64,000 nucleotides of DNA, taken from positions 930,001 through 994,000 of the forward strand of contig CANLXA010000001.1 in assembly GCA_947494975.1 (NCBI GenBank), in the 5' to 3' direction. This document shows positions 1 to 64,000 of the stretch, piece after piece. Under the pieces are notes generated by a model. That model was not told the origin of the DNA, searched no databases, and saw only the letters and a program-made list of their open reading frames with translations. Numbering within the stretch: the first letter of the stretch is position 1; every line of letters starts with the position of its first letter. This DNA comes from an uncultured Roseicyclus sp. Lineage in GTDB: Bacteria; Pseudomonadota; Alphaproteobacteria; Rhodobacterales; Rhodobacteraceae. Made by a program: the position numbers and the translations under genes.

Positions 1-1933
1 ACGCGTCCATCATGCCTGAGCTTTCAACCTGGAACACGGCGACAGTCTTGGCGCTGGCGTAGAGGTCGTAACTGGCCTTGTCGTCCAGCGGGATCAGGTT
101 GATCTGGTTCTCCGTCCCCGGCGCGGGATCGTAGAGCTTCGCACCATCCGGCCCCTCGTGCAATTGCCGCCCCGATTTATGGATCAGCTCAATCGCGTTC
201 TGCACAACGGTCAGCGTTTTCAGGCCCAGAAAGTCGAACTTCACCAGCCCTGCCGGCTCCACCCACTTCATGTTGAACTGCGTGGCGGGCATATCGGATC
301 GTGGATCGCGATAGAGTGGCACCAACTCGTCCAGCGGACGGTCCCCGATCACCACGCCGGCGGCATGGGTGGAGGCGTTGCGCAACAGCCCCTCGATCTT
401 CTCGGCATAGTCGAACAGCCGCCGCGTCGGGTTCACACGGCCATCGCGCTTGTCCTGTTCGCTCTCGCGCATTTCCTCGCGGATGCGTTCTTCTTGCGCC
501 ACCGCCTGAGTGATGGAGACGGGCTTGACGCCCTCCACGGGGATCATCTTGGACAGGCGATCCACCTGGCCGAATGGCATCTGCAACACCCGGCCCACAT
601 CGCGCACGGCGGCCTTGGACAGCAAAGCACCGAAGGTGATGATCTGCCCCACCCGGTCGCGGCCGTATTTCTCCTGCACGTAGCGGATCACCTCTTCCCG
701 GCGATCCATGCAGAAATCGATGTCGAAATCCGGCATCGAGACGCGTTCCGGGTTCAGGAATCGTTCGAACAGCAGGGAGTATCGCAGCGGGTCAAGGTCG
801 GTAATCGTCAAGGCGTAGGCCACCAGCGAGCCGGCACCGGACCCGCGCCCCGGCCCCACGGGGATCTCTTGATCCTTGGACCATTTGATAAAGTCGGCCA
901 CGATCAGGAAATAGCCCGGAAATCCCATCCGTTCGATGATCCCAAGCTCGAAATCGAGCCGTTCCTGATACTCCTCGACCGACGCCGCGTGCGGGATCAC
1001 CGCCAGGCGCTCCTTCAGGCCGTCATTGGCCTGACGGCGCAGTTCCTCCACCTCATTATCGGCGAATTTGGGCAAGATCGGGTCGTGCATTTCCGCCCGG
1101 AACGCGCAACGCCGGGCAATCTCGACAGAGTTTTCCAGCGCTTCCGGCAAGTCCGCGAACAGGGCCGCCATCTCCTCCGGCGACTTGAACGAATGCTGCG
1201 GGGTCAAGCGGCGGCGCGGCTCGGATTGGTCCACATAGGCCCCCTGCGCGATGCAGATCATCGCGTCATGGGCCTCGTAGATCTCGGGCTTCGGGAAGTA
1301 GACATCGTTCGTGGCCACAAGCGGCAAGCCCAACTGGTAGGCCAATTCCACATGGCCCCGCTCTGTTGTCTTCTCGGCCTCCGGCAAGCCGCCTTCGCCG
1401 GGGTGGCGCTGCAATTCCACATACAGGCGGTCGGCATAGATCGCCGACAGCGTCTTCAGCAAGGCCTCGGCCTTGGGCAATTGCGCCGCTTGCAGGTGTC
1501 GCCCGACCGGCCCATCGGGGCCACCGGACAGGCAAATCAAACCCTCCGAATGCCGCTCGAGCTCCGCCAACGTCACATGGGGAAGCGATCCGTCCCCGCG
1601 CAGATAGAGCGCGGAATTCAGCTTCATCAGGTTCTCGTATCCCGTCCGGTTCTGCGCCAGCAAAACCACCGCCGCCGGTGCGCGTGGTTTCTCCCCCGGT
1701 GCTGCAACCTCGTATTGCACATCGATCTGGCAGCCGATGATCGGCTGCACGCCCGCTTTCTTCGCCATCTCGGAGAATTCGAGCGCGCAGAACATGTTGT
1801 TCGTGTCGGTCACGGCAACGGCGGGCATGCCCCCATCGGCGGCGAGACCGGGCAGTTTCTTCACCTTCATCGCCCCTTCCAGCAGGGAATATTCGGTGTG
1901 AAGGCGCAGGTGGATGAATCGGGGCTGGGTCAT
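1..1933 (-). CDS. dnaE: DNA polymerase III alpha subunit (3' part outside window)
   Basis: Catalytic subunit of the replicative DNA polymerase III holoenzyme. The gene starts at an ATG at 1933 and runs off the left edge, so 644 residues are visible; the family is usually around 1,150. The N-terminus ([14 protein letters not shown], residues 7-20) opens a PHP domain. [14 protein letters not shown] lies near residues 355-370. PDFDIDF at 401-407 carries the catalytic aspartate pair (D402, D404), and VKFDFLGL near residue 565 carries the third. Near-identity of these motifs to DnaE1 makes the replicative enzyme likelier than the mutagenic DnaE2/ImuC form, though the diagnostic C-terminus is not visible. 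No helper genes of a mutagenesis cassette lie beside it. Confidence 0.97.
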
Positions 1934-2021
1934 GGCGCGAGGCTATCCGACGTCGCGCGGATGCGGAACCGCAATCCCATCATCTGGTGGGTTTTTCCGC
2001 CCGCGCCCCTGCAAATGGTGG

Positions 2022-2852
2022 TCAGGGAAGCAGCTGATAGGCGGTGATCCGTCCGCGCCAATAGGGATCATAGCCCGCGAAATCATCAACATAACCGACC
2101 TCGCCCCCGGTCGGTATACGCCGCCCGCCGATGCGTTGGTAATCCTTGTAGAGCCCGCGCCATTCGCGGGACACAATCGTGCCATCCGGGCCTTCCTCCG
2201 GCCGATCTTCGGCGTGCATCTCCAGAATATCGCCATGGTCCCCAAACCGAAACGACACCCGCGCCGGATCCGGCTTGAGCGGCAGGACGGCCTCGACCAT
2301 ATTGTCCCCAACGACCCTCCATTCGATCTCGGGGTTGCCTAGGATGGCGTCGGGCGCCCAGGGGAGCTCGGCCAGATACCGCATCGCCTCGGCCCGATCC
2401 GCAACCGGACCTTCGGCATGGGCGACACGAAACGCGCCCAGAACAGCCACCTGGAACACCCCGCGCCTGCCTACGAAACCGTCGATCACGGTGACCTTTG
2501 GGACGACCTCGCCCCCTTGACGCGCCGACCAGACGAACGCGCTGGTGCCCAACCCGATATGCTGCATTGCGGGTGTCACAACCCACGGCTTGTCGCGCCC
2601 CAGTTTCAGCTCGGCGGCTTGCGTCACGACCAGCGCACGCAAGGCCACGTTCGCGCCGCCACCGTTCTTTTCCGCGAAGGCACGCACGATCTGTGGCAGG
2701 TCGACATGGCGCGTTGCCGGCCCCTCGCGCACCCGCCGCGCCAGATCCTCCGCCAATGCCGAAAACATGCGTCGCCGACGAGCCCAGACCACCGCCAAGC
2801 CCCCAAGCACAATAAGGAAAACCGCTGCCAATATGCCTGCCAGAACGCCCAT
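2022..2852 (-). CDS. Membrane-anchored protein of unknown function, DUF6544-like
   Basis: 276 residues. One N-terminal membrane segment (about residues 4-22) is followed by an RRRR stop-transfer stretch, so the remaining roughly 250 residues probably face the cytoplasm, or sit as a single-anchor domain whose side is uncertain. A block reading MRYLAELPWAPDAIL near the middle resembles the DUF6544/DUF6920 group, a recollection not checked by search. There is no enzyme motif I recognise. It is transcribed towards dnaE with an 88-base gap and divergently from the ArsR operon. GC-rich third positions match its neighbours, so there is no sign of recent transfer. The ATG at 2852 is the only start that includes the membrane anchor. 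Confidence 0.8.
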   Translation of the reverse strand: MGVLAGILAAVFLIVLGGLAVVWARRRRMFSALAEDLARRVREGPATRHVDLPQIVRAFAEKNGGGANVALRALVVTQAAELKLGRDKPWVVTPAMQHIGLGTSAFVWSARQGGEVVPKVTVIDGFVGRRGVFQVAVLGAFRVAHAEGPVADRAEAMRYLAELPWAPDAILGNPEIEWRVVGDNMVEAVLPLKPDPARVSFRFGDHGDILEMHAEDRPEEGPDGTIVSREWRGLYKDYQRIGGRRIPTGGEVGYVDDFAGYDPYWRGRITAYQLLP

Positions 2853-2904
2853 GGTGGTATCTTAACATGGCCGAAAACAGGGGCGGCATGATCCTGCTCA
2901 AACT

Positions 2905-2932
2905 AAAAAGTTAGCCAAAGGGCTATCTTTTT
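2905..2932. promoter_or_regulatory. Inverted repeat, likely operator of the ArsR-type regulator
   Basis: Two 12-base arms, AAAAAGTTAGCC and GGCTATCTTTTT, flank a 4-base centre (aaag) and match at 11 of 12 positions. The repeat sits 25 bases upstream of the arsR start in the divergent intergenic space. ArsR-family repressors bind such AT-rich dyads as homodimers and commonly repress their own operon. The same site could also affect the reverse-strand gene starting at 2852. Binding is inferred from position and symmetry. Confidence 0.5.
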
Positions 2933-2957
2933 GTGATCGCCCGCATTACTAAGCCCC

Positions 2958-3284
2958 ATGGCTAACCATTTGGACCACATTTTCACCGCCCTTGCCGATC
3001 CCACCCGCCGCGCCGTCATTGCCCGGCTGGGTCAGGGGGAGGCGCCGGTTTCAACCCTCGCCAGCCCCCATGACATGGCGCTGCCGAGTTTTCTGAAACA
3101 CATCCATCAGCTGGAACGTGCCGGCCTTGTCAGCACCCGGAAGGTGGGGCGCACCCGCATCTGCACGCTCCATCCCGAAGCTCTGGGCACGGTCAACACA
3201 TGGTTGGATCAGCAACGCCACATTTGGGAAGGCCGTCTCGACCGGCTTGACGCTTTCCTTTCCCGCACGGAGGACGATACATGA
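2958..3284 (+). CDS. ArsR-family winged-helix transcriptional regulator
   Basis: 108 residues, the usual size of a single-domain ArsR/SmtB regulator. The N-terminal block reading IFTALADPTRRAVIARL is the hallmark of the subgroup that accompanies SRPBCC (AHSA1) proteins. The recognition helix region is PSFLKHIHQLERAGLV, followed by the wing (TRKVGRTRICTL). No metal-binding CxC motif is present, so it is not an arsenic or zinc sensor. It overlaps the next gene by 4 bases (ATGA), and the two downstream SRPBCC genes are its probable targets. The dyad at 2905-2932 is the candidate operator. Start chosen at the ATG giving the family-typical N-terminus. Confidence 0.93.
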   Translation: MANHLDHIFTALADPTRRAVIARLGQGEAPVSTLASPHDMALPSFLKHIHQLERAGLVSTRKVGRTRICTLHPEALGTVNTWLDQQRHIWEGRLDRLDAFLSRTEDDT

Positions 3285-3733
3285 CCGATACCGAAACCCT
3301 CACCTTCTCGCGCAGCCTGTCCGCCGCGCCCGATCGCGTCCTCAAGGCGTTGACGGAGGCCGATGCGCGAATGGCATGGGGCCCGCCCGATGCCGATACC
3401 GTTGTCTTGATCGAGGATCAGCCCGAGCCCGCGCCGGGCGTGCGCGAAACCTCCCGCTGCGGCCCGGCGGACAATCCCTACGTGACCGTTCAGACCGACT
3501 GGATCCTGCTTGGGCCTGACCGCGTCAGCTATGCCGAAACCCTGTCGGCGGAAGGCGAGGCCTTCGCCACCAGCCTTGCCATCTTCGATTTGGAGGAAAC
3601 TCCGAATGGCACCGAGATGTCTGCAACGATCCTGGTTGCCAGCTTCGCCGGGCCGGACGTGATCCCCGAAGTGCAATCCGGCTGGACCCACTCGGTGGAA
3701 AGCCTTGCCCGGTACATCGAAGGCGGCGCCTGA
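3281..3733 (+). CDS. SRPBCC (AHSA1/START-like) domain protein
   Basis: 150 residues forming one SRPBCC ligand-binding fold of the AHSA1 type. The N-terminal pattern LTFSRSLSAAPDRVLKALTEADARMAWG matches the family's opening strand and helix. No catalytic residues are known for this group; members bind hydrophobic ligands in a deep pocket. It is the middle gene of a three-gene operon, joined to the regulator by an ATGA overlap and to the second SRPBCC gene by a 1-base TGATG junction. That tight coupling suggests a ligand-response module controlled by the upstream repressor. The ligand cannot be predicted. Confidence 0.85.
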   Translation: MTDTETLTFSRSLSAAPDRVLKALTEADARMAWGPPDADTVVLIEDQPEPAPGVRETSRCGPADNPYVTVQTDWILLGPDRVSYAETLSAEGEAFATSLAIFDLEETPNGTEMSATILVASFAGPDVIPEVQSGWTHSVESLARYIEGGA

Positions 3734-4215
3734 TGGCAGGGCCGTCGGACGAGTTCGACCCTGCGCGCGACCTTCTTCTTGAACGCGCATTGGCGGCCCC
3801 GCCCGAAAAGGTCTGGCGCTGCTGGACCGAGGCCGACCTGCTGTGCCAATGGTTCACCCCGCCGCCCTGGCGCTGCGCGGAAGCCGTGGTAGATCCACGT
3901 CCCGGCGGGCGGTTCTTCACCCGCATGGCCGGCCCGGATGGAGAAGACATGCCGTCGGAGGGCTGTTTCCTGATCGTGGAGGAGGGCCGCACCCTCGCCT
4001 TCACCGATGCCCTCTCGGCAGGGTTCCGGCCCACCGGCGGCGGTTTCATGACAGCGACGGTGACATTCATGCCCGACGGCACCGGCACCGCCTACAAGGT
4101 GATCGTCCGCCACGCCACGCCGGATGCGCGGGATCAACATGATGCCATGGGGTTTCAGGACGGATGGGGCACGGCCGCTGCGCAATTGGACGCTCTGGCT
4201 CGCGGCCTGAGATAA
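3733..4215 (+). CDS. SRPBCC (AHSA1-like) domain protein, second copy
   Basis: 160 residues. The sequence FDPARDLLLERALAAPPEKVWRCWTEADLLCQWF followed by GGRFFTRM is a classic AHSA1/polyketide-cyclase-like SRPBCC signature, better conserved than in the preceding gene. LAFTDAL and GTAYKVIVRHAT are typical later strands. It overlaps the first SRPBCC gene by one base (TGATG), so the two are probably translated together and could form a heterodimer, though that is inference. Co-regulation by the ArsR protein is expected because there is no separate promoter space. Confidence 0.88.
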   Translation: MAGPSDEFDPARDLLLERALAAPPEKVWRCWTEADLLCQWFTPPPWRCAEAVVDPRPGGRFFTRMAGPDGEDMPSEGCFLIVEEGRTLAFTDALSAGFRPTGGGFMTATVTFMPDGTGTAYKVIVRHATPDARDQHDAMGFQDGWGTAAAQLDALARGLR

Positions 4216-4255
4216 ACCGCTTCTCGGCGCCCGACAGGCGTGTCAGCTTGTCATC

Positions 4256-5212
4256 ATGTTGAGACCGACCGCCCTCGCCCTGCTCCTCTTTGCCCAACCC
4301 GCCTTTGCCTTCCCCGTCGAAAGGTGCATCAACCTCGGCGCCGCGATGGAAGCGCCGGTTGAGGGCGATTGGGGCTACGTCATCCAGCGCCGCCATATCC
4401 ACGAGATCGCGACGGCGGGTTTTGACACGATCCGCCTGCCCGTCCGCTTCTCCGCCCATTGGGATGGCCAGCGTCTGGACCCGCAGATCCTCGCCCGTAC
4501 GGATCAGATTATTGCATGGGCCGACGCGGTGGGCCTGAACGTGATCCTCGATCTGCACCATTTCACCGAGCTGAACGCGAACCCGGACGCTCACATCCCG
4601 ACGCTCCATCAAATCTGGGATGCGCTGGCCATCCACTACACCGGCGCGCCGGACAACCTGATCTTCGAGCTGTTCAACGAGCCCGAAGACGCCTTCACGA
4701 CCACCCGCGCGCTGCCGGTTTTCGCACAGATCACCGCGCGGATCCGCAATGCCCACCCGGACCGCTGGATCATAACCGGTGGCGGCAACTGGAACGACCT
4801 TGATGACATGCTGCACATGCCGCCGCCCGGTCACCGCGAGGTGCGCACGTTCCACTACTACCGGCCCTGGGCGTTCACCCACCAGCAGGCCGCCTATCTG
4901 GAGGATCCGCCGCCACCCACGCCCTGGGGCAGCCCGGAGGATCGCGCCACCCTCGCCGCCGACATGGCGCGGGCGGGATCGGCGGACGGCCCGGTATTTC
5001 TGGGGGAGTTCGGCGTCTACGCCGCCACCGATCCGGACGACCGGCTAAGCTGGATCACGGCGGTGCGTGAAGCCGCCGACGCCAACGATCTGCCGTGGTG
5101 CTACTGGGGCTTCACCCAAGGGGCCGTCACCGGGTTTTCCGCCTATGACACAGCCGCGGAGCAGTGGGAGCCCGGGATGCGCGACGCGCTCCTGCCCGAA
5201 CCACCGTCTTGA
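4256..5212 (+). CDS. Secreted glycoside hydrolase family 5 (cellulase-like)
   Basis: 318 residues with an N-terminal signal peptide (MLRPTALALLLFAQPAFAF). It is a TIM-barrel retaining glycosidase of family GH5, acting on beta-glucan or beta-mannan type polysaccharides outside the cytoplasm. The acid/base glutamate is E142 in FELFNEPED and the nucleophile is E251 in VFLGEFGV. The motifs DTIRLPVRF and NVILDLHHF mark the first barrel strands. There is no carbohydrate-binding module and the length is close to a bare catalytic domain. It stands alone, 40 bases after the SRPBCC operon and followed by a GC-rich hairpin, so it is probably transcribed separately. Substrate specificity cannot be read from sequence. 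Confidence 0.93.
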   Translation: MLRPTALALLLFAQPAFAFPVERCINLGAAMEAPVEGDWGYVIQRRHIHEIATAGFDTIRLPVRFSAHWDGQRLDPQILARTDQIIAWADAVGLNVILDLHHFTELNANPDAHIPTLHQIWDALAIHYTGAPDNLIFELFNEPEDAFTTTRALPVFAQITARIRNAHPDRWIITGGGNWNDLDDMLHMPPPGHREVRTFHYYRPWAFTHQQAAYLEDPPPPTPWGSPEDRATLAADMARAGSADGPVFLGEFGVYAATDPDDRLSWITAVREAADANDLPWCYWGFTQGAVTGFSAYDTAAEQWEPGMRDALLPEPPS

Positions 5213-5216
5213 TATT

Positions 5217-5246
5217 CCGGCGCAGCCGCGCTTTGCTGTGCGCCGG
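5217..5246 (+). terminator. GC-rich hairpin after the GH5 gene
   Basis: Perfect 8-base arms CCGGCGCA and TGCGCCGG enclose a 14-base loop, starting 4 bases past the GH5 stop codon. No clear run of T follows, so it is either an imperfect terminator or an mRNA 3'-end stabiliser. It separates the glycosidase from the xdh operon. Confidence 0.4.
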
Positions 5247-5338
5247 TCATACGACATTCCGGGGCCGCCCTCTACGCCGCATCGAGGGCCGGATGACCAC
5301 CCCATTTGCGAAAAGGTAACGCGGCGGGCAATGCGCAT

Positions 5339-6744
<1,406 letters not shown>

Positions 6745-6748
<4 letters not shown>

Positions 6749-9189
6749 GCGTCCACAAGGCCGTGCCCCACGACGCCGCGCAGCTACATGTCACGGGGCG
6801 TGCCCGATATGTGGACGACATCCCGGTTCCCGCCGATTGCCTGCATCTGGCCTTTGGCCTTTCCACCATCGCCAAGGGTCGACTGACGGCTCTCGATCTG
6901 GACGCCGTGCGCGCGGCGCCGGGAGTGGTGGGCGTGTGGGCCGGTAATGATCTGGATCCGATCCCCGATTGCTCCCCGTCCAATCACGACGAGCCACTCC
7001 TGAGCGACGGCGCGATCCACTATGCGGGCCAACCGCTTTTCCTTGTGGCCGCAACCGGCCACCTGGCGGCCCGCAAGGCCGCGACCCTTGCCCGCGTGGA
7101 CGTGGTGGAAGAGACGCCGATCCTCAGCATCGATCAGGCCCGCGCGGCCGATAGCCGGTTCGAGGACGGCCCGCGCATCTATGCCAAGGGCGATATCGAT
7201 GCGGCGCTGGATCAAGCGGATCACATCGTTGAGGGCACCATCGAGATCGGCGGTCAGGAGCATTTCTACCTGGAAGGCCAGGCCGCCCTCGCCCTGCCCC
7301 AGGAAGATGGCGACATGATCGTGCACTCGTCCTCGCAGCACCCGACCGAGATCCAGCACAAGGTCGCCGATGCGTTGGGCCGCCCGATGCACGCGGTCCG
7401 CGTCGAAGTGCGCCGCATGGGCGGCGGGTTCGGCGGCAAGGAAAGCCAGGGCAATCACCTGGCCATCGCCTGCGCCGTGGTTGCCGAACGGACCGGTCGA
7501 CCTGCGAAGATGCGGTACGACCGCGACGATGATTTCATCGTGACCGGCAAGCGCCACGATGCGCGCATTTCCTACCGTGCCGGGTTCGACGGGGACGGGC
7601 GCTGCCTCGGCGTCAACTATGTACAGGACATCCGGTGTGGATGGGCGATGGACCTGTCCCTCCCCGTGGCCGACCGGGCGATGCTGCATGCCGATAATGC
7701 ATACCTTCTGCCCGCGGCGCGGATCACGTCGCACCGGTGGAAGACCAACACCCAATCCGCCACGGCCTTCCGCGGCTTCGGCGGGCCGCAGGGCATGGTG
7801 GGGATCGAGCGCGTGATGGATCATGCGGCCTTCGTTCTGGATATGGATCCCCTGCAGGTGAGACGCCTGAATTACTATCGGAAGGCTCCTGCCGCCGATG
7901 CCGGACCCTCCGGGGGGAGTTTTTCGGCCAAGATGAAACAGGGCGCGCGCCTGGACACCGCCGACCTGGAGGGGCGTGGTGCTGTGCGGGTGGCCCCGGT
8001 CACTGGCACTGCGAAGCGGTTCGGCGGCGCCCATTCACCGGTGGCCGGAGGCGACGCGCCGAACACGACACCCTACGGGATGGAGGTTGAGGATTTCATC
8101 CTGAACGACATGACCGATCGGCTTGCGGCGGACTGTGATTACAAAGGCCGCAGGGCGGATATTGCAGCGTGGAATGCGCGCGAGCCTGTCCTCAAGCGCG
8201 GGATCGCGCTGACACCGGTGAAGTTCGGGATTTCCTTCACGTTGACCCATCTGAATCAGGCGGGCGCGCTGGTGCATGTGTATCAGGACGGCTCCATCCA
8301 CATGAACCATGGCGGCACCGAGATGGGGCAGGGCCTGTTTCAGAAGGTGGCGCAGGTGGCGGCCGCCCGGTTCGGCGTGCCGCTGGCGCAGGTGAAGATC
8401 ACCGCGACCGATACCGGCAAGGTTCCCAACACGTCGGCCACGGCGGCCAGTTCCGGCAGCGACCTCAACGGGATGGCGGTAAAGGCCGCCTGCGACGCAC
8501 TGTGCGGGCGGATCGCGGAGGTGGTGGCGCCCGAGTTGCAGGCCGAAGCCGCCGACGTGGTGTTCGAGGAGGGGATGGTCCGTGCGGGCACGGCGGAGAT
8601 GACGTTCGAGGACGCCGTCGCGCGCACCTATCTGGCGCGCGTCTCGCTGTCGGCCACGGGTTTCTACAAGACGCCCAGGATCGCCTGGGACCGCATCGCC
8701 GGGCAAGGCCGCCCGTTTTTCTATTTCGCCTATGGCGCCGCCTGTTCCGAAGTGGTGATCGACACGCTGACCGGCGAAAACCGCATTCTTCGCACGGATA
8801 TCCTGCACGATGTGGGCCAGTCCCTGAACCCGGCGCTGGATGTGGGCCAGATCGAGGGCGGCTTCGTACAGGGCGCGGGCTGGCTGACGATGGAGGAGCT
8901 GGTCTGGGACGACAAAGGCGTGCTCAGGACCCATGCGCCGTCGACCTACAAGATCCCCTGCGCCTCGGACGCGCCGGATGTCTTCAACGTGGCGCTTTGG
9001 GATGGGGTCAACCGGGAAGACACGATCTATCGCTCCAAAGCGGTGGGGGAGCCGCCCTTCATGTTGGGGATCAGCGTGTTGTCCGCCCTGGGGCAGGCCT
9101 GCGCGGCATGTGGGCCGCATTTCCCGGATCTGCAGGCACCGGCCACCGCCGAGGCGGTGCTGGCCGCCGTGACACGCGCCCGCGGATGA
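6745..9189 (+). CDS. xdhB: Xanthine dehydrogenase large (molybdopterin) subunit
   Basis: 814 residues. This is the molybdenum-cofactor subunit that hydroxylates hypoxanthine and xanthine. Visible family motifs are [10 protein letters not shown] (G226-E233), the substrate-binding arginine R343 in ATAFRGFGG, and the catalytic glutamate E769 in [14 protein letters not shown]. It is longer than the roughly 760-780 residues usual for XdhB. The excess maps to about residues 383-439, between NYYRKAP and NTTPYGM, where homologues pass almost directly from one block to the other. ATGA overlaps at both ends couple it to xdhA and xdhC. The enzyme should be active provided the insertion forms a surface loop. 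Confidence 0.97.
7891..8061 (+). other. Probable in-frame insertion within xdhB
   Basis: This segment encodes about 57 residues (roughly 383-439), Gly/Ala/Ser-rich, with no resemblance I can see to XdhB. It begins with a G-run (CCCTCCGGGGGGAG), then TTTTT and cggccaagatgaaac. That shape resembles short intergenic repeats of Rhodobacterales genomes from memory, not checked. The reading frame is kept throughout. Confidence 0.5.
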
Positions 9190-9947
9190 GCGCCGTGCGC
9201 GTCACCATCGTGGCGGCCCGGGGCTCAGCCCCGCGGGACGCCGGCACCGCGATGCTGGTCCATCCCGACCACATCGACGGAACGATCGGCGGCGGCGCGC
9301 TGGAATGGGAGGCGATGCGGATCGCCCGGGAGATGCTGAACGGGGAGACCGCCCAGACCACCCGCACGATCGCGCTTGGCCCGGCTCTCGGCCAATGTTG
9401 CGGCGGGGCCGTAACGATACTCTTTGAGCCAGCCGAGACCCTGCCAGAGCCTTTGGGCATGCCGGTCTGGATCTGGGGCGCGGGCCATGTGGGCCGTGCG
9501 CTTATCCACAGCTTATCCCCGCTGCCGGACATCTCGCTCACATGGGTCGATGTCGCGGAAGAGCGGTTTCCACAGGCTGTCCCCGTGAATATCCACAAGG
9601 TGGTGGCTGCCGACCCTCCCGTACTGATGCCTCACGCGCCGCCGGACGCACATCACCTGATCCTGACCTATTCCCATGACATCGACCTGGCCCTCTGCCA
9701 CGCCGCTCTGAACCACCAGTTTGCCAGCGTCGGTCTGATCGGATCAGCCACCAAGTGGGCCCGCTTTCGCAAACGGCTCGGCCAATTGGGCCACGATGAT
9801 GCACAAATATCGCGCATTGATTGCCCAATTGGGGACCCATCGCTCGGCAAACACCCGCAAGCCATTGCGATTGGCGTCGCCGCGCGGCTACTTGATAGGC
9901 AAATGCTGCAAGAATCGGCACTCGCGACGAGGTCTGGGGGGACATGA
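9186..9947 (+). CDS. xdhC: Xanthine dehydrogenase accessory protein XdhC
   Basis: 253 residues. XdhC binds molybdenum cofactor, promotes its sulfuration and inserts it into XdhB; it is not part of the mature enzyme. The N-terminal block has GSAPRDAGTAMLV and GTIGGGALEWEA, then GQCCGGAV. The C-terminal Rossmann half starts with VWIWGAGHVGRAL at residues 94-106, and ends with ASVGLIGSATKW and the CPIGDPSLGKHPQAIAIGVAARLL block. The start at 9186 makes an ATGA overlap with xdhB. The same frame stays open for about 1 kb upstream inside xdhB, which is a shadow and not part of the protein. It overlaps the ABC ATPase gene by 4 bases. Confidence 0.95.
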   Translation: MSAVRVTIVAARGSAPRDAGTAMLVHPDHIDGTIGGGALEWEAMRIAREMLNGETAQTTRTIALGPALGQCCGGAVTILFEPAETLPEPLGMPVWIWGAGHVGRALIHSLSPLPDISLTWVDVAEERFPQAVPVNIHKVVAADPPVLMPHAPPDAHHLILTYSHDIDLALCHAALNHQFASVGLIGSATKWARFRKRLGQLGHDDAQISRIDCPIGDPSLGKHPQAIAIGVAARLLDRQMLQESALATRSGGT

Positions 9948-11488
9948 CCGCGCCATTGCTCGACATTCGGGGGCTGACCAAGGCCTATCCCGGCGTCATC
10001 GCGAATGATGACGTCTCCTTTGCATTGCGGCCGGGCGAGGTTCACGCGCTGCTGGGGGAAAACGGCGCCGGGAAATCGACCCTGGTCAAGATGATCTACG
10101 GACTGGTGAAGCCCGATAGCGGCGCGATGGTTCTCAACAACGCCCCCTACACGCCGGCCGAGCCGCGGGCCGCACGGCAATCGGGCGTTGCCATGGTGTT
10201 CCAGCATTTCAGCCTGTTCGAAGCACTGTCAGTGGCCGAGAACATCGCGCTCGGGATGGAACATCCGCCCAAGCCCCGCGACCTGAGCGCGCGGATCCGT
10301 GAGGTGAGCCACGCCTATGGCCTGCCGCTAGACCCAGAAAGCCTTGTTGGCGATCTGTCGGCGGGCGAACGCCAGCGGGTAGAGATCATCAGGTGCCTGC
10401 TGCAGGATCCGCAGCTTCTTATCATGGACGAGCCGACCTCCGTTCTGACGCCGCAAGAGGTGGAGATCCTGTTCCACACCCTGCGCAAGCTGAGTGCAGA
10501 GGGCACGGCGATCCTCTACATTTCGCACAAGCTTGAGGAGATTCGCGCGCTCTGCGATGCCGCCACGATCCTGCGCCTCGGCAAGGTAGTGGGGGAATGC
10601 ACGCCCGCGGACGTGTCTGCCGCCGAAATGGCCGAGATGATGGTGGGCAAATCCCTCGCCGTTCCGGCCCGGGATGCAACCGAGCCGGGCGATACGCTCT
10701 TGGCGGTCGAGAACCTCTCGCTGCCTGCCGTAAGCGCGTTTGGCACCTCGCTGAAGGAGATCACGCTGCAGCTCCGGGCGGGAGAAGTGCTCGGGATCGG
10801 CGGCGTCGCGGGAAACGGGCAGGATGAGCTCCTCGCGGTTTTGTCGGGCGAGCGCAGGACACCCCCCGGCACCGTCCGGTTTCAGGGCCGCGATGTGGGC
10901 CCCGAAGGGCCGAACGCCCGCAGGGCCGGTGGATTGTTGTCGGCCCCCGAGGAACGCCTCGGCCACGCTGCGGCGCCCGACATGAGCCTGACGGAAAACG
11001 CCGTTCTCACGGGGCAATCCCGCAAGGGCCTCGCCAAGGGAGGCTTTATCGGCTGGTCGCGCGCGCGCAGCTTTGCCGATGATATCATTGCTCAATTCGA
11101 CGTGCGCACGCCGGGGAACGCCACCGCCGCCCGCGCTCTATCGGGTGGCAATCTGCAGAAATTCGTCATCGGGCGGGAGATACTGCAAGATCCGGTTGTG
11201 CTGGTCGTCAACCAACCCACCTGGGGGGTCGATGCATCCGCCGCCGCTGATATCCGGCAAGCCCTCCTGAACCTCGCCCAGAACGGCGCGGGCGTGATCG
11301 TGATCAGCCAGGATCTGGATGAGCTTCTGGAAATCTCGGACCGGTTCTGCGCCCTGAACGAAGGCCGCCTGTCCGAGCCGCGCCCGGCGCGCGGCCTGTC
11401 GATGGAAGAGATCGGCCTGATGCTTGGCGGCGCCCACGGCATGGCAGAGGCGCATCTTGAGGAATTGCATCCCGGGGCCAGCGCATGA
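9944..11488 (+). CDS. BMP-type nucleoside ABC transporter, tandem ATPase
   Basis: 514 residues with two fused ABC domains, the arrangement of sugar- and nucleoside-type importers (NupA/YufO, RbsA-like). The first domain has Walker A GENGAGKST (G38-T46) and the signature DLSAGERQRVEI. The second has the usual degenerate P-loop (VAGNGQDE), signature ALSGGNLQKF and a Walker B variant, VVNQPTWGVD. It powers uptake by the two permeases encoded downstream and by the BMP-family binding protein at the end of the operon. Close linkage to xdhABC suggests purine nucleosides or bases as cargo. Junctions on both sides are ATGA overlaps. Confidence 0.95.
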   Translation: MTAPLLDIRGLTKAYPGVIANDDVSFALRPGEVHALLGENGAGKSTLVKMIYGLVKPDSGAMVLNNAPYTPAEPRAARQSGVAMVFQHFSLFEALSVAENIALGMEHPPKPRDLSARIREVSHAYGLPLDPESLVGDLSAGERQRVEIIRCLLQDPQLLIMDEPTSVLTPQEVEILFHTLRKLSAEGTAILYISHKLEEIRALCDAATILRLGKVVGECTPADVSAAEMAEMMVGKSLAVPARDATEPGDTLLAVENLSLPAVSAFGTSLKEITLQLRAGEVLGIGGVAGNGQDELLAVLSGERRTPPGTVRFQGRDVGPEGPNARRAGGLLSAPEERLGHAAAPDMSLTENAVLTGQSRKGLAKGGFIGWSRARSFADDIIAQFDVRTPGNATAARALSGGNLQKFVIGREILQDPVVLVVNQPTWGVDASAAADIRQALLNLAQNGAGVIVISQDLDELLEISDRFCALNEGRLSEPRPARGLSMEEIGLMLGGAHGMAEAHLEELHPGASA

Positions 11489-12570
11489 TCCGCCTCGAAA
11501 AACGCCCCACGCCGTCCCGCGCCTGGGCGCTGAGCACACCGATCATCGCGGTGATCCTGACGATGATCGCGGGCGGTGCAATGTTCGCGACCTTGGGTCA
11601 GGATCCGTTCGAGACCATCAGGATCATCTTTTGGGACCCGTTGTTTCACGAGCGCTTCGCATCGTTCTCGCGCCCGCAACTCCTCGTCAAAGCGGGCCCA
11701 CTGATCCTCATCGCAATCGGCCTCAGCCTCGGGTTCCGGGCCGGGATCTGGAATATCGGGGCCGAAGGGCAATACATCGTGGGCGCCATCGCCGGGGCGG
11801 CGTTCGGCCTTGCATTTTACCCCTCCGAGTCACCACTCATTTTCCCGGGTATGGTGATCGCCGGGCTGATCGGCGGCACCCTTTGGGCGATGATCCCCGC
11901 GCTCCTGAAAGTCTTCGCCAACACCAACGAGATCCTCGTGTCCCTCCTTCTGGTCTATGTGGCCGAAGCCATGCTGGCCTCTGCCGCGACGGGATGGCTC
12001 CGCAATCCGGAGGGTCAGGGCTTTCCCGGCTCCCGCAACCTCGCGCGGCATGCCGGCACGGACAATCCGGAGCTTTTTGCGGGCACGGGCATGCATTGGG
12101 GGGTCCTGGCGGCCTTCGTGGCCGTGATCGCGGCCTATGTCCTGTTCCAGCGCCACGTGCTCGGCTACCAGATCAAGCTGGCCGGTCAGGCCCCCCGCGC
12201 GGCACGTTTTTCGGGCGTGAACCCCGGTCGGCTGATCATCCTGTGCCTCGGCGTATCCGGCGCGCTTGCGGGTGCGGCAGGCCTTTTCGAAGTGTCCGGT
12301 CCGGCCGGCCAGATCACGATCGATTTCAATTCCGGCTACGGCTTCACGGCGATCATCGTGGCGTTTCTGGGCCGCCTGAACCCCATCGGCATCCTCTTCG
12401 CAGGCCTGCTGATGGCGCTGACCTATATCGGCGGGGAACTGGCGCAGCTTCTGCTGCAGGTCCCGGCCCCGGCGATCCAGGCGTTCCAGGGGATGCTGCT
12501 GTTCTTCCTTCTGGCTTTGGACGTCCTTTCGAATTACCGGGTGCGGATCGGACGGGAGCGCGCCGCATGA
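11485..12570 (+). CDS. BMP-type nucleoside ABC transporter permease 1
   Basis: 361-residue inner-membrane permease of the YufP/RbsC-like branched-chain/ribose superfamily. It is highly hydrophobic, with the family markers GIWNIGAEGQYIVGA near residues 88-102 and ANTNEILVSLLL near 145. The cytoplasmic loop carries LGYQIKLAGQAPRAARFSGVN, the presumed ATPase-coupling region. It forms the channel together with permease 2. It overlaps the ATPase gene and the following small membrane gene by 4 bases each. Confidence 0.94.
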   Translation: MIRLEKRPTPSRAWALSTPIIAVILTMIAGGAMFATLGQDPFETIRIIFWDPLFHERFASFSRPQLLVKAGPLILIAIGLSLGFRAGIWNIGAEGQYIVGAIAGAAFGLAFYPSESPLIFPGMVIAGLIGGTLWAMIPALLKVFANTNEILVSLLLVYVAEAMLASAATGWLRNPEGQGFPGSRNLARHAGTDNPELFAGTGMHWGVLAAFVAVIAAYVLFQRHVLGYQIKLAGQAPRAARFSGVNPGRLIILCLGVSGALAGAAGLFEVSGPAGQITIDFNSGYGFTAIIVAFLGRLNPIGILFAGLLMALTYIGGELAQLLLQVPAPAIQAFQGMLLFFLLALDVLSNYRVRIGRERAA

Positions 12571-12869
12571 CTGCAAATGGCACATCGCCCCGTCCGGCGC
12601 CCTGCTGGCGCGATCCGCTTCTGTTTGTCATTGGCGCGGTCATCTCCTTCTTCAGCCTCATCGGCCAACTTCTGGCGCTGATGGTCGTGACGGGTGGGGC
12701 GGTCATTGCGAGGCCGATCCTGATCGGTTTGATCATCGCGGGGCAGATGCTGGATCGCCTCGTAATTCGCCGCGAACGACCCCAGGGCAGCTTGCCGTTC
12801 GCCGCTTTTACCCTCGGCTTCACGGCGCTCGTCGCTGTTCTGGCCATCACCAGCGGGGCCCAGGTATGA
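12567..12869 (+). CDS. Small membrane protein between the two permease genes
   Basis: 100 residues with three probable membrane segments, about 17-38, 40-61 and 76-97, and a basic loop (RLVIRRERPQ) between the second and third. It has 4-base ATGA overlaps with both permease genes, as its neighbours do, which argues strongly that it is a real translated gene. I recognise no family. It could be an accessory subunit, a chaperone for permease assembly, or a regulator of the transporter. Composition and codon use look like the flanking genes. Confidence 0.75.
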   Translation: MTANGTSPRPAPCWRDPLLFVIGAVISFFSLIGQLLALMVVTGGAVIARPILIGLIIAGQMLDRLVIRRERPQGSLPFAAFTLGFTALVAVLAITSGAQV

Positions 12870-13789
12870 TCATCGATCCCGTCACCCTGATCGTCGCGCT
12901 GATCACCATCTCCACGCCTGTGCTTCTGGCGGCCTTGGGCGAACTGGTGGTCGAAAAGGCGGGCGTCCTCAATCTGGGCGTCGAGGGCATGATGATCATG
13001 GGCGCGGTCTGCGGGTTCATCGTGGCCAACCTGACGGGATCGCCGACGCTGGCCTTCCTTGCGGGGATGGCGGGCGCCGCAGCCCTGAGCGCGGTTTTCG
13101 CCATCCTCACCCAATTTCTGATGTCGAACCAGGTGGCAACCGGCTTGGCCCTCACGCTGTTCGGCCTGGGCCTCGCGGCGCTTCTGGGCGTGGGATACGA
13201 GGGCCAGCCCATCCCGGACGTGGCCAAACCCTTGCCCGAGATGCTCCGCACGATCCCGGTGATCGGGCCAATACTCCTCAGTCACGACCTTGTGACATAC
13301 ATCGCGATCTTCGCCGTCTTCGCCATTTGGTACGTCCTCAAACATACCCGCCTCGGCCTGGTTATCCGCGCCGTGGGCGAAAGCCATGATGCCGCCCATG
13401 CACTCGGTTACAAGGTGATCCGCATCCGCTTTGCCGCGATCTTGTTTGGCGGTGCGATGGCGGGGCTTGGTGGCGCCTTCCTGAGCGTTGTCTATGTCGA
13501 AAACTGGGTGCAGGGCATGACGGCGGGCGCCGGCTGGATCGCGTTGGCGCTGGTGGTGTTCGCGGCCTGGAAGCCGGGCCGCGTCCTCTTCGGCGCGTGG
13601 CTCTTCGGGGGCATCGCGGCGCTGCAATTGCGCCTGCAGGCCGCCGAGATCGGTGTGCCCGTGGCGCTTCTGGATGCGTCACCCTACCTCGTGACGATCA
13701 TCGTTCTGGTCATCATGTCCTCCGACCGGGCCCGAACCGCGCTCAATGCACCCGCGGCCCTTGGCAAAACCTTCCACGCGACGGGGTAG
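12866..13789 (+). CDS. BMP-type nucleoside ABC transporter permease 2
   Basis: 307-residue permease, the shorter partner usual in this transporter family. Markers are LAALGELVVEKAGVLNLGVEGMM near residues 20-45 and TRLGLVIRAVGESHDAAHALGYKV near 165-188. The C-terminus ends on a hydrophobic helix (YLVTIIVLVIMS) and a short cytosolic tail. It is preceded by an ATGA overlap with the small membrane gene and followed after 4 bases by the ion-channel gene. Confidence 0.94.
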   Translation: MIIDPVTLIVALITISTPVLLAALGELVVEKAGVLNLGVEGMMIMGAVCGFIVANLTGSPTLAFLAGMAGAAALSAVFAILTQFLMSNQVATGLALTLFGLGLAALLGVGYEGQPIPDVAKPLPEMLRTIPVIGPILLSHDLVTYIAIFAVFAIWYVLKHTRLGLVIRAVGESHDAAHALGYKVIRIRFAAILFGGAMAGLGGAFLSVVYVENWVQGMTAGAGWIALALVVFAAWKPGRVLFGAWLFGGIAALQLRLQAAEIGVPVALLDASPYLVTIIVLVIMSSDRARTALNAPAALGKTFHATG

Positions 13790-13793
13790 GCGA

Positions 13794-14552
13794 ATGACCC
13801 GCCCCGATATCATCGCGATCCTGGACGGCACCAGCCCCACCTTCGGGCGCAGCGTGGCGCTGGCGATATACGCCCTGATCTGCGCGTCGGCCATCATCAT
13901 CGCGCTTGAGACGCTGCCGGATCTGACACCAAGGATGAATACGATCCTTGTTACCGCCGAACTGGTGATCCTCGGCATCTTCGTGGTGGAATACACCCTC
14001 AGGCTGACGTGTTCGGAAAGGCCGCTGAAATACGCGTTCAGCTTCTGGGGTATCATTGATTTCATCGCCATCGTTCCGGCGGTTCTGTTCCTGTTCCCGG
14101 ACCTCACCACAGTGCGGGCCCTGCGTTTGCTGCGAATTCTGCGGCTGCTGAAGCTGTTCAAGGCCAACCGGGCGCTGGACCGTATCGGGGCCGCGATCGA
14201 CAGGGCCAAGGCCGAGTTCGGCATCTTCTTCTTCATCGCGGTGGTGGCTCTTTATCTGGCCGCCGTGGGCATCTACCACTTCGAACATGAGGCACAGCCC
14301 GATGGTTTCTCGTCCATCCCGGAAAGCCTCTGGTGGGCGATCGCCACACTGACCACGGTCGGGTATGGCGACGTCTACCCGATTACCACGGGCGGGCGTA
14401 TCTTTACCGGCCTTGTCCTGCTGATCGGCATTGGTATCGTCGCTGTGCCCGCAGGCCTGATCACTGCCGCATTGACCGAATCCAGTTCATCGGACAGCGA
14501 CGCGGACCAAGAACCACAAGAACCCAAATCCAACAGAGGGGATATTTCATGA
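13794..14552 (+). CDS. Voltage-gated K+ channel-like ion transporter
   Basis: 252 residues, a six-helix Kv-type subunit. The S4 helix has arginines at every third position (R108, R111, R114, R117, then K120 and K123). The selectivity filter TVGYGD is at 188-193, so the pore should be potassium-selective. The cytosolic C-terminus is short and acidic, with no RCK/TrkA-N domain. I chose the ATG at 13794, four bases after permease 2; an upstream in-frame ATG lies inside that gene. Its stop overlaps the BMP gene start (ATGA). A K+ channel between transporter genes is unusual; it might balance charge during uptake, but that is speculation. Confidence 0.93.
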   Translation: MTRPDIIAILDGTSPTFGRSVALAIYALICASAIIIALETLPDLTPRMNTILVTAELVILGIFVVEYTLRLTCSERPLKYAFSFWGIIDFIAIVPAVLFLFPDLTTVRALRLLRILRLLKLFKANRALDRIGAAIDRAKAEFGIFFFIAVVALYLAAVGIYHFEHEAQPDGFSSIPESLWWAIATLTTVGYGDVYPITTGGRIFTGLVLLIGIGIVAVPAGLITAALTESSSSDSDADQEPQEPKSNRGDIS

Positions 14553-15631
14553 AACGCACCACCACACTGCTGACCGGCGTGGCGCTCGCCACCGGCCTCG
14601 CCGGCGCTGCCATCGCCGATAGCCACGATCCGTTCCAGGTCGGCTTCATCTATGTCGGGCCGACGGGCGATTTCGGCTGGACCTATGAGCATGACCAGGG
14701 CCGGTTGGCCGTGGAAGAGGCCTATGGCGATCAGGTTGAAACTGTCTATCTGGAAAACGTGCCCGAGGGGGCCGATGCAGAACGCGCGATCACGACGATG
14801 ATCCTGGGTGGGGCGGACATGATCTTCACCACCTCTTTCGGCTACATGGAAGCCACCAATGCCGTCGCGGCGCAGTTCCCGGATGTGCTCTTCGAACACG
14901 CGACGGGGTATCTGCGCGAGCATCCGAACGTCTCGACCTACTCCGCGCGCTTCTACGAAGGCCGCGCGGTTCTGGGCCACATTGCGGGCCACATGACCGA
15001 GAGCAACACGATCGGCTACATCGCCTCGTTCCCGATCCCCGAAGTGATCCGCGGCATCAACTCCGCCTACCTTCATGCCCGCGCAGTGAACCCGGATGTG
15101 GAGATGCGCGTGGTGTGGGTCTACACCTGGTTTGATCCCGCAGTCGAAGCCGACGCGGCCCAGGCCCTGATCGATGCCGGTGTCGACGTGCTGATGCAGC
15201 ATACCGATTCCACCGCGCCGCAGGCCGTGGCGCAGGAAGCGGGCATCATCTCCTTCGGGCAGGCATCCGACATGGCGCAATTCGCGCCTGCACCGCGCGT
15301 GGCCTCCATCATCGACAATTGGGCGCCCTATTACATCGAGCGGGTGGGCCAGGCCATTGAAGGCACCTGGGAACAGGCTGACACATGGGACGGTATTGGC
15401 CCGGGCATGGTCGAGATCGGTGAGATGACCGAGACCATACCCGCCGAGGTGCGCGAAAGCGCCCAGGCCATGATCGATGCCATCGCGGCGGGCGAATACC
15501 ACCCGTTCACCGGCCCGATCAACCGGCAGGACGGCACCGCATGGCTGGCCGAAGGTGAAGTCGCCGATGACGGCACGCTGGCCGGCATGGATTTCTACGT
15601 GGAAGGTATCACGGGCGAGATTCCCAACTGA
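14549..15631 (+). CDS. BMP-family substrate-binding protein
   Basis: 360 residues. Signal peptide MKRTTTLLTGVALATGLAGAAIA is followed by DSHD, with no lipobox cysteine, so this is a soluble periplasmic binding protein, unlike the lipoproteins of Gram-positive bacteria. The family pattern starts QVGFIYVGPTGDFGWTYEHDQG, and GADMIFTTSFGYM is the second strand/loop signature. The start at 14549 overlaps the channel gene (ATGA) and has AGAGGGG as ribosome binding site. BMP proteins bind nucleosides or related purine ligands, and the operon context with XdhABC fits that. It is the last gene of the operon, followed by a terminator. Confidence 0.94.
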   Translation: MKRTTTLLTGVALATGLAGAAIADSHDPFQVGFIYVGPTGDFGWTYEHDQGRLAVEEAYGDQVETVYLENVPEGADAERAITTMILGGADMIFTTSFGYMEATNAVAAQFPDVLFEHATGYLREHPNVSTYSARFYEGRAVLGHIAGHMTESNTIGYIASFPIPEVIRGINSAYLHARAVNPDVEMRVVWVYTWFDPAVEADAAQALIDAGVDVLMQHTDSTAPQAVAQEAGIISFGQASDMAQFAPAPRVASIIDNWAPYYIERVGQAIEGTWEQADTWDGIGPGMVEIGEMTETIPAEVRESAQAMIDAIAAGEYHPFTGPINRQDGTAWLAEGEVADDGTLAGMDFYVEGITGEIPN

Positions 15632-15657
15632 TCCCGGCACCACGTCCTGACATCGGA

Positions 15658-15690
15658 AAGGCCCGCATCGGTTGCGGGCCTTTTCGTTTC
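15658..15690 (+). terminator. Intrinsic terminator of the xdh/BMP operon
   Basis: Arms AAGGCCCGCA (15658-15667) and TGCGGGCCTT (15673-15682) pair perfectly around the loop TCGGT, followed by TTCGTTTC. It starts 26 bases past the BMP gene stop and marks the end of the nine-gene chain. Confidence 0.85.
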
Positions 15691-15711
15691 GTACGGGTTT
15701 TGGCCGGTTTG

Positions 15712-15873
15712 CTAACCTGAGCTGCGGCGCAACGATAGGCTGAGGCCGCCCGACGCGCCCGGCGGCAGAGTGGGGCCGACGCGCAAGGCTACGGCGGCGA
15801 GGGCGGCCGACAGGTTCCAGGTGGCCCGCTCCGTCGGACGCGAGACGCCCGCCACCGGGTCGATGACACACAT
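15712..15873 (-). CDS. Doubtful small ORF in a long intergenic stretch
   Basis: The 386-base gap between the BMP gene and the next FAD oxidoreductase (15632-16017) holds the terminator, this 53-residue reverse-strand ORF and nothing else I can support. The ORF starts at an ATG behind a G-run (GGGGGGGGTC) that could serve as a ribosome binding site and reads MCVIDPVAGVSRPTERATWN at the start. No family is recognised, and the frame stays open upstream of the ATG. It may be a gene remnant. Confidence 0.2.
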   Translation of the reverse strand: MCVIDPVAGVSRPTERATWNLSAALAAVALRVGPTLPPGASGGLSLSLRRSSG

Positions 15874-16017
15874 GACCCCCCCGGCAGGTCCGGAGACCTT
15901 GGCTTGGCCGCAAACGAGCCGCTTTTGCACGCGAACCGGAAACGGATTGTTTCGGGGATTGCCACGTGGCTTCGATGGCACTTGCCCAGTATCACGCGCC
16001 GCCCTAGTGCTGCGACC

Positions 16018-17097
16018 ATGAATTACGATTTCCTCATCATCGGCGGCGGCATCGCCGGAGCCTCGGCAGGCGGACGCCTTGCGGATCTTGGACGCGTCTG
16101 TTTGTTGGAGGCCGAGCCCGCTCTTGCCTACCACGCCTCCGGCCGATCCGCCGCGCTGTTTGAGGCGAATTACGGCCACCCCGTCACCGTTGCGTTGAAC
16201 GTGGCCTCCAAGGACGATCACCAACGCCTTGACGGTGGTCTGCTCTCTCCGCGCGGCCTGATGATGCTGGCGGGCCCCGGCGAGGAAACGGCGCTTGGCG
16301 AGGACATCGCCCATATGGGCCTGGAGGAGATCGCGCCAGCCGAGGCGCGTGCCATGGTTCCGATCCTCGACACCGCCCATGTCACGCGGGCGGCCTATCA
16401 CGCCGAGGCATGGGACCTTGATACCGACCGCTTGGTGCAGCATTTCGCGAAGGCCATCCGCGCGAACGGATCCGTCGTGACCGGCGCTCCGGCCTCGGCA
16501 ATCAGCCGGACGGAAGCCGGCTGGCAGGTGATCGCCGGCGGGGAAACCTATTCGGCGCGGATCCTCATCAACGCCGCGGGGGCATGGGCCGATCCCGTCG
16601 CCGCCTTGGCCGGACTTCCACCGCTCGGCCTCCGCCCTCTGCGCCGGTCCATGGCGCGGATGCCCGCCCCCGGCGGCCACGATGTCAGCGGCTGGCCGAT
16701 GCTGATCGGCGCGGGCGAAAGCTGGTACGCCAAGCCCGATGCGGGCGCGTGGCTTGTCTCGCCCGCCGAAGAGGACCCCGTGGCCGAACCCCACGATGCC
16801 TATGCCGATGACATGATGCTGGCCGAGGGCATCGCCCGCTATCAGCCCTTCGTCACCGAGGAGGTAACCCGCGTCACCTCCACCTGGGCCGGGTTACGCA
16901 CGTTTTCGCCGGATCGGTGCCTCGTCATCGGGCCGGAGCCGTCCGATCCGTCTTTCATCTGGTGTGCCGGCCAGGGCGGCTACGGATTTCAGACCGCGCC
17001 CGCCGCAAGCCAGCTTCTGGCGGATCTGGTGGGCGGGCAGCCGCCGGTTCTTGAGCCAGCGACGATTGCCGCCCTGTCGCCGTCACGGTTTCGCTAG
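16018..17097 (+). CDS. FAD-dependent amine/amino-acid oxidoreductase (DAO family)
   Basis: 359 residues. The N-terminal dinucleotide motif IIGGGIAGASAGGRLADLG (residues 7-25) binds FAD. The sequence EAEPALAYHASGRSAALFEANYG and the C-terminal TWAGLRTFSPDRCLVIGPEP and GQGGYGFQTAPA blocks are typical of the DAO/glycine-oxidase-like family often called FAD-dependent oxidoreductase or D-arginine/glycine oxidase-like. The substrate is likely a D-amino acid or secondary amine, not resolvable by eye. It is a single gene; a 72-base gap precedes the two secreted paralogues. Confidence 0.88.
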   Translation: MNYDFLIIGGGIAGASAGGRLADLGRVCLLEAEPALAYHASGRSAALFEANYGHPVTVALNVASKDDHQRLDGGLLSPRGLMMLAGPGEETALGEDIAHMGLEEIAPAEARAMVPILDTAHVTRAAYHAEAWDLDTDRLVQHFAKAIRANGSVVTGAPASAISRTEAGWQVIAGGETYSARILINAAGAWADPVAALAGLPPLGLRPLRRSMARMPAPGGHDVSGWPMLIGAGESWYAKPDAGAWLVSPAEEDPVAEPHDAYADDMMLAEGIARYQPFVTEEVTRVTSTWAGLRTFSPDRCLVIGPEPSDPSFIWCAGQGGYGFQTAPAASQLLADLVGGQPPVLEPATIAALSPSRFR

Positions 17098-17169
17098 GAG
17101 GGGCAGGCGGAACTTGCACCCCCGGCGTTCCCGCTTATGTTGCAGCCAAACCGGAATCTGGAGCGCCCC

Positions 17170-17625
17170 ATGACCTCATTCGCCATCCGTGCAGGCCTTG
17201 TCGCCGCGCTGATCACCCTGCCTTTCGCTGCATCGGCCCAATCGCAACTCGACCGGTTCGAAGCCCTGAGCGAACGGATGACCCAACTGACCTATCAGGG
17301 CCTGGCGGAGCAGTTCCCGCAGATCAACGGGTTGTTGCCCTCGGCGGAATGGGACCGTCCGATGCGCCGTGCAGGCCGCTGTGCGCTGCGCGCCTATGAG
17401 GATGAAGTGGGTGAAGCCGGGGTGATCGCGATGCTGAACGAGCTGGAGACGGCCATCGCCTCGGCGCGCCCGTCGGACATGTTTGACGGCAGCTTCTCGG
17501 CGGGCGTGCCCGAAGGGCTCAGCGCGCAAGACGTGCAGCGGATCAACACCGAATGCGGCGGCACGGAGCTGCAGATGCAGCGGCTGGCCGAATCCGGCGT
17601 GATGCAAGCCTTGCAGTCCGACTAA
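17170..17625 (+). CDS. Small secreted protein of unknown function, paralogue 1
   Basis: 151 residues with a signal peptide ending ASAQSQLDRFE (cleavage after ASA or AQ). The mature part is helical-looking and acidic with two cysteines, C75 in RRAGRCALRAYEDEVGEAG and one in INTECGGTEL. It shares this layout with the next gene and with the gene at 21407: an AQS-x-L-x-R-x-E start of the mature chain, W-x-x-x-M-R-x-A-x-x-C in the middle, and a second cysteine about 25-35 residues from the end. No known domain is recognised. I chose the ATG at 17170 because it begins the signal peptide directly; the in-frame ATG at 17137 adds non-signal sequence. Confidence 0.85.
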   Translation: MTSFAIRAGLVAALITLPFAASAQSQLDRFEALSERMTQLTYQGLAEQFPQINGLLPSAEWDRPMRRAGRCALRAYEDEVGEAGVIAMLNELETAIASARPSDMFDGSFSAGVPEGLSAQDVQRINTECGGTELQMQRLAESGVMQALQSD

Positions 17626-17629
17626 TCTG

Positions 17630-18079
17630 ATGCGCGCCTGTCTTGCCCCGCTGATCGTCCTTGCGCTGGCCACGCCAGTCGCCGCCCAGTCCACCCTGGA
17701 TCGGCTGGAAACCGTCGCGGTTGCGATGAACGGCATGATGAACGAGGCCCTGATTGCAGAGATCCCCGCGCTGGAGGGCCGGATGCCCGCCCCGGAATGG
17801 GATGCGCCCATGCGCGCGGCCTATACCTGCATGCATGATGCTTATGTGGCCGAGGTCGGCCCCGGCCCGGTTGCCGATATGGTGACCCGTATGGAGCAGG
17901 AGCTCGCGACCCTCACCCCGGAGGATCTTCTGAATGGTGGTGCGGCGGTCGAGAACCCCGAGGGCATCAGCGATGATCAGGCGCTGGAGATCGTTGGCAC
18001 CTGCCGGTTGATGGACGTCTTCATGGAGCGGATGGCGGCCAGCGGGGCCATCGAGATGATGATGCAGCAACAACAGTGA
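17630..18079 (+). CDS. Small secreted protein of unknown function, paralogue 2
   Basis: 149 residues, 4 bases after paralogue 1. The signal peptide is MRACLAPLIVLALATPVAAQ, and the mature chain starts STLDRLE. The mid-protein block WDAPMRAAYTCMHDAYVAEVG aligns with paralogue 1 by eye, and the second cysteine lies in IVGTCRLMDVF. The C-terminus is Met/Gln-rich (IEMMMQQQQ). Tandem duplication of a periplasmic protein with one probable disulfide is the simplest reading. Its stop overlaps the GTG start of the methyltransferase gene. Confidence 0.85.
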   Translation: MRACLAPLIVLALATPVAAQSTLDRLETVAVAMNGMMNEALIAEIPALEGRMPAPEWDAPMRAAYTCMHDAYVAEVGPGPVADMVTRMEQELATLTPEDLLNGGAAVENPEGISDDQALEIVGTCRLMDVFMERMAASGAIEMMMQQQQ

Positions 18080-18750
18080 GCGATCGCGCGAAACGCGGCC
18101 CCGACAGGGGCTATGCCGAGACCTACGATGACGGTCGCCTGAGCGCGCCCGCCGCACTCCGCAATCGCGACGTCATCGTCCGAACCCTTGTAGATGTCGC
18201 GCCATCCAACGGCTACGCGTTGGAAATCGCCTCGGGCACCGGCGAACACGCGATCCGCCTCGCCAGCGCAATGCCCGGCCTGACATGGCAGCCGACCGAT
18301 CCCGCCGCTGACCGGCGCGCGTCGATCCAGGCATGGGCCGCGGTGGAACCGGCCGACAACCTTCTGCCACCCCTCGATCTGAATGCCTGCGCGACTGGGT
18401 GGTCGGCAGACCATCACGGCTTTGACCTGATCTTTCTGGCCAATCTGCTGCATCTGGTGACGGAGACGGAGGCACGAACCTGTCTGACCGAGATGGCGCT
18501 GGCGCTGGCGCCCGGAGGCCGCGCCGCCGTGTACGGCCCGTTCCTGCGCGATGGTCAGACCACAAGCGACGGAGATGCCGCCTTCGATGCGCGCCTGCGC
18601 GCCGAAATCCCCGGCGCCGGATACAAGGATCTGGCCTGGGTCACCGGGGTTTGGCAAGGTGCCGGGCTTGCGCCCGCCGCGCCGCACCCGATGCCCGCGA
18701 ATAACCTGATTTTGCTGGCCCAAAAGCCCGCCGATCCTGCCGTAACGTAA
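18076..18750 (+). CDS. DUF938-type SAM-dependent methyltransferase-like protein
   Basis: 224 residues. The SAM-binding motif is ALEIASGTGEHAIRLA (near residues 48-63), followed by HGFDLIFLANLLHLVTETEA, the post-I and motif-IV region of the DUF938 family of class I methyltransferase-like proteins. GGRAAVYGPFLRDGQTTS is the family's characteristic motif VI. The acceptor substrate is unknown for the family. It starts at GTG 18076, whose last two bases form the stop of paralogue 2 (GTGA), so the two genes are probably cotranscribed. Confidence 0.9.
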   Translation: MSDRAKRGPDRGYAETYDDGRLSAPAALRNRDVIVRTLVDVAPSNGYALEIASGTGEHAIRLASAMPGLTWQPTDPAADRRASIQAWAAVEPADNLLPPLDLNACATGWSADHHGFDLIFLANLLHLVTETEARTCLTEMALALAPGGRAAVYGPFLRDGQTTSDGDAAFDARLRAEIPGAGYKDLAWVTGVWQGAGLAPAAPHPMPANNLILLAQKPADPAVT

Positions 18751-18848
18751 GGAAACGCTTCGCTTTTCCCGATGCCACGGTTTATGGTCTCGCAATGCAT
18801 ATGCGGCCCTGTCCGGGGCCCGTTTCACGACAAGGATCCCGACGGCCC

Positions 18849-20675
18849 ATGACTGCCGAATTCGCGCCAGAAGGTTTGTTTGCGCTTCTTGAAGGGCCCG
18901 CTTTGGCGCGCCTGACGCAAACTTCGGTTGAACGCGGCAGCACGCTGATCGCCGCAGGAACCGGCGCTGACGCGATGTATCTGGTGGAAACCGGACGCTT
19001 CCGGGTGGAGCGGGACGGGGTTGAGCTGGCCGAGATCGGCGCAGGCGCTGTTATCGGCGAAATGGCATTCCTGACGGGGTCGTCGCGCACGGCGGATGTG
19101 GTGGCCGCCCGCGACAGCTGCGTCTATCGCATCGACCGCGCCGCCTATGACATGCTCTGCGCCGAGGTCGATGGCCTGCCCCAGGCGATCGCCGCGGAAC
19201 TGGCCGACAGGCTGGCGAAAACCTCGGCCCGCGTTGCCCCAGATCCGGGCCGCCCGCCCGCGCGCACCTTTTGCATCCTGCCCGCCGCCGGTGCCCCCCT
19301 GCCCGAGCGATTCGTGCCCGATCTGGCCGCCGCGATCCGCGCCCACCATCCCGTGGCGCTGGTGACCGAGGCGACTTTCCGGGAGGCGTTGGGCGACCGC
19401 GTCGATCCCACCTCATCGGAGGCCATCGCCTGGCTGAACGCGCAGGAACGCACCGCGCGGATCGTTCTGTTCGTGGCCAATCCCGGCGCCGGCAATTGGT
19501 CCCGCGCCGCCCTCAAACAGGCCGATCAGGCGATATTCGTGGCCCAGGCCGTGAACTATCAGGAGCCTTCTGAGCTTGAGGAGTTTGCCCTTTCGATCCT
19601 GCCCGAAAGCCAGCGTCGCCTCGTCATCCTGCATCCGCACCGCACGCAGCGGGCGAGCGGCACCGGGCGTTGGCTTGATAGCCGTCCGGTCTTCATGCAT
19701 CACCACGTGGCCCTGACGGGCGGGGATGCGGATATCTCACGCCTTGGCCGGTTTCTCTCTGGCCGGGCCATTGGCATGGTCCTGTCCGGCGGCGGCGCCT
19801 TTGGGGTGGCCCATGTGGGCGTCTACCGCGCCATGTCGGAACAGGGCTGGCCCCTCGATATCGTTGGCGGCACCTCCGTGGGCTCGGCCATGGGCGGGGC
19901 AATTGCGCTTGGTGTGCCCGCCGAGGAGATCGGCCCGCGGGTGGAGCAGATCTTCGTGCGGTCCGGTGCAATGCGCCGGGTGACCGTCCCGAAATTCGCC
20001 TTTCTCGATCACAAGGTCCTCGACGCCGCCCTGATGCAGCATTTCGGGACCGATCCGATCGAAGATCTGTGGATGCCGTTCTATGCGGTCGCGGCCGACC
20101 TCTCGAACATGGAAAAGACCGTGATCCGCCGGGGTCCGCTCTGGGAGGCCGTGCGCGCGTCGTCGGCCATTCCGGGTGTCCTGCCGCCGTTCTTCACCGC
20201 CGAAGGCCGCATGCTGGTGGATGGCGGATGCATCGACAACATGCCCTTCCGCACCATGCACGGGCTGAAAACCGGCCCGAATGTGGTGGTGAACGTGCAA
20301 AAGGCCACCAACCAGGTCGTCCACGTGGATTACGCCAGTCTGCCGGGCCGCGCCGAACTGGTGCGCCAGACGGTCAACCCGTTCGGCAAGAAGGGCCCCC
20401 GGGTGCCGGGTGTGATATCCACGGTGATGCGCTCGCTGCTGGTCGGGCAATCCGACATCCTGGCCAATCTTGATCCGGGCGATCTGATGATCCGGCCTCC
20501 GGGCCTGAAAGGCGCCGGTTTCCTTGCGTGGAACCAGCACAGGCTGTTCTACGAGATGGCCTACAAGCATGCGGTAGAGACGTTTACCAACCCCGACGGC
20601 TCCAACGTGGCCAAGATCGACGCGCTGCGCCGCGCGGCCACCGGCGATCCCACGCTGGTTGAAGGGGCCGCGTAG
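18849..20675 (+). CDS. Patatin-like phospholipase with N-terminal cyclic-nucleotide-binding domain
   Basis: 608 residues, the domain order of neuropathy-target-esterase relatives. Residues 1-115 form a cNMP-binding fold with the phosphate-binding cassette GEMAFLTGSSRTA (70-82). The patatin domain has oxyanion loop SGGGAFG (313-319), nucleophile S343 in GGTSVGSAMGG and catalytic D458 in LVDGGCIDNMPF. It should hydrolyse phospholipid or lysophospholipid acyl esters at the membrane, possibly under cyclic-nucleotide control. I chose the ATG at 18849; an upstream in-frame ATG adds a basic leader without homology. It follows the methyltransferase gene after 98 bases. Confidence 0.93.
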   Translation: MTAEFAPEGLFALLEGPALARLTQTSVERGSTLIAAGTGADAMYLVETGRFRVERDGVELAEIGAGAVIGEMAFLTGSSRTADVVAARDSCVYRIDRAAYDMLCAEVDGLPQAIAAELADRLAKTSARVAPDPGRPPARTFCILPAAGAPLPERFVPDLAAAIRAHHPVALVTEATFREALGDRVDPTSSEAIAWLNAQERTARIVLFVANPGAGNWSRAALKQADQAIFVAQAVNYQEPSELEEFALSILPESQRRLVILHPHRTQRASGTGRWLDSRPVFMHHHVALTGGDADISRLGRFLSGRAIGMVLSGGGAFGVAHVGVYRAMSEQGWPLDIVGGTSVGSAMGGAIALGVPAEEIGPRVEQIFVRSGAMRRVTVPKFAFLDHKVLDAALMQHFGTDPIEDLWMPFYAVAADLSNMEKTVIRRGPLWEAVRASSAIPGVLPPFFTAEGRMLVDGGCIDNMPFRTMHGLKTGPNVVVNVQKATNQVVHVDYASLPGRAELVRQTVNPFGKKGPRVPGVISTVMRSLLVGQSDILANLDPGDLMIRPPGLKGAGFLAWNQHRLFYEMAYKHAVETFTNPDGSNVAKIDALRRAATGDPTLVEGAA

Positions 20676-20816
20676 CGCGGGGACTCGACGTCGCGAATTC
20701 TCTCGCATAAAACCGCGCCATTCCGCCGGAGGACCCTGCCGATGATCAAGATGGCCTGACGTCACCTGCACGCCCAATCGCGTGCCGATAGCTATCTTCT
20801 TTTTCGGAGCATTCCC

Positions 20817-21341
20817 ATGCACCCCATTATCTATGACGTGGCGGTTTCCGCCGACGGCTTCATTGCCGGACCCGATGCGGACGTGTCCGCCTTTCCCCAT
20901 GCCGGCGCCATTGTGGACGATTACATGGCACGCCTTGCCACCTATGCCGTGGCGCTCATGGGGCGGGCGACCTATGAATTCGGCTATGAATTCGGGCTGG
21001 AACCGGGGGCCAACCCCTATCCGCATATGCGGGCCATCGTGGTGTCGTCCACGCTCAGCCTTCCCAACGATGCGCAGGTCGAGATCTGGCACGACCTGTC
21101 GGGCCTGCAGGCGCTTTGTGAAACCGCGGACGGGCCGATCTATCTGTGCGGCGGCGGGAAATTGGCCAGTGCCGTGGCCGCCACCGGCCAACTCACCTGT
21201 CTTCGCATGAAGCGGGCGCCAATAGTGCTTGGCGGGGGCACACCGCTCTTTGCCGGGTTGCCATCCTCGCATATCCTGTCTCTCGTGGAGCAACGGGATT
21301 ACGGCGACGGTCTGCTGTTTCAGGACTTCCGGTTCTCCTGA
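20817..21341 (+). CDS. Dihydrofolate reductase-like (RibD C-terminal domain) protein
   Basis: 174 residues. The RibD-C/DHFR-like fold is indicated by IIYDVAVSADGFIAGPD at the N-terminus, ALMGRATYEFG near residue 45 and PIYLCGGGKLASAV near 105. These proteins bind NADPH; true substrates are mostly unknown, so calling it a dihydrofolate reductase would be unsafe. It stands alone between the phospholipase and paralogue 3. GATAGCTATC, a 10-base palindrome at about 20789-20798, lies just upstream in a 141-base intergenic region that is otherwise featureless. Confidence 0.87.
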   Translation: MHPIIYDVAVSADGFIAGPDADVSAFPHAGAIVDDYMARLATYAVALMGRATYEFGYEFGLEPGANPYPHMRAIVVSSTLSLPNDAQVEIWHDLSGLQALCETADGPIYLCGGGKLASAVAATGQLTCLRMKRAPIVLGGGTPLFAGLPSSHILSLVEQRDYGDGLLFQDFRFS

Positions 21342-21406
21342 CCTTTTCAGCCCCGCGCGCCGCCGTCATGGTGGCGCGCAGACACGCCAATCTCAGGACA
21401 TTTCCC

Positions 21407-21874
21407 ATGTACAAAGCAACATGTCTCGCCGCCGCGATCTCCCTTGCCGCAGCCCTTCCCTCGCTTGCTCAATCCGAACTGGAGCGGCTCGAGGCCGCGA
21501 CGGAGGCGGCCTCCTTGAACATGGAGGCATTCCTTGTCGCCCGTGCGCCCGAATTGGCCGATGTGATGGTCAATTGGGATTGGGACGAGGAGATGCGGAA
21601 CGCCGCCAGATGCACACTCGATGCGGTCCGCGAAGAGGGCGGAGATGAAGCCGTCGCGTCTTATCTGGATGCAATGGACGAATTTGCCGTGCTGGAACTG
21701 ACCTCCCTCGACCAGATCGGCCGGGATACGCCGGTTCCGATCAATCCCGATTTTGCCATGGCGACCAGCCAGGCCTGCGGCACGGCCGAGATTTCGATGC
21801 GCCGGATGCAGGAAAGCGGATTGATTGAGGCCATGATGAGCCCAGAGGTGATGGGCCGTCTGATGGCGGAATAG
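21407..21874 (+). CDS. Small secreted protein of unknown function, paralogue 3
   Basis: 155 residues. The signal peptide is MYKATCLAAAISLAAALPSLAQ, and the mature chain starts SELERLEAATEAA. The middle reads WDWDEEMRNAARCTLDAVREEGG, matching the W...MR.A..C pattern of the two tandem paralogues 3.3 kb upstream, and the second cysteine is in TSQACGTAEI. The C-terminal half keeps M-R-R-M-Q-E-S-G, similar to the RLAESGVMQAL end of paralogue 1. The frame is open further upstream, but only this ATG gives a signal peptide. It is probably a periplasmic protein with one disulfide; no known family. Confidence 0.82.
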   Translation: MYKATCLAAAISLAAALPSLAQSELERLEAATEAASLNMEAFLVARAPELADVMVNWDWDEEMRNAARCTLDAVREEGGDEAVASYLDAMDEFAVLELTSLDQIGRDTPVPINPDFAMATSQACGTAEISMRRMQESGLIEAMMSPEVMGRLMAE

Positions 21875-21878
21875 GCGC

Positions 21879-22073
21879 TCAGGACAACACCGCGACGCCG
21901 ATGCTGGCCGCCAAGATCGCAGCCAGCGGCACGCAGACGAGATGCTCGATCCGGCTGGCGCTCATGGCGTTGGCCAGCCGGATCGAGCGAGAAGGGCGCA
22001 AGAAAGCCACAGACAGAGACGGAGAAACTGCCCCGTGGGCAATCTCCTCCACGCCGCCAGCCGCTTGCGCCAT
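21879..22073 (-). CDS. Doubtful small reverse-strand ORF with C-terminal hydrophobic segment
   Basis: 64 residues at most, ending in a hydrophobic stretch (LVCVPLAAILAASIGVAVLS) that could be a membrane anchor. No ribosome binding site is obvious before the ATG at 22073. It lies between paralogue 3 and the 3' end of the dehydrogenase gene, in a 279-base gap with nothing else recognisable. It may be a gene or chance. Confidence 0.25.
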   Translation of the reverse strand: MAQAAGGVEEIAHGAVSPSLSVAFLRPSRSIRLANAMSASRIEHLVCVPLAAILAASIGVAVLS

Positions 22074-22153
22074 GCGACCGAAGGGCGGGGCGATCCTGGA
22101 ACAGCGCGAGCCATGCGAAGCCCAAAGCCCAAGCACGCCCAGAGGCGATGCCG

Positions 22154-24658
22154 CTATCCGTCCACGCGAATGACCGCATTCATCGGATCGTAAGGGCTGT
22201 CCTCGACCACTTCCGCGTCCCAAAGCTCCCGGAACATCCGCACCTTCAGCTTCGTGCCGACCTCCGCCAGATCGGGCCGCACATAGCCCATCCCGATCTG
22301 CTTGCCGAAGGCCACCGAATAGCCGCCCGAGGTCAGGCGCCCGACCTTCTCGCCATCCACCAGCAACGCCTCACGCCCCCAAGGGTCCGCATCTTCAGGC
22401 CCGTCGATCAGAACCGTCACACATTTCGACCGCACACCGGTTGCAACCATCGCGTCCTTGCCATGGAAGTCCTTCTCCAGGTCCACAAACCGATCCAGCC
22501 CCGCCTCCAACGGCGTCGCATCCCGGCCCAACTCGGTCCCGAACGCGCGGTACGATTTCTCCTGCCTCAGCCAGTTCTGCGCCCGGCCTCCGACCAGCTT
22601 CATGCCGTGCGTCTCACCGGCGGAGACCAGCTGATCCCACAGGTAATTCTGCATTTCGATCGGATGGTGCAATTCCCACCCCAACTCGCCGGTATAGGCC
22701 ACCCGGATCGCGCGCACCGGGCACATGCCCAGCTCGATATTCCGCATCGACAGCCACGGGAACCGCTTGTTCGACAAAACGCTCGCCGGGTCCGCATCCT
22801 TCACCAGCTCGTTCAGAACATCGCGCGATTTCGGCCCTGCAATCGCAAAGACACCCCATTTCGTGGTGACATCTTCCTCGTTGATCCGCCCGAACCGGTC
22901 CTCGTTCGCCATCACAGCCTTATACAAGAAGTCCTCGTCATAGGCGTGCCACGCCCCCGCGCTGACAAGGTAGTAATCATCCTCCGCGATCCGCACGATG
23001 GTATATTCCGTCCGCGTCGTCCCCGCATCGGTCAGGGCATAGGTCAGGTTGATCCGCCCGACCTTCGGCAGCTTGTTGGTGGTGAACCAATCCAGGAAAC
23101 CCGTCGCCCCCGGCCCGCTGATCCGGTGCTTGGCAAAGGCGGTCGCATCGATCAGGCCGACGCCTTCCCGGATCGACTCCGCCTCGGCCTTGGCATACTC
23201 CCACCAGCCGCCGCGCCGGAACGACCGCGCCTCGCGGTCAAAGGAATCCGGTGCATCCAGCGGCCCGTAATAATTCGGCCGCTCGAACCCGTTCACACAG
23301 CCAAACTGCGCGCCCGCCGCCTTCTGCCGGTCATAGGCCGGCGCGGTGCGCAAGGGCCGGCACGCCTCCCGCTCCTCATCTGGGTGATGCAGGATATAGA
23401 CGTGGTCGTAACACTCCTCGTTCTTCCGCGCGGCATACTCTGTCGTCATCCAATCCTGCCCGTAGCGCTTGGGATCGAGGCTCGCCATGTCGATCTCGGC
23501 CTCGCCGTCGACCATCATCTGCGCAAGGTAATATCCCGTGCCACCTGCCGCCGTGATCCCGAAGCTGAACCCCTCGGCCAGCCACATATTCTCCAGCCCC
23601 GGCGCAGGGCCCACCAGCGGATTGCCATCGGGCGTGTAGCAGATCGGCCCGTTGAAATCGTCCTTCAGCCCGCTCTCCTCACACGAGGGGATGCGGTGGA
23701 TCATCGCCATGTACTGCTCTTCGATCCGCTCCAGATCCAGCGGGAACAGATCGGCGCGGAAGCTGTCTGGCACCCCATGCTCGAACACCGCAGGCGCGCC
23801 CTTCTCGTAGACGCCCAGGATCCAACCACCGCGTTCCTCCCGCACATAGCTCCGCGCGTCCGCATCGCGGATCACCGGATGCTCCGCATTGCCCTCCTTG
23901 CGCCACTCTACCAGGGCAGGATCCTGATCCATGACAATGAACTGATGCTCCACCGGGATCGCGGGGATCTTGATGTCGAGCATCTTGGCCGTGCGCTGCG
24001 CGTGGTTGCCCGACGCCGTGACGACATGCTCGGCGGTGATCACAATTTGCTCGTCAGAGGGCACAAGGTTCCCGCCCTTCTCGACCATCTTGGTGATTGT
24101 CACCTCCCACGCAGACCCGTTCCACTCAAACCCATCCGCCTGCCACTTGCGCACGATCTCCACGCCCCGCTGCCGTGCGCCCTTGGCCATCGCCATCGTG
24201 ACGTCCGCAGGGTTAATGTAGCCGTCCGTATTGTGGTAAATCGCGCCCTTCAAATCGTCGGTATGGATCAGCGGCCAACGCTCCTTGATCTGCTCCGGCG
24301 TCAGCCATTCAAACGGCACGCCCACCGTCTCGGCGGTGGAGGCATAGAGCATATACTCATCCATCCGTTCGTCCGTCTGCGCCATACGCAGATTGCCCAC
24401 CACGGCAAAGCCCGCATTCAGCCCGGTCTCTTCCTCCAGCGTCTTGTAGAACTTGACGGAGTAGTCGTGGATGTGGGTCGTCGCGTAGGACATGTTGAAC
24501 AGCGGCAAAAGCCCCGCCGCGTGCCACGTGGAGCCCGAGGTCAACTCGTCCCGTTCCAGCAGCATCACATCATCCCACCCCGCCTTGGCCAGGTGATAGG
24601 CGATCGATGTCCCGACGGCGCCGCCGCCAACGACAAGGGCTTTTACTTCGGTCTTCAT
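22154..24658 (-). CDS. GcvT-fused FAD dehydrogenase (dimethylglycine/sarcosine dehydrogenase-like)
   Basis: 834 residues. The N-terminal half is a DAO-type flavoprotein with GGGAVG (11-16). H46 in SGSTWHAAGL is the histidine to which FAD is covalently attached in dimethylglycine and sarcosine dehydrogenases. The C-terminal half is an aminomethyltransferase (GcvT) domain with EYTIVRIAEDDYYLVSAGA and GELGWELHHP. Such enzymes demethylate N-methyl amino acids and pass the one-carbon unit to tetrahydrofolate. This fits glycine-betaine catabolism in marine bacteria. The exact substrate is not resolved. The ATG at 24658 has GGAG 8 bases upstream; the GTG three codons earlier lacks a site. It stands alone. 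Confidence 0.93.
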   Translation of the reverse strand: MKTEVKALVVGGGAVGTSIAYHLAKAGWDDVMLLERDELTSGSTWHAAGLLPLFNMSYATTHIHDYSVKFYKTLEEETGLNAGFAVVGNLRMAQTDERMDEYMLYASTAETVGVPFEWLTPEQIKERWPLIHTDDLKGAIYHNTDGYINPADVTMAMAKGARQRGVEIVRKWQADGFEWNGSAWEVTITKMVEKGGNLVPSDEQIVITAEHVVTASGNHAQRTAKMLDIKIPAIPVEHQFIVMDQDPALVEWRKEGNAEHPVIRDADARSYVREERGGWILGVYEKGAPAVFEHGVPDSFRADLFPLDLERIEEQYMAMIHRIPSCEESGLKDDFNGPICYTPDGNPLVGPAPGLENMWLAEGFSFGITAAGGTGYYLAQMMVDGEAEIDMASLDPKRYGQDWMTTEYAARKNEECYDHVYILHHPDEEREACRPLRTAPAYDRQKAAGAQFGCVNGFERPNYYGPLDAPDSFDREARSFRRGGWWEYAKAEAESIREGVGLIDATAFAKHRISGPGATGFLDWFTTNKLPKVGRINLTYALTDAGTTRTEYTIVRIAEDDYYLVSAGAWHAYDEDFLYKAVMANEDRFGRINEEDVTTKWGVFAIAGPKSRDVLNELVKDADPASVLSNKRFPWLSMRNIELGMCPVRAIRVAYTGELGWELHHPIEMQNYLWDQLVSAGETHGMKLVGGRAQNWLRQEKSYRAFGTELGRDATPLEAGLDRFVDLEKDFHGKDAMVATGVRSKCVTVLIDGPEDADPWGREALLVDGEKVGRLTSGGYSVAFGKQIGMGYVRPDLAEVGTKLKVRMFRELWDAEVVEDSPYDPMNAVIRVDG

Positions 24659-24901
24659 GGGGCGCACTCCGGGTAGCCACGCAACTCTGCTAGCCCTACC
24701 TGCCCTAAACTCGACGGTCCCGCCTTACCTACCCGACCCAAAGCCGCAGAAAAGCGACATAGCTCAGAACAGCACGCCGGAACCGGCTTTCGAATTACAA
24801 AAAATCGTCGGCCGGCGTCCGCTCCCGGACCCTCGGAAAACCCGCCCCCTCAAAATGGCGTATATGACGAGGGCGTCGGCACAGCATCTCCCACACGGTG
24901 C

Positions 24902-25318
24902 TCAGCATTGATGCGCGTAAGTGAACACCAATTCATCCTCGACCAAAGCGCCAGTGGGCACGCAATTCTCTCGAACCGGGCGTAGACCGTGCAGGGTGAT
25001 CGTAAGTGGGTCCTGCGTCACATGACCCGTCACCGCATATCTGAGCGGCTCCGCCGGACAAGAGGCCGAGAACACCCGCGCCGTACCGGAGTAGTTGCCG
25101 TTCGCATGCACACCGTCGAACATCACCATGTTCTCACGTGCCCCGGTGGGAGCCAGATCATCACGCAGGATTTCATAACTGAAGTACCGGTTCTCTTCCA
25201 CAGCGCCAAGCCGCATCAGGGATCCGTTGTGCCACCAACAACTATCAGCGACGGCAAAGGTCGGGAGAGTGGCCACCGAAGTTGCGATGGAAAGAGAAAC
25301 AATAATTCGCAGCGACAT
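24902..25318 (-). CDS. Small secreted protein of unknown function
   Basis: 138 residues with a signal peptide (MSLRIIVSLSIATSVATLPTFAVA) cleaved before DSCWWHNGS. The mature chain of about 114 residues has four cysteines (in DSCWW, SASCPAEP, RENCVPT and at the very C-terminus), suggesting two disulfides. No family is recognised. I chose the ATG at 25318 because it starts the signal peptide; a longer frame begins 39 bases upstream. The 243 bases between it and the dehydrogenase gene (24659-24901) are C/T-rich and hold nothing I can name. Confidence 0.72.
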   Translation of the reverse strand: MSLRIIVSLSIATSVATLPTFAVADSCWWHNGSLMRLGAVEENRYFSYEILRDDLAPTGARENMVMFDGVHANGNYSGTARVFSASCPAEPLRYAVTGHVTQDPLTITLHGLRPVRENCVPTGALVEDELVFTYAHQC

Positions 25319-25425
25319 TGGATACGATCTCCCACTCGGATTGAACGACACCAACAAAATGCATAGAGCTTCCCCTCTGGAAATGGTGGTTTTCCCGCCT
25401 TACACCACGCTCCGCCGCAAGGCGC

Positions 25426-26367
25426 TTATTCAATGCTCCTGCGGAGCAATACCATCACTGACCACAAAAGCAGCACTGGCAACACCAGTACCCGCAGCAC
25501 GAATATGCCGATGATCGTCAGCGTGGCCGAGAACAGCGTATCCGCCTCCCGCGTGAAGACCGCCGCGGCCTCCACGTAGCCAGCCACCGAGTTCCTCGCC
25601 CCGCTGATCGCCGACAAAAAGCCCGAGATCATGCCCTCGGAGCCATCCGCAGACTCCAGCAGCTCCTCTTCGCCGGCGCCGATCAGGACCCGCGCCTCAC
25701 CGGCTACCGCGTCCAACTCCGCCATGGCCTCATCCCACTGCGCCTGCGTGGCGACCTCACCGAGCCACACGCCGCCTGCAAAAACCAGCGGCAAGACCAA
25801 CCCCAAAGCCGCACCCAACCGCACTGCCCGCAAACTCGCGCGCGCCGCTGATCCATTCGCAAAGCCATAACCGACAAGGCCCACGCCCAACACGATCAAC
25901 CCAATCGCCGCCACCGGTTGCAATCCCACTGTCGCAATCGCGGCCCCCGCCGCTACGGCAAAGACCACATCCGCCACCCGCTCGACCGTGTCGTCGACCG
26001 GCTCCAACACCTTCAAAGGCTGCAAAGACGCCTGCGCCCCGATGGAGGCGCCGACCTCCACCTCCTGCGCCGCCGACAAGGCCGCATTGATCGCGCGGAG
26101 CGACACGTAGACGCCCGCCGTCAACACCGCGATCTCCTCCGCCGCGTTCACTGCAGGCGGCAAAGCCGGGTTCACACCGCCCCCGCGCAGCAGATCCCAC
26201 GCACCAACGGAAAGGCAAACCAATCCGACAATCGCAAAGATCACAGGCCGGAAAGCGGATGTCCCCTTGGCGCCCCGTCCACCCCGCCGCTCACCCTGCA
26301 AGATCGGGCGCTCAGGCTCGGAGGGTCTCTCCGGTGCCCGCAACGGCGGCTCGGCGCGCCCGGTCAT
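25426..26367 (-). CDS. Integral membrane protein of unknown function
   Basis: 313 residues. A hydrophilic, proline-rich N-terminus (about 40 residues) is followed by two membrane segments (about 41-60 and 75-97), two more around 130-170, one near 185-205, a soluble acidic stretch rich in Ala/Glu/Gly (about 208-255), and a C-terminal membrane pair. There are no recognised motifs. Its start overlaps the stop of the D-2-hydroxyacid dehydrogenase gene upstream (ATGA), so the two are translationally coupled. A role linked to that dehydrogenase is possible but not shown. Confidence 0.75.
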   Translation of the reverse strand: MTGRAEPPLRAPERPSEPERPILQGERRGGRGAKGTSAFRPVIFAIVGLVCLSVGAWDLLRGGGVNPALPPAVNAAEEIAVLTAGVYVSLRAINAALSAAQEVEVGASIGAQASLQPLKVLEPVDDTVERVADVVFAVAAGAAIATVGLQPVAAIGLIVLGVGLVGYGFANGSAARASLRAVRLGAALGLVLPLVFAGGVWLGEVATQAQWDEAMAELDAVAGEARVLIGAGEEELLESADGSEGMISGFLSAISGARNSVAGYVEAAAVFTREADTLFSATLTIIGIFVLRVLVLPVLLLWSVMVLLRRSIE

Positions 26368-27350
26368 AACATGGCGGGCACGACCAGATCCGGTGGTCGG
26401 TGCCCATCCGCAAAGGTCTTGATATTGATCAACACCTTCTCTCCCATCTCAATCCGCCCCTCCCGCGTGGCGCTGCCCATATGTGGCAGCAGCACCGCAT
26501 TCGGTAGCTCCCGCAGACGCGGGTTCACCTCGCGCCCCTTCTCAAACACGTCCAACCCTGCCCCCGCAATCTCACCGGCGCGCAGCATCCGCGTCAGGGC
26601 ATTCTCGTCGATCACCTCCCCCCGCGACGTGTTCACGATCACCGCCTCGGGCTTCATCAGTTTCAGGCGACGGGCATTCATCAGGTGGAACGTGCTTGGC
26701 GTATGGGGGCAATTCACGCTGATCACATCCATCCGCGCGATCATCTGATCGAGGCTCTCCCAATAAGTCGCCTCCAACTCGGCCTCGGTCTCTTCGTGGA
26801 GCCGTCGCCGATTGTGGTAATGGACCTGCATCCCGAAGGCCGCCGCCCGTTTGGCTACCGCCTGCCCGATCCGGCCCATACCAAGGATGCCAAGCCGCTT
26901 TCCGGCCACGCGCCCGCCCATGAAGGCCGTTGGCGCCCAACCATCCCAATTGCCCGCCTGCATCACGTTCATGCCTTCAGGCACGCGCCGCAACACGCCC
27001 AGCATGAGGGCCATGACCATATCGGCCGTATCATCCGTCATCACGCCGGGCGTGTTGCTGACCAGCACCCCTCGCTGCCGGGCGGTGGACACGTCGATAT
27101 GATCCACCCCGGCGCCGTAATTCGCGATCAGCTTCAGGCGCTCCCCGGCCTGCCCCAACATGCCACCTTCGATCTTGTCGGCGATGCAGGGCACCAGCAC
27201 ATCCGCGCGCCGCATCGCATCCACAAGCTCATCGCGCGACATCGGGCGGTCGTCTTCGCGCAGTTCCACATCGAACAATTCGCTCATCCGCGTCTCAACC
27301 GCCTCGGGCAACCGTCGCGTAACGACAACACTTAACCGCTGACCTGCCAT
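26364..27350 (-). CDS. D-2-hydroxyacid dehydrogenase (glyoxylate/hydroxypyruvate reductase-like)
   Basis: 328 residues, NAD(P)-dependent. The nucleotide-binding motif is LGILGMGRIGQ (residues 153-163), the substrate arginine is R243 in NTSRGEVIDE, and the catalytic histidine is H290 in LLPHMGSAT. The usual catalytic-glutamate motif (FExEP) reads FEKGREVNP here, so the normal E-P pair (positions 272-273) is G-R, with glutamates at 270 and 274 nearby. I recall similar variants in alphaproteobacterial glycerate-dehydrogenase-type proteins, so it is probably functional. It should reduce glyoxylate or hydroxypyruvate. The membrane protein gene follows with an ATGA overlap. Confidence 0.92.
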   Translation of the reverse strand: MAGQRLSVVVTRRLPEAVETRMSELFDVELREDDRPMSRDELVDAMRRADVLVPCIADKIEGGMLGQAGERLKLIANYGAGVDHIDVSTARQRGVLVSNTPGVMTDDTADMVMALMLGVLRRVPEGMNVMQAGNWDGWAPTAFMGGRVAGKRLGILGMGRIGQAVAKRAAAFGMQVHYHNRRRLHEETEAELEATYWESLDQMIARMDVISVNCPHTPSTFHLMNARRLKLMKPEAVIVNTSRGEVIDENALTRMLRAGEIAGAGLDVFEKGREVNPRLRELPNAVLLPHMGSATREGRIEMGEKVLINIKTFADGHRPPDLVVPAML

Positions 27351-27523
27351 TCATCGCCTCCAAATCGTGGCTTTTCGCGCCTCACCATGACACTCTCTGA
27401 TTGCACCCCCCGGCGCAAGAACGTCGCACGACCAGAGGGCGGGGCAAGAGCAGGACAGTTTCGGCACCGCCGCGCCAGCACAAGGCGCAGGTCCAAGGGC
27501 GGGCCCGTACATGAGGCAGATAC

Positions 27524-28078
27524 ATGCGCAGATTTGCGATCCGCATTCTCACGCTTTTCACCCTGATACTGATGCCGGTTGCGGGACACGCCCAGGCCGA
27601 GGCCGTTCTGGTGACCGCGTCGGCCCAGGCCGATACCGCGCCCGAGGAACGGCTTGGCCCGGTCACGGGCTTTCCAATCCCACGCTATGTGTCGATCCGC
27701 GCCTCCGAAGGCAACGCACGCCGCGGACCGTCGCGGAGCCACCGGATCGATTGGGTGTTCACCCGCCGCCACATGCCCGTGATGATCGTCGCCGAACACG
27801 GCCACTGGCGCCGCGTGGTGGACCGCGACGGGGCGGGCGGCTGGATGCATTACTCGCTGCTGTCCGGCGAACGGTCCGCAATTGTCGAGGTCGATATGCT
27901 GCCCCTCTACGCGCGGCCCGATACCGCTTCGGCGGTTCGTGCGCACGCCGAATTGGGCGTCACCGGTCGGCTTCGCGAATGCGATGTGGATTGGTGCCTG
28001 ATGGAGGTCGGCGGCTATCGCGGCTGGGTCGACGCCAGCGCGCTGTGGGGGGTCGAACCGGGCGAGGTGTTCGACTAG
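27524..28078 (+). CDS. Secreted SH3-like domain protein
   Basis: 184 residues. The signal peptide is MRRFAIRILTLFTLILMPVAGHA. The mature protein has a bacterial SH3 pattern: PIPRYVSIRASEGNARRGPS, then DWVFTRRHMPVMIVAEHGHWRRVVDRDGAGGWMHYSLL, and a second repeat-like half ending WCLMEVGGYRGWVDASALWGV. Members of this group are periplasmic and thought to bind cell-wall peptides or other ligands; no catalytic residues are present. It is divergent from the dehydrogenase gene and convergent with the next, with the stop codons overlapping by 4 bases. Confidence 0.88.
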   Translation: MRRFAIRILTLFTLILMPVAGHAQAEAVLVTASAQADTAPEERLGPVTGFPIPRYVSIRASEGNARRGPSRSHRIDWVFTRRHMPVMIVAEHGHWRRVVDRDGAGGWMHYSLLSGERSAIVEVDMLPLYARPDTASAVRAHAELGVTGRLRECDVDWCLMEVGGYRGWVDASALWGVEPGEVFD

Positions 28079-28515
28079 GGCGTGAAACCGTCCGCTGCGA
28101 CCTGCGCAAAACAGGCATCAAGCAACCGGGCAAAATCGGCTTCGCTGTCCACCTTCACGCCCCGTGGCACGATATGTGGCACTTGCGGCTCGTCCGGGTC
28201 ACTACACGCGAGGACCAGCCAGACGAAGGTCGCGTCACAGCCGCCGTCAATGATCTGCTCGACCGGATCGACCTCACCCATGATCTCTTCGACCGTCTCA
28301 AAGGCGGGCATTGCCTGTGGCCCATCCCGCCATTCCGTAATCCGATGCTCCGCAATCGCGACGCGGCAGGCAGACCCCGGACCCAAAGATATCTCCGCCA
28401 GCAGCGCCGCCAGAGGGTCATCGTCCGCCTGCGCCATCGCAGGGCAAAGACCCAAAACTACGTTCAGGTGAACGCATATCCAACCCGCTGTGAAACGAGC
28501 TCGAAATCTGCTCAT
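28075..28515 (-). CDS. Secreted protein of unknown function, start region covered by repeats
   Basis: 146 residues. The N-terminus MSRFRARFTAGWICVHLNVVLGLCPAMAQA looks like a signal peptide, and the mature part is acidic with four cysteines. An alternative ATG at 28557 would add 14 residues. Four copies of a palindromic repeat lie across positions 28461-28576: one inside the coding region, one over the ATG at 28515 and two upstream, so the repeats may control this gene. No family is recognised. Convergent with the SH3-protein gene. Confidence 0.68.
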   Translation of the reverse strand: MSRFRARFTAGWICVHLNVVLGLCPAMAQADDDPLAALLAEISLGPGSACRVAIAEHRITEWRDGPQAMPAFETVEEIMGEVDPVEQIIDGGCDATFVWLVLACSDPDEPQVPHIVPRGVKVDSEADFARLLDACFAQVAADGFTP

Positions 28516-28580
28516 CTGAACGCACTTTTCGGAAAAAACCTGCTCAAATGAACGCATATCCGTTCACCTGAACGCAGTTT
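28461..28580. repeat. Four-copy palindromic repeat cluster (TTCA-NN-TGAACGCA)
   Basis: Cores TGAACGCA occur at 28469-28476, 28517-28524, 28549-28556 and 28569-28576. Copies 1 and 4 are perfect dyads (CGTTCAGGTGAACG at 28461-28474, CGTTCACCTGAACG at 28561-28574). Copies 2 and 3 have TGCTCA as the left half. The similarity continues 3' of the dyad (CATATCC in copies 1 and 3, CACTTTTC and CAGTTTCA in 2 and 4). The multiplicity over a gene start suggests cooperative regulator binding. Confidence 0.7.
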
Positions 28581-28639
28581 CACTCTGCAATGGTCCAATG
28601 GGTACATTGCGAAAATCCAAATGTGTTAACCGCGATGCC

Positions 28640-30658
28640 TCACGCCACGTTGTCCAGCCCCCGCCCCTTCAACAGGGCCTCAACCCCCGGCATCCGGCCC
28701 CGGAACGCGGTATAAAGCACATCGGCCTCTCGGCTGCCGCCCGCCGAAAGAATGTGCGTTTCCAAGGCTTTGGCCATCGCCGGATCGAACGGTCCGCCGG
28801 CTTCCTCGAACGCCGCGAACGCGTCCGCATCCATCACTTCCGACCACATGTAGCTGTAATAGCCGCTGGAATAACCGTCGCCCGCGAAGACATGGGCGAA
28901 TTGCGGGGTGCGATGCCGCATCTCGATCGCGTGGGGCATTCCAATCCGTTCCAGCGTTTTCTCTTGAGATTCCATTGGGTTATCAGGTGCATCGCCATCG
29001 TGGAAATCCAGATCCACCAGCGCCGAGGCGACATATTCCACCGTCGAAAAGCCCATATCATAGGTCTGCGCCGCCAAGAGACGGTCCAGGAGATCGCGTG
29101 GCATGGCCTCGCCCGTCTCGACGTGCGTCGCGAAATTCTCAAGTACTTCAGGCACTTCCAGCCAGTGTTCGTACAGCTGGCTCGGCAATTCCACGAAATC
29201 CCGCGCCACGGACGTGCCGCTGATCGAACTGTACGTCACGTCGCTCAACATCTGGTGCAGCGCGTGACCAAACTCATGAAACAGCGTCCGCGCGTCGTCG
29301 TAGGACAGCAAACTCGGCGCCCCTTTCGCGAAGTTGCAAACGTTCACCACAATGGGCCGCGTGTCCCCACCCAGCTTCTTCTGGGAGCGCATGGCCGAGC
29401 ACCAGGCACCCGACCGTTTCGAGCCGCGCGCGAAGTAATCCCCAATGAAAACAGCAACATGTTCGCCGTTCCGCGTCACCTCCCAAGCCCGCGCGTCGGG
29501 GTGATAGAGCGGCACATCCAGCGGTTTGAACTCCAACCCGAACAGTCGATTGGCACAATCAAACGATGCCGCGATCATCGCCTCCAAGCTCAGATACGGC
29601 TTCAATTCCGCTTCATCCAGATCATGCTCCGCCTTGCGCCGCTTCTCCGAATAATACCGCCAATCCCAGGGCTCAAGCGGCCCGTTCACGCCATCGTCCG
29701 CCATCATCGCCGCCAATTTCTCGGCATCCGCCTCGGCCTGAGCCTTGGCGGGCTCCCAAACCGCCATCAGCAATTCACGCACATTCTCTGCCGATCCGGC
29801 CATTTCCGTTTCCAGCTTGAAGGCCGCAAAATCCTTGTATCCCAACAGCTTGGCGCGCTCATCCCGCAATGCCAGCGTCTCGGCGGCGATCTCACGATTG
29901 TCCGTCTCGCCGCCATTTGCCCCACGCGCAGCCCAGGCCTTGTAGGCCGTCTCACGCAGGTCGCGTCGTGGCGAGAATTGCAGGAACGGCACGATCAGCG
30001 ACCGCGACAATGTCACAACAGGCCCCTCCGCACCCTTCTCTTCCCCCGCCGCCCGCGCCGCGTCGACAACGAAGCTCGGCAAGCCCTCAAGGTCGGATTC
30101 TTCCAATGGCATGAACCAGTTACGCTCATCCGCCAGCAGGTTTTGCGTGAACGACGTGCCCAAAACCGACAACCGCGCCATCACATCGGTCAACCGCTCA
30201 CGCGCCGCGCCTTCAAGCGCAGCCCCGGATCGCACGAAGCCCCGGTGGCTCAGCTCCAGCACCCGGCGCTGTTCATCCGTCAGATCAAGGGCGTCACGGT
30301 GCTGCCAGAGGTCGTCAATGCGGGCGAAGAGCTTGGTGTTGTTGCTGATTTCCGAGGACAAGGCCGACAGCTTCGGGGCAAATTCACGCTGCAATTCCTC
30401 ACGCTTCGGCGTCGCGTCTGACCCGGCAAGATTGTAGAACACGTTGGCGACGCGATGCAGAAGCCGGTCCGACAACTCCAGTGCCTCGATGGTATTTTCA
30501 AAGGTCGGCGCCTCGGGATTGTCGGCAATCGCGTGGACCCCAGCCCGAGTCTCGTCGATCGCCACCTCCATGGCGGGCGCAAAATCCTCGTCCCTGATCT
30601 TCTCGAACGGCGGAAGCTCAAACGGCGTGGTCCAGGATGCGAGCAACGGGTTGGTCAT
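28640..30658 (-). CDS. M3-family metallopeptidase (oligopeptidase A / Dcp type)
   Basis: 672 residues, a cytoplasmic zinc oligopeptidase degrading short peptides. The zinc motif HEFGH is at 461-465. LPSQLYEHWLEV carries the third-ligand region, and SSGYYSYMWSEVMDADAF near the C-terminus is a substrate-binding block typical of the Dcp/OpdA branch. I chose the ATG at 30658, preceded by AAGGAG at good spacing, over a longer frame beginning 63 bases upstream. The gene lies downstream of an amino-acid ABC transporter (74-base gap), consistent with peptide or amino-acid nutrition. It could be PrlC (OpdA) or Dcp; the length fits either. Confidence 0.95.
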   Translation of the reverse strand: MTNPLLASWTTPFELPPFEKIRDEDFAPAMEVAIDETRAGVHAIADNPEAPTFENTIEALELSDRLLHRVANVFYNLAGSDATPKREELQREFAPKLSALSSEISNNTKLFARIDDLWQHRDALDLTDEQRRVLELSHRGFVRSGAALEGAARERLTDVMARLSVLGTSFTQNLLADERNWFMPLEESDLEGLPSFVVDAARAAGEEKGAEGPVVTLSRSLIVPFLQFSPRRDLRETAYKAWAARGANGGETDNREIAAETLALRDERAKLLGYKDFAAFKLETEMAGSAENVRELLMAVWEPAKAQAEADAEKLAAMMADDGVNGPLEPWDWRYYSEKRRKAEHDLDEAELKPYLSLEAMIAASFDCANRLFGLEFKPLDVPLYHPDARAWEVTRNGEHVAVFIGDYFARGSKRSGAWCSAMRSQKKLGGDTRPIVVNVCNFAKGAPSLLSYDDARTLFHEFGHALHQMLSDVTYSSISGTSVARDFVELPSQLYEHWLEVPEVLENFATHVETGEAMPRDLLDRLLAAQTYDMGFSTVEYVASALVDLDFHDGDAPDNPMESQEKTLERIGMPHAIEMRHRTPQFAHVFAGDGYSSGYYSYMWSEVMDADAFAAFEEAGGPFDPAMAKALETHILSAGGSREADVLYTAFRGRMPGVEALLKGRGLDNVA

Positions 30659-30732
30659 GGGCGGATCTCCTTTGCAAAAGACATAAGGCTCTATTCCCCC
30701 GGCCAACAGCCCCTCCATCAATCGCGGGCGCG

Positions 30733-31530
30733 CTATCGCCGCTCGGATTGCCGCATCCGCACCTCCAGCCGTCGCAACGCCAATGACAAACTGACCGTCA
30801 TCGTCAGATAGATCAGCGCGACCACGTTGTAGGTCTCGAAATAGCGGAAATTCGACGCCGCCGTGACTTTGCCCAATTGGGTGACATCCAGAACACCCAA
30901 TACAGAAACCAGCGAACTGTCCTTCACCATCGCCACGAAGTCATTCCCGAGCGGTGGCAGGATGGTGCGGATCGCCTGCGGAAAGATGATGTGTCGAAAC
31001 CGGTGCCAGCGGTTCAGGCCCAGGGCATTGGCGGCTTCGATCTGCCCCGCATCCACCGATTGCAGACCAGCGCGGAACACCTCGGCGATGAAGGCGGAAT
31101 ACCCCACGGCCAAGGCGATGACGGCGCGCCAGAGCAGCGGGAAATCCCGGGTTCGGATCGTGTCCACCCCAAGGTTTTCGGCCAGCCAGTTGTATCCCGC
31201 CACGAGCGCAGGCGCGAAGACGAAGGCGACATAAAGCAATAACACGATGATCGGCACACCGCGCACAATCTCGATATAGAACCGCGCGATCTGGCGCACG
31301 ATCAGGTGTCTGGACAGGCTCATCAGGGCCAAGCCGAGCCCCATCGTCGCGGCCATCCCGAAGCCCACCAAGGTCACGAAAATCGTGATGACCACGCCGC
31401 GCCTGAGAGTCGAGGCAACTTGTAGATAGACCTCGTCATTCGCCATCCGCCAAATGGCGAAGAGGGCAAGGCCGATCAGGGCGACCAGCCACCAGGGAAA
31501 ATCGCGGTCATGGGGGGTAGGGGACATCAT
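30733..31530 (-). CDS. Polar amino-acid ABC transporter permease
   Basis: 265 residues. It is a HisM/GlnP-type inner-membrane permease with the EAA-loop motif near residues 175-200 (IEAANALGLNRWHRFRHIIFPQA) and the start signature TLRRGVVITIFVTLVGFGMA. Five to six membrane helices are visible. It lies 42 bases after the binding-protein gene and the two clearly form one unit. There is no ATPase gene and no second permease beside it, so it may form a homodimer and borrow an ATPase encoded elsewhere. Confidence 0.93.
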   Translation of the reverse strand: MMSPTPHDRDFPWWLVALIGLALFAIWRMANDEVYLQVASTLRRGVVITIFVTLVGFGMAATMGLGLALMSLSRHLIVRQIARFYIEIVRGVPIIVLLLYVAFVFAPALVAGYNWLAENLGVDTIRTRDFPLLWRAVIALAVGYSAFIAEVFRAGLQSVDAGQIEAANALGLNRWHRFRHIIFPQAIRTILPPLGNDFVAMVKDSSLVSVLGVLDVTQLGKVTAASNFRYFETYNVVALIYLTMTVSLSLALRRLEVRMRQSERR

Positions 31531-31572
31531 CAGGTCATGGCGCGCCGAGGCAGCCCCGGCGCGCCGAAGGGG

Positions 31573-32361
31573 CTACTGGCCCAGTGCGTAATCTACGAAC
31601 CATCGTTGGTCGAGTTCTTCCAGCGTGCCGTCCGCCCGCATGCTTTCGATACCGGCATCGATCGCCGCGACAAGCTCACTGTCATTGGGGAAGATGAAGC
31701 CGAATTCCTCGGTGCCGAGCGGGTCCCCGATCATCTGCAATCGCTCGGGATTGGCACTCACATAGCCTTGCCCGCCCGCGCTGTCGGCCAGCACCATGTC
31801 CACATCCCCCACGATCAGGGCCTGGATCGCCGCCGGAATCGTTTCAAAGAGCACAAGGCGTGGGTTCGCCTCGTCGCCGTCCAGCACATCGTAGACGCCC
31901 ACATAGAACGGCGTTGTGCCGGCCTGCGTGCCGATCAGCAGGTCTTCATCAGCCGCAAAGCTGGCGGCATCGGTGAAGCGATCTTCATCGGCAGCGACAA
32001 GCATCCGCATCTGGCTGACCATGTAGGGCACGCTGAAATCCACCAGTTCATCCCGGTCTTCTCGGATGGTGATCCCGGTCATGCCCATATCGTATTGGCC
32101 TTCGGACACGGCCGGGATCATGGCATCCCAACTGATGTTCTCGATCACCGGCGTGAAGTTCAGACGCTCCGCCAGGATCTCCAGCGCATCGTATTCCCAG
32201 CCGATCGCCATTCCGGTGACGGGATCGACGAATTGCAGCGGTGGGTAGGCGTTTTCGGTGACGACCACCACTTCCTGACCATCCAGATCGGGCAGGTGGC
32301 CATCGGCGGCGGCGGCAAAGGGCAATAGGGCGGCAAAGGCCGCGGCAGCAAAACGGATCAT
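31573..32361 (-). CDS. Polar amino-acid ABC transporter, periplasmic binding protein
   Basis: 262 residues, SBP family 3. The signal peptide is MIRFAAAAFAALLPFAAAADG. The mature protein begins QEVVVVTENAYPPLQFVDPVTG, then IGWEYDALEILAERLNF and YDMGMTGITIREDRDELVDFS, the canonical lobe-I pattern of glutamine/histidine/arginine-binding proteins. An AGGGAGA ribosome site precedes the ATG at 32361, which decides this start over a frame beginning 144 bases earlier. The ligand is probably an amino acid but cannot be named. Confidence 0.94.
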   Translation of the reverse strand: MIRFAAAAFAALLPFAAAADGHLPDLDGQEVVVVTENAYPPLQFVDPVTGMAIGWEYDALEILAERLNFTPVIENISWDAMIPAVSEGQYDMGMTGITIREDRDELVDFSVPYMVSQMRMLVAADEDRFTDAASFAADEDLLIGTQAGTTPFYVGVYDVLDGDEANPRLVLFETIPAAIQALIVGDVDMVLADSAGGQGYVSANPERLQMIGDPLGTEEFGFIFPNDSELVAAIDAGIESMRADGTLEELDQRWFVDYALGQ

Positions 32362-32428
32362 CGGACATCTCCCTGATTGACTGGGCGCAGTATGACGCAG
32401 CCCCCGGCGGCGGCAAGGGCCGCAGGCG

Positions 32429-33481
32429 TCAAACCTCGCCGCAAACGGCGCAATCAGCACGGCGCTGCACATTGATCTGGCGGGTTTCGGCGTGAAGCGC
32501 ATCATAGATCAGCATCCGACCCCGCAAGGATTGGCCCGCGCCCGTGATCTCCTTAATCGCTTCCAGCGCCATCATGGAGCCGACAACGCCCGGCAGCGCG
32601 CCGATCACGCCGGTTTCGGCACAGGTGGCCGACAGGCCGGGAGCAGGTGCCGCCGGAAAGACGCAAGCCATGCATGGCGCGCCGCCCGCAGGATCGTAGA
32701 GCGTCAATTGTCCTTCCCACGCCGAAATCGCGCCCGCAATCACCGGGCGGCCCAAGGCAATTGCTGCCCGGTTCACCAGATCGCGCACCGCGTAGCTGTC
32801 CGTGCCATCGAGGATCAGGTCAAACTCCGCAAACAGGGTTTCGGCCACATCCTCCGTCAATTCGCGATGATAGGGGCGCACCTCGATATGGGGATTGATC
32901 GCAACTATAGCCGCCTGGGCCGAGAAGACCTTGGGCATGTCGATGCGCGCATCCACATGGGCAATCTGGCGCTGCAGGTTCGACAGGCTAACTGCGTCAT
33001 GGTCGATCACCCCGATCCGCCCGACACCCGCAGCCGCCAGATACAGCAGCGCCGGGGACCCGAGACCGCCTGCGCCCACCACCAGAACCGACGCCTGCTT
33101 CAGCGCAACCTGCCCGGCACCCCCGATATCCGGGAGCGTGATGTGGCGTGCATAACGTTCAATCTCGGCATCCGAAAACGGGCCCTGCGGCGGCGTCTCA
33201 TCTGCCTCCCGGGTGGCTTCAAGCGCTTCCGCCCGGCCGCGCAACCGCACCAGGACGGCGCGATAGGCAACGGCCATGGCCAGCACCACGCCCAGCAAAA
33301 GCCATTCCCCCAGCGATCCTCCCAAGGTCGCGCGCAAGGAATGCCCGTCGGGAAGCACAAGAAGCGCCGTCAGAACGGCAACGTAGAGCAAACCGATCAT
33401 GTAGAGCCGCGCCTGAATCGGCGCTTTCATCAGATGCCCCACACCCCAAAGCGCAGCGGCCATCAACAAGACGAACAGCAT
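32429..33481 (-). CDS. moeB: MoeB/ThiF-family adenylyltransferase with N-terminal membrane region
   Basis: 350 residues. The C-terminal 240 residues are an E1-like enzyme: RYARHITLPDIGGAGQ, ATP loop GAGGLG (136-141), DxVSLSNLQRQ, TDSYAVRDLVN and zinc cysteines in CMAC and CAVC. MoeB adenylates the C-terminal glycine of MoaD for molybdopterin synthesis, and ThiF/HesA do the same for related carriers. The first 80 residues hold two or three hydrophobic segments (about 1-16, 27-44, 57-77), absent from textbook MoeB of about 250 residues. The enzyme is therefore probably membrane-tethered. It overlaps the dut stop by one base (TAATG), linking it to dut and coaBC. Confidence 0.9.
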   Translation of the reverse strand: MLFVLLMAAALWGVGHLMKAPIQARLYMIGLLYVAVLTALLVLPDGHSLRATLGGSLGEWLLLGVVLAMAVAYRAVLVRLRGRAEALEATREADETPPQGPFSDAEIERYARHITLPDIGGAGQVALKQASVLVVGAGGLGSPALLYLAAAGVGRIGVIDHDAVSLSNLQRQIAHVDARIDMPKVFSAQAAIVAINPHIEVRPYHRELTEDVAETLFAEFDLILDGTDSYAVRDLVNRAAIALGRPVIAGAISAWEGQLTLYDPAGGAPCMACVFPAAPAPGLSATCAETGVIGALPGVVGSMMALEAIKEITGAGQSLRGRMLIYDALHAETRQINVQRRADCAVCGEV

Positions 33482-33939
33482 TACGCCGTCCCCGTCGAGC
33501 CAAAGCCACCCGCCCCGCGATCCGTGTCGGACAGCGCCGGAACACCCTCGAAAACGGCCTGTCGCACGGGCGCGACAACCGCTTGGGCGATGCGCGCGCC
33601 GTGTTCGACAAGGAAGGGGTCATCCCCCAGGTTGATCAGGATCACACCCAAGGGGCCGCGGTAATCGCTATCGATGGTGCCCGGCGCATTGGCAAGCGTC
33701 ACCCCGTGTTTCAGCGCCAGACCGGACCGCGGGCGGACCTGCATCTCGTACCCGTCCGGGATCGCCACACGCAGGCCGGTCGGCACGAGAGCCCGCGCAC
33801 CCGGCTGCAACACCAGCCCCGCCCGGGCTTCCAGGGGAAAATTGGCGCGCAGATCCGCCCCCGCCGCCCCCGCCGTGGCATAGTCCGGGAGCGCCAGGGC
33901 CATATCGGCCCAGGCCTCGCGCATCACTTCAATCCTCAC
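33481..33939 (-). CDS. dut: Deoxyuridine 5'-triphosphate nucleotidohydrolase
   Basis: 152 residues. Trimeric dUTPase hydrolyses dUTP to dUMP and pyrophosphate, keeping uracil out of DNA. All five family motifs are visible: [37 protein letters not shown] and the C-terminal [11 protein letters not shown] chose the GTG at 33939, preceded by AAGGGAAGGGGGG, giving [10 protein letters not shown]. An ATG five codons later is possible. A frame continuing upstream has no homology. It lies between coaBC (49-base gap) and moeB. Confidence 0.95.
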
Positions 33940-33988
33940 GCACCCCCCTTCCCTTCCAATGGTCCCAAATACCCAAAATCCCGGCCTG

Positions 33989-35191
33989 TCAGTTCGCGCC
34001 AAGCGCCTCGGCCACACGCTGCGCCAACCGCCGCGCAACATCGTCCTTCGGCAATCTAGGCCACTCTTCGGCGCCGTCATCGGTGATCAGGACGATCCGG
34101 TTTTCCGGCCCGCCCATAATGCCGGTTTCCGGCGACACATCGTTCGCCACGATCCAATCGCAGCCCTTGCGCGCCCGTTTTGCACTGGCATTGGCGACGA
34201 CATCATCAGTTTCCGCGGCAAAGCCCACAACCAGTTTGGGTCGTCCCGCAGCCATCTGCGCCACGCCCGCCAAAATGTCCGGATTCTCAGTGAATTCGAG
34301 CGCCGGTGCATTGCCCGAGGCGTCTTTTTTCATCTTCGATCCGCTCGCGTTCTCCACCCGCCAATCTGCGACGGCCGCCGCGAAGATCGCCGCCTCAGCG
34401 GGATGCGCGGCGGCAACTGCCTCAGCCATCTGGGCCGCCGTTTCCACGCGGATGACGTCCACACCTGCGGGGGGCGGCACCTTGGCCGGGCCCGTCACGA
34501 AACTCACCCGCGCGCCCAGATCGCGCAAAGCTGCGGCAAGCGCGGCGCCTTGCGCGCCGGAGGACCGGTTGGCGATGTAGCGCACCGGGTCGATCGGCTC
34601 ATGGGTCGGGCCGGACGTGACGATCACGTGACGACCCTTCAGGGGGCCATCGCCCAACGCGGCATCGATTGCCGCGATGATGTCCGGCACCTCTGACATT
34701 CGGCCGGGCCCATATTCACCGCAGGCCATGTTGCCTTCATCGGGGCCAGCAACCAGCACTCCGTCGCCACGCAGCACCGCCAAATTCCGTTGCGTGGCCG
34801 GATGCTCCCACATCCGCACATTCATCGCAGGCGCAATCAGCACGCGCTTGTCCGTGGCCATCAAAAGTGTCGAGGCAAGATCGTTGGCGTGTCCATGGGC
34901 CATCTTGGCCATCAGATCGGCCGTTGCCGGGGCGACGACCACCAGATCGGCAGCGCGAGATAGCTCGATATGGCCCATCTCCGCCTCATCGGTGAGATCG
35001 AACAGGTCCCGGTAAACCTTCTGCGCCGCGAGGGCAGATGTGGACAGCGGAGTCACGAATTCCTCGGCCGCCTTGGTCAGAACCGGGGTAACCGAGGCCC
35101 CCTGATCGCGCAGGCGTCGGATCAGGTCGAGCGACTTGAAGGCGGCAATTCCACCGCCGATAATCAGAAGAATGCGCTTATTGGTCAGCAT
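33989..35191 (-). CDS. coaBC: Bifunctional phosphopantothenoylcysteine decarboxylase/synthetase
   Basis: 400 residues. It makes 4'-phosphopantetheine for coenzyme A: the CoaB half joins cysteine to phosphopantothenate and the FMN-dependent CoaC half decarboxylates it. CoaC markers are [10 protein letters not shown], the catalytic histidine in [19 protein letters not shown] and the substrate-flap cysteine in [13 protein letters not shown]. CoaB starts at [24 protein letters not shown] and holds AAAVADWRV with a lysine pair in SKMKKD. The length is standard. It is upstream of dut in the same orientation, an association common in proteobacteria. Confidence 0.97.
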
Positions 35192-35243
35192 TTTGGCCCT
35201 CCGCCGGCACGCAGGGCCACGTTAGGCACACGGCCCGGGGCCT

Positions 35244-36014
35244 TCAATCGGAATTCGGACGCGGCAGGGTAGAGCAGGTTTCGGGCACGTGCATGGGCGC
35301 CCGAAGTATCAGCAGATCCGATATCTCCATGCCCGGCCGCGCGAGAACCATCGTCACACAGGCCCGCTCCAAGGGATAGGATCCGAACTCTTCATGCCCC
35401 AGCGGCTCGGCGGCCATGGCACGCGCCATCAGATCGGCCCCAGCGGGCCCCAGGGCGGCCAGATCCGGCAGCCCTTCCATGATCCAGCGCGGGGTGCGCA
35501 GGAATGCAAACCGCCCGACAGTCTCGACATGGCGCAGATGGGTGATTTCGTGCACGAGGTAATAGGTGAGATCACGAGGATCCGCGACCGGACCATGCGC
35601 GCGCAACAGCCGCCCGGCCTCCAGATCGACCGCGCGCAGGAAGACGTCGCTTTGCGACAAGACGGGATAGGTCAGGCCACCGGCCCGGAGCGACGGGCGA
35701 AAAAACAGTTGATGCCGCCAACCGCCATTCGTGATGTAGACATTGATTTGGTGATCCGGCGGGCCGAATGGTGTGCCTTGCAAGGCCGCCCAAGCCGCGG
35801 CCGCCGCCCGTTCGGCAGCATCCCGAGACAGGGTTTGGGCGGAGTGGAACATGATCCGCTGGTCGCCGGCCCGATGGGCGAAGGCGACACTCGGGACCAT
35901 CATCAATGTGACATAGGGGGCCATCGCCAACGCGCAGGCGACGCCAATCACGACGGCCAATGCATTGACCATGCGGTGGGTGGTCCGGGTTGCCATGTCC
36001 GACATGTGGGGCAT
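35244..36014 (-). CDS. Membrane-anchored putative zinc peptidase (HExxH) of unknown family
   Basis: 256 residues. One N-terminal membrane segment (about 15-45) is followed by a periplasmic domain containing YYLVHEITHLRHVETVG, an HExxH zinc motif. WIMEGLPDLAALG follows about 25 residues later, where its glutamate is well placed as third ligand of a gluzincin (peptidase MA-like) fold. No known peptidase family is recognised with confidence. Start candidates are ATGs at 36014, 36005 and 35996, with no clear ribosome site, so the first residues are uncertain. It sits between coaBC (52-base gap) and rpoH, same orientation. Confidence 0.75.
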   Translation of the reverse strand: MPHMSDMATRTTHRMVNALAVVIGVACALAMAPYVTLMMVPSVAFAHRAGDQRIMFHSAQTLSRDAAERAAAAAWAALQGTPFGPPDHQINVYITNGGWRHQLFFRPSLRAGGLTYPVLSQSDVFLRAVDLEAGRLLRAHGPVADPRDLTYYLVHEITHLRHVETVGRFAFLRTPRWIMEGLPDLAALGPAGADLMARAMAAEPLGHEEFGSYPLERACVTMVLARPGMEISDLLILRAPMHVPETCSTLPRPNSD

Positions 36015-36146
36015 GGACAGATTGCTTGTAAGTCCTATCGCGCCTCAGCGGCCGGGAACGCTAAACGATGCGGGACCCCGGCGGTGGAGCCGATTGAAGC
36101 GTTATTGCAAAGGGCATTGAGAGGCCGACCACTCGCGCGTCATCGA

Positions 36147-37028
36147 CTAGACGGCAAGGAACGACCGAACCTCCTTCGACTGCGCTTCCAGCGTCTTGCG
36201 CATCTTGCCGAAGGCCGCGGCCTCAAGCTGGCGCACCCGCTCTTTGCTGAGGCCCAGCTCATCCCCAAGGCTTTCGAGTGTGCGGGGATCCTCCCGCAGC
36301 TTGCGTTCGCGCACGATGAACCGCTCGCGATCGTTCAGAGCCTTCATCGACGTGATCAGCCATTCGCGCAATTGGGCCGTATCGTGAGAATGCTCCACCA
36401 ATTCGGCGGCCTGATCGCTATCATCTTCCAGCGTGTCGATCCATTCACGCCCCTCATCCTCCACGGATTGCGTTGCATTCAGCGAGTAATCGGAGCCCGC
36501 CAAACGGCCTTCCATCATCTCCACATCGTGGAGCGGCACACCCACTTCCGTGGCGATCATCTGGCGCAGCTGGTGCTTGTCGAGCGTCTGGCCCGCTGCC
36601 ATCGCTTCGCGCTCCAGACGGGCCTGGACTCGCCGCATATTGAAGAACAGGGATTTTTGCGACGATGTGGACCCGGTGCGCACCATCGACCAGTTGCGCA
36701 TCACATGGTCCTGTATCGAAGCCTTGATCCACCAAACGGCATATGTGGAAAACCGCACGCCACGGTCAGGGTCGAACTTGTCGGCGGCTTTCATCAGGCC
36801 AAGGCCTGCTTCCTGGATCAGGTCGTTCATCGGTGCGCCATAGCGCTTGAACTTCGCCGCCATCGAAATCGCCAGCCGCATATAGGCAGTGATCAACCGA
36901 TGCAGGCTTTCCTCGCACCGGTCATCGCGCCAGGCATAGGCCAGCCGCAATTCCGTCTCTGCATCCAGCAATTCCGCCTTCATCGCGCGGCGGGAAAGGG
37001 ACTGGTCTCCGCCAAAGTCAAATGCCAT
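36147..37028 (-). CDS. rpoH: RNA polymerase sigma-32 (RpoH) factor, RpoHII type
   Basis: 293 residues. Region 2 contains LIQEAGLGLMKAADKFDPDRGVRFSTYAVWWIKASIQDHVM, the RpoH box is QKSLFFNMRR (124-133), and region 4.2 is LSKERVRQLEAAAFGKMRKTL. The N-terminus (MAFDFGGDQSLSRRAMKAEL) resembles the second RpoH of Rhodobacterales, which works in the singlet-oxygen and oxidative-stress response more than in classical heat shock. I chose the ATG at 37028; an open frame upstream is not family-like. A TGATCC-N18-TAA element 57 bases upstream fits control by the ECF factor RpoE. It is divergent from cobU. Confidence 0.95.
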   Translation of the reverse strand: MAFDFGGDQSLSRRAMKAELLDAETELRLAYAWRDDRCEESLHRLITAYMRLAISMAAKFKRYGAPMNDLIQEAGLGLMKAADKFDPDRGVRFSTYAVWWIKASIQDHVMRNWSMVRTGSTSSQKSLFFNMRRVQARLEREAMAAGQTLDKHQLRQMIATEVGVPLHDVEMMEGRLAGSDYSLNATQSVEDEGREWIDTLEDDSDQAAELVEHSHDTAQLREWLITSMKALNDRERFIVRERKLREDPRTLESLGDELGLSKERVRQLEAAAFGKMRKTLEAQSKEVRSFLAV

Positions 37029-37084
37029 AACGACCCCCCGGTTCTGTTGACCTATCGGACACGCTTGTTTGTCGTGTTTCAGAA

Positions 37085-37114
37085 GGGTTACGCAGGGAAA
37101 GACCCATCGGATCA
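37085..37114 (-). promoter_or_regulatory. Candidate RpoE (sigma-E) promoter of rpoH
   Basis: Reading the reverse strand, TGATCC (37114-37109) is followed by an 18-base spacer and TAACCC (37090-37085), about 57 bases before the rpoH ATG. TGATCC-N18-TAA is the pattern I know for the RpoE/ChrR regulon of Rhodobacter sphaeroides, where rpoHII is a direct target. The elements and spacing are seen; activity is inferred. Confidence 0.6.
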
Positions 37115-37131
37115 ATTTTTGGGACATAAAA

Positions 37132-37683
37132 TTGCGCCTGCCCCCTCTCACCCTAGTCCTTGGTGGCGCGTCCAGCGGCAAATCCGGTATTGCCGAGCGT
37201 ATGGTGCAGCAATCGGGCTTGGCAAAAGTCTACATTGCGACAGCCGAGGCCCTGGATGGCGAGATGGCAGACAAGGTCTCGGCCCATCGCGCCCGCCGTG
37301 CCGGTCAGGGGTGGCGCACCGTCGAGGCTCCGCGCGAAACGGCAACGGCATTGTCGCAGATCGAAACCGGCGAAGTCGCGCTGCTGGATTGCATCAGCTT
37401 GTGGCTCACCAATCTGATAATCGATGGCGGTGATTGGGAAGAAGAAACCGATCTGTTGCTGGAGGTTCTGATCCAGATGCGGGCGCCCGTGGTTCTTGTC
37501 AGCAACGAGGTGTCCGGCGGGATCGTGCCTGAAAACCGGTTGGCTCGCGCCTTTCAGCGTGCCCAGGGCGTCATCAACCAGCGCTTGGCGGCTGAAGCCG
37601 ATCTGGTTGTGCTGGTCACGGCGGGCCTGCCCCAGGTGCTGAAGGGCCAGCCGCAGCTCGACCCGGTGGATGAGCCGTGGTGA
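37132..37683 (+). CDS. cobU: Adenosylcobinamide kinase / GTP:adenosylcobinamide-phosphate guanylyltransferase
   Basis: 183 residues. CobU/CobP phosphorylates adenosylcobinamide and transfers GMP to it in the nucleotide-loop step of cobalamin synthesis. The P-loop GGASSGKS is at 11-18, the histidine that carries GMP lies in DKVSAHRARR, and LLDCISLWLTNLI and LVSNEVSGGIVPENRLAR are family blocks. No ATG fits; I chose TTG at 37132, giving LRLPPLTLVLGG. A TTG 63 bases earlier would add non-homologous residues and crowd the divergent rpoH start. It ends in a GTGA overlap with the phosphatase gene. Confidence 0.94.
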   Translation: MRLPPLTLVLGGASSGKSGIAERMVQQSGLAKVYIATAEALDGEMADKVSAHRARRAGQGWRTVEAPRETATALSQIETGEVALLDCISLWLTNLIIDGGDWEEETDLLLEVLIQMRAPVVLVSNEVSGGIVPENRLARAFQRAQGVINQRLAAEADLVVLVTAGLPQVLKGQPQLDPVDEPW

Positions 37684-38249
37684 GGCGCCTATTTTGGGTT
37701 CGTCACGGGCCGACCCATCAAAAGGCTTTTACCGGGTGGCGCGACGTGCCCGCGGATCTGTCCGACACCGCCGCCGTCGCGCGAATGCGCGACTGGCTGC
37801 CGCCCGATGCCCCAATCCTGTCGTCGGATCTGAAACGGGCGGTCGCCACTGCCGATGCGATCGCGGGCGGACGGCGGCGATTGCCGCATGATCGCGACCT
37901 GCGCGAGTTTGATTTCGGCGCGTGGGACGGCCTTCGCTTCGATGCCGTGGCCGAACGCGATCCCGAGTTGAGCCGGGCCTTCTGGGAAGAGCCCGGCCAT
38001 GTGGAGCCGCCGGGCGGTGAAAGCTGGTTTCAGGTGACATCCCGGGTTCAGGCCGCGATTACGCGCATCGACGGCGAGAAGGATCTGATTATCGTCGCCC
38101 ATTTCGGCGTGATCCTGTGCCATATCGCAGCCGTCACTGGCCAGAGCCCGAAGGCCGTGCTCGCCCAACAAATCGATCCGCTTTCCGTGACGGAGCTGGC
38201 CGAGACCGGCGCAGGGTGGCACCTCGGCGCTGTCAATCACCGCCCGTGA
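37677..38249 (+). CDS. cobC: Histidine phosphatase, probable alpha-ribazole phosphatase
   Basis: About 190 residues. The phosphoglycerate-mutase-like fold starts FWVRHGPTH with the catalytic R-H-G near residue 8-10. SSDLKRAVATADAI, REFDFGAWDGLRF (catalytic glutamate region) and IIVAHFGVILCHIA (second histidine) complete the active site. Adjacent cobU makes CobC, which removes phosphate from alpha-ribazole-phosphate or adenosylcobalamin-phosphate, the best guess. Two consecutive GTG codons (37677, 37680) can start; the second gives a GTGA overlap with cobU. Family members with other phosphate-ester substrates cannot be excluded. Confidence 0.88.
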   Translation: MVRRLFWVRHGPTHQKAFTGWRDVPADLSDTAAVARMRDWLPPDAPILSSDLKRAVATADAIAGGRRRLPHDRDLREFDFGAWDGLRFDAVAERDPELSRAFWEEPGHVEPPGGESWFQVTSRVQAAITRIDGEKDLIIVAHFGVILCHIAAVTGQSPKAVLAQQIDPLSVTELAETGAGWHLGAVNHRP

Positions 38250-38307
38250 TGGACCCGATCACGCGCTTTCGTTTGACGTTCATTGCATCCCTGCGCTTGA
38301 TGCGCAC

Positions 38308-38991
38308 ATGACCTATGATCTTCTTATCGGACAGCAATCTTATTCCAGCTGGTCCCTGCGCGCGTGGCTTGCCTTCGCGCCCTTCGACATTCCCGTAACG
38401 CTCCACAAGGTGGAGATTTACGGGGACAAATTCTTCGACGATGTGGCCGCCTTTGGCGGGCATCGCACTGTGCCGGCGGCGCGCACACCGAATGGTGGCC
38501 TGCTGACCGACAGCATCGCCATAGCCTGGCATTTGGCGGAAGCGTTCCCGGATCGCGGGCTGTTGCCGGAGGACCCGATTGCGCGGGCCGAAGCCCAATC
38601 AATCATCGCTGAAATGCATTCCGGCTTCACCGCGCTCCGCGGGGATTGCCAAGTGAACCTGCGCACCGCGTGGGAGGGCTTTGTTCCCTCCGATGCCGTC
38701 CTCGCGGACGTCGCCCGGATCGAAGCGATCTGGGCCAAGGCGTTGGACAGGTCCGGCGGGCCGTTCCTCTACGGCGCGTTCACGCTGGCCGATGCGTTCT
38801 ATGCGCCAGTGGTCACGCGGTTCCTGACCTACGGTTTGCCCATGTCAGATAATGCGACGGCCTATGCCAAAGTCATCACAACCCATCCGGCCTTCGTGGA
38901 GTGGCGCGATGACGGCATGAAGGAAACGCAGGAGATCGAAATATACGACAAGGCGCCGCTGGCGCGAATCCCCTTCCCGAGCTTCGAATAG
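38308..38991 (+). CDS. Glutathione S-transferase family protein
   Basis: 227 residues. The N-terminal thioredoxin-like domain starts YDLLIGQQSYSSWSLRAWLAF, where a serine of SYSSWS is the probable glutathione-activating residue, and contains TVPAARTPNGGLLTDSIAIAWHLAE (the glutathione gamma-glutamyl site with DS). The C-terminal helical domain holds FLYGAFTLADAFYAPVVTRFLTYG. It resembles the zeta/maleylacetoacetate-isomerase-related bacterial GSTs, but the substrate is unknown. It follows cobC after 58 bases with no clear separate promoter and is not a cobalamin gene. Confidence 0.92.
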   Translation: MTYDLLIGQQSYSSWSLRAWLAFAPFDIPVTLHKVEIYGDKFFDDVAAFGGHRTVPAARTPNGGLLTDSIAIAWHLAEAFPDRGLLPEDPIARAEAQSIIAEMHSGFTALRGDCQVNLRTAWEGFVPSDAVLADVARIEAIWAKALDRSGGPFLYGAFTLADAFYAPVVTRFLTYGLPMSDNATAYAKVITTHPAFVEWRDDGMKETQEIEIYDKAPLARIPFPSFE

Positions 38992-39004
38992 GACCGAGGA
39001 AGGG

Positions 39005-39041
39005 TTAACGTTTTCGGCTTTTGGTTAACCATTCGCTAACC
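39005..39041 (+). promoter_or_regulatory. CtrA-like box upstream of comM
   Basis: TTAACCATTCGCTAACC at 39025-39041 is TTAAC-N6-CTAAC, one mismatch from the alphaproteobacterial CtrA dyad TTAAC-N6-TTAAC, and ends 22 bases before the comM ATG. A further TTAAC lies at 39005-39009. CtrA is reported to control DNA-import genes including comM in Rhodobacter capsulatus, which fits; no binding evidence here. Confidence 0.5.
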
Positions 39042-39063
39042 AAACCCGCGCTAGGGCTGGAAC

Positions 39064-40605
39064 ATGTTTGAAGCAGCCAGCCCAGAATCCCTATCGATCA
39101 CCCATACCGTGGCCTTTGAAGGCCTGGAGGCCCGCCGGGTCGAGGTGCAATGTGCCGTCACCGCGGGCCTGCCGGGCTTTGCCATCGTCGGATTGCCCGA
39201 CAAGGCGGTCAGCGAAGCGCGCGAACGGGTGCGCACTGCATTGCAGGCCATGGCCATCGCAATGCCGTCACGGCGGATCACAGTAAATCTGTCGCCGGCC
39301 GACCTGCCGAAAGAGGGATCCCACTTCGATCTCCCCATTGCGCTGGCCCTTCTGGCGGCCCTTGGAATCATCTCGAAAGAGCGCGTTGAGGCAACACTGG
39401 CGCTCGGGGAACTGGCCCTCAACGGGCGGCTCGTCCCGGTATTGGGGGCCTTGCCCGCGGCCTTGGCCGCCGGAGAGGATGGCCGCACGCTGATGTGCCC
39501 GGCGGCCTGCGGGGCCGAGGCCGCCTGGGTTGGCGCCACCACCGTTTTTGCCGCCGCATCGCTGGCCGAACTTGTGGCCCATTTCACCGACCGGGCTCCG
39601 CTTGAACCCGCTGCACCCGGGGAAGTCACAACGGACACAGGCACCAAATGCCTTTCGGAAGTCCGCGGGCAGGAGCGGGCAAAACGTGCGCTTGAGATTG
39701 CCGCTGCCGGGCGACATCACCTTCTGATGGTTGGCTCGCCCGGATCTGGCAAATCGATGCTGGCCGCGCGGCTACCGGGGATCCTGCCGCCATTGAGCGC
39801 ACCCGAGGCGCTGGAAACGTCGATGATCCACTCGCTCTCCGGACTGCTGGACGATGGCGGCATTTCCCGCACACGCCCCTACCGAGCCCCGCATCACACG
39901 GCGTCCATGGCCGCTATCGTTGGCGGCGGGCGTGGGGCCAAACCCGGCGAAATCAGTCTGGCCCATAACGGAGTCTTGTTTCTCGACGAATTCCCGGAAT
40001 ACCCCCGCGCCGTTCTGGAGACCCTGCGTCAGCCGATTGAAACCGGCGATGTGGTTGTGGCGCGCGCCAATGCCCACGTGACATATCCATGCCGCTTCCT
40101 CCTGATCGCCGCCGCCAACCCATGTCGGTGCGGGCAACTCTACGATGCCGGCGCGGCCTGTAATCGGGCGCCGATTTGTGGGCAGGAATATATGGGCAAA
40201 ATCTCCGGCCCGTTGATGGACCGGTTCGACCTGCGCCTGGAAGTACCGCCGGTGGCTTATGCCGATCTCGATCTGCCAGCCAGCGGTGATACCAGCGCAG
40301 TCGTGGCCGCGCGGGTGGCGGGGGCGCGGGCCATTCTGCAAGCCCGGTTCGAAGCTCTCGGATCGGACGCGCGTGTCAATTCCGATGCTGAAGGCACGCT
40401 GCTCGATCGGATCGCCACGCCGGATGCACAGGGCAAGGAAATGCTGCTGAAGGCCGCCGATACGTTCCGGCTGACCGCACGTGGATACCACCGGGTGCTG
40501 CGCCTGGCGCGAACCATTGCCGATCTGGACGGGGTGGAAACCGTCAGCACGCCCCATATCGCGGAAGCGGTCGGCTATCGCCTAATCGGCGCGCGGGACG
40601 CCTAG
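39064..40605 (+). CDS. comM: YifB/ComM-family AAA ATPase
   Basis: 513 residues. An N-terminal Lon-like domain (SLSITHTVAFEGLEARRVEVQCAVTAGLPGFAIVGLPD) is followed by a Mg-chelatase-type AAA domain with Walker A GSPGSGKS (224-231) and Walker B GVLFLDEFPEY. The zinc-finger-like cysteines lie in AANPCRCGQLYDAGAACNRAPICG, and a C-terminal helical domain follows. ComM is a hexameric helicase promoting branch migration during natural transformation and gene-transfer-agent DNA uptake. It is preceded by a CtrA-like box. Its last 24 bases overlap convergently with the alpha/beta hydrolase gene. Confidence 0.95.
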   Translation: MFEAASPESLSITHTVAFEGLEARRVEVQCAVTAGLPGFAIVGLPDKAVSEARERVRTALQAMAIAMPSRRITVNLSPADLPKEGSHFDLPIALALLAALGIISKERVEATLALGELALNGRLVPVLGALPAALAAGEDGRTLMCPAACGAEAAWVGATTVFAAASLAELVAHFTDRAPLEPAAPGEVTTDTGTKCLSEVRGQERAKRALEIAAAGRHHLLMVGSPGSGKSMLAARLPGILPPLSAPEALETSMIHSLSGLLDDGGISRTRPYRAPHHTASMAAIVGGGRGAKPGEISLAHNGVLFLDEFPEYPRAVLETLRQPIETGDVVVARANAHVTYPCRFLLIAAANPCRCGQLYDAGAACNRAPICGQEYMGKISGPLMDRFDLRLEVPPVAYADLDLPASGDTSAVVAARVAGARAILQARFEALGSDARVNSDAEGTLLDRIATPDAQGKEMLLKAADTFRLTARGYHRVLRLARTIADLDGVETVSTPHIAEAVGYRLIGARDA

Positions 40606-41487
40606 GCACCGGCGCGCGAAGAGGGCGGCCTGCTCCAGAGCGTCACCGGCCTCCGGCAGGATATCCCCGAACACGTGCCAGGCGTGGGGCGTATTGGGCC
40701 AGGATGTCAGCTCAACCTCCCCACCCGCGGCCCGGAGCACGTCGGCCATGCGCAGGGCATCATCGCGCACGATCTCCGTTTCGGAATAGTGGATCAACGT
40801 CGGGGCCGGGTCGACGAACTCCGCGAATAGCGGCGACAGGCGCGGGTCGGTCAGATCGGCACCGGGGGCGGCGAACCCGATCAGGTCCGGCAATCGCTCG
40901 GCAGGCAGCAAGGGATCGCGGTGGGCGTTTTCCACCATCGACGCGCCCGAACCAGTCAGGTCCGTCCACGGACTGAACGCGATACATCCTGCTGGCCGTT
41001 GCCCCTCCGCGTCCAGTTCGGCCATCAGCGACAGGGCCATGCCGCCGCCTGCACTGTCGCCAGCCAAGACAATCTCACCGGGCGGCACGCCATCGGCGAT
41101 CAGCCCATTCCATGCCTCGCGGGCATCGATCTGAGCCGCGGGCAACGGCTGTTCGGGTCCCATCGCGTAGTCTGGCACAACGATGCGGCATCGGCTTCGG
41201 CGCGCCAAGGATCGGATCAAGGCTATGTGCGACGCCGCAGAACCCGCGATGAACCCACCGCCGTGAAAATAGAGGATCACTCCGGTGGCGTCGTCAGCGC
41301 GCTCCACGATCGTCAGGGGCGGAGCTCCGGCGACATTGCGATGAAGCAGCCCGGTTCCTCGCCCGCCGCACAGCCATCCGACCCATTCGAAATCCTTGCG
41401 CTGGTTTCCGGGCCGCTTCACCATACGCAGGCGTGTCTTGCCGATCAGGCGGCAGCCGATGTTGAGGAACTGTAGATGAAGGCTCAC
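40582..41487 (-). CDS. Alpha/beta hydrolase, hormone-sensitive-lipase (family IV) type
   Basis: 301 residues. The oxyanion motif HGGGF is at 75-79, the nucleophile S145 in GDSAGG, and the C-terminal histidine lies in [11 protein letters not shown]; the acid is likely the aspartate in the IVRDDALRM region. It is a carboxylesterase of short-chain esters, substrate unknown, and is cytoplasmic since no signal is visible. It overlaps the stop of gshB upstream by 4 bases and is probably cotranscribed with it. It converges on comM. Confidence 0.92.
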
Positions 41488-42431
41488 CCCGCCGCCGCGC
41501 GGCGCTCCACCGCATCCCAGATCTTGGCCGCGATATTGACCCCGTCAAAGCGCTCCAGTTCCTGAATGCCGGTTGGGGAGGTCACGTTGATTTCCGTCAG
41601 CCAACCGCCGATCACGTCGATCCCCACAAAGACCTGTCCCATTTCCTTCAGACGCGGGCCGATGATGGCGCAAATCTCCCGCTCCCGATCCGTCAGGGCG
41701 GTGGGTTCGGGCCGCCCGCCCACATGCATGTTGGACCGGGTCTCACCCTTGGCGGGCACGCGGTTGATCCCACCCACCGCCTCCCCATCCACAAGGATCA
41801 CGCGCTTGTCGCCGGCCGCCACGTCGGGCAGGAACTTCTGCATAATCAGCGGCTCGCGGTTAATACCGGTGAAGAGTTCATGCAGCGAATTGAGGTTGCG
41901 ATCCTCGGGCGTGAGGCGGAATACGCCCGCCCCCCCATTGCCGTAGAGCGGCTTGAGAATGACATCGCCGTGGTCGGCCTTGAAGGCCTTTAACATCTCA
42001 AGATCGCGCGCGATCATCGTCGGCGGCGTCAACTCGGGATAGTCGAGTACCATCAGTTTTTCCGGCACGTTGCGCACCCAGAACGGATCGTTCAGCACCA
42101 GGGCCTTGCCCTTGAGACGATCAAGCAGATGGGTCGTTGTGATATAGCCCATGTCAAAAGGAGGATCCTGGCGCAGCCAGATCACATCGATATCGGCCAG
42201 GTCGATGATTTCCGGCGCCTCTGCCGTGACGTGATCACCCTGAACACGCTGGACCCGAATGCGCCGGGCGCGGGCCAGAACACGGTCTTCGCGGTACGCA
42301 AGGTCATTGGGCGTGTAGACCAACAGCTCATGGCCCCGCGCCTGGGCCTCTTCGGCAAGGCGGAAGGTGGAATCCGCTTCGATATCCACGGCCTCTATCG
42401 GGTCCATTTGAAACGCCACACGCATCGCCAT
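41484..42431 (-). CDS. gshB: Glutathione synthetase
   Basis: 315 residues. An ATP-grasp ligase joins gamma-glutamylcysteine and glycine. Visible motifs are [22 protein letters not shown] at the N-terminus, [35 protein letters not shown] (ATP-binding glycine loop) and [21 protein letters not shown] (metal and ATP ligands). The ATG at 42431 has a strong GAGGAGA site, which decides the start; an in-frame TTG three codons earlier is rejected. The 58-base leader between yraN and gshB holds alternative hairpins. The hydrolase gene follows with a 4-base overlap. Confidence 0.97.
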
Positions 42432-42489
42432 TCTCCTCAAGGTGCTAGGCCCTCTAATTGGCGCGGCACCTTCAAAGGTGCAATGGGTG
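42432..42489 (-). promoter_or_regulatory. Leader with two mutually exclusive hairpins before gshB
   Basis: On the reverse strand the leader reads GCACCTT-TG-AAGGTGC (42481-42466), a 20-base spacer, and a third GCACCTT (42445-42439) directly against the GAGGAGA ribosome site. The central AAGGTGC can pair with the first copy, freeing the site, or with the third, putting a stem right against it. This is the layout of a translational switch; function is inferred. Confidence 0.45.
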
Positions 42490-42843
42490 TCAGGCGCTGA
42501 GCGCGTTTGCGATCACGTCGATATGTCCCTGACCATCCACGAGGGCCACATCGAACCGCATCGGTGTCAAGGCACCCCTGGGGAAGCTGCCGAGGCAATG
42601 TTCGGCGCTGCGCAGGAGCCGAGCGATCTGGCGCTGAGACAGGCTTTCGGCAGCGCGCATCGTATTGCGTGCCGATTTGACCTCAACAAAAACGACCTCG
42701 CCGTCTTTCTCCATGACCAGATCGATCTCACCAGCCGGACCGCGCCAGCGGCGCGCAATCATACGATGGCCGTGCTCCATGTAGGCTTTCATCACAATCG
42801 TCTCGGCCGCCTTGCCGGACAGATACGCCTGTTCGCCCCTCAG
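42490..42843 (-). CDS. YraN/UPF0102 family nuclease-fold protein, probable CTG start
   Basis: 117 residues from the CTG at 42843. It has a restriction-endonuclease-like fold with [23 protein letters not shown] (the GEIDLV...EVK catalytic pattern). The family N-terminus ([15 protein letters not shown]..., giving G-x3-AE) is present but has no ATG, GTG or TTG before it in frame for a long way. A CTG overlaps the rsmI stop as CTGA, mimicking the ATGA and GTGA junctions used elsewhere here, and yields the family's usual length. The first standard starts (GTG 42795, ATG 42792) would cut off that block. Biochemical role of YraN is poorly defined. Confidence 0.85.
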
Positions 42844-43697
42844 TCGCCGTTTTTCAGCCGAAGCCCCAGTTGGTAGACCTCCCGTTTCGGAAGGCCCAAC
42901 CGTGCCGCGACCTGCGCGGCGGCGGCTTTCAACGGCATCTCCGCCAGCGCCGTCTGCAAAGCCGTCTCCACATCCGCCGGTTCGGCCACTTGGGCCGGAG
43001 CGCGACCAATCACCAACACCACTTCGCCCTTCAGGGATCGCTCCGAGATCTCCGCCAGTACGTGCGCACATGGACCGCGCAGCACTTCCTCGAAGCGTTT
43101 GGTCAATTCCCGGCAAACTGCAATCTCCCGTTCGTCACCCAAGGTTTCGCACACTTCGCCTAACAGTCGGTGAATGCGTTTGGGGCTTTCGTAGAGAATG
43201 AGCGTGGCACCTGCCCCATCAAGTTCTCCAAGCCAGCGTTTGCGTCGCCCGGCCTGACTGGGGGGAAATCCGACGAACATGAAGCGATCGGAGGCCAACC
43301 CAGATACCGTCAACGCGGCGAGCGCAGCGGAGGGTCCGGGAGCCGAGACGACAGCAAATCCGCCATCGATGGCGGCGCGCCCGAGTTGATATCCGGGATC
43401 CGCGACAAGGGGTGTCCCCGCTTCGGAGACATAGGCGACCGATTTCCCCTGTTCCAACAGCGCCATAATGCGTGGCCGGGCCTCGGCCCCGTTGTGGTCG
43501 TGATACGGGATCATTGGGCGCCCCGCCACGGAAATACCGTGGATTTCCATCAGCTTGCGGGCGGTGCGCGTGTCTTCGGCGGCAATCGCATCGGCCGCCG
43601 CCAGCACGTCGAGCGCACGCAACGTGATATCGCGGGCCGAGCCGATTGGTGTGGCAACGAAATGCAATCCCGGCGCGATTGTGCCGCCATAGATCAT
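42840..43697 (-). CDS. rsmI: 16S rRNA (cytidine1402-2'-O)-methyltransferase
   Basis: 285 residues. A tetrapyrrole-methylase fold enzyme that 2'-O-methylates C1402 of 16S rRNA. Markers are GLHFVATPIGSARDITLRALDVLAAADAIAAEDTR at the N-terminus, SVAYVSEAGTPLVADPGYQL and FVGFPP, all close to the RsmI consensus. The C-terminal helix-turn-helix-like tail (PLKAAAAQVAARLGLPKREVY) is normal for the family. It is the first gene of the rsmI-yraN-gshB set, divergent from the LppC gene over a 197-base region with two palindromes. Confidence 0.96.
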   Translation of the reverse strand: MIYGGTIAPGLHFVATPIGSARDITLRALDVLAAADAIAAEDTRTARKLMEIHGISVAGRPMIPYHDHNGAEARPRIMALLEQGKSVAYVSEAGTPLVADPGYQLGRAAIDGGFAVVSAPGPSAALAALTVSGLASDRFMFVGFPPSQAGRRKRWLGELDGAGATLILYESPKRIHRLLGEVCETLGDEREIAVCRELTKRFEEVLRGPCAHVLAEISERSLKGEVVLVIGRAPAQVAEPADVETALQTALAEMPLKAAAAQVAARLGLPKREVYQLGLRLKNGD

Positions 43698-43782
43698 GGG
43701 CGCTCCCCCGCCGTCGCCCCGGCAACCGGCAATTGGACACTTGCGCCAGAGGCCGATCCTGGTCCAAGAGCCCGTGGGGGAG

Positions 43783-43833
43783 ACGTCCGAGCGCGGACGT
43801 AACGTTTACTTGATCGTCCGATCACCGTAGCCT
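43783..43833. promoter_or_regulatory. Divergent control region with two palindromes
   Basis: ACGTCCG-AGCG-CGGACGT (43783-43800) is a perfect 7-base-arm dyad and TGATCG-TC-CGATCA (43811-43824) a perfect 6-base-arm dyad. The second lies inside the 17-base spacer of a weak forward promoter candidate, TTTACT (43805-43810) and TAGCCT (43828-43833), a classical repressor position. Between rsmI and the lipoprotein gene. Confidence 0.4.
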
Positions 43834-43894
43834 GCATCTTGCGGGCCTCCCGTCAGTCTTTGCTTCTGCGCCTCAATGGGAGGGCACACATACT

Positions 43895-45067
43895 ATGGTT
43901 TCCGGTTTCTCCAACCTTCGCAACCCGCTGCGCATTGGTATTGCGCTTGTTCTGTCCATGGTTCTGACCGCGTGTCAGATCGGTGGCGGCCCGATCGGGC
44001 TTGGTGGCGGTCCGCGTGTGTCTGGCCAGAACGTCCAGGTGGCCATGCTGATCCCGCTCAGTGGCGCAGGCGGCGATGCCCTTCTGGCCCGCAGCTTGGA
44101 GAATTCCGCCCGGCTCGCCGCTGCCGACGTCGCGGGCACGACGAATGTGGAAATCATAGTGTACGACACGGCAGGTGATGCCGCCGTTGCGGCGTCCCGC
44201 GCACAGGAAGCAGTCTCCGCCGGGGCCGACGTCATCGTTGGCCCGCTGCGATCGGACGCGGCGGCGGCGGTGGGTGTGGCCGTGGCGAACTCGAACGTGG
44301 CCGTGCTGAGCTTTTCCAACAACACCGAGATCGCAGGCGGCAACGTCCTCGTTCTGGGCTATACCTTCGCCAATACCGCCAACCGGATCGTCAGCTATTC
44401 CGCGCGCCAGGGCCGCGGCAATATCGTGCTGGTCCACGCGTCGAACCTGGCGGGGGAAGTGGCTCGGGATGCCGTGCGCCGCGCCGCGGCCCGTACCGGC
44501 GCAACCATCGTCTCCACCATTCCTTATGAGTTCAGCCAGGTGGGTGTCGTCAACGTGGTGCCGCAAGTCACCGATGCCGTGCGCAACCAGGGTGGAAACT
44601 CCGTCCTTCTGACGTCGGACAGTGCGGGCGCCCTGCCGCTCTTTGCACAGCTGTTGCCGGAAAACGGCTTGAACACCGATACTGTTCAGCTCATGGGCCT
44701 GACGCGATGGGACATTCCGCCCGCAACGCTTCAGTTCTCGGGGCTGCAGGGCGGTTGGTTCACCCTGCCCGATGGGGCCGCCGCCGCCGATTTCAACGCG
44801 CGCTACGCCGCCGCCAACGGCACGGCGCCCCATGCTTTGGGAAGCCTCGGCTACGACGCGATCCGCGCGATTGCGCAAACGGCCGGGCTTGGCCGGATGG
44901 GCGCCGGCGATTTCGTGGCGACAGGCCAGATCCAGGGCGCGGGCGGTGCGTTCCGCTTCTTGCCCGACGGCACCATCGAACGCGCGCTGGCGGTCGCACA
45001 GATCGTCGATCAACAGGTGACGGTGATTGACCCTGCCCCAAGAAGCCTTGGCGGTGCCGGTTTCTGA
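43895..45067 (+). CDS. LppC/LpoA-like penicillin-binding protein activator lipoprotein
   Basis: 390 residues. The lipobox LTAC places the lipidated cysteine at residue 27, so it is an outer-membrane-type lipoprotein. The rest is a periplasmic-binding-protein fold: QVAMLIPLSGAGGDALLARSLENSARLAAADV, GADVIVGPLRSDAAAAVG and VLSFSNNTEIAGGNV. This is the LppC/YraM family, related to LpoA, which activates PBP1A. The N-terminal TPR part of E. coli LpoA is absent, as is usual in alphaproteobacteria. It overlaps glnD by a few codons in another frame. Confidence 0.92.
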   Translation: MVSGFSNLRNPLRIGIALVLSMVLTACQIGGGPIGLGGGPRVSGQNVQVAMLIPLSGAGGDALLARSLENSARLAAADVAGTTNVEIIVYDTAGDAAVAASRAQEAVSAGADVIVGPLRSDAAAAVGVAVANSNVAVLSFSNNTEIAGGNVLVLGYTFANTANRIVSYSARQGRGNIVLVHASNLAGEVARDAVRRAAARTGATIVSTIPYEFSQVGVVNVVPQVTDAVRNQGGNSVLLTSDSAGALPLFAQLLPENGLNTDTVQLMGLTRWDIPPATLQFSGLQGGWFTLPDGAAAADFNARYAAANGTAPHALGSLGYDAIRAIAQTAGLGRMGAGDFVATGQIQGAGGAFRFLPDGTIERALAVAQIVDQQVTVIDPAPRSLGGAGF

Positions 45068-47858
45068 CCGGGACCAGAACCCCAGCCTATCCGACGCCTC
45101 AGGGCCGGGCACACTCCTGCTCCCTGCCGGAGTTATCATCGATCCGGGGGCTCTGAGCGCGCGGGTCGATAGCGCATGTGCAGATCTGGGCGACGCCGCC
45201 GCCATCCGCGCGGCGGCGGTGGGCGAACTGAACGCGGCACAAAAGCACGCCAGACAGACCCTGAAAGACGCCATCATCGCAAATCCACTGGCCGCGCGCA
45301 GGGCGACGCGATCTTATGCGTACCTGACTGACGTTCTGGTCCATGAGGTGCTGCGGATTGCGGAAACCTACCTGCATCCCACGAATGTTCGGACCGACAG
45401 CGAACGGCTCGCAGTCATGGCGGTGGGCGGGTACGGTCGGGGCGAGATGGCGCCGTTTTCCGATGTCGATCTGCTGTTTCTGACGCCGTGGAAAGTGACC
45501 GGGAAGGTCGAAAGTGTCATCGAAAGCATGCTCTACATGCTGTGGGACATGCGCCTGAAAGTGGGACATGCCAGCCGCACAGTCGCCGAATGCATACGCC
45601 TTGGTCGCCAAGACTACACGATTCGCACATCGCTCCTGGAGATGCGGCACCTGGCTGGTGATGCAGCCCTTGGCAAAGAGCTGTCCGACACGCTGCGCGC
45701 GCAGCTTTTCGAGGGCACGTTGGGCGAGTTCATTGAAGCCAAACTCGAAGAACGCAGCAGCCGTCACAAGAAGCAGGGTGGCCAGCGGTACATGCTGGAG
45801 CCCAACGTAAAAGAGGGCAAAGGCGGGCTGCGGGACCTGCAAACGCTTTATTGGATTGCCAAGTATGAACATGGCGTGGCGCGCGCGGCCGAGCTTGTAA
45901 ACCTCGGCGTGTTCCGCCCGGAGGAATTCGCCAGTTTCGACGCCGCTGAACGCTTCCTTTGGGCAGTCCGGGCGCATCTGCACCTGATCGCGAACCGGGC
46001 GCAGGACATGCTCAGCTTCGATATGCAGGTCGAGGTGGCCGAACGCCTTGGATACAACGACCATTCCGGGCGGCGCGCGGTGGAACACTTCATGCAGGAT
46101 TACTTCCGGCACGCGACCCGGGTGGGGGAGCTGACGCGGATCTTCTTGACGGGGCTTGAGGCGCGCCATGTCAAACAGCAACCGGCGATCTTGGGCTTCC
46201 TGCGCGGACGATCGCGCCGCAAGAAGCTGAAAGACGGCTACGAGGTGATCCAGAATCGCCTGAATATCCGCGAGCCGGAAACGTTCTTCGAGGACCGTTT
46301 GAATATCCTGCGTCTGTTCGAAGAGGGCCTGCGCACCGGTTACCTGATCCACCCAAGCGCGATGCGGGAGGTGTCGGCCCGGTTGGACCTGATCGACGAT
46401 GTCTTGCGCGGTGACCGCGAGGCCAACCGGATCTTTCTGGATCTGATGCTGAAACACGGCAACCCGGAACGCGGCCTGCGCCGAATGAACGAACTTGGGG
46501 TTCTGGCCGCCTTCCTGCCGGAATTCGCACCCATCGTCGCGATGATGCAGTTCAACATGTATCACAGCTACACCGTGGATGAGCACACGATCCAGGTCGT
46601 CTCGACCTTGGCCCAGATCGAGCGGGAAGAGCTGGTGGAGGAGCTTCCGCTGGTCTCCGGTATCCTCAAGAAAGGGGTGAACCGGAAGGTCCTCTTCATG
46701 GCCTGCCTGCTTCACGACATCGGCAAGGGCCGGAATGAGGATCACTCGATCCTCGGCGCGCGGATGGCGCGCGCGATCTGCCCGCGATTGGGCTTGAAAC
46801 CGGCGGAATGCGAGACCGTGGAATGGCTGGTGCGCTACCACCTTCTGATGTCCGACATGGCCCAGAAACGCGACATCTCGGATCCGCGCACGGTCCGTGA
46901 TTTCGCAAAGGCCGTGAAGACGCGGGAACGGCTGGACCTGCTCACCGTGCTCACGGTCTGCGATATTCGCGGGGTGGGGCCGAATACATGGAACAACTGG
47001 AAAGCCACGCTTTTGCGCGGCTTGCACCGGGCCACGGCGCAGGCACTTGAAACCGGACTGGAAGACCTCAACCGCGAACAGCTGGAGGGTGAGGCCAAGA
47101 AGCGCCTCCGCGTGGCGCTGGAGGATTGGGCCAAGCCCGAGTTGAAGGCCGAGATCGACCGCCACTACGGACCCTATTGGCAAGGCCTCGATCTGGCGAC
47201 ACAGGTCACATTTGCCAAGATGCTGCGCGACCTCGGGGATGAGGAAATCCGCATCGATACCAAGCAAGACGAAGACCGCGACGCAACACGCGTATGTTTC
47301 GCGCTGGCCGATCATCCCGGCATCTTCTGCCGCTTGGCGGGCGCCCTCTCATTGGTCGGCGCGAACGTCGTGGATGCGCGCACCTATACGTCCAAGGATG
47401 GCTTCGCGACGGCCGTTTTCTGGGTGCAGGACCACGACGGAAGCCCCTACGAAAGGGCGCGCTTGCCACGCTTGACGGGGATGATCAAGAAGACACTGAA
47501 GGGTGAGGTTCTGGCTTCCGAAGCGATGGAGCGGCGCGACAAGATCAAGAAGCGTGAACGCCCCTTCAACGTGCCCACAACCATCACCTTCGACAACGAT
47601 GGTTCGGAGATCTACACCATCATCGAGGTCGATACCCGCGACCGCCCCGGCCTGCTCTACGATCTGACCAAGACGCTGGCGGCAAGCAATGTCTACATCG
47701 CGTCCGCGGTGATCGCGACCTATGGCGTGCAGGTGGTCGATACGTTCTACGTCAAGGACATGTTCGGCCTGAAACTGCATTCGGACAACCGCCGCACAAG
47801 CCTGGAGAAGAAACTGCGCGATGCCATCGCACGGGTCGCGGAACGGGCGGGGGCCTGA
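45054..47858 (+). CDS. glnD: Bifunctional uridylyltransferase / uridylyl-removing enzyme
   Basis: About 934 residues from the GTG at 45054. GlnD senses glutamine and uridylylates or deuridylylates PII proteins (GlnB/GlnK), setting nitrogen control. The nucleotidyltransferase motif GGYGRGEMAPFSDVDLLF lies near residues 124-141, the HD domain in MACLLHDIGKG near 545, and two ACT domains start at VCFALADHPGIFCRLAGAL and IIEVDTRDRPGLLYDLTK. TTG codons at 45027 and 45048 are alternative starts. All overlap the 3' end of the LppC gene. The upstream lipoprotein and downstream murJ lie close, and the three are probably cotranscribed. Confidence 0.96.
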   Translation: MPVSDRDQNPSLSDASGPGTLLLPAGVIIDPGALSARVDSACADLGDAAAIRAAAVGELNAAQKHARQTLKDAIIANPLAARRATRSYAYLTDVLVHEVLRIAETYLHPTNVRTDSERLAVMAVGGYGRGEMAPFSDVDLLFLTPWKVTGKVESVIESMLYMLWDMRLKVGHASRTVAECIRLGRQDYTIRTSLLEMRHLAGDAALGKELSDTLRAQLFEGTLGEFIEAKLEERSSRHKKQGGQRYMLEPNVKEGKGGLRDLQTLYWIAKYEHGVARAAELVNLGVFRPEEFASFDAAERFLWAVRAHLHLIANRAQDMLSFDMQVEVAERLGYNDHSGRRAVEHFMQDYFRHATRVGELTRIFLTGLEARHVKQQPAILGFLRGRSRRKKLKDGYEVIQNRLNIREPETFFEDRLNILRLFEEGLRTGYLIHPSAMREVSARLDLIDDVLRGDREANRIFLDLMLKHGNPERGLRRMNELGVLAAFLPEFAPIVAMMQFNMYHSYTVDEHTIQVVSTLAQIEREELVEELPLVSGILKKGVNRKVLFMACLLHDIGKGRNEDHSILGARMARAICPRLGLKPAECETVEWLVRYHLLMSDMAQKRDISDPRTVRDFAKAVKTRERLDLLTVLTVCDIRGVGPNTWNNWKATLLRGLHRATAQALETGLEDLNREQLEGEAKKRLRVALEDWAKPELKAEIDRHYGPYWQGLDLATQVTFAKMLRDLGDEEIRIDTKQDEDRDATRVCFALADHPGIFCRLAGALSLVGANVVDARTYTSKDGFATAVFWVQDHDGSPYERARLPRLTGMIKKTLKGEVLASEAMERRDKIKKRERPFNVPTTITFDNDGSEIYTIIEVDTRDRPGLLYDLTKTLAASNVYIASAVIATYGVQVVDTFYVKDMFGLKLHSDNRRTSLEKKLRDAIARVAERAGA

Positions 47859-47862
47859 GCCG

Positions 47863-49446
47863 ATGGCCGCGCGCCCGATCCGCCTTGTGTCAGGCTTCTT
47901 CACTGTCGGCGCATGGACCCTGGGCAGCCGCATCCTCGGCTTCGTGCGCGACATCATGATCGCGGCCTTCATGGGGGCCGGCCCCGTGGCCGAAGCGTTC
48001 TTGATCGCCTTTTCCCTGCCCAACATGTTCCGACGGTTCTTTGCCGAAGGCGCGTTCAACACGGCCTTCGTTCCGCTGTTCTCCAAGAAGCTGGAAAGCG
48101 GCGAAGATCCACAGGAATTCGCGCAGGACGCCTTTGCCGGATTGGCGTCGATCCTTATCGTGCTGACGCTTGTGGCGCAGTTGATCATGCCCTGGCTGGT
48201 GCTGGCGATGGCAGGCGGGTTTGCGGGCGACGACCGGTTGGATCTGGCCGTTGAATTCGGGCGGATCGCCTTCGTTTACATCCTCTTCATCTCGCTGGCC
48301 GCGCTCTTCTCGGGGATCCTCAACGCCACCGGGCGGTTCGCCACGGCGGCAGCCGCACCGATCCTTTTGAATGTCATTCTCGTGGGTACGCTGTTCCTCG
48401 TCAGCCAGCTTGGTGCCGACGGCAAGATGACAAGCCTTGTTGACCCTGCCGAGCGGTACGGTCGCGCATTGGCATGGGCCGTCCCGTTGGCCGGTATCGC
48501 CCAGGTTGGCCTGGTCTGGTTCGCAGCGTCCCGCGCCGGGTTTCCCGTACGCCCGCGCCTGCCAAGACTGACTCCAGACATGCGAAAACTCGCCGTGATC
48601 GCTCTGCCCGCCATGCTGGCCGGGGGCGTTGTGCAGATCAACCTGCTGGTCGGGCGGCAAGTCGCCAGTTTCTTTGACGGGGCCATCGCGTGGCTGAGCT
48701 TCGCGGATCGCCTGTACCAACTGCCGTTGGGCGTGGTCGGTATTGCCATCGGCATCGTGCTTTTGCCCGATCTGTCACGCCGGTTGCGGGCCGAGGATGC
48801 CATCGGCGGGCGGCATGCGTTTTCGCGGGCCGGTGAAATTGCGCTGGCGCTCACCATCCCCGCCGCCGTTGCCCTGATCGTGATCCCCCTGCCACTGGTC
48901 TCGGTCCTGTTCCAGCGCGGCGCGTTCACGGCGGATGATGCCGCCAACACGGCGCTTGCGCTGGCCGTCTATGGCGCCGGGCTGCCCGCCTTTGTTCTGC
49001 AAAAGGTGTTGCAGCCGCTTTATTTTGCGCGCGAAGACACCCGGACGCCGTTTCGCTTTGCGGTGGTGGCGATGGTGGTCAACGCGGTGGTGGCCATCGG
49101 CCTTGGCCTTGTCATCGGCTTCCTCGGGGCGGCAATCGCCACCAGCGTCGCGGCATGGGTCATGGTCGGGCTGTTGTCCCGCGGGCGGCGCCCGATGGGC
49201 GATATTGCGCAATTCGATGACCGGTTCCGGACGCGCATCTGGCGCATCATCGCCGCCGCACTCTGCATGGGGCTGGTGCTGTGGTGGGCGGCGTTGCTGC
49301 TCGGACCGTTCCTGGGTGGCCCCACGTGGCGCTACCTGGCGCTGGCCATTCTGGTGAGCCTGGGAATCGCGGTCTATTTCGGCCTCGGTCGGCTCTTCGG
49401 TGCCTTTTCGATGGCCGACCTGAAAGGTGCGGTGCGACGCAGCTAA
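47863..49446 (+). CDS. murJ: Lipid II flippase
   Basis: 527 residues with 13-14 membrane helices of the MurJ/MviN family, which moves lipid II across the inner membrane for peptidoglycan synthesis. The signature is LVSGFFTVGAWTLGSRILGFVRDIMIAAFMGAGPVAEAF, with the conserved functional arginines in GSR and FVRD, then SLPNMFRRFFAEGAFNTAFVP. I chose the ATG at 47863, 4 bases after glnD; the longer frame overlaps glnD without homology. The glnD-murJ pairing is common in alphaproteobacteria. Confidence 0.96.
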   Translation: MAARPIRLVSGFFTVGAWTLGSRILGFVRDIMIAAFMGAGPVAEAFLIAFSLPNMFRRFFAEGAFNTAFVPLFSKKLESGEDPQEFAQDAFAGLASILIVLTLVAQLIMPWLVLAMAGGFAGDDRLDLAVEFGRIAFVYILFISLAALFSGILNATGRFATAAAAPILLNVILVGTLFLVSQLGADGKMTSLVDPAERYGRALAWAVPLAGIAQVGLVWFAASRAGFPVRPRLPRLTPDMRKLAVIALPAMLAGGVVQINLLVGRQVASFFDGAIAWLSFADRLYQLPLGVVGIAIGIVLLPDLSRRLRAEDAIGGRHAFSRAGEIALALTIPAAVALIVIPLPLVSVLFQRGAFTADDAANTALALAVYGAGLPAFVLQKVLQPLYFAREDTRTPFRFAVVAMVVNAVVAIGLGLVIGFLGAAIATSVAAWVMVGLLSRGRRPMGDIAQFDDRFRTRIWRIIAAALCMGLVLWWAALLLGPFLGGPTWRYLALAILVSLGIAVYFGLGRLFGAFSMADLKGAVRRS

Positions 49447-49453
49447 GGGCGGC

Positions 49454-50137
49454 TCAGCGTTGCCGCAGCCGCGCAAGCGCCCGCCGCCAACCGCCCGGGC
49501 TGACCACGAACGACATCAGCAACCCCGCGACAAAACCGGATATGTCGGCCACCAGGTTGCCGAACTGGCCGTTGATCAGCCCGAAGATCAACTGAAACGC
49601 CAAAAGCGCGCCGATCAGCGTGAAGGCCCTCAAACGGCCCTGCCCCTCGGCCTCGGCCCGGAGCAGCATCAGAAAGGTGAACGCGCCGATCAGGCCGTAG
49701 ACCCCCGGATATCCGCCCACGAGCGGATATTCGGCGTCGAGAATGATGACGTATCCCAAGGCACCCATCACGGCGGAGATCCAGAAGACCGCAATGAACG
49801 CGATGGGAGAATAGACCTCGGCCACCATCTTGCCGAGCGCGAGGATAAACACCACCACCAGCGCCGCATGCACAAAGCTGCCATGGATCAGCGGGTACGT
49901 CACGAAGCGCAGCAGATGCTCGGCGGGATAGATCCCGTTGCCGACCATCCACGACCAGACCTGATCCAGCACGGCATAATCCTGAAACGCCGCCAGCCGC
50001 CAGCCGACCCCGCGCTGCCCGCCCAACAAACCGGCCGTGGCCGCCTGAAACATCAGCTCCAGCCCGAAGATCACCGCCGCCAGCGCCACGACGACAGGCG
50101 GCAAGGCATTGAATGGGGAGGTGTTGTGGTTCTCCAT
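49454..50137 (-). CDS. Rhomboid-fold membrane protein lacking the catalytic dyad
   Basis: 227 residues with six membrane helices in rhomboid order. The L1/TM2 block RFVTYPLIHGSFVHAALVVVFILALGK (with H85 and H90) is typical, but the usual asparagine of HxxxxHxxxN is not kept. The nucleophile motif GxSG is GYPG (142-145), so serine is proline (P144). The TM6 histidine of HxxGxxxG is aspartate (D198 in ADISGFVAG). It therefore cannot be a standard serine protease and is probably a pseudoprotease that binds membrane clients, like iRhoms or derlins. It converges on murJ with a 7-base gap and is divergent from trpS. Confidence 0.85.
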   Translation of the reverse strand: MENHNTSPFNALPPVVVALAAVIFGLELMFQAATAGLLGGQRGVGWRLAAFQDYAVLDQVWSWMVGNGIYPAEHLLRFVTYPLIHGSFVHAALVVVFILALGKMVAEVYSPIAFIAVFWISAVMGALGYVIILDAEYPLVGGYPGVYGLIGAFTFLMLLRAEAEGQGRLRAFTLIGALLAFQLIFGLINGQFGNLVADISGFVAGLLMSFVVSPGGWRRALARLRQR

Positions 50138-50166
50138 GGGCTGGCCTTTTGGTTGGTCGGCCTTGG

Positions 50167-50195
50167 TTGACGGGCCTGCGCCCCGTGGGTAAGCG
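50167..50195 (+). promoter_or_regulatory. Candidate housekeeping promoter of trpS
   Basis: TTGACG (50167-50172), a 17-base spacer and TAAGCG (50190-50195), about 50 bases before the trpS ATG. The -35 element is good and the -10 element weak. No T-box or tryptophan leader peptide is seen. Confidence 0.35.
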
Positions 50196-50246
50196 GTTGC
50201 GCGCCGCTTGGCCAGTGGGGCCGCGCGCGATCAAGGACGTTTTCCG

Positions 50247-51272
50247 ATGGCCGAGACCCAGTTCAAACCCCGCGTCTTCTCAGGGATCCAGCCGTCAGGC
50301 GGGCTGACCCTTGGCAATTACCTTGGGGCCATCAAACGGTTCGTCGAGATGCAGGAGGATGGCCGCCACGAGACTGTCTATTGCATGGTCGATCTGCATG
50401 CGATCACCGCCAAACTGATCGATCCGAACGAGCTGCGCAACAACACGCGAGAGCTGTGCGCGGGGTTCATCGCATCGGGCATCGATCCGGAAAAATCCAT
50501 ACTGATCAACCAATCCCAGGTGCCCGAACATGCCCAACTGGCGTGGATCTTCAATTGCATCGCCCGAATGGGGTGGATGGGACGGATGACCCAGTGGAAG
50601 GACAAATCGGGCAAGAATGCCGAGGCATCCTCGCTTGGGCTGTTCGCATATCCTGCCCTGATGGCGGCGGATATCCTGATCTACCACGCCACTCATGTGC
50701 CGGTGGGCGATGACCAGAAGCAGCATCTGGAGCTAGCCCGCGACATCGCCGCGAAGTTCAACCACGATTACGGCGTCGACTTCTTTCCGATCACCGAGCC
50801 GGTGATCGAGGGCGCCGCCACCCGCGTGATGAACCTGCAGGACGGCACCAAGAAAATGTCCAAATCCGATCCGTCCGAAAAGACGCGCATCAACATGACG
50901 GATGATGCCGACACCATCGCCAGGAAAATCCGCAAGGCCAAGACCGACCCAGATCCTCTGCCTGACACAATTGAGGGGCTGGCGGAGCGGCCCGATGCGC
51001 GCAATCTGGTGAATATCTACGCAGCGCTGGCCGATATCTCGCCGCAAGCGGTTCTGGATCAGCACGTCGGAAGCCTGTTCGGCCATTTCAAGGTTGCCTT
51101 GGCGGATGTGGCCGTCGACAAGCTGTCGCCGATTTCGGCCGAGATGTCGCGCCTGATGGATGACCCGGCCGAGATCGACCGCATCCTCGGGCGCGGGGCG
51201 GAACGCGCGCGCGAAATCACCGTGCCGATCCTCGAAAAGACCTACGACATCGTGGGGATGTTGCGCAGCTGA
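50247..51272 (+). CDS. trpS: Tryptophanyl-tRNA synthetase
   Basis: 341 residues, class Ic synthetase charging tRNA-Trp. The HIGH-like motif is [17 protein letters not shown] near the N-terminus and the KMSKS motif is KKMSKSDPS near residue 207. [10 protein letters not shown] and [20 protein letters not shown] are family blocks. The ATG at 50247 matches the conserved N-terminus; an upstream in-frame start adds 13 residues without homology. A short CCCTGT/ACAGGG hairpin follows. Standard length. Confidence 0.97.
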
Positions 51273-51280
51273 TGCACAGA

Positions 51281-51298
51281 CCCTGTGCCGCAACAGGG
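51281..51298 (+). terminator. Small hairpin after trpS
   Basis: CCCTGT (51281-51286) and ACAGGG (51293-51298) enclose gccgca, 8 bases past the trpS stop. There is no T-run, so termination here is uncertain. Confidence 0.35.
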
Positions 51299-51351
51299 GA
51301 TTGAGCCGACCGGTTCGATTGGTCATCTCCAAAGGCTAAGGAGAAACCATC

Positions 51352-51834
51352 ATGACCTACCGCGCAGATCCCGGCACCCGCATCGGCCACGTGCATCTCA
51401 AGGTCGCGGACCTTGAACGTGCGATTGCGTTTTACGAGCATGTCATCGGCCTGACCGTCACCCAACGATACGGCGATCAGGCGGCGTTTCTGGCCGCGGG
51501 CGCCTATCACCACCATCTTGGCCTCAACACGTGGCACAGCCGGGGCGGGCCGTGGCCCGCAGCGAATGCCACGGGTCTCTATCACAGCGCTTTTCTCTAT
51601 CCCGACCGGGCGGCTCTGGCGCGGGCCGTCAAGCAGGTGGTCGAAGCCGGTGTTCCAATCGAAGGCGCCGCTGATCACGGCGTGTCCGAAGCGGTCTATC
51701 TGAGCGATCCTGATGGAAACGGCATCGAGCTCTACCGCGATCGTCCGCCGGAGGATTGGCCGAAAAACGCCGACGGGAGGTTGAAGATGGTCAACTCACC
51801 GCTCGACGTGGAGGGGCTTTTGGCGTTGGCCTAG
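51352..51834 (+). CDS. VOC-superfamily (glyoxalase/dioxygenase-like) protein
   Basis: 160 residues, one beta-alpha-beta-beta-beta pair: IGHVHLKVADLERAIAFYEHVIGLTVTQRYG opens the fold, and SDPDGNGIELYRDRPPEDW near 123-141 is the closing metal-site strand with the usual glutamate. H19/H21 (IGHVHLKV), with the later histidine in YHHHLGLNTW and E133, could bind a metal. It resembles bacterial CatE-like proteins of about 160-280 residues and may be a single-domain ring-cleavage or detoxification enzyme. Substrate unknown. A GGAGAAACCATC site precedes the ATG. Confidence 0.88.
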   Translation: MTYRADPGTRIGHVHLKVADLERAIAFYEHVIGLTVTQRYGDQAAFLAAGAYHHHLGLNTWHSRGGPWPAANATGLYHSAFLYPDRAALARAVKQVVEAGVPIEGAADHGVSEAVYLSDPDGNGIELYRDRPPEDWPKNADGRLKMVNSPLDVEGLLALA

Positions 51835-51871
51835 TGCCTCTGTGCAGTCACGCACCAACCTGCGCGGCGCA

Positions 51872-51904
51872 TTAACTTTACATTAACAATCTGCACCGTA
51901 TATG
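51872..51904 (+). promoter_or_regulatory. CtrA-box promoter of the 72-residue orphan gene
   Basis: TTAAC-TTTACA-TTAAC at 51872-51887 is a perfect CtrA full site. Its middle, TTTACA (51877-51882), doubles as a -35 element, with TATATG (51899-51904) as -10 after 16 bases. The gene starts 40 bases further on. CtrA-activated promoters typically have the box over the -35 region, as here. Confidence 0.6.
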
Positions 51905-51944
51905 GTCACTACACACTTACATCGTTATTCAGGGGGAGATCTGT

Positions 51945-52163
51945 ATGACCAGCCGTCTCACCACCCGGTCGGATACGCCGACCGATAGATTGCCTGACCG
52001 CATTGGTGATCGCATCAGCGCCACCGACACTGCTTGCCGCTCCAAACCTGCCAAGTCAGCGCGGACCGACCGCAAGGCCGCTCCACTTGCGGCGCGCCCT
52101 GCACCGGAAACTGGCGCAACCATGGCCTACCAGCTTGGGTTCGCCTCTGGACCCGGCGCCTGA
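51945..52163 (+). CDS. Small basic orphan protein under a CtrA-like promoter
   Basis: 72 residues, starting MTSRLTTRSDTPTDRLPDRI, with a basic middle (about SKPAKSARTDRKAAP) and a hydrophobic, Gly-ended tail (TMAYQLGFASGPGA). AGGGGGAGA stands 6 bases before the ATG, a strong ribosome site. A recognisable promoter with a perfect CtrA dyad lies upstream. No family is recognised. It is followed after 42 bases by the aminotransferase gene, whose own ribosome site (GGGGAGGGG) argues for separate translation. The strong signals make a real gene likely despite its size. Confidence 0.7.
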   Translation: MTSRLTTRSDTPTDRLPDRIGDRISATDTACRSKPAKSARTDRKAAPLAARPAPETGATMAYQLGFASGPGA

Positions 52164-52205
52164 TTAGGCCCTAACCTCTCTCCTGCACAAGCTGGGGAGG
52201 GGCCG

Positions 52206-53069
52206 ATGGCCGCAGGCACCAATATCAAAACCTATTTCAACGGCGTTTGGCACGATGCCGACGTGCCTGTCCTGCGCGCAGCCGACCATGGCACATGGCA
52301 GGCCACAACCGTTTTCGACGGCGCACGCTACGTGAACGGCCTGGCGCCGGACCTGCGCAAGCATTGCGACCGGGTCGTGCGCTCGGCCCGCGCGCTGTCG
52401 CTGACACCCGGCAAAACCGGCGAAGAGATTTACGATATCGTCTGGGAGGGGCTCAAGCGCTATCCCAAGGACGCCGCCGTCTATGTGCGCCCGATGTTCT
52501 TCGGCATCGATAGCGGCGCCTACGGGCTGGTTCCCGCCGAGACGGAAGCTGGCTTCTGTGTCTGCCTCGAAGAAGTCCCGATCGCGGCCCCCGACGCGGC
52601 GAGCCGCCTGGCGACAACGCAGTTCCACCGCCCCACGCTCGCCACGGCCGTGCTCGACGCGAAGGCGGGCTGCCTCTACCCCAACAATGCGCGAATGCTG
52701 ATGGAAGCGATGTCGAAAGGCTACGACAACGCGCTGGTGTGTGACGCGATCGGGAATGTCGCCGAGACGGCCACTGCGAATATCTTCATGGTCCGCGATG
52801 GCGTGGTCTTCACGCCCATCCCGAACGGCACATTCCTCAACGGCATCACTCGCCAACGCCACATGGCCAACCTGCGCGCCGACGGCCACGACGTGATCGA
52901 ACGTGTCCTGACCTTCGATGATTTCCGCGCCGCCGATGAGGTCTTCATGTCTGGCAACCTCAACAAGGTCACGCCGGTTCTGGAATTCGAGGGCACCCAT
53001 TACCAGCATGGGCCGGTGACCAAACGCGCGCGGGAATTGTATTGGGATTGGGCGGCCTCGGCGGCGTGA
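52206..53069 (+). CDS. Branched-chain-amino-acid aminotransferase-like (class IV PLP)
   Basis: 287 residues. A fold-type IV PLP enzyme: FNGVWHDADVPVLRAADHGTWQATTVFDGARYVNG is the N-terminal pattern, and the catalytic lysine is probably in LDAKAGCLYPNNARMLMEA. ETATANIFMVRDGVVFTPIPNGTFLNGITRQ carries the phosphate-binding and substrate blocks. In the family it transaminates leucine, isoleucine and valine with 2-oxoglutarate, but D-amino-acid aminotransferases share these motifs and the lysine environment differs from E. coli IlvE. I therefore leave the gene unnamed. It lies alone. Confidence 0.9.
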   Translation: MAAGTNIKTYFNGVWHDADVPVLRAADHGTWQATTVFDGARYVNGLAPDLRKHCDRVVRSARALSLTPGKTGEEIYDIVWEGLKRYPKDAAVYVRPMFFGIDSGAYGLVPAETEAGFCVCLEEVPIAAPDAASRLATTQFHRPTLATAVLDAKAGCLYPNNARMLMEAMSKGYDNALVCDAIGNVAETATANIFMVRDGVVFTPIPNGTFLNGITRQRHMANLRADGHDVIERVLTFDDFRAADEVFMSGNLNKVTPVLEFEGTHYQHGPVTKRARELYWDWAASAA

Positions 53070-53137
53070 CACTCAATCACTGGTAGACAGCCCCGCAACC
53101 CTCCGTCATCCTCCAACGCCGGAAGAGGGACCATTCG

Positions 53138-53593
53138 ATGCGCAAGTTTCTCGTCGTGCTCGACGATACACGTGAATGCCTGAACGCGATGCGGTTTGCC
53201 GCAATGCGGGCGCATAATACTGGCGGTGGGGTGGAGATTCTGTCGATCATTCCCCCCGACGAGTTCAACCACTGGATCGGCGTGGGCGACATAATGCGGG
53301 CCGAGGCGCGGGAGCGGATCGAGGCGCATTTCAACGTTTTCGCCAAATGGATGCGCGACAAGCAGGAGATCGATCCAAGCCTCGTGATCCGCGAAGGCGT
53401 GCCGGTCGAACAGATCCTTGCCCATATCGACGAAAGTGACGAGATCGGCGTGCTTGTTCTTGGCGCGAATTCCGGAAAGGGCGGCCCCGGCCCCCTTGTG
53501 ACCGCGATGACAAAAAACGCTGGCAATCTGCCGGTGCCGCTGACGATTGTGCCGGTCGAACTCAGCAAGGAACAGCTGGAAGTCATAACCTGA
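53138..53593 (+). CDS. Universal stress protein (UspA family)
   Basis: 151 residues. The UspA fold starts RKFLVVLDDTRECLNAMRFAAMRAHNTGGGVEILSII, and the nucleotide-binding motif is VLVLGANSGKGGPGPLVTAM (G-x2-G-x9-G type), so ATP binding is likely. The family is induced by growth arrest or redox stress, but its biochemical role is loose. It lies 80 bases before an NDH-2-type dehydrogenase gene, which may be coregulated. No FNR or Crp box was found upstream. Confidence 0.93.
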   Translation: MRKFLVVLDDTRECLNAMRFAAMRAHNTGGGVEILSIIPPDEFNHWIGVGDIMRAEARERIEAHFNVFAKWMRDKQEIDPSLVIREGVPVEQILAHIDESDEIGVLVLGANSGKGGPGPLVTAMTKNAGNLPVPLTIVPVELSKEQLEVIT

Positions 53594-53673
53594 ACTGTTT
53601 TGCATAACAGCCATTCTTGGCAAATCCCTCGTGCCCGGCCTATCTACGGCCTGAACCTGAAGGGATCCGCAAC

Positions 53674-55314
53674 ATGGCCAGACCACGCATTGTCATCCTC
53701 GGCGGCGGGTTCGGGGGGCTTTACACCGCCCGTGCGCTGCGCCGTGAGTTTGGTGAGAGCGCCGAGATCGAGCTGATCACGGCCGAAAACTATTTCGTTT
53801 TTCAACCGCTGCTGCCCGAGGTGGGGGCAGGCTCCGTCACGCCGATCCATGCGACATCGCCTTACCGGTTCCTCCTCAAGGGCGTGACGATCCGCAAGGC
53901 GTGGATCGACAGCGTGGATTTTGCCGCCAAGATCGTGACCGTGTTTCAGGGTGTGCAGCGCCGCCCGACCGAAGTGGCCTACGACCATCTTGTGGTGGCC
54001 CTCGGACAGGTTGTGGATCTGTCCCGCACACCGGGCCTCGCGGCCCATGCCCTCACGATGAAGTCGCTGGAAGATGCCCGGCGCTTGCGCGGCCACGTGA
54101 TCGAACGGCTGGAACATGCCGACATCACGAACCTGCCCGAGGTCAAACGCGGCGCCTTGACCTTCACGGTGATCGGCGGCGGATTTTCGGGAATCGAGAC
54201 GGTGGGTGAAATGGCCGAACTGATCGACCGCTCCCTGAAATACTATCCCAATGTCGACAGGTCCGAGGTGCGGATCGTCGTGCTGGAATTCGCCGACCGA
54301 ATTCTGGCGGAAATGCCGGAGAAGCTCCGCGCTTACGCGCTGAAGCAGCTGGCGCGCCGCGGGGTGGAGGTTCGCCTGAATACGGGCATCGCATCGGCCA
54401 CGGGTACACAGCTGACCACCACAGACGGTGACACGATTGATTGCCGCACCATCGTGGCGACCATCGGCAATGCGCCCGCGCCTGTTGTCGGGCGGATGGA
54501 TGTGCCGCTGACCCATGGGCGCATCGCGGTAGAGCGGGACCTATCGGTGCCGGGCCGTGACAGCGTCTGGTCCCTCGGGGATTGCGCGTTGATCCCCATG
54601 AAAGACAACGCCGAGGCGCGCGAGGATTTCGCGCCGCCCACGGCACAATTCGCGGTGCGCGAGGCCCGCCAGCTGGCCGCCAACATCGCGCGCGCTCATC
54701 GCGATGAAACGACGCTGCCTTTCGAATACACGTCCAAAGGCGCCATGGCATCACTTGGCGCGCGGCGCGGGATTGCGGATGTCATGGGCCTCCAGGTCAC
54801 CGGCTTCCTCGCCTGGCTCCTCTGGCGTGCCTACTACGTGGCATTTCTTCCCGGGTTCCCGGCGAAAGTCTGGGTGACGAGCCATTGGATCCTCGATTGG
54901 GTCACGCCGCGATCATTGGTAAACCTGCGCTCCCATACCCCGCCCGCCGCGCGCTACGTCCATTACGCGCCGGGCGACCGGATCTACGAGGTTGGGAACC
55001 GCGCGGACGGTTTCTACACCGTCACCGAAGGGCTGGTGGAGATCACGACAGAGGATCCCCGCGCCGATCAGCCGCGCATCCGTCAGATCGGGCCGGGCGG
55101 CCATTTTGGTGAACGATTGATCCTTGGCGCCACGCGGCGCGTGGCCTCTGCCCGAGCGGTCGAGGCAACGACCGTCCTCGTGCTCGACCGCGACGAATTC
55201 ATGAAGCTGACCGACGCGATCCCCCAGATGCGCAGTTACTTCGAAGGTCATCTGGCGCGAGAAGGCCTGGATTGGCCTCCGGCAGCGGGTGAACGTCCGG
55301 ACGCGGCGGAATAG
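53674..55314 (+). CDS. Type II NADH dehydrogenase-like protein with C-terminal cyclic-nucleotide-binding domain
   Basis: 546 residues. FAD motif VILGGGFGGLYTARALRREFG (7-27) and NAD motif FTVIGGGFSGIETVGEMAEL form the two Rossmann halves of an NDH-2-like oxidoreductase. A C-terminal segment VWSLGDCALIP follows, then membrane-interacting sequence (VTGFLAWLLWRAYYVAFLPGF). Residues 430-520 form a cNMP-binding domain: HYAPGDRIYEVGNRADGFYTVTEG and cassette GERLILGATRRVASA (479-493). The enzyme is likely to transfer electrons from NADH to quinone at the inner membrane, and the extra domain suggests control by cAMP or cGMP. The ATG at 53674 gives the family N-terminus. Confidence 0.93.
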   Translation: MARPRIVILGGGFGGLYTARALRREFGESAEIELITAENYFVFQPLLPEVGAGSVTPIHATSPYRFLLKGVTIRKAWIDSVDFAAKIVTVFQGVQRRPTEVAYDHLVVALGQVVDLSRTPGLAAHALTMKSLEDARRLRGHVIERLEHADITNLPEVKRGALTFTVIGGGFSGIETVGEMAELIDRSLKYYPNVDRSEVRIVVLEFADRILAEMPEKLRAYALKQLARRGVEVRLNTGIASATGTQLTTTDGDTIDCRTIVATIGNAPAPVVGRMDVPLTHGRIAVERDLSVPGRDSVWSLGDCALIPMKDNAEAREDFAPPTAQFAVREARQLAANIARAHRDETTLPFEYTSKGAMASLGARRGIADVMGLQVTGFLAWLLWRAYYVAFLPGFPAKVWVTSHWILDWVTPRSLVNLRSHTPPAARYVHYAPGDRIYEVGNRADGFYTVTEGLVEITTEDPRADQPRIRQIGPGGHFGERLILGATRRVASARAVEATTVLVLDRDEFMKLTDAIPQMRSYFEGHLAREGLDWPPAAGERPDAAE

Positions 55315-55338
55315 TAGTTTAGAACGATTCCAGTTCCC

Positions 55339-55367
55339 TTGACTCTGCCCGCCCTTAACCGCATATC
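55339..55367 (+). promoter_or_regulatory. Candidate promoter of the NifU-like gene
   Basis: TTGACT (55339-55344), a 17-base spacer and CATATC (55362-55367), 30 bases before the ATG. It matches the housekeeping pattern reasonably well; the -10 element is weak. Confidence 0.45.
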
Positions 55368-55396
55368 TGAGTGAACCAGTAAGGAATGGAATCCCG

Positions 55397-55960
55397 ATGT
55401 TCATCCAAACCGAATCCACGCCGAACCCCGCCACGCTGAAATTCCTGCCGGGACAGACCGTCCTTGAAGCCGGAACCGCCGATTTCCCATCGGCCGAAAC
55501 ATCGGACAAATCGCCCCTGGCTGCACGCATTTTCGGGGTCGAAGGTGTAACGGGCGTGTTCTTCGGCACTGACTTCGTCACCGTGACCAAGGCCGACGCC
55601 ATTGAATGGGACCATGTGAAACCCGCAATTCTGGGCGCCATCATGGAGCATTTCCAATCCGGCGCGCCGGTGATGGAAGGTGAAGGTGGCGGCACCGGTG
55701 GCCATGCGGAGCACACTGGCGAAGATGGGGAAATCGTGGGCCAGATCAAGACGCTTCTCGATACCCGCGTGCGTCCTGCCGTGGCACAAGATGGCGGTGA
55801 TATCACGTTCCACGGATTTGATCGCGGCGTCGTTTACCTGCACATGCAGGGTGCGTGCGCGGGGTGCCCGTCTTCAACACTGACGTTGAAAATGGGCATC
55901 GAAAACCTGTTGCGCCACTACATCCCCGAAGTGGTCGAAGTGCGCCCGGTGAATGTCTGA
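55397..55960 (+). CDS. NifU-domain Fe-S carrier protein (NfuA-type)
   Basis: 187 residues. An N-terminal Nfu_N domain (MFIQTESTPNPATLKFLPGQ) is followed by a NifU C-terminal domain ending HMQGACAGCPSSTLTLKMGIENLLRHYIPEV, with the cluster cysteines C154 and C157 in CAGC. Such proteins deliver [4Fe-4S] clusters to target enzymes in the cytoplasm. Length and motifs are standard. It overlaps the following GFA gene by 8 bases. Confidence 0.96.
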   Translation: MFIQTESTPNPATLKFLPGQTVLEAGTADFPSAETSDKSPLAARIFGVEGVTGVFFGTDFVTVTKADAIEWDHVKPAILGAIMEHFQSGAPVMEGEGGGTGGHAEHTGEDGEIVGQIKTLLDTRVRPAVAQDGGDITFHGFDRGVVYLHMQGACAGCPSSTLTLKMGIENLLRHYIPEVVEVRPVNV

Positions 55961-56378
55961 CACCCCGGCCCGGATCACGGGCCGATGCTATTGCGGGCGG
56001 ACAACATTGTCCGCCACGGCCCGCCCGAGGACCGTCACCTATTGCCATTGCAGCGATTGCCGCCGGATTACAGGCGCACCCGTTGCCGCCTTTGCGGCCT
56101 TTGCGCCGCATCAGGTGATCTTCACCCCATCGAAGGGCCCGCGCAAAAGCTTCACCAAGGGCGTCGACCGGTGGTTTTGCCTCGATTGCGGCACGCAGCT
56201 TTGTGCGCGCTACGATTATCTGCCCGATGATCTTTACCTGCCGATCGGCATTCTTGATCAGGCGGCGGATCTGGTGCCCGAGGGGCATTCCCATGCCAAC
56301 AGCACCTTGCCCTGGCTCCATATTCTGGATGACCTGCCCCGCGACGGTGCCTCAGGCCGTGACAGGTTGAACGGCTGA
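55953..56378 (+). CDS. GFA-family (glutathione-dependent formaldehyde-activating-like) zinc protein
   Basis: 141 residues, one GFA/Mss4-like zinc fold. The metal cysteines lie in GRCYCGRTT (C12, C14), CHCSDCRR (C31, C33, C36) and WFCLDCGTQL (C76, C79). The family is annotated as glutathione-dependent formaldehyde-activating, but a number of members have unproven activity, so the function stays open. It overlaps the NifU-like gene by 8 bases and ends 58 bases before tsaB. Confidence 0.93.
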   Translation: MSDTPARITGRCYCGRTTLSATARPRTVTYCHCSDCRRITGAPVAAFAAFAPHQVIFTPSKGPRKSFTKGVDRWFCLDCGTQLCARYDYLPDDLYLPIGILDQAADLVPEGHSHANSTLPWLHILDDLPRDGASGRDRLNG

Positions 56379-56436
56379 CCCGCGTCAGCGGGGATTGAAC
56401 TTGCCCTTCCGGCCATGCAACGGCTACCGGTTTCCC

Positions 56437-57072
56437 ATGATCCTCGGCTTCGACACATCCGGCCCCTATTGCGGCACCGCCCTTTTTCACGATGGCGACG
56501 TGATCGCCGCGCATTATGAGAACATGGCCAAGGGGCAGGCGGAGCACCTGATGCCGCTGATCGAGCGGACGCTGGCCGATGCAGATGCTGTTCTTGATGA
56601 TCTCGCAGCCATTGGCGTCGGTATCGGCCCGGGCAATTTCACGGGAATTCGGATCTCGGTCTCTGCCGCCCGCGGTCTTGCCCTTGCCCTTGGCATCCCG
56701 GCCATTGGCGTTTCGCTTCTTGATGCGCTGGCCTATCGGGCGCCGCGCCCGATCCTGGCTGTTCTCAACGCGCCGCGCGATCATGTTTATCTGCAGCGTT
56801 TCGGCGATGGCGCGGACCGGGCGCCGGAACTGGTGGCCAAGGCCGACATCGCCGAATGGCTGATCCCGGGCATCACGCTGGTTGGGCAGGATTCCCCGGC
56901 ACTTTCGCGGGCCCTCGGCATTGCCCATGCCCCGGCCGCGTTCGCGCCCGCATCCGCCGTCGCGCGGCTTGCCGCCGAGCGCGCCCATATCGTCCATCCC
57001 CGGCCAGCGCCGCTCTACATCAAACCGGCCGATGCCGCGCCATCGCGATACCGCGGCCCGGCGATCTTATGA
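56437..57072 (+). CDS. tsaB: tRNA threonylcarbamoyladenosine biosynthesis protein TsaB
   Basis: 211 residues. TsaB pairs with TsaD and TsaE in making t6A37 of tRNAs reading ANN codons. The ASKHA fold is marked by LGFDTSGPYCGTALFHDG, IGVGIGPGNFTGIRISVSAARGLALALG and GVSLLDALA, all standard. The ATG at 56437 begins the family N-terminus. It overlaps rimI by 4 bases (ATGA), the usual tsaB-rimI arrangement. Confidence 0.96.
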   Translation: MILGFDTSGPYCGTALFHDGDVIAAHYENMAKGQAEHLMPLIERTLADADAVLDDLAAIGVGIGPGNFTGIRISVSAARGLALALGIPAIGVSLLDALAYRAPRPILAVLNAPRDHVYLQRFGDGADRAPELVAKADIAEWLIPGITLVGQDSPALSRALGIAHAPAAFAPASAVARLAAERAHIVHPRPAPLYIKPADAAPSRYRGPAIL

Positions 57073-57485
57073 CGCCGTCGCAGATGGCCCGCATCCACGC
57101 CGCCTGCTTCCCGCGTGGCTGGTCGGTTGGTGAGTTGGATGCCCTTCTCGCCAAGCCCACGACGATCGCCGTAACCTCCACCCACGGCTTTGCATTGTTA
57201 CAGATCATAGCCCCCGAGGCCGAGCTTCTGACCATCGCGGTTCCGCCTGCCGACCGCCGCAAAGGCCACGGTCGTACCTTGCTGAGCCAGACACTTCGCA
57301 CGGCGGCCGCCGCCGGGGCAGAAACGCTGTTTCTTGAGGTCGATGCCAATAATCAGGCGGCCTGCGCACTCTATCTGGCCGCAGGCTTTGTCCAGACCGG
57401 CACGCGCCGGAGTTACTACGCACACGACGATGGAGGCCGGAGCGATGCGATCATGATGTCCCGTGCCCTCGAACCGGGCACGTAG
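57069..57485 (+). CDS. rimI: RimI-type ribosomal protein acetyltransferase (GNAT)
   Basis: 138 residues, an N-acetyltransferase fold: QMARIHAACFPRGWSVGELDALLAKP, LTIAVPPADRRKGHGRTLLSQTL (the acetyl-CoA loop, R-R-K-G-H-G) and FLEVDANNQAACALYLAAGFVQTGTRRSYYA, closely following RimI. RimI acetylates the N-terminus of ribosomal protein S18. Coupling to tsaB by ATGA is a strong context signal. A longer frame extends upstream inside tsaB and is a shadow. Substrate range cannot be verified here. Confidence 0.92.
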   Translation: MTPSQMARIHAACFPRGWSVGELDALLAKPTTIAVTSTHGFALLQIIAPEAELLTIAVPPADRRKGHGRTLLSQTLRTAAAAGAETLFLEVDANNQAACALYLAAGFVQTGTRRSYYAHDDGGRSDAIMMSRALEPGT

Positions 57486-57528
57486 CGTCACCCCAGGCAC
57501 CGCAACCCGGCAAAACCGCGGAATCGGG

Positions 57529-57558
57529 TTGACCCTTCGCGCGCCCTTTGCCCTTATT
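57529..57558 (+). promoter_or_regulatory. Candidate promoter of the second BMP transporter operon
   Basis: TTGACC (57529-57534), an 18-base spacer and CTTATT (57553-57558), about 98 bases before the BMP gene. A TCCGCA-AGCTA-TGCGGA hairpin (57571-57587) lies in the leader. No known riboswitch was recognised there. Confidence 0.35.
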
Positions 57559-57655
57559 CCCCATGAGGATTCCGCAAGCTATGCGGAGTTTGACGTCCGG
57601 GGACGCTGGCCACCCATAAGGCCCCTTCGCCCCGCAACCAACCGGGAGACCATTT

Positions 57656-58651
57656 ATGACAATGATGAAATCGCTTCTTGGCGCTGCTGCCGTGATCGCC
57701 ATGTCCGCCGCCGGCGCGCTGGCCGACGGCCCTGCCGTGATCTTCGATCTGGGCGGCAAGTTTGACCGTTCCTTCAACGAAAGTGCCTTCAACGGCGCCG
57801 AGCGTTGGGCAGAGGAAACCGGCGGCACCTACCGCGAGATCGAGCTTCAGAACGACGCGCAGCGCGAACAGGCCATGCGCCGCCTCGCCGAAGCGGGCTC
57901 CAACCCGATCGTGATGGCCGGCTTCAGCCAGGCCTCCGCCTTGGAAGTTGTCGCGCCGGATTACCCCGACACCACCTTCGTGATCATCGACGGTGTCGTC
58001 GACGCACCCAACGTGCAATCGATCATCTTTTCCGAGCATGAGGGCTCCTACCTCGTCGGCATGATGGCGGGCCTCGCATCCGAGACAGGCACCGTGTCCT
58101 TCGTGGGCGGCATGGATATCCCGCTGATCTCGCGCTTCGCCTGCGGCTATGCCCAGGGCGCTGTCGCGGCCAACCCAGATATCACCGTGATCGCGAACAT
58201 GACGGGCACGACACCCGCCGCTTGGAACGACCCCGTCCGCGGTGGTGAACTGACCCGCGGCCAGATCGGCCAGGGCTCTGACGTTGTGTTTGCGGCAGCC
58301 GGCGGCACCGGCCTCGGTGTTCTGCAGACCGCAGCCGACGAAGGCATCCTCTCCATCGGTGTGGACGCCAACCAGAACTACCTGCACCCGGGGTCGGTTC
58401 TGACATCGATGATGAAACGCGTGGACGTGGCCGTTTACAATTCGTTCTCCGCCGACACGATCGAGCCCGGCATCGTTGTGCTTGGCCTTGCCGAAGACGG
58501 CGTTGGCTACGCAATGGACGAGTTCAACGCAGAACTGGTGACCGAAGACATGATCGCCGCCGTGGACGCCGCGCGCGAGCAGATCATCGCGGGTGAAATC
58601 GCCGTGCATAACTTCACCGAAGACGGCAGCTGCCCGGTGGACATGCAGTAA
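57656..58651 (+). CDS. BMP-family substrate-binding protein, second operon
   Basis: 331 residues. The signal peptide is MTMMKSLLGAAAVIAMSAAGALA, mature start DGPAVIFDLGGKFDRSFNESAFNGAERW, the classical BMP opening with K-F-D-x-S-F-N-E. VAPDYPDTTFVIIDGVV, SIIFSEHEGSYLVGMMAGLAS and GIVVLGLAEDGVGYAMDEFN follow the nucleoside-binding family. There is no lipobox cysteine, so it is a free periplasmic protein. It begins the operon and is separated from the ATPase gene by 102 bases with a hairpin. Confidence 0.95.
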   Translation: MTMMKSLLGAAAVIAMSAAGALADGPAVIFDLGGKFDRSFNESAFNGAERWAEETGGTYREIELQNDAQREQAMRRLAEAGSNPIVMAGFSQASALEVVAPDYPDTTFVIIDGVVDAPNVQSIIFSEHEGSYLVGMMAGLASETGTVSFVGGMDIPLISRFACGYAQGAVAANPDITVIANMTGTTPAAWNDPVRGGELTRGQIGQGSDVVFAAAGGTGLGVLQTAADEGILSIGVDANQNYLHPGSVLTSMMKRVDVAVYNSFSADTIEPGIVVLGLAEDGVGYAMDEFNAELVTEDMIAAVDAAREQIIAGEIAVHNFTEDGSCPVDMQ

Positions 58652-58699
58652 GATCAGGAGCGTGCCGGGCCACCCGCTCGGCACACCGATCCCGGTTTC

Positions 58700-58726
58700 G
58701 GGCCGCGCCCCTTGTGGTCGCGGCCC
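58700..58726 (+). terminator. Intercistronic hairpin between BMP and ATPase genes
   Basis: GGGCCGCG (58700-58707) and CGCGGCCC (58719-58726) enclose an 11-base loop. No T-run follows, so partial termination or mRNA protection of the upstream BMP message is likelier than full stop. Binding-protein genes are often expressed above their transporters by this means. Confidence 0.5.
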
Positions 58727-58753
58727 GTTCCGTATCCGGCAGAGGACGCGCAC

Positions 58754-60292
58754 ATGACGGCACCCGCGATTGAGCTCAAGGGCATCTCCAAGGCCTTTGG
58801 CCCCGTTCAGGCAAACAAGGACATTTCGCTGTCCGTGCAAAAGGGCGCCATCCACGGCATCGTGGGCGAGAACGGCGCGGGCAAATCGACGCTGATGTCC
58901 ATCCTCTACGGCTTCTACAAGGCCGATAAGGGCGAGATCTGGATCAACGGCCAACAAACCTCGATCCCCGACAGTCAGGCCGCCATCCGCGCCGGGATCG
59001 GCATGGTCCACCAGCATTTCAAGCTGGTCGAGAATTTCACCGTCGTCGAGAACGTCATTCTCGGCGCCGAAGATGGCGCGATGCTGCGCCCCTCCATCTC
59101 CAAGGCGCGCAAGGTTCTTCTGGACCTCGAGCAGGAATATGGGCTCGAAGTGAACCCGGACGCGGTCATCGAAGACCTGTCCGTCGGTCACCAGCAGCGC
59201 GTCGAGATTCTCAAACAGCTCTACCGCGAAGCCGACATCCTGATCCTGGATGAGCCCACCGGCGTGCTGACCCCGTCCGAGGCCGACCAGTTGTTCCGTA
59301 TCCTCGGGCGCCTGAAAGACGAGGGGAAGACGATCATCCTCATCACCCACAAGCTGCGCGAGATCATGGATGTCACGGATACGGTGTCAGTCATGCGCCG
59401 TGGCGAGATGACGGCAACCGTGAAAACCGCCGAGACGTCCCCGGCAGGCCTTGCCGAACTGATGGTGGGCCGCAAGGTTTTGCTTGAGGTAGAGAAGAAC
59501 GCCGCGACGCCCGGAGAGGTGGTCCTTGATGTGAAAGACCTCCGCGTGGTTGATGGCACGGGGGTTGAGCGGCTCAAAAGCATCTCGTTTCAGATCCGCG
59601 CCGGTGAAATCCTCGGGATCGCGGGCGTGGCGGGCAACGGCCAGTCCGAGCTTCTTGAGGTTCTGGGCGGGATGATCCCGGCCACCAGCGGCTCCGTCAC
59701 GCTGCACGGGCAGCCCATCGACATCACCGGCCGGGAGAGTGACGGCCAATCGCGCCGCAGGCGTGGCATCGGCCATGTTCCCGAAGATCGGCAGGTCGAA
59801 GGCCTGATCATGCCCTATGAGGCCTGGGAGAACGTCGCCTTTGGTTATCACCACGACCCGAAATACCAAGCCGGCATCCTGATGAACAATTCCGCCATCA
59901 AGGCAGATTGCGCCGAGAAGATGGAGCGGTATGACGTGCGCCCACCCAACCCGCGCCTGCCTGCGCGCAACTTTTCCGGCGGCAACCAGCAAAAGATCGT
60001 CGTGGCCCGCGAGATGGATCGCCATCCCGATCTGCTTCTGGTCGGGCAACCGACCCGCGGCGTGGATATCGGTGCGATCGAATTCATTCACAAACAGATC
60101 ATCGCGCTGCGCGATGCCGGGAAGGCCGTGCTTCTGGTCTCGGTGGAACTCGACGAAATCCTCGGCCTGTCCGACCGGATCGCGGTCATGTTCGACGGTG
60201 TCATCAGTGGTGAGCGCTTGCCGGAAGACACCAACGAGGGTGATCTGGGCCTGTTGATGGCCGGTGTGACCGAAAGGCAGGGGGCCGCGTAA
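58754..60292 (+). CDS. BMP-type nucleoside ABC transporter, tandem ATPase (second operon)
   Basis: 512 residues with two ABC domains. The first has Walker A GENGAGKST (38-46), signature DLSVGHQQRVEI and Walker B ILILDEPTGVL. The second has VAGNGQSELLEVLGG as degenerate P-loop, signature NFSGGNQQKIVVAREM and LLVGQPTRGVD. The layout equals the ATPase of the first operon at 9944, but the wording differs, so they are ancient paralogues. It energises uptake through the two permeases downstream. The ATG at 58754 begins the family N-terminus. Confidence 0.95.
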   Translation: MTAPAIELKGISKAFGPVQANKDISLSVQKGAIHGIVGENGAGKSTLMSILYGFYKADKGEIWINGQQTSIPDSQAAIRAGIGMVHQHFKLVENFTVVENVILGAEDGAMLRPSISKARKVLLDLEQEYGLEVNPDAVIEDLSVGHQQRVEILKQLYREADILILDEPTGVLTPSEADQLFRILGRLKDEGKTIILITHKLREIMDVTDTVSVMRRGEMTATVKTAETSPAGLAELMVGRKVLLEVEKNAATPGEVVLDVKDLRVVDGTGVERLKSISFQIRAGEILGIAGVAGNGQSELLEVLGGMIPATSGSVTLHGQPIDITGRESDGQSRRRRGIGHVPEDRQVEGLIMPYEAWENVAFGYHHDPKYQAGILMNNSAIKADCAEKMERYDVRPPNPRLPARNFSGGNQQKIVVAREMDRHPDLLLVGQPTRGVDIGAIEFIHKQIIALRDAGKAVLLVSVELDEILGLSDRIAVMFDGVISGERLPEDTNEGDLGLLMAGVTERQGAA

Positions 60293-60293
60293 C

Positions 60294-61385
60294 ATGGATA
60301 AGATGCCGAAATGGGCCGATGTGATCCTGATCCCGCTGATCAGCGTCGTGCTTGCGCTTCTTGCCTCGGGCGCGGTCGTGGCTTTCATCGGGGAAAGCCC
60401 GTTCGAGGCCATGCGCATCATGATCGACGGTGCGTTCGGGTCGGCCTATGGCTGGGGCTACACCCTCTTTTACACCACGAATTTCATCTTCACCGGCCTC
60501 GCCGTTGCCGTCGCCTTCCATGCACGTCTGTTCAACATTGGCGGTGAGGGGCAGGCCGCCCTTGGGGGGCTCGGCGTCGCCATGATGGCGCTCTACATCC
60601 CCTGGCCGCACTGGTCGCTTGCCCTGATCGGCTGCACCATTGCCGCTGCCCTCTTTGGCGCAGCCTGGGCCGCGATCCCGGCCTATCTGCAGGCCAAACG
60701 CGGCAGCCATATCGTGATCACCACGATCATGTTCAACTTCATCGCGTCGGCACTTCTGGTCTACCTGCTGGTCAACGTCTTCCGCGTCGAAGGCTCCATG
60801 GCGCCCGAAACGGCACGCTTTGCCGAAGGCACGCACTTGCCCAGTGCCTCCACCTTCGCGGGCTTTCTGGGTTTCCGCCCCTCCACGCCCCTGAACGTAT
60901 CGTTCTTCGTTGCGCTGGCGGCTTGCGTGGCGGTCTGGCTGCTGATCTGGCGGACGCGGTTGGGATATGAAATCCGGGCCTTCGGCCATTCGGAAACGGC
61001 CGCCGTGTACGCAGGCATCAGCCCGGTGAAAATCACCATGATCGCCATGCTGATCTCCGGCGCGCTGGCGGGCATGATGGCGATCAACTCGGTCCAGGGC
61101 GAGGCTGAACGGCTGGTCATCGACTACGTGCAAGGCGCGGGCTTTGTCGGCATCGCCGTGGCCCTGATGGGCCGCTCGCACCCCGTTGGCGTCCTGTTGG
61201 CCGCGCTGCTCTTCGGGGCCCTCTACCAGGGCGGGGCGGAGCTGGAATTCGAGATGCCCGCCATCTCCCGCGAGATGATTGTCGTGATCCAGGCCCTTGT
61301 GATCCTGTTCACCGGCGCGCTTGACAACATGGTGCGGATGCCGATGGAAAAGCTGTTCTTGTCCCTGCGCCCGAGGTCGGAGTGA
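60294..61385 (+). CDS. BMP-type nucleoside ABC transporter permease 1 (second operon)
   Basis: 363 residues. A multi-helix permease of the same superfamily as the permease gene at 11485: ARLFNIGGEGQAALGGLG replaces the AGIWNIGAEGQYIVGA block there, and RTRLGYEIRAFGHSETAAVYAGIS is the coupling loop. It is one base after the ATPase gene. The C-terminus ends in a helix and a short basic tail (KLFLSLRPRSE). Standard length. Confidence 0.94.
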   Translation: MDKMPKWADVILIPLISVVLALLASGAVVAFIGESPFEAMRIMIDGAFGSAYGWGYTLFYTTNFIFTGLAVAVAFHARLFNIGGEGQAALGGLGVAMMALYIPWPHWSLALIGCTIAAALFGAAWAAIPAYLQAKRGSHIVITTIMFNFIASALLVYLLVNVFRVEGSMAPETARFAEGTHLPSASTFAGFLGFRPSTPLNVSFFVALAACVAVWLLIWRTRLGYEIRAFGHSETAAVYAGISPVKITMIAMLISGALAGMMAINSVQGEAERLVIDYVQGAGFVGIAVALMGRSHPVGVLLAALLFGALYQGGAELEFEMPAISREMIVVIQALVILFTGALDNMVRMPMEKLFLSLRPRSE

Positions 61386-62020
61386 TGGAAACGCTGCTTC
61401 CCTTCCTGCCCGCTTTCGCCATCGCTTATGGGATCCTGCTGGTCGGTGCCTCCTCGCCCGGGCCCGCCGTTGCGATGTTGATGGGCCTCAGCCTCAGCCA
61501 GGGCCGTAACGCGTCGCTCATCGCGTGCATCGGCATCGCAACCGGCTCCTCCACCCTCAACCTGTTGACGATCCTCGGTGTGGGCCTGATCCTCAGCCAG
61601 GCGGCCTGGGCCATGATGGCACTCAAACTCATCGGCTCCGCCTACCTCGCTTATCTCGCCTACGGGGCGTTCAGAAGGGCCGCTCACCCCCCGGAGATCG
61701 CTGCTCAAACCATGCCGCGGCAAACCACTTCGGCCCTGTTTGCGAAAGGTTACCTGCTGCAGGTGACCAACCCCAAGGCAATTGCCTTCTGGCTGGCCAT
61801 CGCCGCGGTCGGCGCCACGGAGAATGCACCGCTCTGGGTCATCGCGCTTTTTGTCTGCTCCATGTGGGTGATCTCGTTTGTGTGCCACGGCGCGTGGGCG
61901 CTGGCGCTCTCGGCCGCCCCGGTTCGCGCCGCCTACCATCGTGCACGGCGCTATATCGAAGGGGCGCTCGGCGCGTTCTTTGCCTTTGCCGCCTTCAAAC
62001 TCGCCACGTCCCGGAGCTGA
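61385..62020 (+). CDS. LysE/RhtB-family exporter between the permease genes
   Basis: 211 residues with six hydrophobic helices. Family markers are LLVGASSPGPAVAMLMGLSLSQGRNASLIACIGIATGS (the P-G-P motif near residue 26) and FAKGYLLQVTNPKAIAFWLAIA. Members export amino acids such as lysine, threonine or homoserine lactones. The start ATG at 61385 overlaps the permease stop by one base (TGATG); the GTG at 61382 is an alternative. It sits between the two permease genes of a nucleoside importer. Its substrate may be a purine-related or amino-acid product, but that is a guess. Confidence 0.9.
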   Translation: METLLPFLPAFAIAYGILLVGASSPGPAVAMLMGLSLSQGRNASLIACIGIATGSSTLNLLTILGVGLILSQAAWAMMALKLIGSAYLAYLAYGAFRRAAHPPEIAAQTMPRQTTSALFAKGYLLQVTNPKAIAFWLAIAAVGATENAPLWVIALFVCSMWVISFVCHGAWALALSAAPVRAAYHRARRYIEGALGAFFAFAAFKLATSRS

Positions 62021-62026
62021 GCCACC

Positions 62027-63205
62027 ATGGATTTCATAACCATCCTGCAACTCCTCGACAGCTCCATTCGCCTCGCGACGCCACTTCTGCTGGCCTGTCT
62101 TGCGGGGTTGTTTTCCGAGCGGGCGGGGATCTTCGATATCGGGCTTGAGGGCAAGATGCTGGCCGCCGCCTTCTTCTCCGCGGCCATCGCGTTCACCTCG
62201 GGCAGTGTGTGGGTGGGGCTTTTGACCGGTGTGGCGGCTTCCGTCGCGCTCTCTGGCCTGCACGGGCTCGCCTCGATCACGTTCCGGGGCAATCAACTGA
62301 TTTCCGGCGTGGCGATCAACTTCCTTGCAGCAGGCATGACCGTCGTGATTGCGCAAACCTGGTTCTCGCAAGGCGGTCGGACACCGGCGCTGACCGGCGA
62401 TGCGCGGTTTGAGGAGATCGTCCTGCCCGGCGCCGCCTCCCGCATCCGCGATATCGCGCAGCAAAGCCCGTTGGGACAGATCTATTCCGAGCTGATCTCA
62501 GGCCACTCGATCCTCGTCTATATCTCGCTGCTGATCGTTCCGCTGAGTTGGTGGGTGCTGTACCGCACCCGGTTTGGCCTCCGCCTCCGGGCGGTTGGGG
62601 AGAACCCGGCCGCCGTGGATACGGCCGGGATCAGCGTGGTGGGCTTGCGCTACGCGGCCGTCATCATTTGCGGCGTTCTGTGCGGACTGGCGGGTGCGTA
62701 TCTGGCCACGGGCCTCTCGGCCGGGTTCGTCAAGGACATGAGCGCGGGGCGCGGCTTCATCGCCTTGGCTGCCCTGATCTTCGCCAAGTGGCGGCCATGG
62801 CACGCCTTGGGCGCGTGTTTCCTCTTCGGCTTCCTCGACGCGGCGGGCAACCGCTTCCAGAACATCGAGCTGCTGACGTTCCTCTCGCTCACCTTCCTTC
62901 TGCTGGCGGCGGTCAGTGCCATCATGCTCGTGATCCGCGCAATCATGCTGGCCCGCGGCAAGGATACCGCGCGCGGCCTCCTGACCCCCGGGATCGCCCT
63001 TGTGGTCAGCGTGGGTCTCGCTCTCGGCCTCGATGCGCTTGATCCGGAGGCGGGCGGTATCGCGACCTATCTGAATACCTTCGTGCTCCCGGTGCAGTTC
63101 ATGCAGGCGCTGCCCTATATCCTTGTGGTGGTGATCCTCGCGGGCCTTGTCGGCAAGGCCATCCCGCCCCGCGCTGGCGGCGAGCCCTATGTAAAGGAAC
63201 GGTAA
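62027..63205 (+). CDS. BMP-type nucleoside ABC transporter permease 2 with extra segment
   Basis: 392 residues, against about 305 for the partner in the first operon. The shared core starts LLLACLAGLFSERAGIFDIGLEGKML and continues to TRFGLRLRAVGENPAAVDTAGISVVGLRY. About 65 additional residues (roughly 295-360, MLVIRAIMLARGKDTARGLL then two helices) are inserted before the conserved C-terminal block QFMQALPYILVVVILAGL. The insertion adds one or two membrane helices and a basic loop. It is 6 bases after the LysE gene and is the last gene of the operon. Confidence 0.93.
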   Translation: MDFITILQLLDSSIRLATPLLLACLAGLFSERAGIFDIGLEGKMLAAAFFSAAIAFTSGSVWVGLLTGVAASVALSGLHGLASITFRGNQLISGVAINFLAAGMTVVIAQTWFSQGGRTPALTGDARFEEIVLPGAASRIRDIAQQSPLGQIYSELISGHSILVYISLLIVPLSWWVLYRTRFGLRLRAVGENPAAVDTAGISVVGLRYAAVIICGVLCGLAGAYLATGLSAGFVKDMSAGRGFIALAALIFAKWRPWHALGACFLFGFLDAAGNRFQNIELLTFLSLTFLLLAAVSAIMLVIRAIMLARGKDTARGLLTPGIALVVSVGLALGLDALDPEAGGIATYLNTFVLPVQFMQALPYILVVVILAGLVGKAIPPRAGGEPYVKER

Positions 63206-63220
63206 GGCGAGCTCAGCACC

Positions 63221-63255
63221 GGCGCACATGAGAAGTGCGCCGCTACGCCTTTTCG
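63221..63255 (+). terminator. Probable terminator of the second BMP operon
   Basis: GGCGCAC (63221-63227) and GTGCGCC (63235-63241) pair around atgagaa; TTTT follows after 8 bases (63250-63253). Stem strength is good, T-run short and distant. It lies 15 bases after the permease 2 stop. Confidence 0.5.
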
Positions 63256-63329
63256 CACAATCACAAAAGCGCCATCTCCTGTCTCAACGGCGGAGCATCA
63301 CGCCCGCCCCGGATCAAAGGAGAAACATC

Positions 63330-64000
63330 ATGTCCCTGACCATTCCCGGACTGCATCACATCACAGCCATTTCCGGCCCGCCGCAGGAAAACGTGAACTT
63401 CTTCACCGGCATCCTGAAACAACGGCTCGTGAAGAAAACCGTCAATTTCGACGCGCCGGATACATATCACTTGTATTACGGCAACGAGGCCGCCGAGCCC
63501 GGCACGATCCTCACGTTCTTTCCCTTCGTCGATGCAGGCCCCGGCCGCGCTGGCGCCGGTATGGCGGCGGCCTATGCCTATGCCGTGCCTTCGGGCAAAT
63601 TCGACGGCTGGATGGAAGATCTGGCAGAAAACGCCATCGACTTCCTCGGGCCCAAGGACCGGTTCGGCGAGCGGGTGATCCTGCTCCGCGATCCAGATGG
63701 CGCGCCTGTGGAACTGGTGGAGACTGACCGCGAAAGCGATGCGCCGCTGGACGGGTTTCATTCCGTCACCCTGTGGGAAGACGATATCGCGCCGACCCAG
63801 CGCCTGCTGACCGATCATTTCGGCTATGAAGACGCTGGCCATGAAACTGTGGATGGGGTTGAACGTCTGCGCTTGAAGGCACCGGGCGATGCGCGCGGCG
63901 CTGTGATCGATCTGATGCGGTCGGATGCGCCGTCGATCGGGCGACAGGGCAAGGGCACGATCCATCACGTCGCCTTCCGCGCCAAGGACGATGCCGAACA
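63330..64000 (+). CDS. VOC-family ring-cleaving dioxygenase-like protein (3' part outside window)
   Basis: 223 residues are visible before the window edge; the full family length is about 310. The start MSLTIPGLHHITAISGPPQENVNFFTGILKQRLVKKTVNFD is typical of the LinE/MhqO-like or DoxX-neighbour ring-cleaving dioxygenase group, with metal ligand H9 or H10 in GLHHIT and HHVAFRAKDD beginning the second half. It is a two-domain extradiol-dioxygenase-like enzyme; hydroquinone is a possible substrate but not shown. An AAAGGAGAAACATC ribosome site precedes the ATG. Confidence 0.9.
   Translation, partial: MSLTIPGLHHITAISGPPQENVNFFTGILKQRLVKKTVNFDAPDTYHLYYGNEAAEPGTILTFFPFVDAGPGRAGAGMAAAYAYAVPSGKFDGWMEDLAENAIDFLGPKDRFGERVILLRDPDGAPVELVETDRESDAPLDGFHSVTLWEDDIAPTQRLLTDHFGYEDAGHETVDGVERLRLKAPGDARGAVIDLMRSDAPSIGRQGKGTIHHVAFRAKDDAE

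Follow-up and report, generated by a model that had tools for sequence, protein, structure and literature searches.

Comparison across genomes shows that a small gene of an uncultured Roseicyclus sp. overlies an older promoter, designated P2, which is predicted to serve the next gene, a class IV branched-chain amino acid aminotransferase (BCAT). Because the gene is laid over P2, its last codons must serve both as protein and as a −35 box. These C-terminal codons thus appear to be constrained twice, by an invariant protein motif and by the −35 element of the next gene, and natural controls separate the two constraints. The explanation that we favor for the whole locus, with a probability of roughly 0.55, is that the small gene has its own promoter (P1), encodes a trans-acting protein, and was laid over P2, with a hairpin that would insulate BCAT from P1. 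The small gene lies in a 64,000-nucleotide stretch of DNA (the window).

Organization of the locus

All features described here lie on the forward strand. The upstream neighbor encodes a glyoxalase/VOC-type protein (51352..51834; PF00903, 5.3e-17), and downstream lie BCAT (52206..53069; PF01063, 4e-44; NF009896, 8.2e-128) and a gene for a universal stress protein (53138..53593; PF00582, 1.5e-8). Between them, the small gene (51945..52163), assigned on the basis of its homologs and dN/dS, runs from an ATG at 51945 to a TGA at 52161-52163 and comprises 72 codons for a basic protein that is predicted to be disordered. It is preceded by a ribosome binding site, GGGGGAG (51932..51938), whose spacer to the ATG is conserved in the genus. 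Promoter P1, TTTACA-N16-TATATG (51877..51904), is predicted from its sequence and from conservation in the genus: the −35 element (TTTACA or TGGACA; 51877-51882 in the window) and the TAT of the −10 element (TATATG; 51899-51904) are kept, with variation, in 13/13 genomes. A CtrA-type box, TTAAC-N6-TTAAC (equivalently TTAA-N7-TTAAC; TTAACTTTACATTAAC, 51872..51887), overlaps the −35 element of P1. An earlier inspection of the letters of the window (the sequence-only reading) had reported this box over the −35 element of the same promoter, followed by a strong ribosome site and an ORF of 72 codons, and all of these are present exactly where it placed them. Its distance of 40 bases from the box to the ribosome site is corrected here to 44.

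The small ORF as a conserved gene

In a tblastn search of 101 genomes, homologs of the small ORF were retrieved from 13/13 genomes of the Roseicyclus-like genus with E values of 1.8e-7 or better. Other matches, outside the genus, were weak, and L017 among them later proved to be a genuine homolog. Profile, pattern, and synteny searches brought the collection to 26 carrier loci, 13 within the genus and 13 outside it (L017, L036, L037, L039, L040, L041, L043, L045, L053, L054, L055, L057, and L074). Five of the 14 genomes matched in one search were dropped because they do not have the C-terminal motif described below (L038, L042, L044, L046, and L047), and L056 was dropped as a duplicate of L036 in both the ORF and the sequence upstream. 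A pattern for the protein tail matched 12/394 genomes of the bacterial family, of which 11 are true loci of the protein family; in G014, the pattern matched the terminal part of a longer ORF that has no relation to the family, and this genome was rejected as a carrier. The single match among 289 genomes of a class-wide sample was the window genome itself.

Both position and reading frame are conserved. The small ORF lies 41 to 42 nt before BCAT in all 13 genus genomes, confirming the conserved synteny before an aminotransferase gene that the sequence-only reading had proposed as a check. Absence of a conserved ORF or promoter in relatives had been named as the finding that would speak against that reading; both the ORF and P1 are conserved within the genus. 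The coding frame is open in 13/13 genus genomes, compared with 1/13 and 3/13 for the other sense frames, and indels in the genus alignment keep the frame. The antisense frame is open in 11/13; open antisense frames are usual in GC-rich genes. Across 12 distinct genus genomes, excluding L005, whose protein is identical to that of the window, dN/dS was 0.32 for the whole ORF (pS, 0.56; pN, 0.27) and 0.12 for codons 60 to 66. From these comparisons, we conclude that the small ORF is a real gene under purifying selection.

A BCAT tree took in 24/26 carriers and 25/107 noncarriers. Most carriers (22/24) fall in one supported clade (98/96), which also holds one noncarrier, while G047 and G341 are carriers outside it. 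Since carriers are mostly found in one BCAT clade, the small gene either is older than the clade and has often been lost or has sometimes been transferred.

A new family of small proteins

Family searches with 13 members of the small protein gave no match in Pfam (0/13), a single NCBIfam match for 1/13 members (E = 0.23), and matches to three PHROGs families, each by one member and at chance level (E = 0.05 to 0.21). A profile search of solved structures yielded no match up to an E value of 10. An ordinary known family was therefore rejected, as was a plasmid-borne family, since a plasmid collection gave no match at an E value of 0.01. Rfam had no match over 51700-52400, and no published description of the small gene was found among the matches listed in our literature searches. 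By these sequence comparisons, the small protein is a new family. The earlier description of an ORF "of no known family" thus stands, while the term "orphan" does not, given homologs in 13/13 genus genomes and at 13 further loci.

The protein is 65 to 73 residues long in the genus (66 to 73 in most) and 37 to 73 in other carriers. P, A, G, S, T, and Q are abundant in it and hydrophobic residues few, and it is basic in all carriers but one (L037; four K+R versus five D+E). A structure model (pLDDT, 64.5; pTM, 0.14) contained no four-residue helix and no three-residue strand; on this basis the protein is predicted to be disordered, although a model of such low confidence falls short of proof. 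Conservation centers on M-x-Y-Q-x-G-F-x-[STA]-G (codons 60 to 69), a motif whose end coincides with the C terminus or lies no more than five residues from it. Residues M60, Y62, Q63, G65, F66, and G69 are invariant in 18/18 aligned members, while S68 varies. Synonymous choices in the tail vary freely (TAC/TAT, CAG/CAA, GGC/GGG/GGT/GGA, and TTC/TTT). As far as the available descriptions of DUF1127-type small proteins of Alphaproteobacteria extend, these are likewise shorter than 100 residues, basic, and easily missed by annotation; unlike them, the small protein has a different motif and matches no Pfam, NCBIfam, or PHROGs family.

A predicted BCAT promoter within the coding end

Codon use and genome comparison predict P2 as TGGACC-N18-TAACCT (52148..52177), with the −35 element in codons 68 to 70 of the small gene and the −10 element after the stop codon. 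Synonymous variation nearly vanishes at this point: pS is 0.076 for codons 67 to 70, compared with 0.56 for the whole gene. Throughout the genus, S68 is always TCT and G69 is always GGA, and the S-G-P codons (TCT GGA CC) hardly vary synonymously. The string TCTGGACC, followed 18 nt on by TAnnnT, precedes BCAT in 13/13 genus genomes, and three positions of the −10 element (T, A, and the final T) are invariant in 16/16 aligned sequences.

The same element occurs in genomes that do not carry the ORF. For this comparison, 139 genomes were searched for BCAT, 119 matched, and 110 loci were used, 3 of them from carriers. TGGACC-N15-19-TAnnnT was found no more than 120 nt before BCAT in 40/107 ORF-less loci, versus 0.10 expected from shuffles; in ORF-less genera, the spacer is mostly 17 nt. 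Among the carriers, the pattern was not found in 7/25 loci scanned, some of which have near versions by eye. The presence of P2-like elements before BCAT without the ORF, together with the synonymous freeze within it, indicates that these codons are the BCAT −35 element and that the small gene was laid over P2.

Two carriers provide natural controls. G421 has lost BCAT, and its S and G codons read TCG GGC; G047 has a separate BCAT promoter, with a gap of 127 nt between the ORF and BCAT, and its codons read GCA GGC. These codons thus depart from TCT GGA where BCAT is absent or separately promoted, in agreement with the P2 assignment. Taken together, these comparisons suggest that conservation of S-G-P is largely at the nucleotide level, and they call for caution, as part of the conservation seen at such a C terminus can stem from a promoter and not from the protein.

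The sequence-only reading, which centered on the upstream box, missed this larger point, namely, a putative BCAT promoter inside the 3′ end of the small ORF. Separately, TGGACC-N17-TAnnnT (L103-L182 and L076-L102) seems to be a BCAT promoter that is widespread in the bacterial family, with 40/107 genera having it.

A conserved hairpin over the BCAT ribosome site

Folding and comparison identified a hairpin between the ORF stop codon and the BCAT ATG (52175..52202), the 3′ arm of which is the BCAT ribosome site (GGGGAGGGG, 52194-52202). All 13 genus genomes have the hairpin, and inspection showed it in six more carriers. In five others, all outside the genus (L039, L041, L043, L045, and L057), none was seen, and G047 has a different, longer BCAT leader. 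Stability was scored against dinucleotide shuffles, since mononucleotide shuffles flattered the hairpin. Over 16 sequences, z ranged from −1.3 to −6.0, with 15/16 at or below −2.3; the weakest was that of G008 (z = −1.3; 33/300 shuffles were as low). Wider folding windows gave z values of only −1.8, −1.1, and −2.1. At least 73% of the BCAT ribosome site is paired in the minimum-energy fold of 16/16 sequences. Changes on both sides of the stem were found at one position with CG in 10 and TA in 5 sequences and at another with CG in 8 and GC in 5, counts that lean towards pairing because they were taken from each sequence's own minimum-energy fold. Conservation of the hairpin is thus shown, and masking of the BCAT ribosome site would be expected from it.

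The 5′ arm begins within or downstream of the −10 element of P2 (TAnnnT), and the position of this element would put the P2 transcription start near 52183-52185, at the edge of the hairpin or in its loop. With the start at this point, only read-through RNA should be masked. A comparable arrangement is reported for phage T4 gene e (and also for soc, gene 49, and I-TevI), where a hairpin in the long RNA covers the Shine-Dalgarno sequence and a nearby upstream promoter yields RNA without the 5′ part of the structure (PMC3014915). The two systems share a hairpin over the ribosome site on the long RNA and a proximal promoter, which is predicted in our case. Unlike T4 gene e, BCAT is a chromosomal metabolic gene, its masking is a prediction, and the predicted proximal promoter lies within the coding region for a small protein that is itself conserved. 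The architecture, a predicted promoter inside a coding end combined with a putatively masked ribosome site, is a variant of known devices.

The CtrA-type box

The sequence-only reading had proposed the small gene as an undescribed member of the CtrA regulon; on this view, phosphorylated CtrA would bind the box at −35 and activate P1. We consider this a tentative possibility at slightly less than even odds. The conserved gene, P1, and an encoded CtrA (L199; NF045991, 429 bits versus a cutoff of 350, 4e-129) speak for the proposal, while the box is perfect in only 6/13 genus genomes. The motif occurs once in the window and in none of 100 dinucleotide shuffles. Genome-wide, it has 15 matches (12 distinct places, three palindromes being counted on both strands) versus 11 for the reversed pattern. 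With no enrichment over the reversed pattern, an exact match carries little weight by itself.

TTAACT..ACATT stands at a fixed place before the ORF across the genus (consensus, TTAACT(TT/GG)AC[AT]TT), while the sequence directly 5′ is not conserved, and this constant position lifts the box above chance. When the 13 genomes are aligned, the box is perfect in six; four genomes show a single mismatch, two show two, and one shows three. The left half, TTAAC, is intact in 11/13 and the right half in 6/13, the latter thus being degenerate in 7/13. The motif scan in relatives suggested by the sequence-only reading thus found the box at a constant position within the genus; outside it, only 1/13 loci had a match with no more than one mismatch. 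The P1 counterparts of L054 and L055 are ordinary looking (TTGACT..TATATA). The box, which has decayed in 7/13 genus genomes and is nearly absent elsewhere, where promoters look ordinary, therefore seems to have been added within this genus to a promoter that already existed.

Other perfect sites in the genome, before radA and radC (the latter of which we take to be a CtrA target), are consistent with CtrA control of P1. So is the position of the box, since CtrA activation sites are reported near −35 (PMC6180460) and a full TTAA-N7-TTAAC site is described over the −35 element of a sigma-70-like promoter (PMC6180460 and PMC4046655); promoters of the Rhodobacterales and Caulobacter CtrA regulons have this arrangement, which P1 shares. 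In Dinoroseobacter, the site form given is TTAAC-N5-GTTAAC (PMC7232146). Unlike such regulon promoters, P1 carries a direct repeat without the G of that form, which radC keeps, and its box is half-degenerate in part of the genus and not kept outside it. As side observations, perfect palindromic sites lie before radA and one unnamed gene, and a TTAAC-N5-GTTAAC-like motif with no more than one mismatch lies upstream of radC in 14/14 genus loci (L209-L222).

Action in cis or in trans

A small ORF before a biosynthetic gene may also be a leader, as are TnaC, SecM, and other leader or arrest peptides. We regard it as unlikely that the small ORF encodes a cis-acting arrest or coupling peptide, with ribosomes on its last codons opening the hairpin for BCAT translation. 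Like TnaC/SecM-type leaders, it is a small ORF placed just before an enzyme gene whose ribosome site lies in a hairpin, and its C terminus is conserved; the N terminus of the small protein is variable. Some arrest peptides have G-P near their end, and the G-P of the small protein resembles these, but S-G-P is conserved largely at the nucleotide level. The stop codon lies 34 to 49 nt before BCAT in 24/25 carriers with an adjoining BCAT, which a cis role would also explain; the exception is G047, where survival of the ORF with a gap of 127 nt speaks against a leader. In contrast to such leaders, the ORF holds the predicted BCAT promoter inside it, so that the main BCAT RNA would have no leader, and it shows no regulatory run of Leu, Val, or Ile codons. 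The position of P2 predicts a separate BCAT RNA in 13/13 genus genomes, with read-through from P1 possible.

The ORF is also not confined to loci where BCAT follows, G421 (L040) being the counterexample in one genome. This genome is a single contig, 99% complete, in which the order of VOC gene, small ORF, and stress protein gene is kept, and BCAT is cleanly missing between the latter two; the best BCAT match anywhere in the genome has 29% identity. The small ORF is intact, with a dN/dS of 0.34 to 0.44 versus its three nearest relatives (L053-L055). Since G421 lost BCAT and kept the ORF under selection while its S-G-P codons drifted, this one genome favors a protein acting in trans over a leader peptide. 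Another absence in G421 is that of a large ORF found in the window just after the stress protein gene (53617-55314).

Proposed mechanism and further alternatives

In the trans-acting explanation, the small protein most likely uses the M-x-Y-Q-x-G-F-x-[STA]-G tail at its C terminus to dock with a partner, and the variable, basic N-terminal part would act as a tether. P1 would transcribe the small gene, and in the genus CtrA may activate it via the −35 box. Read-through RNA from P1 would fold the hairpin over the BCAT ribosome site, while RNA started at P2 would be without most of the 5′ arm. With P2 RNA thus free and P1 RNA masked, BCAT would be made from P2 and insulated from P1. The family is small, easily deleted, and, as far as sampled, confined to one bacterial family, so that the tail partner and the CtrA question are directly testable.

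A stronger version, which we consider quite improbable, holds that this is a new tail-docking family under CtrA control in which firing of P1 raises the docking protein and lowers BCAT at once. Polymerase from P1 would cross the embedded P2 and make BCAT RNA with a masked ribosome site; if true, one CtrA-responsive promoter would tie amino acid metabolism to cell state in cis.

Finally, it is extremely improbable that the ORF is not a gene and that its apparent conservation reflects neighboring genes and regulatory DNA, namely, a hairpin and two promoters, because, although tail conservation is partly promoter driven and the first 12 codons show low synonymous variation in one subclade, the dN/dS values of the ORF and of its tail are low with synonymous sites near saturation, indels are in frame, the frame is open in 13/13 genomes, and both G421 and G047 retain the motif although released from the promoter constraint.

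Two further stretches of low variation precede or enter the gene. Within subclades, the ribosome site, the ATG spacer, and the first codons (51932-51960) vary little even synonymously (pS of 0.08 and 0.30 for codons 1 to 12), which suggests a nucleotide-level constraint on the translation start or an RNA target site. Between the P1 −10 element and the ribosome site, ATCG (51921-51924; mostly within ACATCG) is invariant in 13/13 genus genomes.
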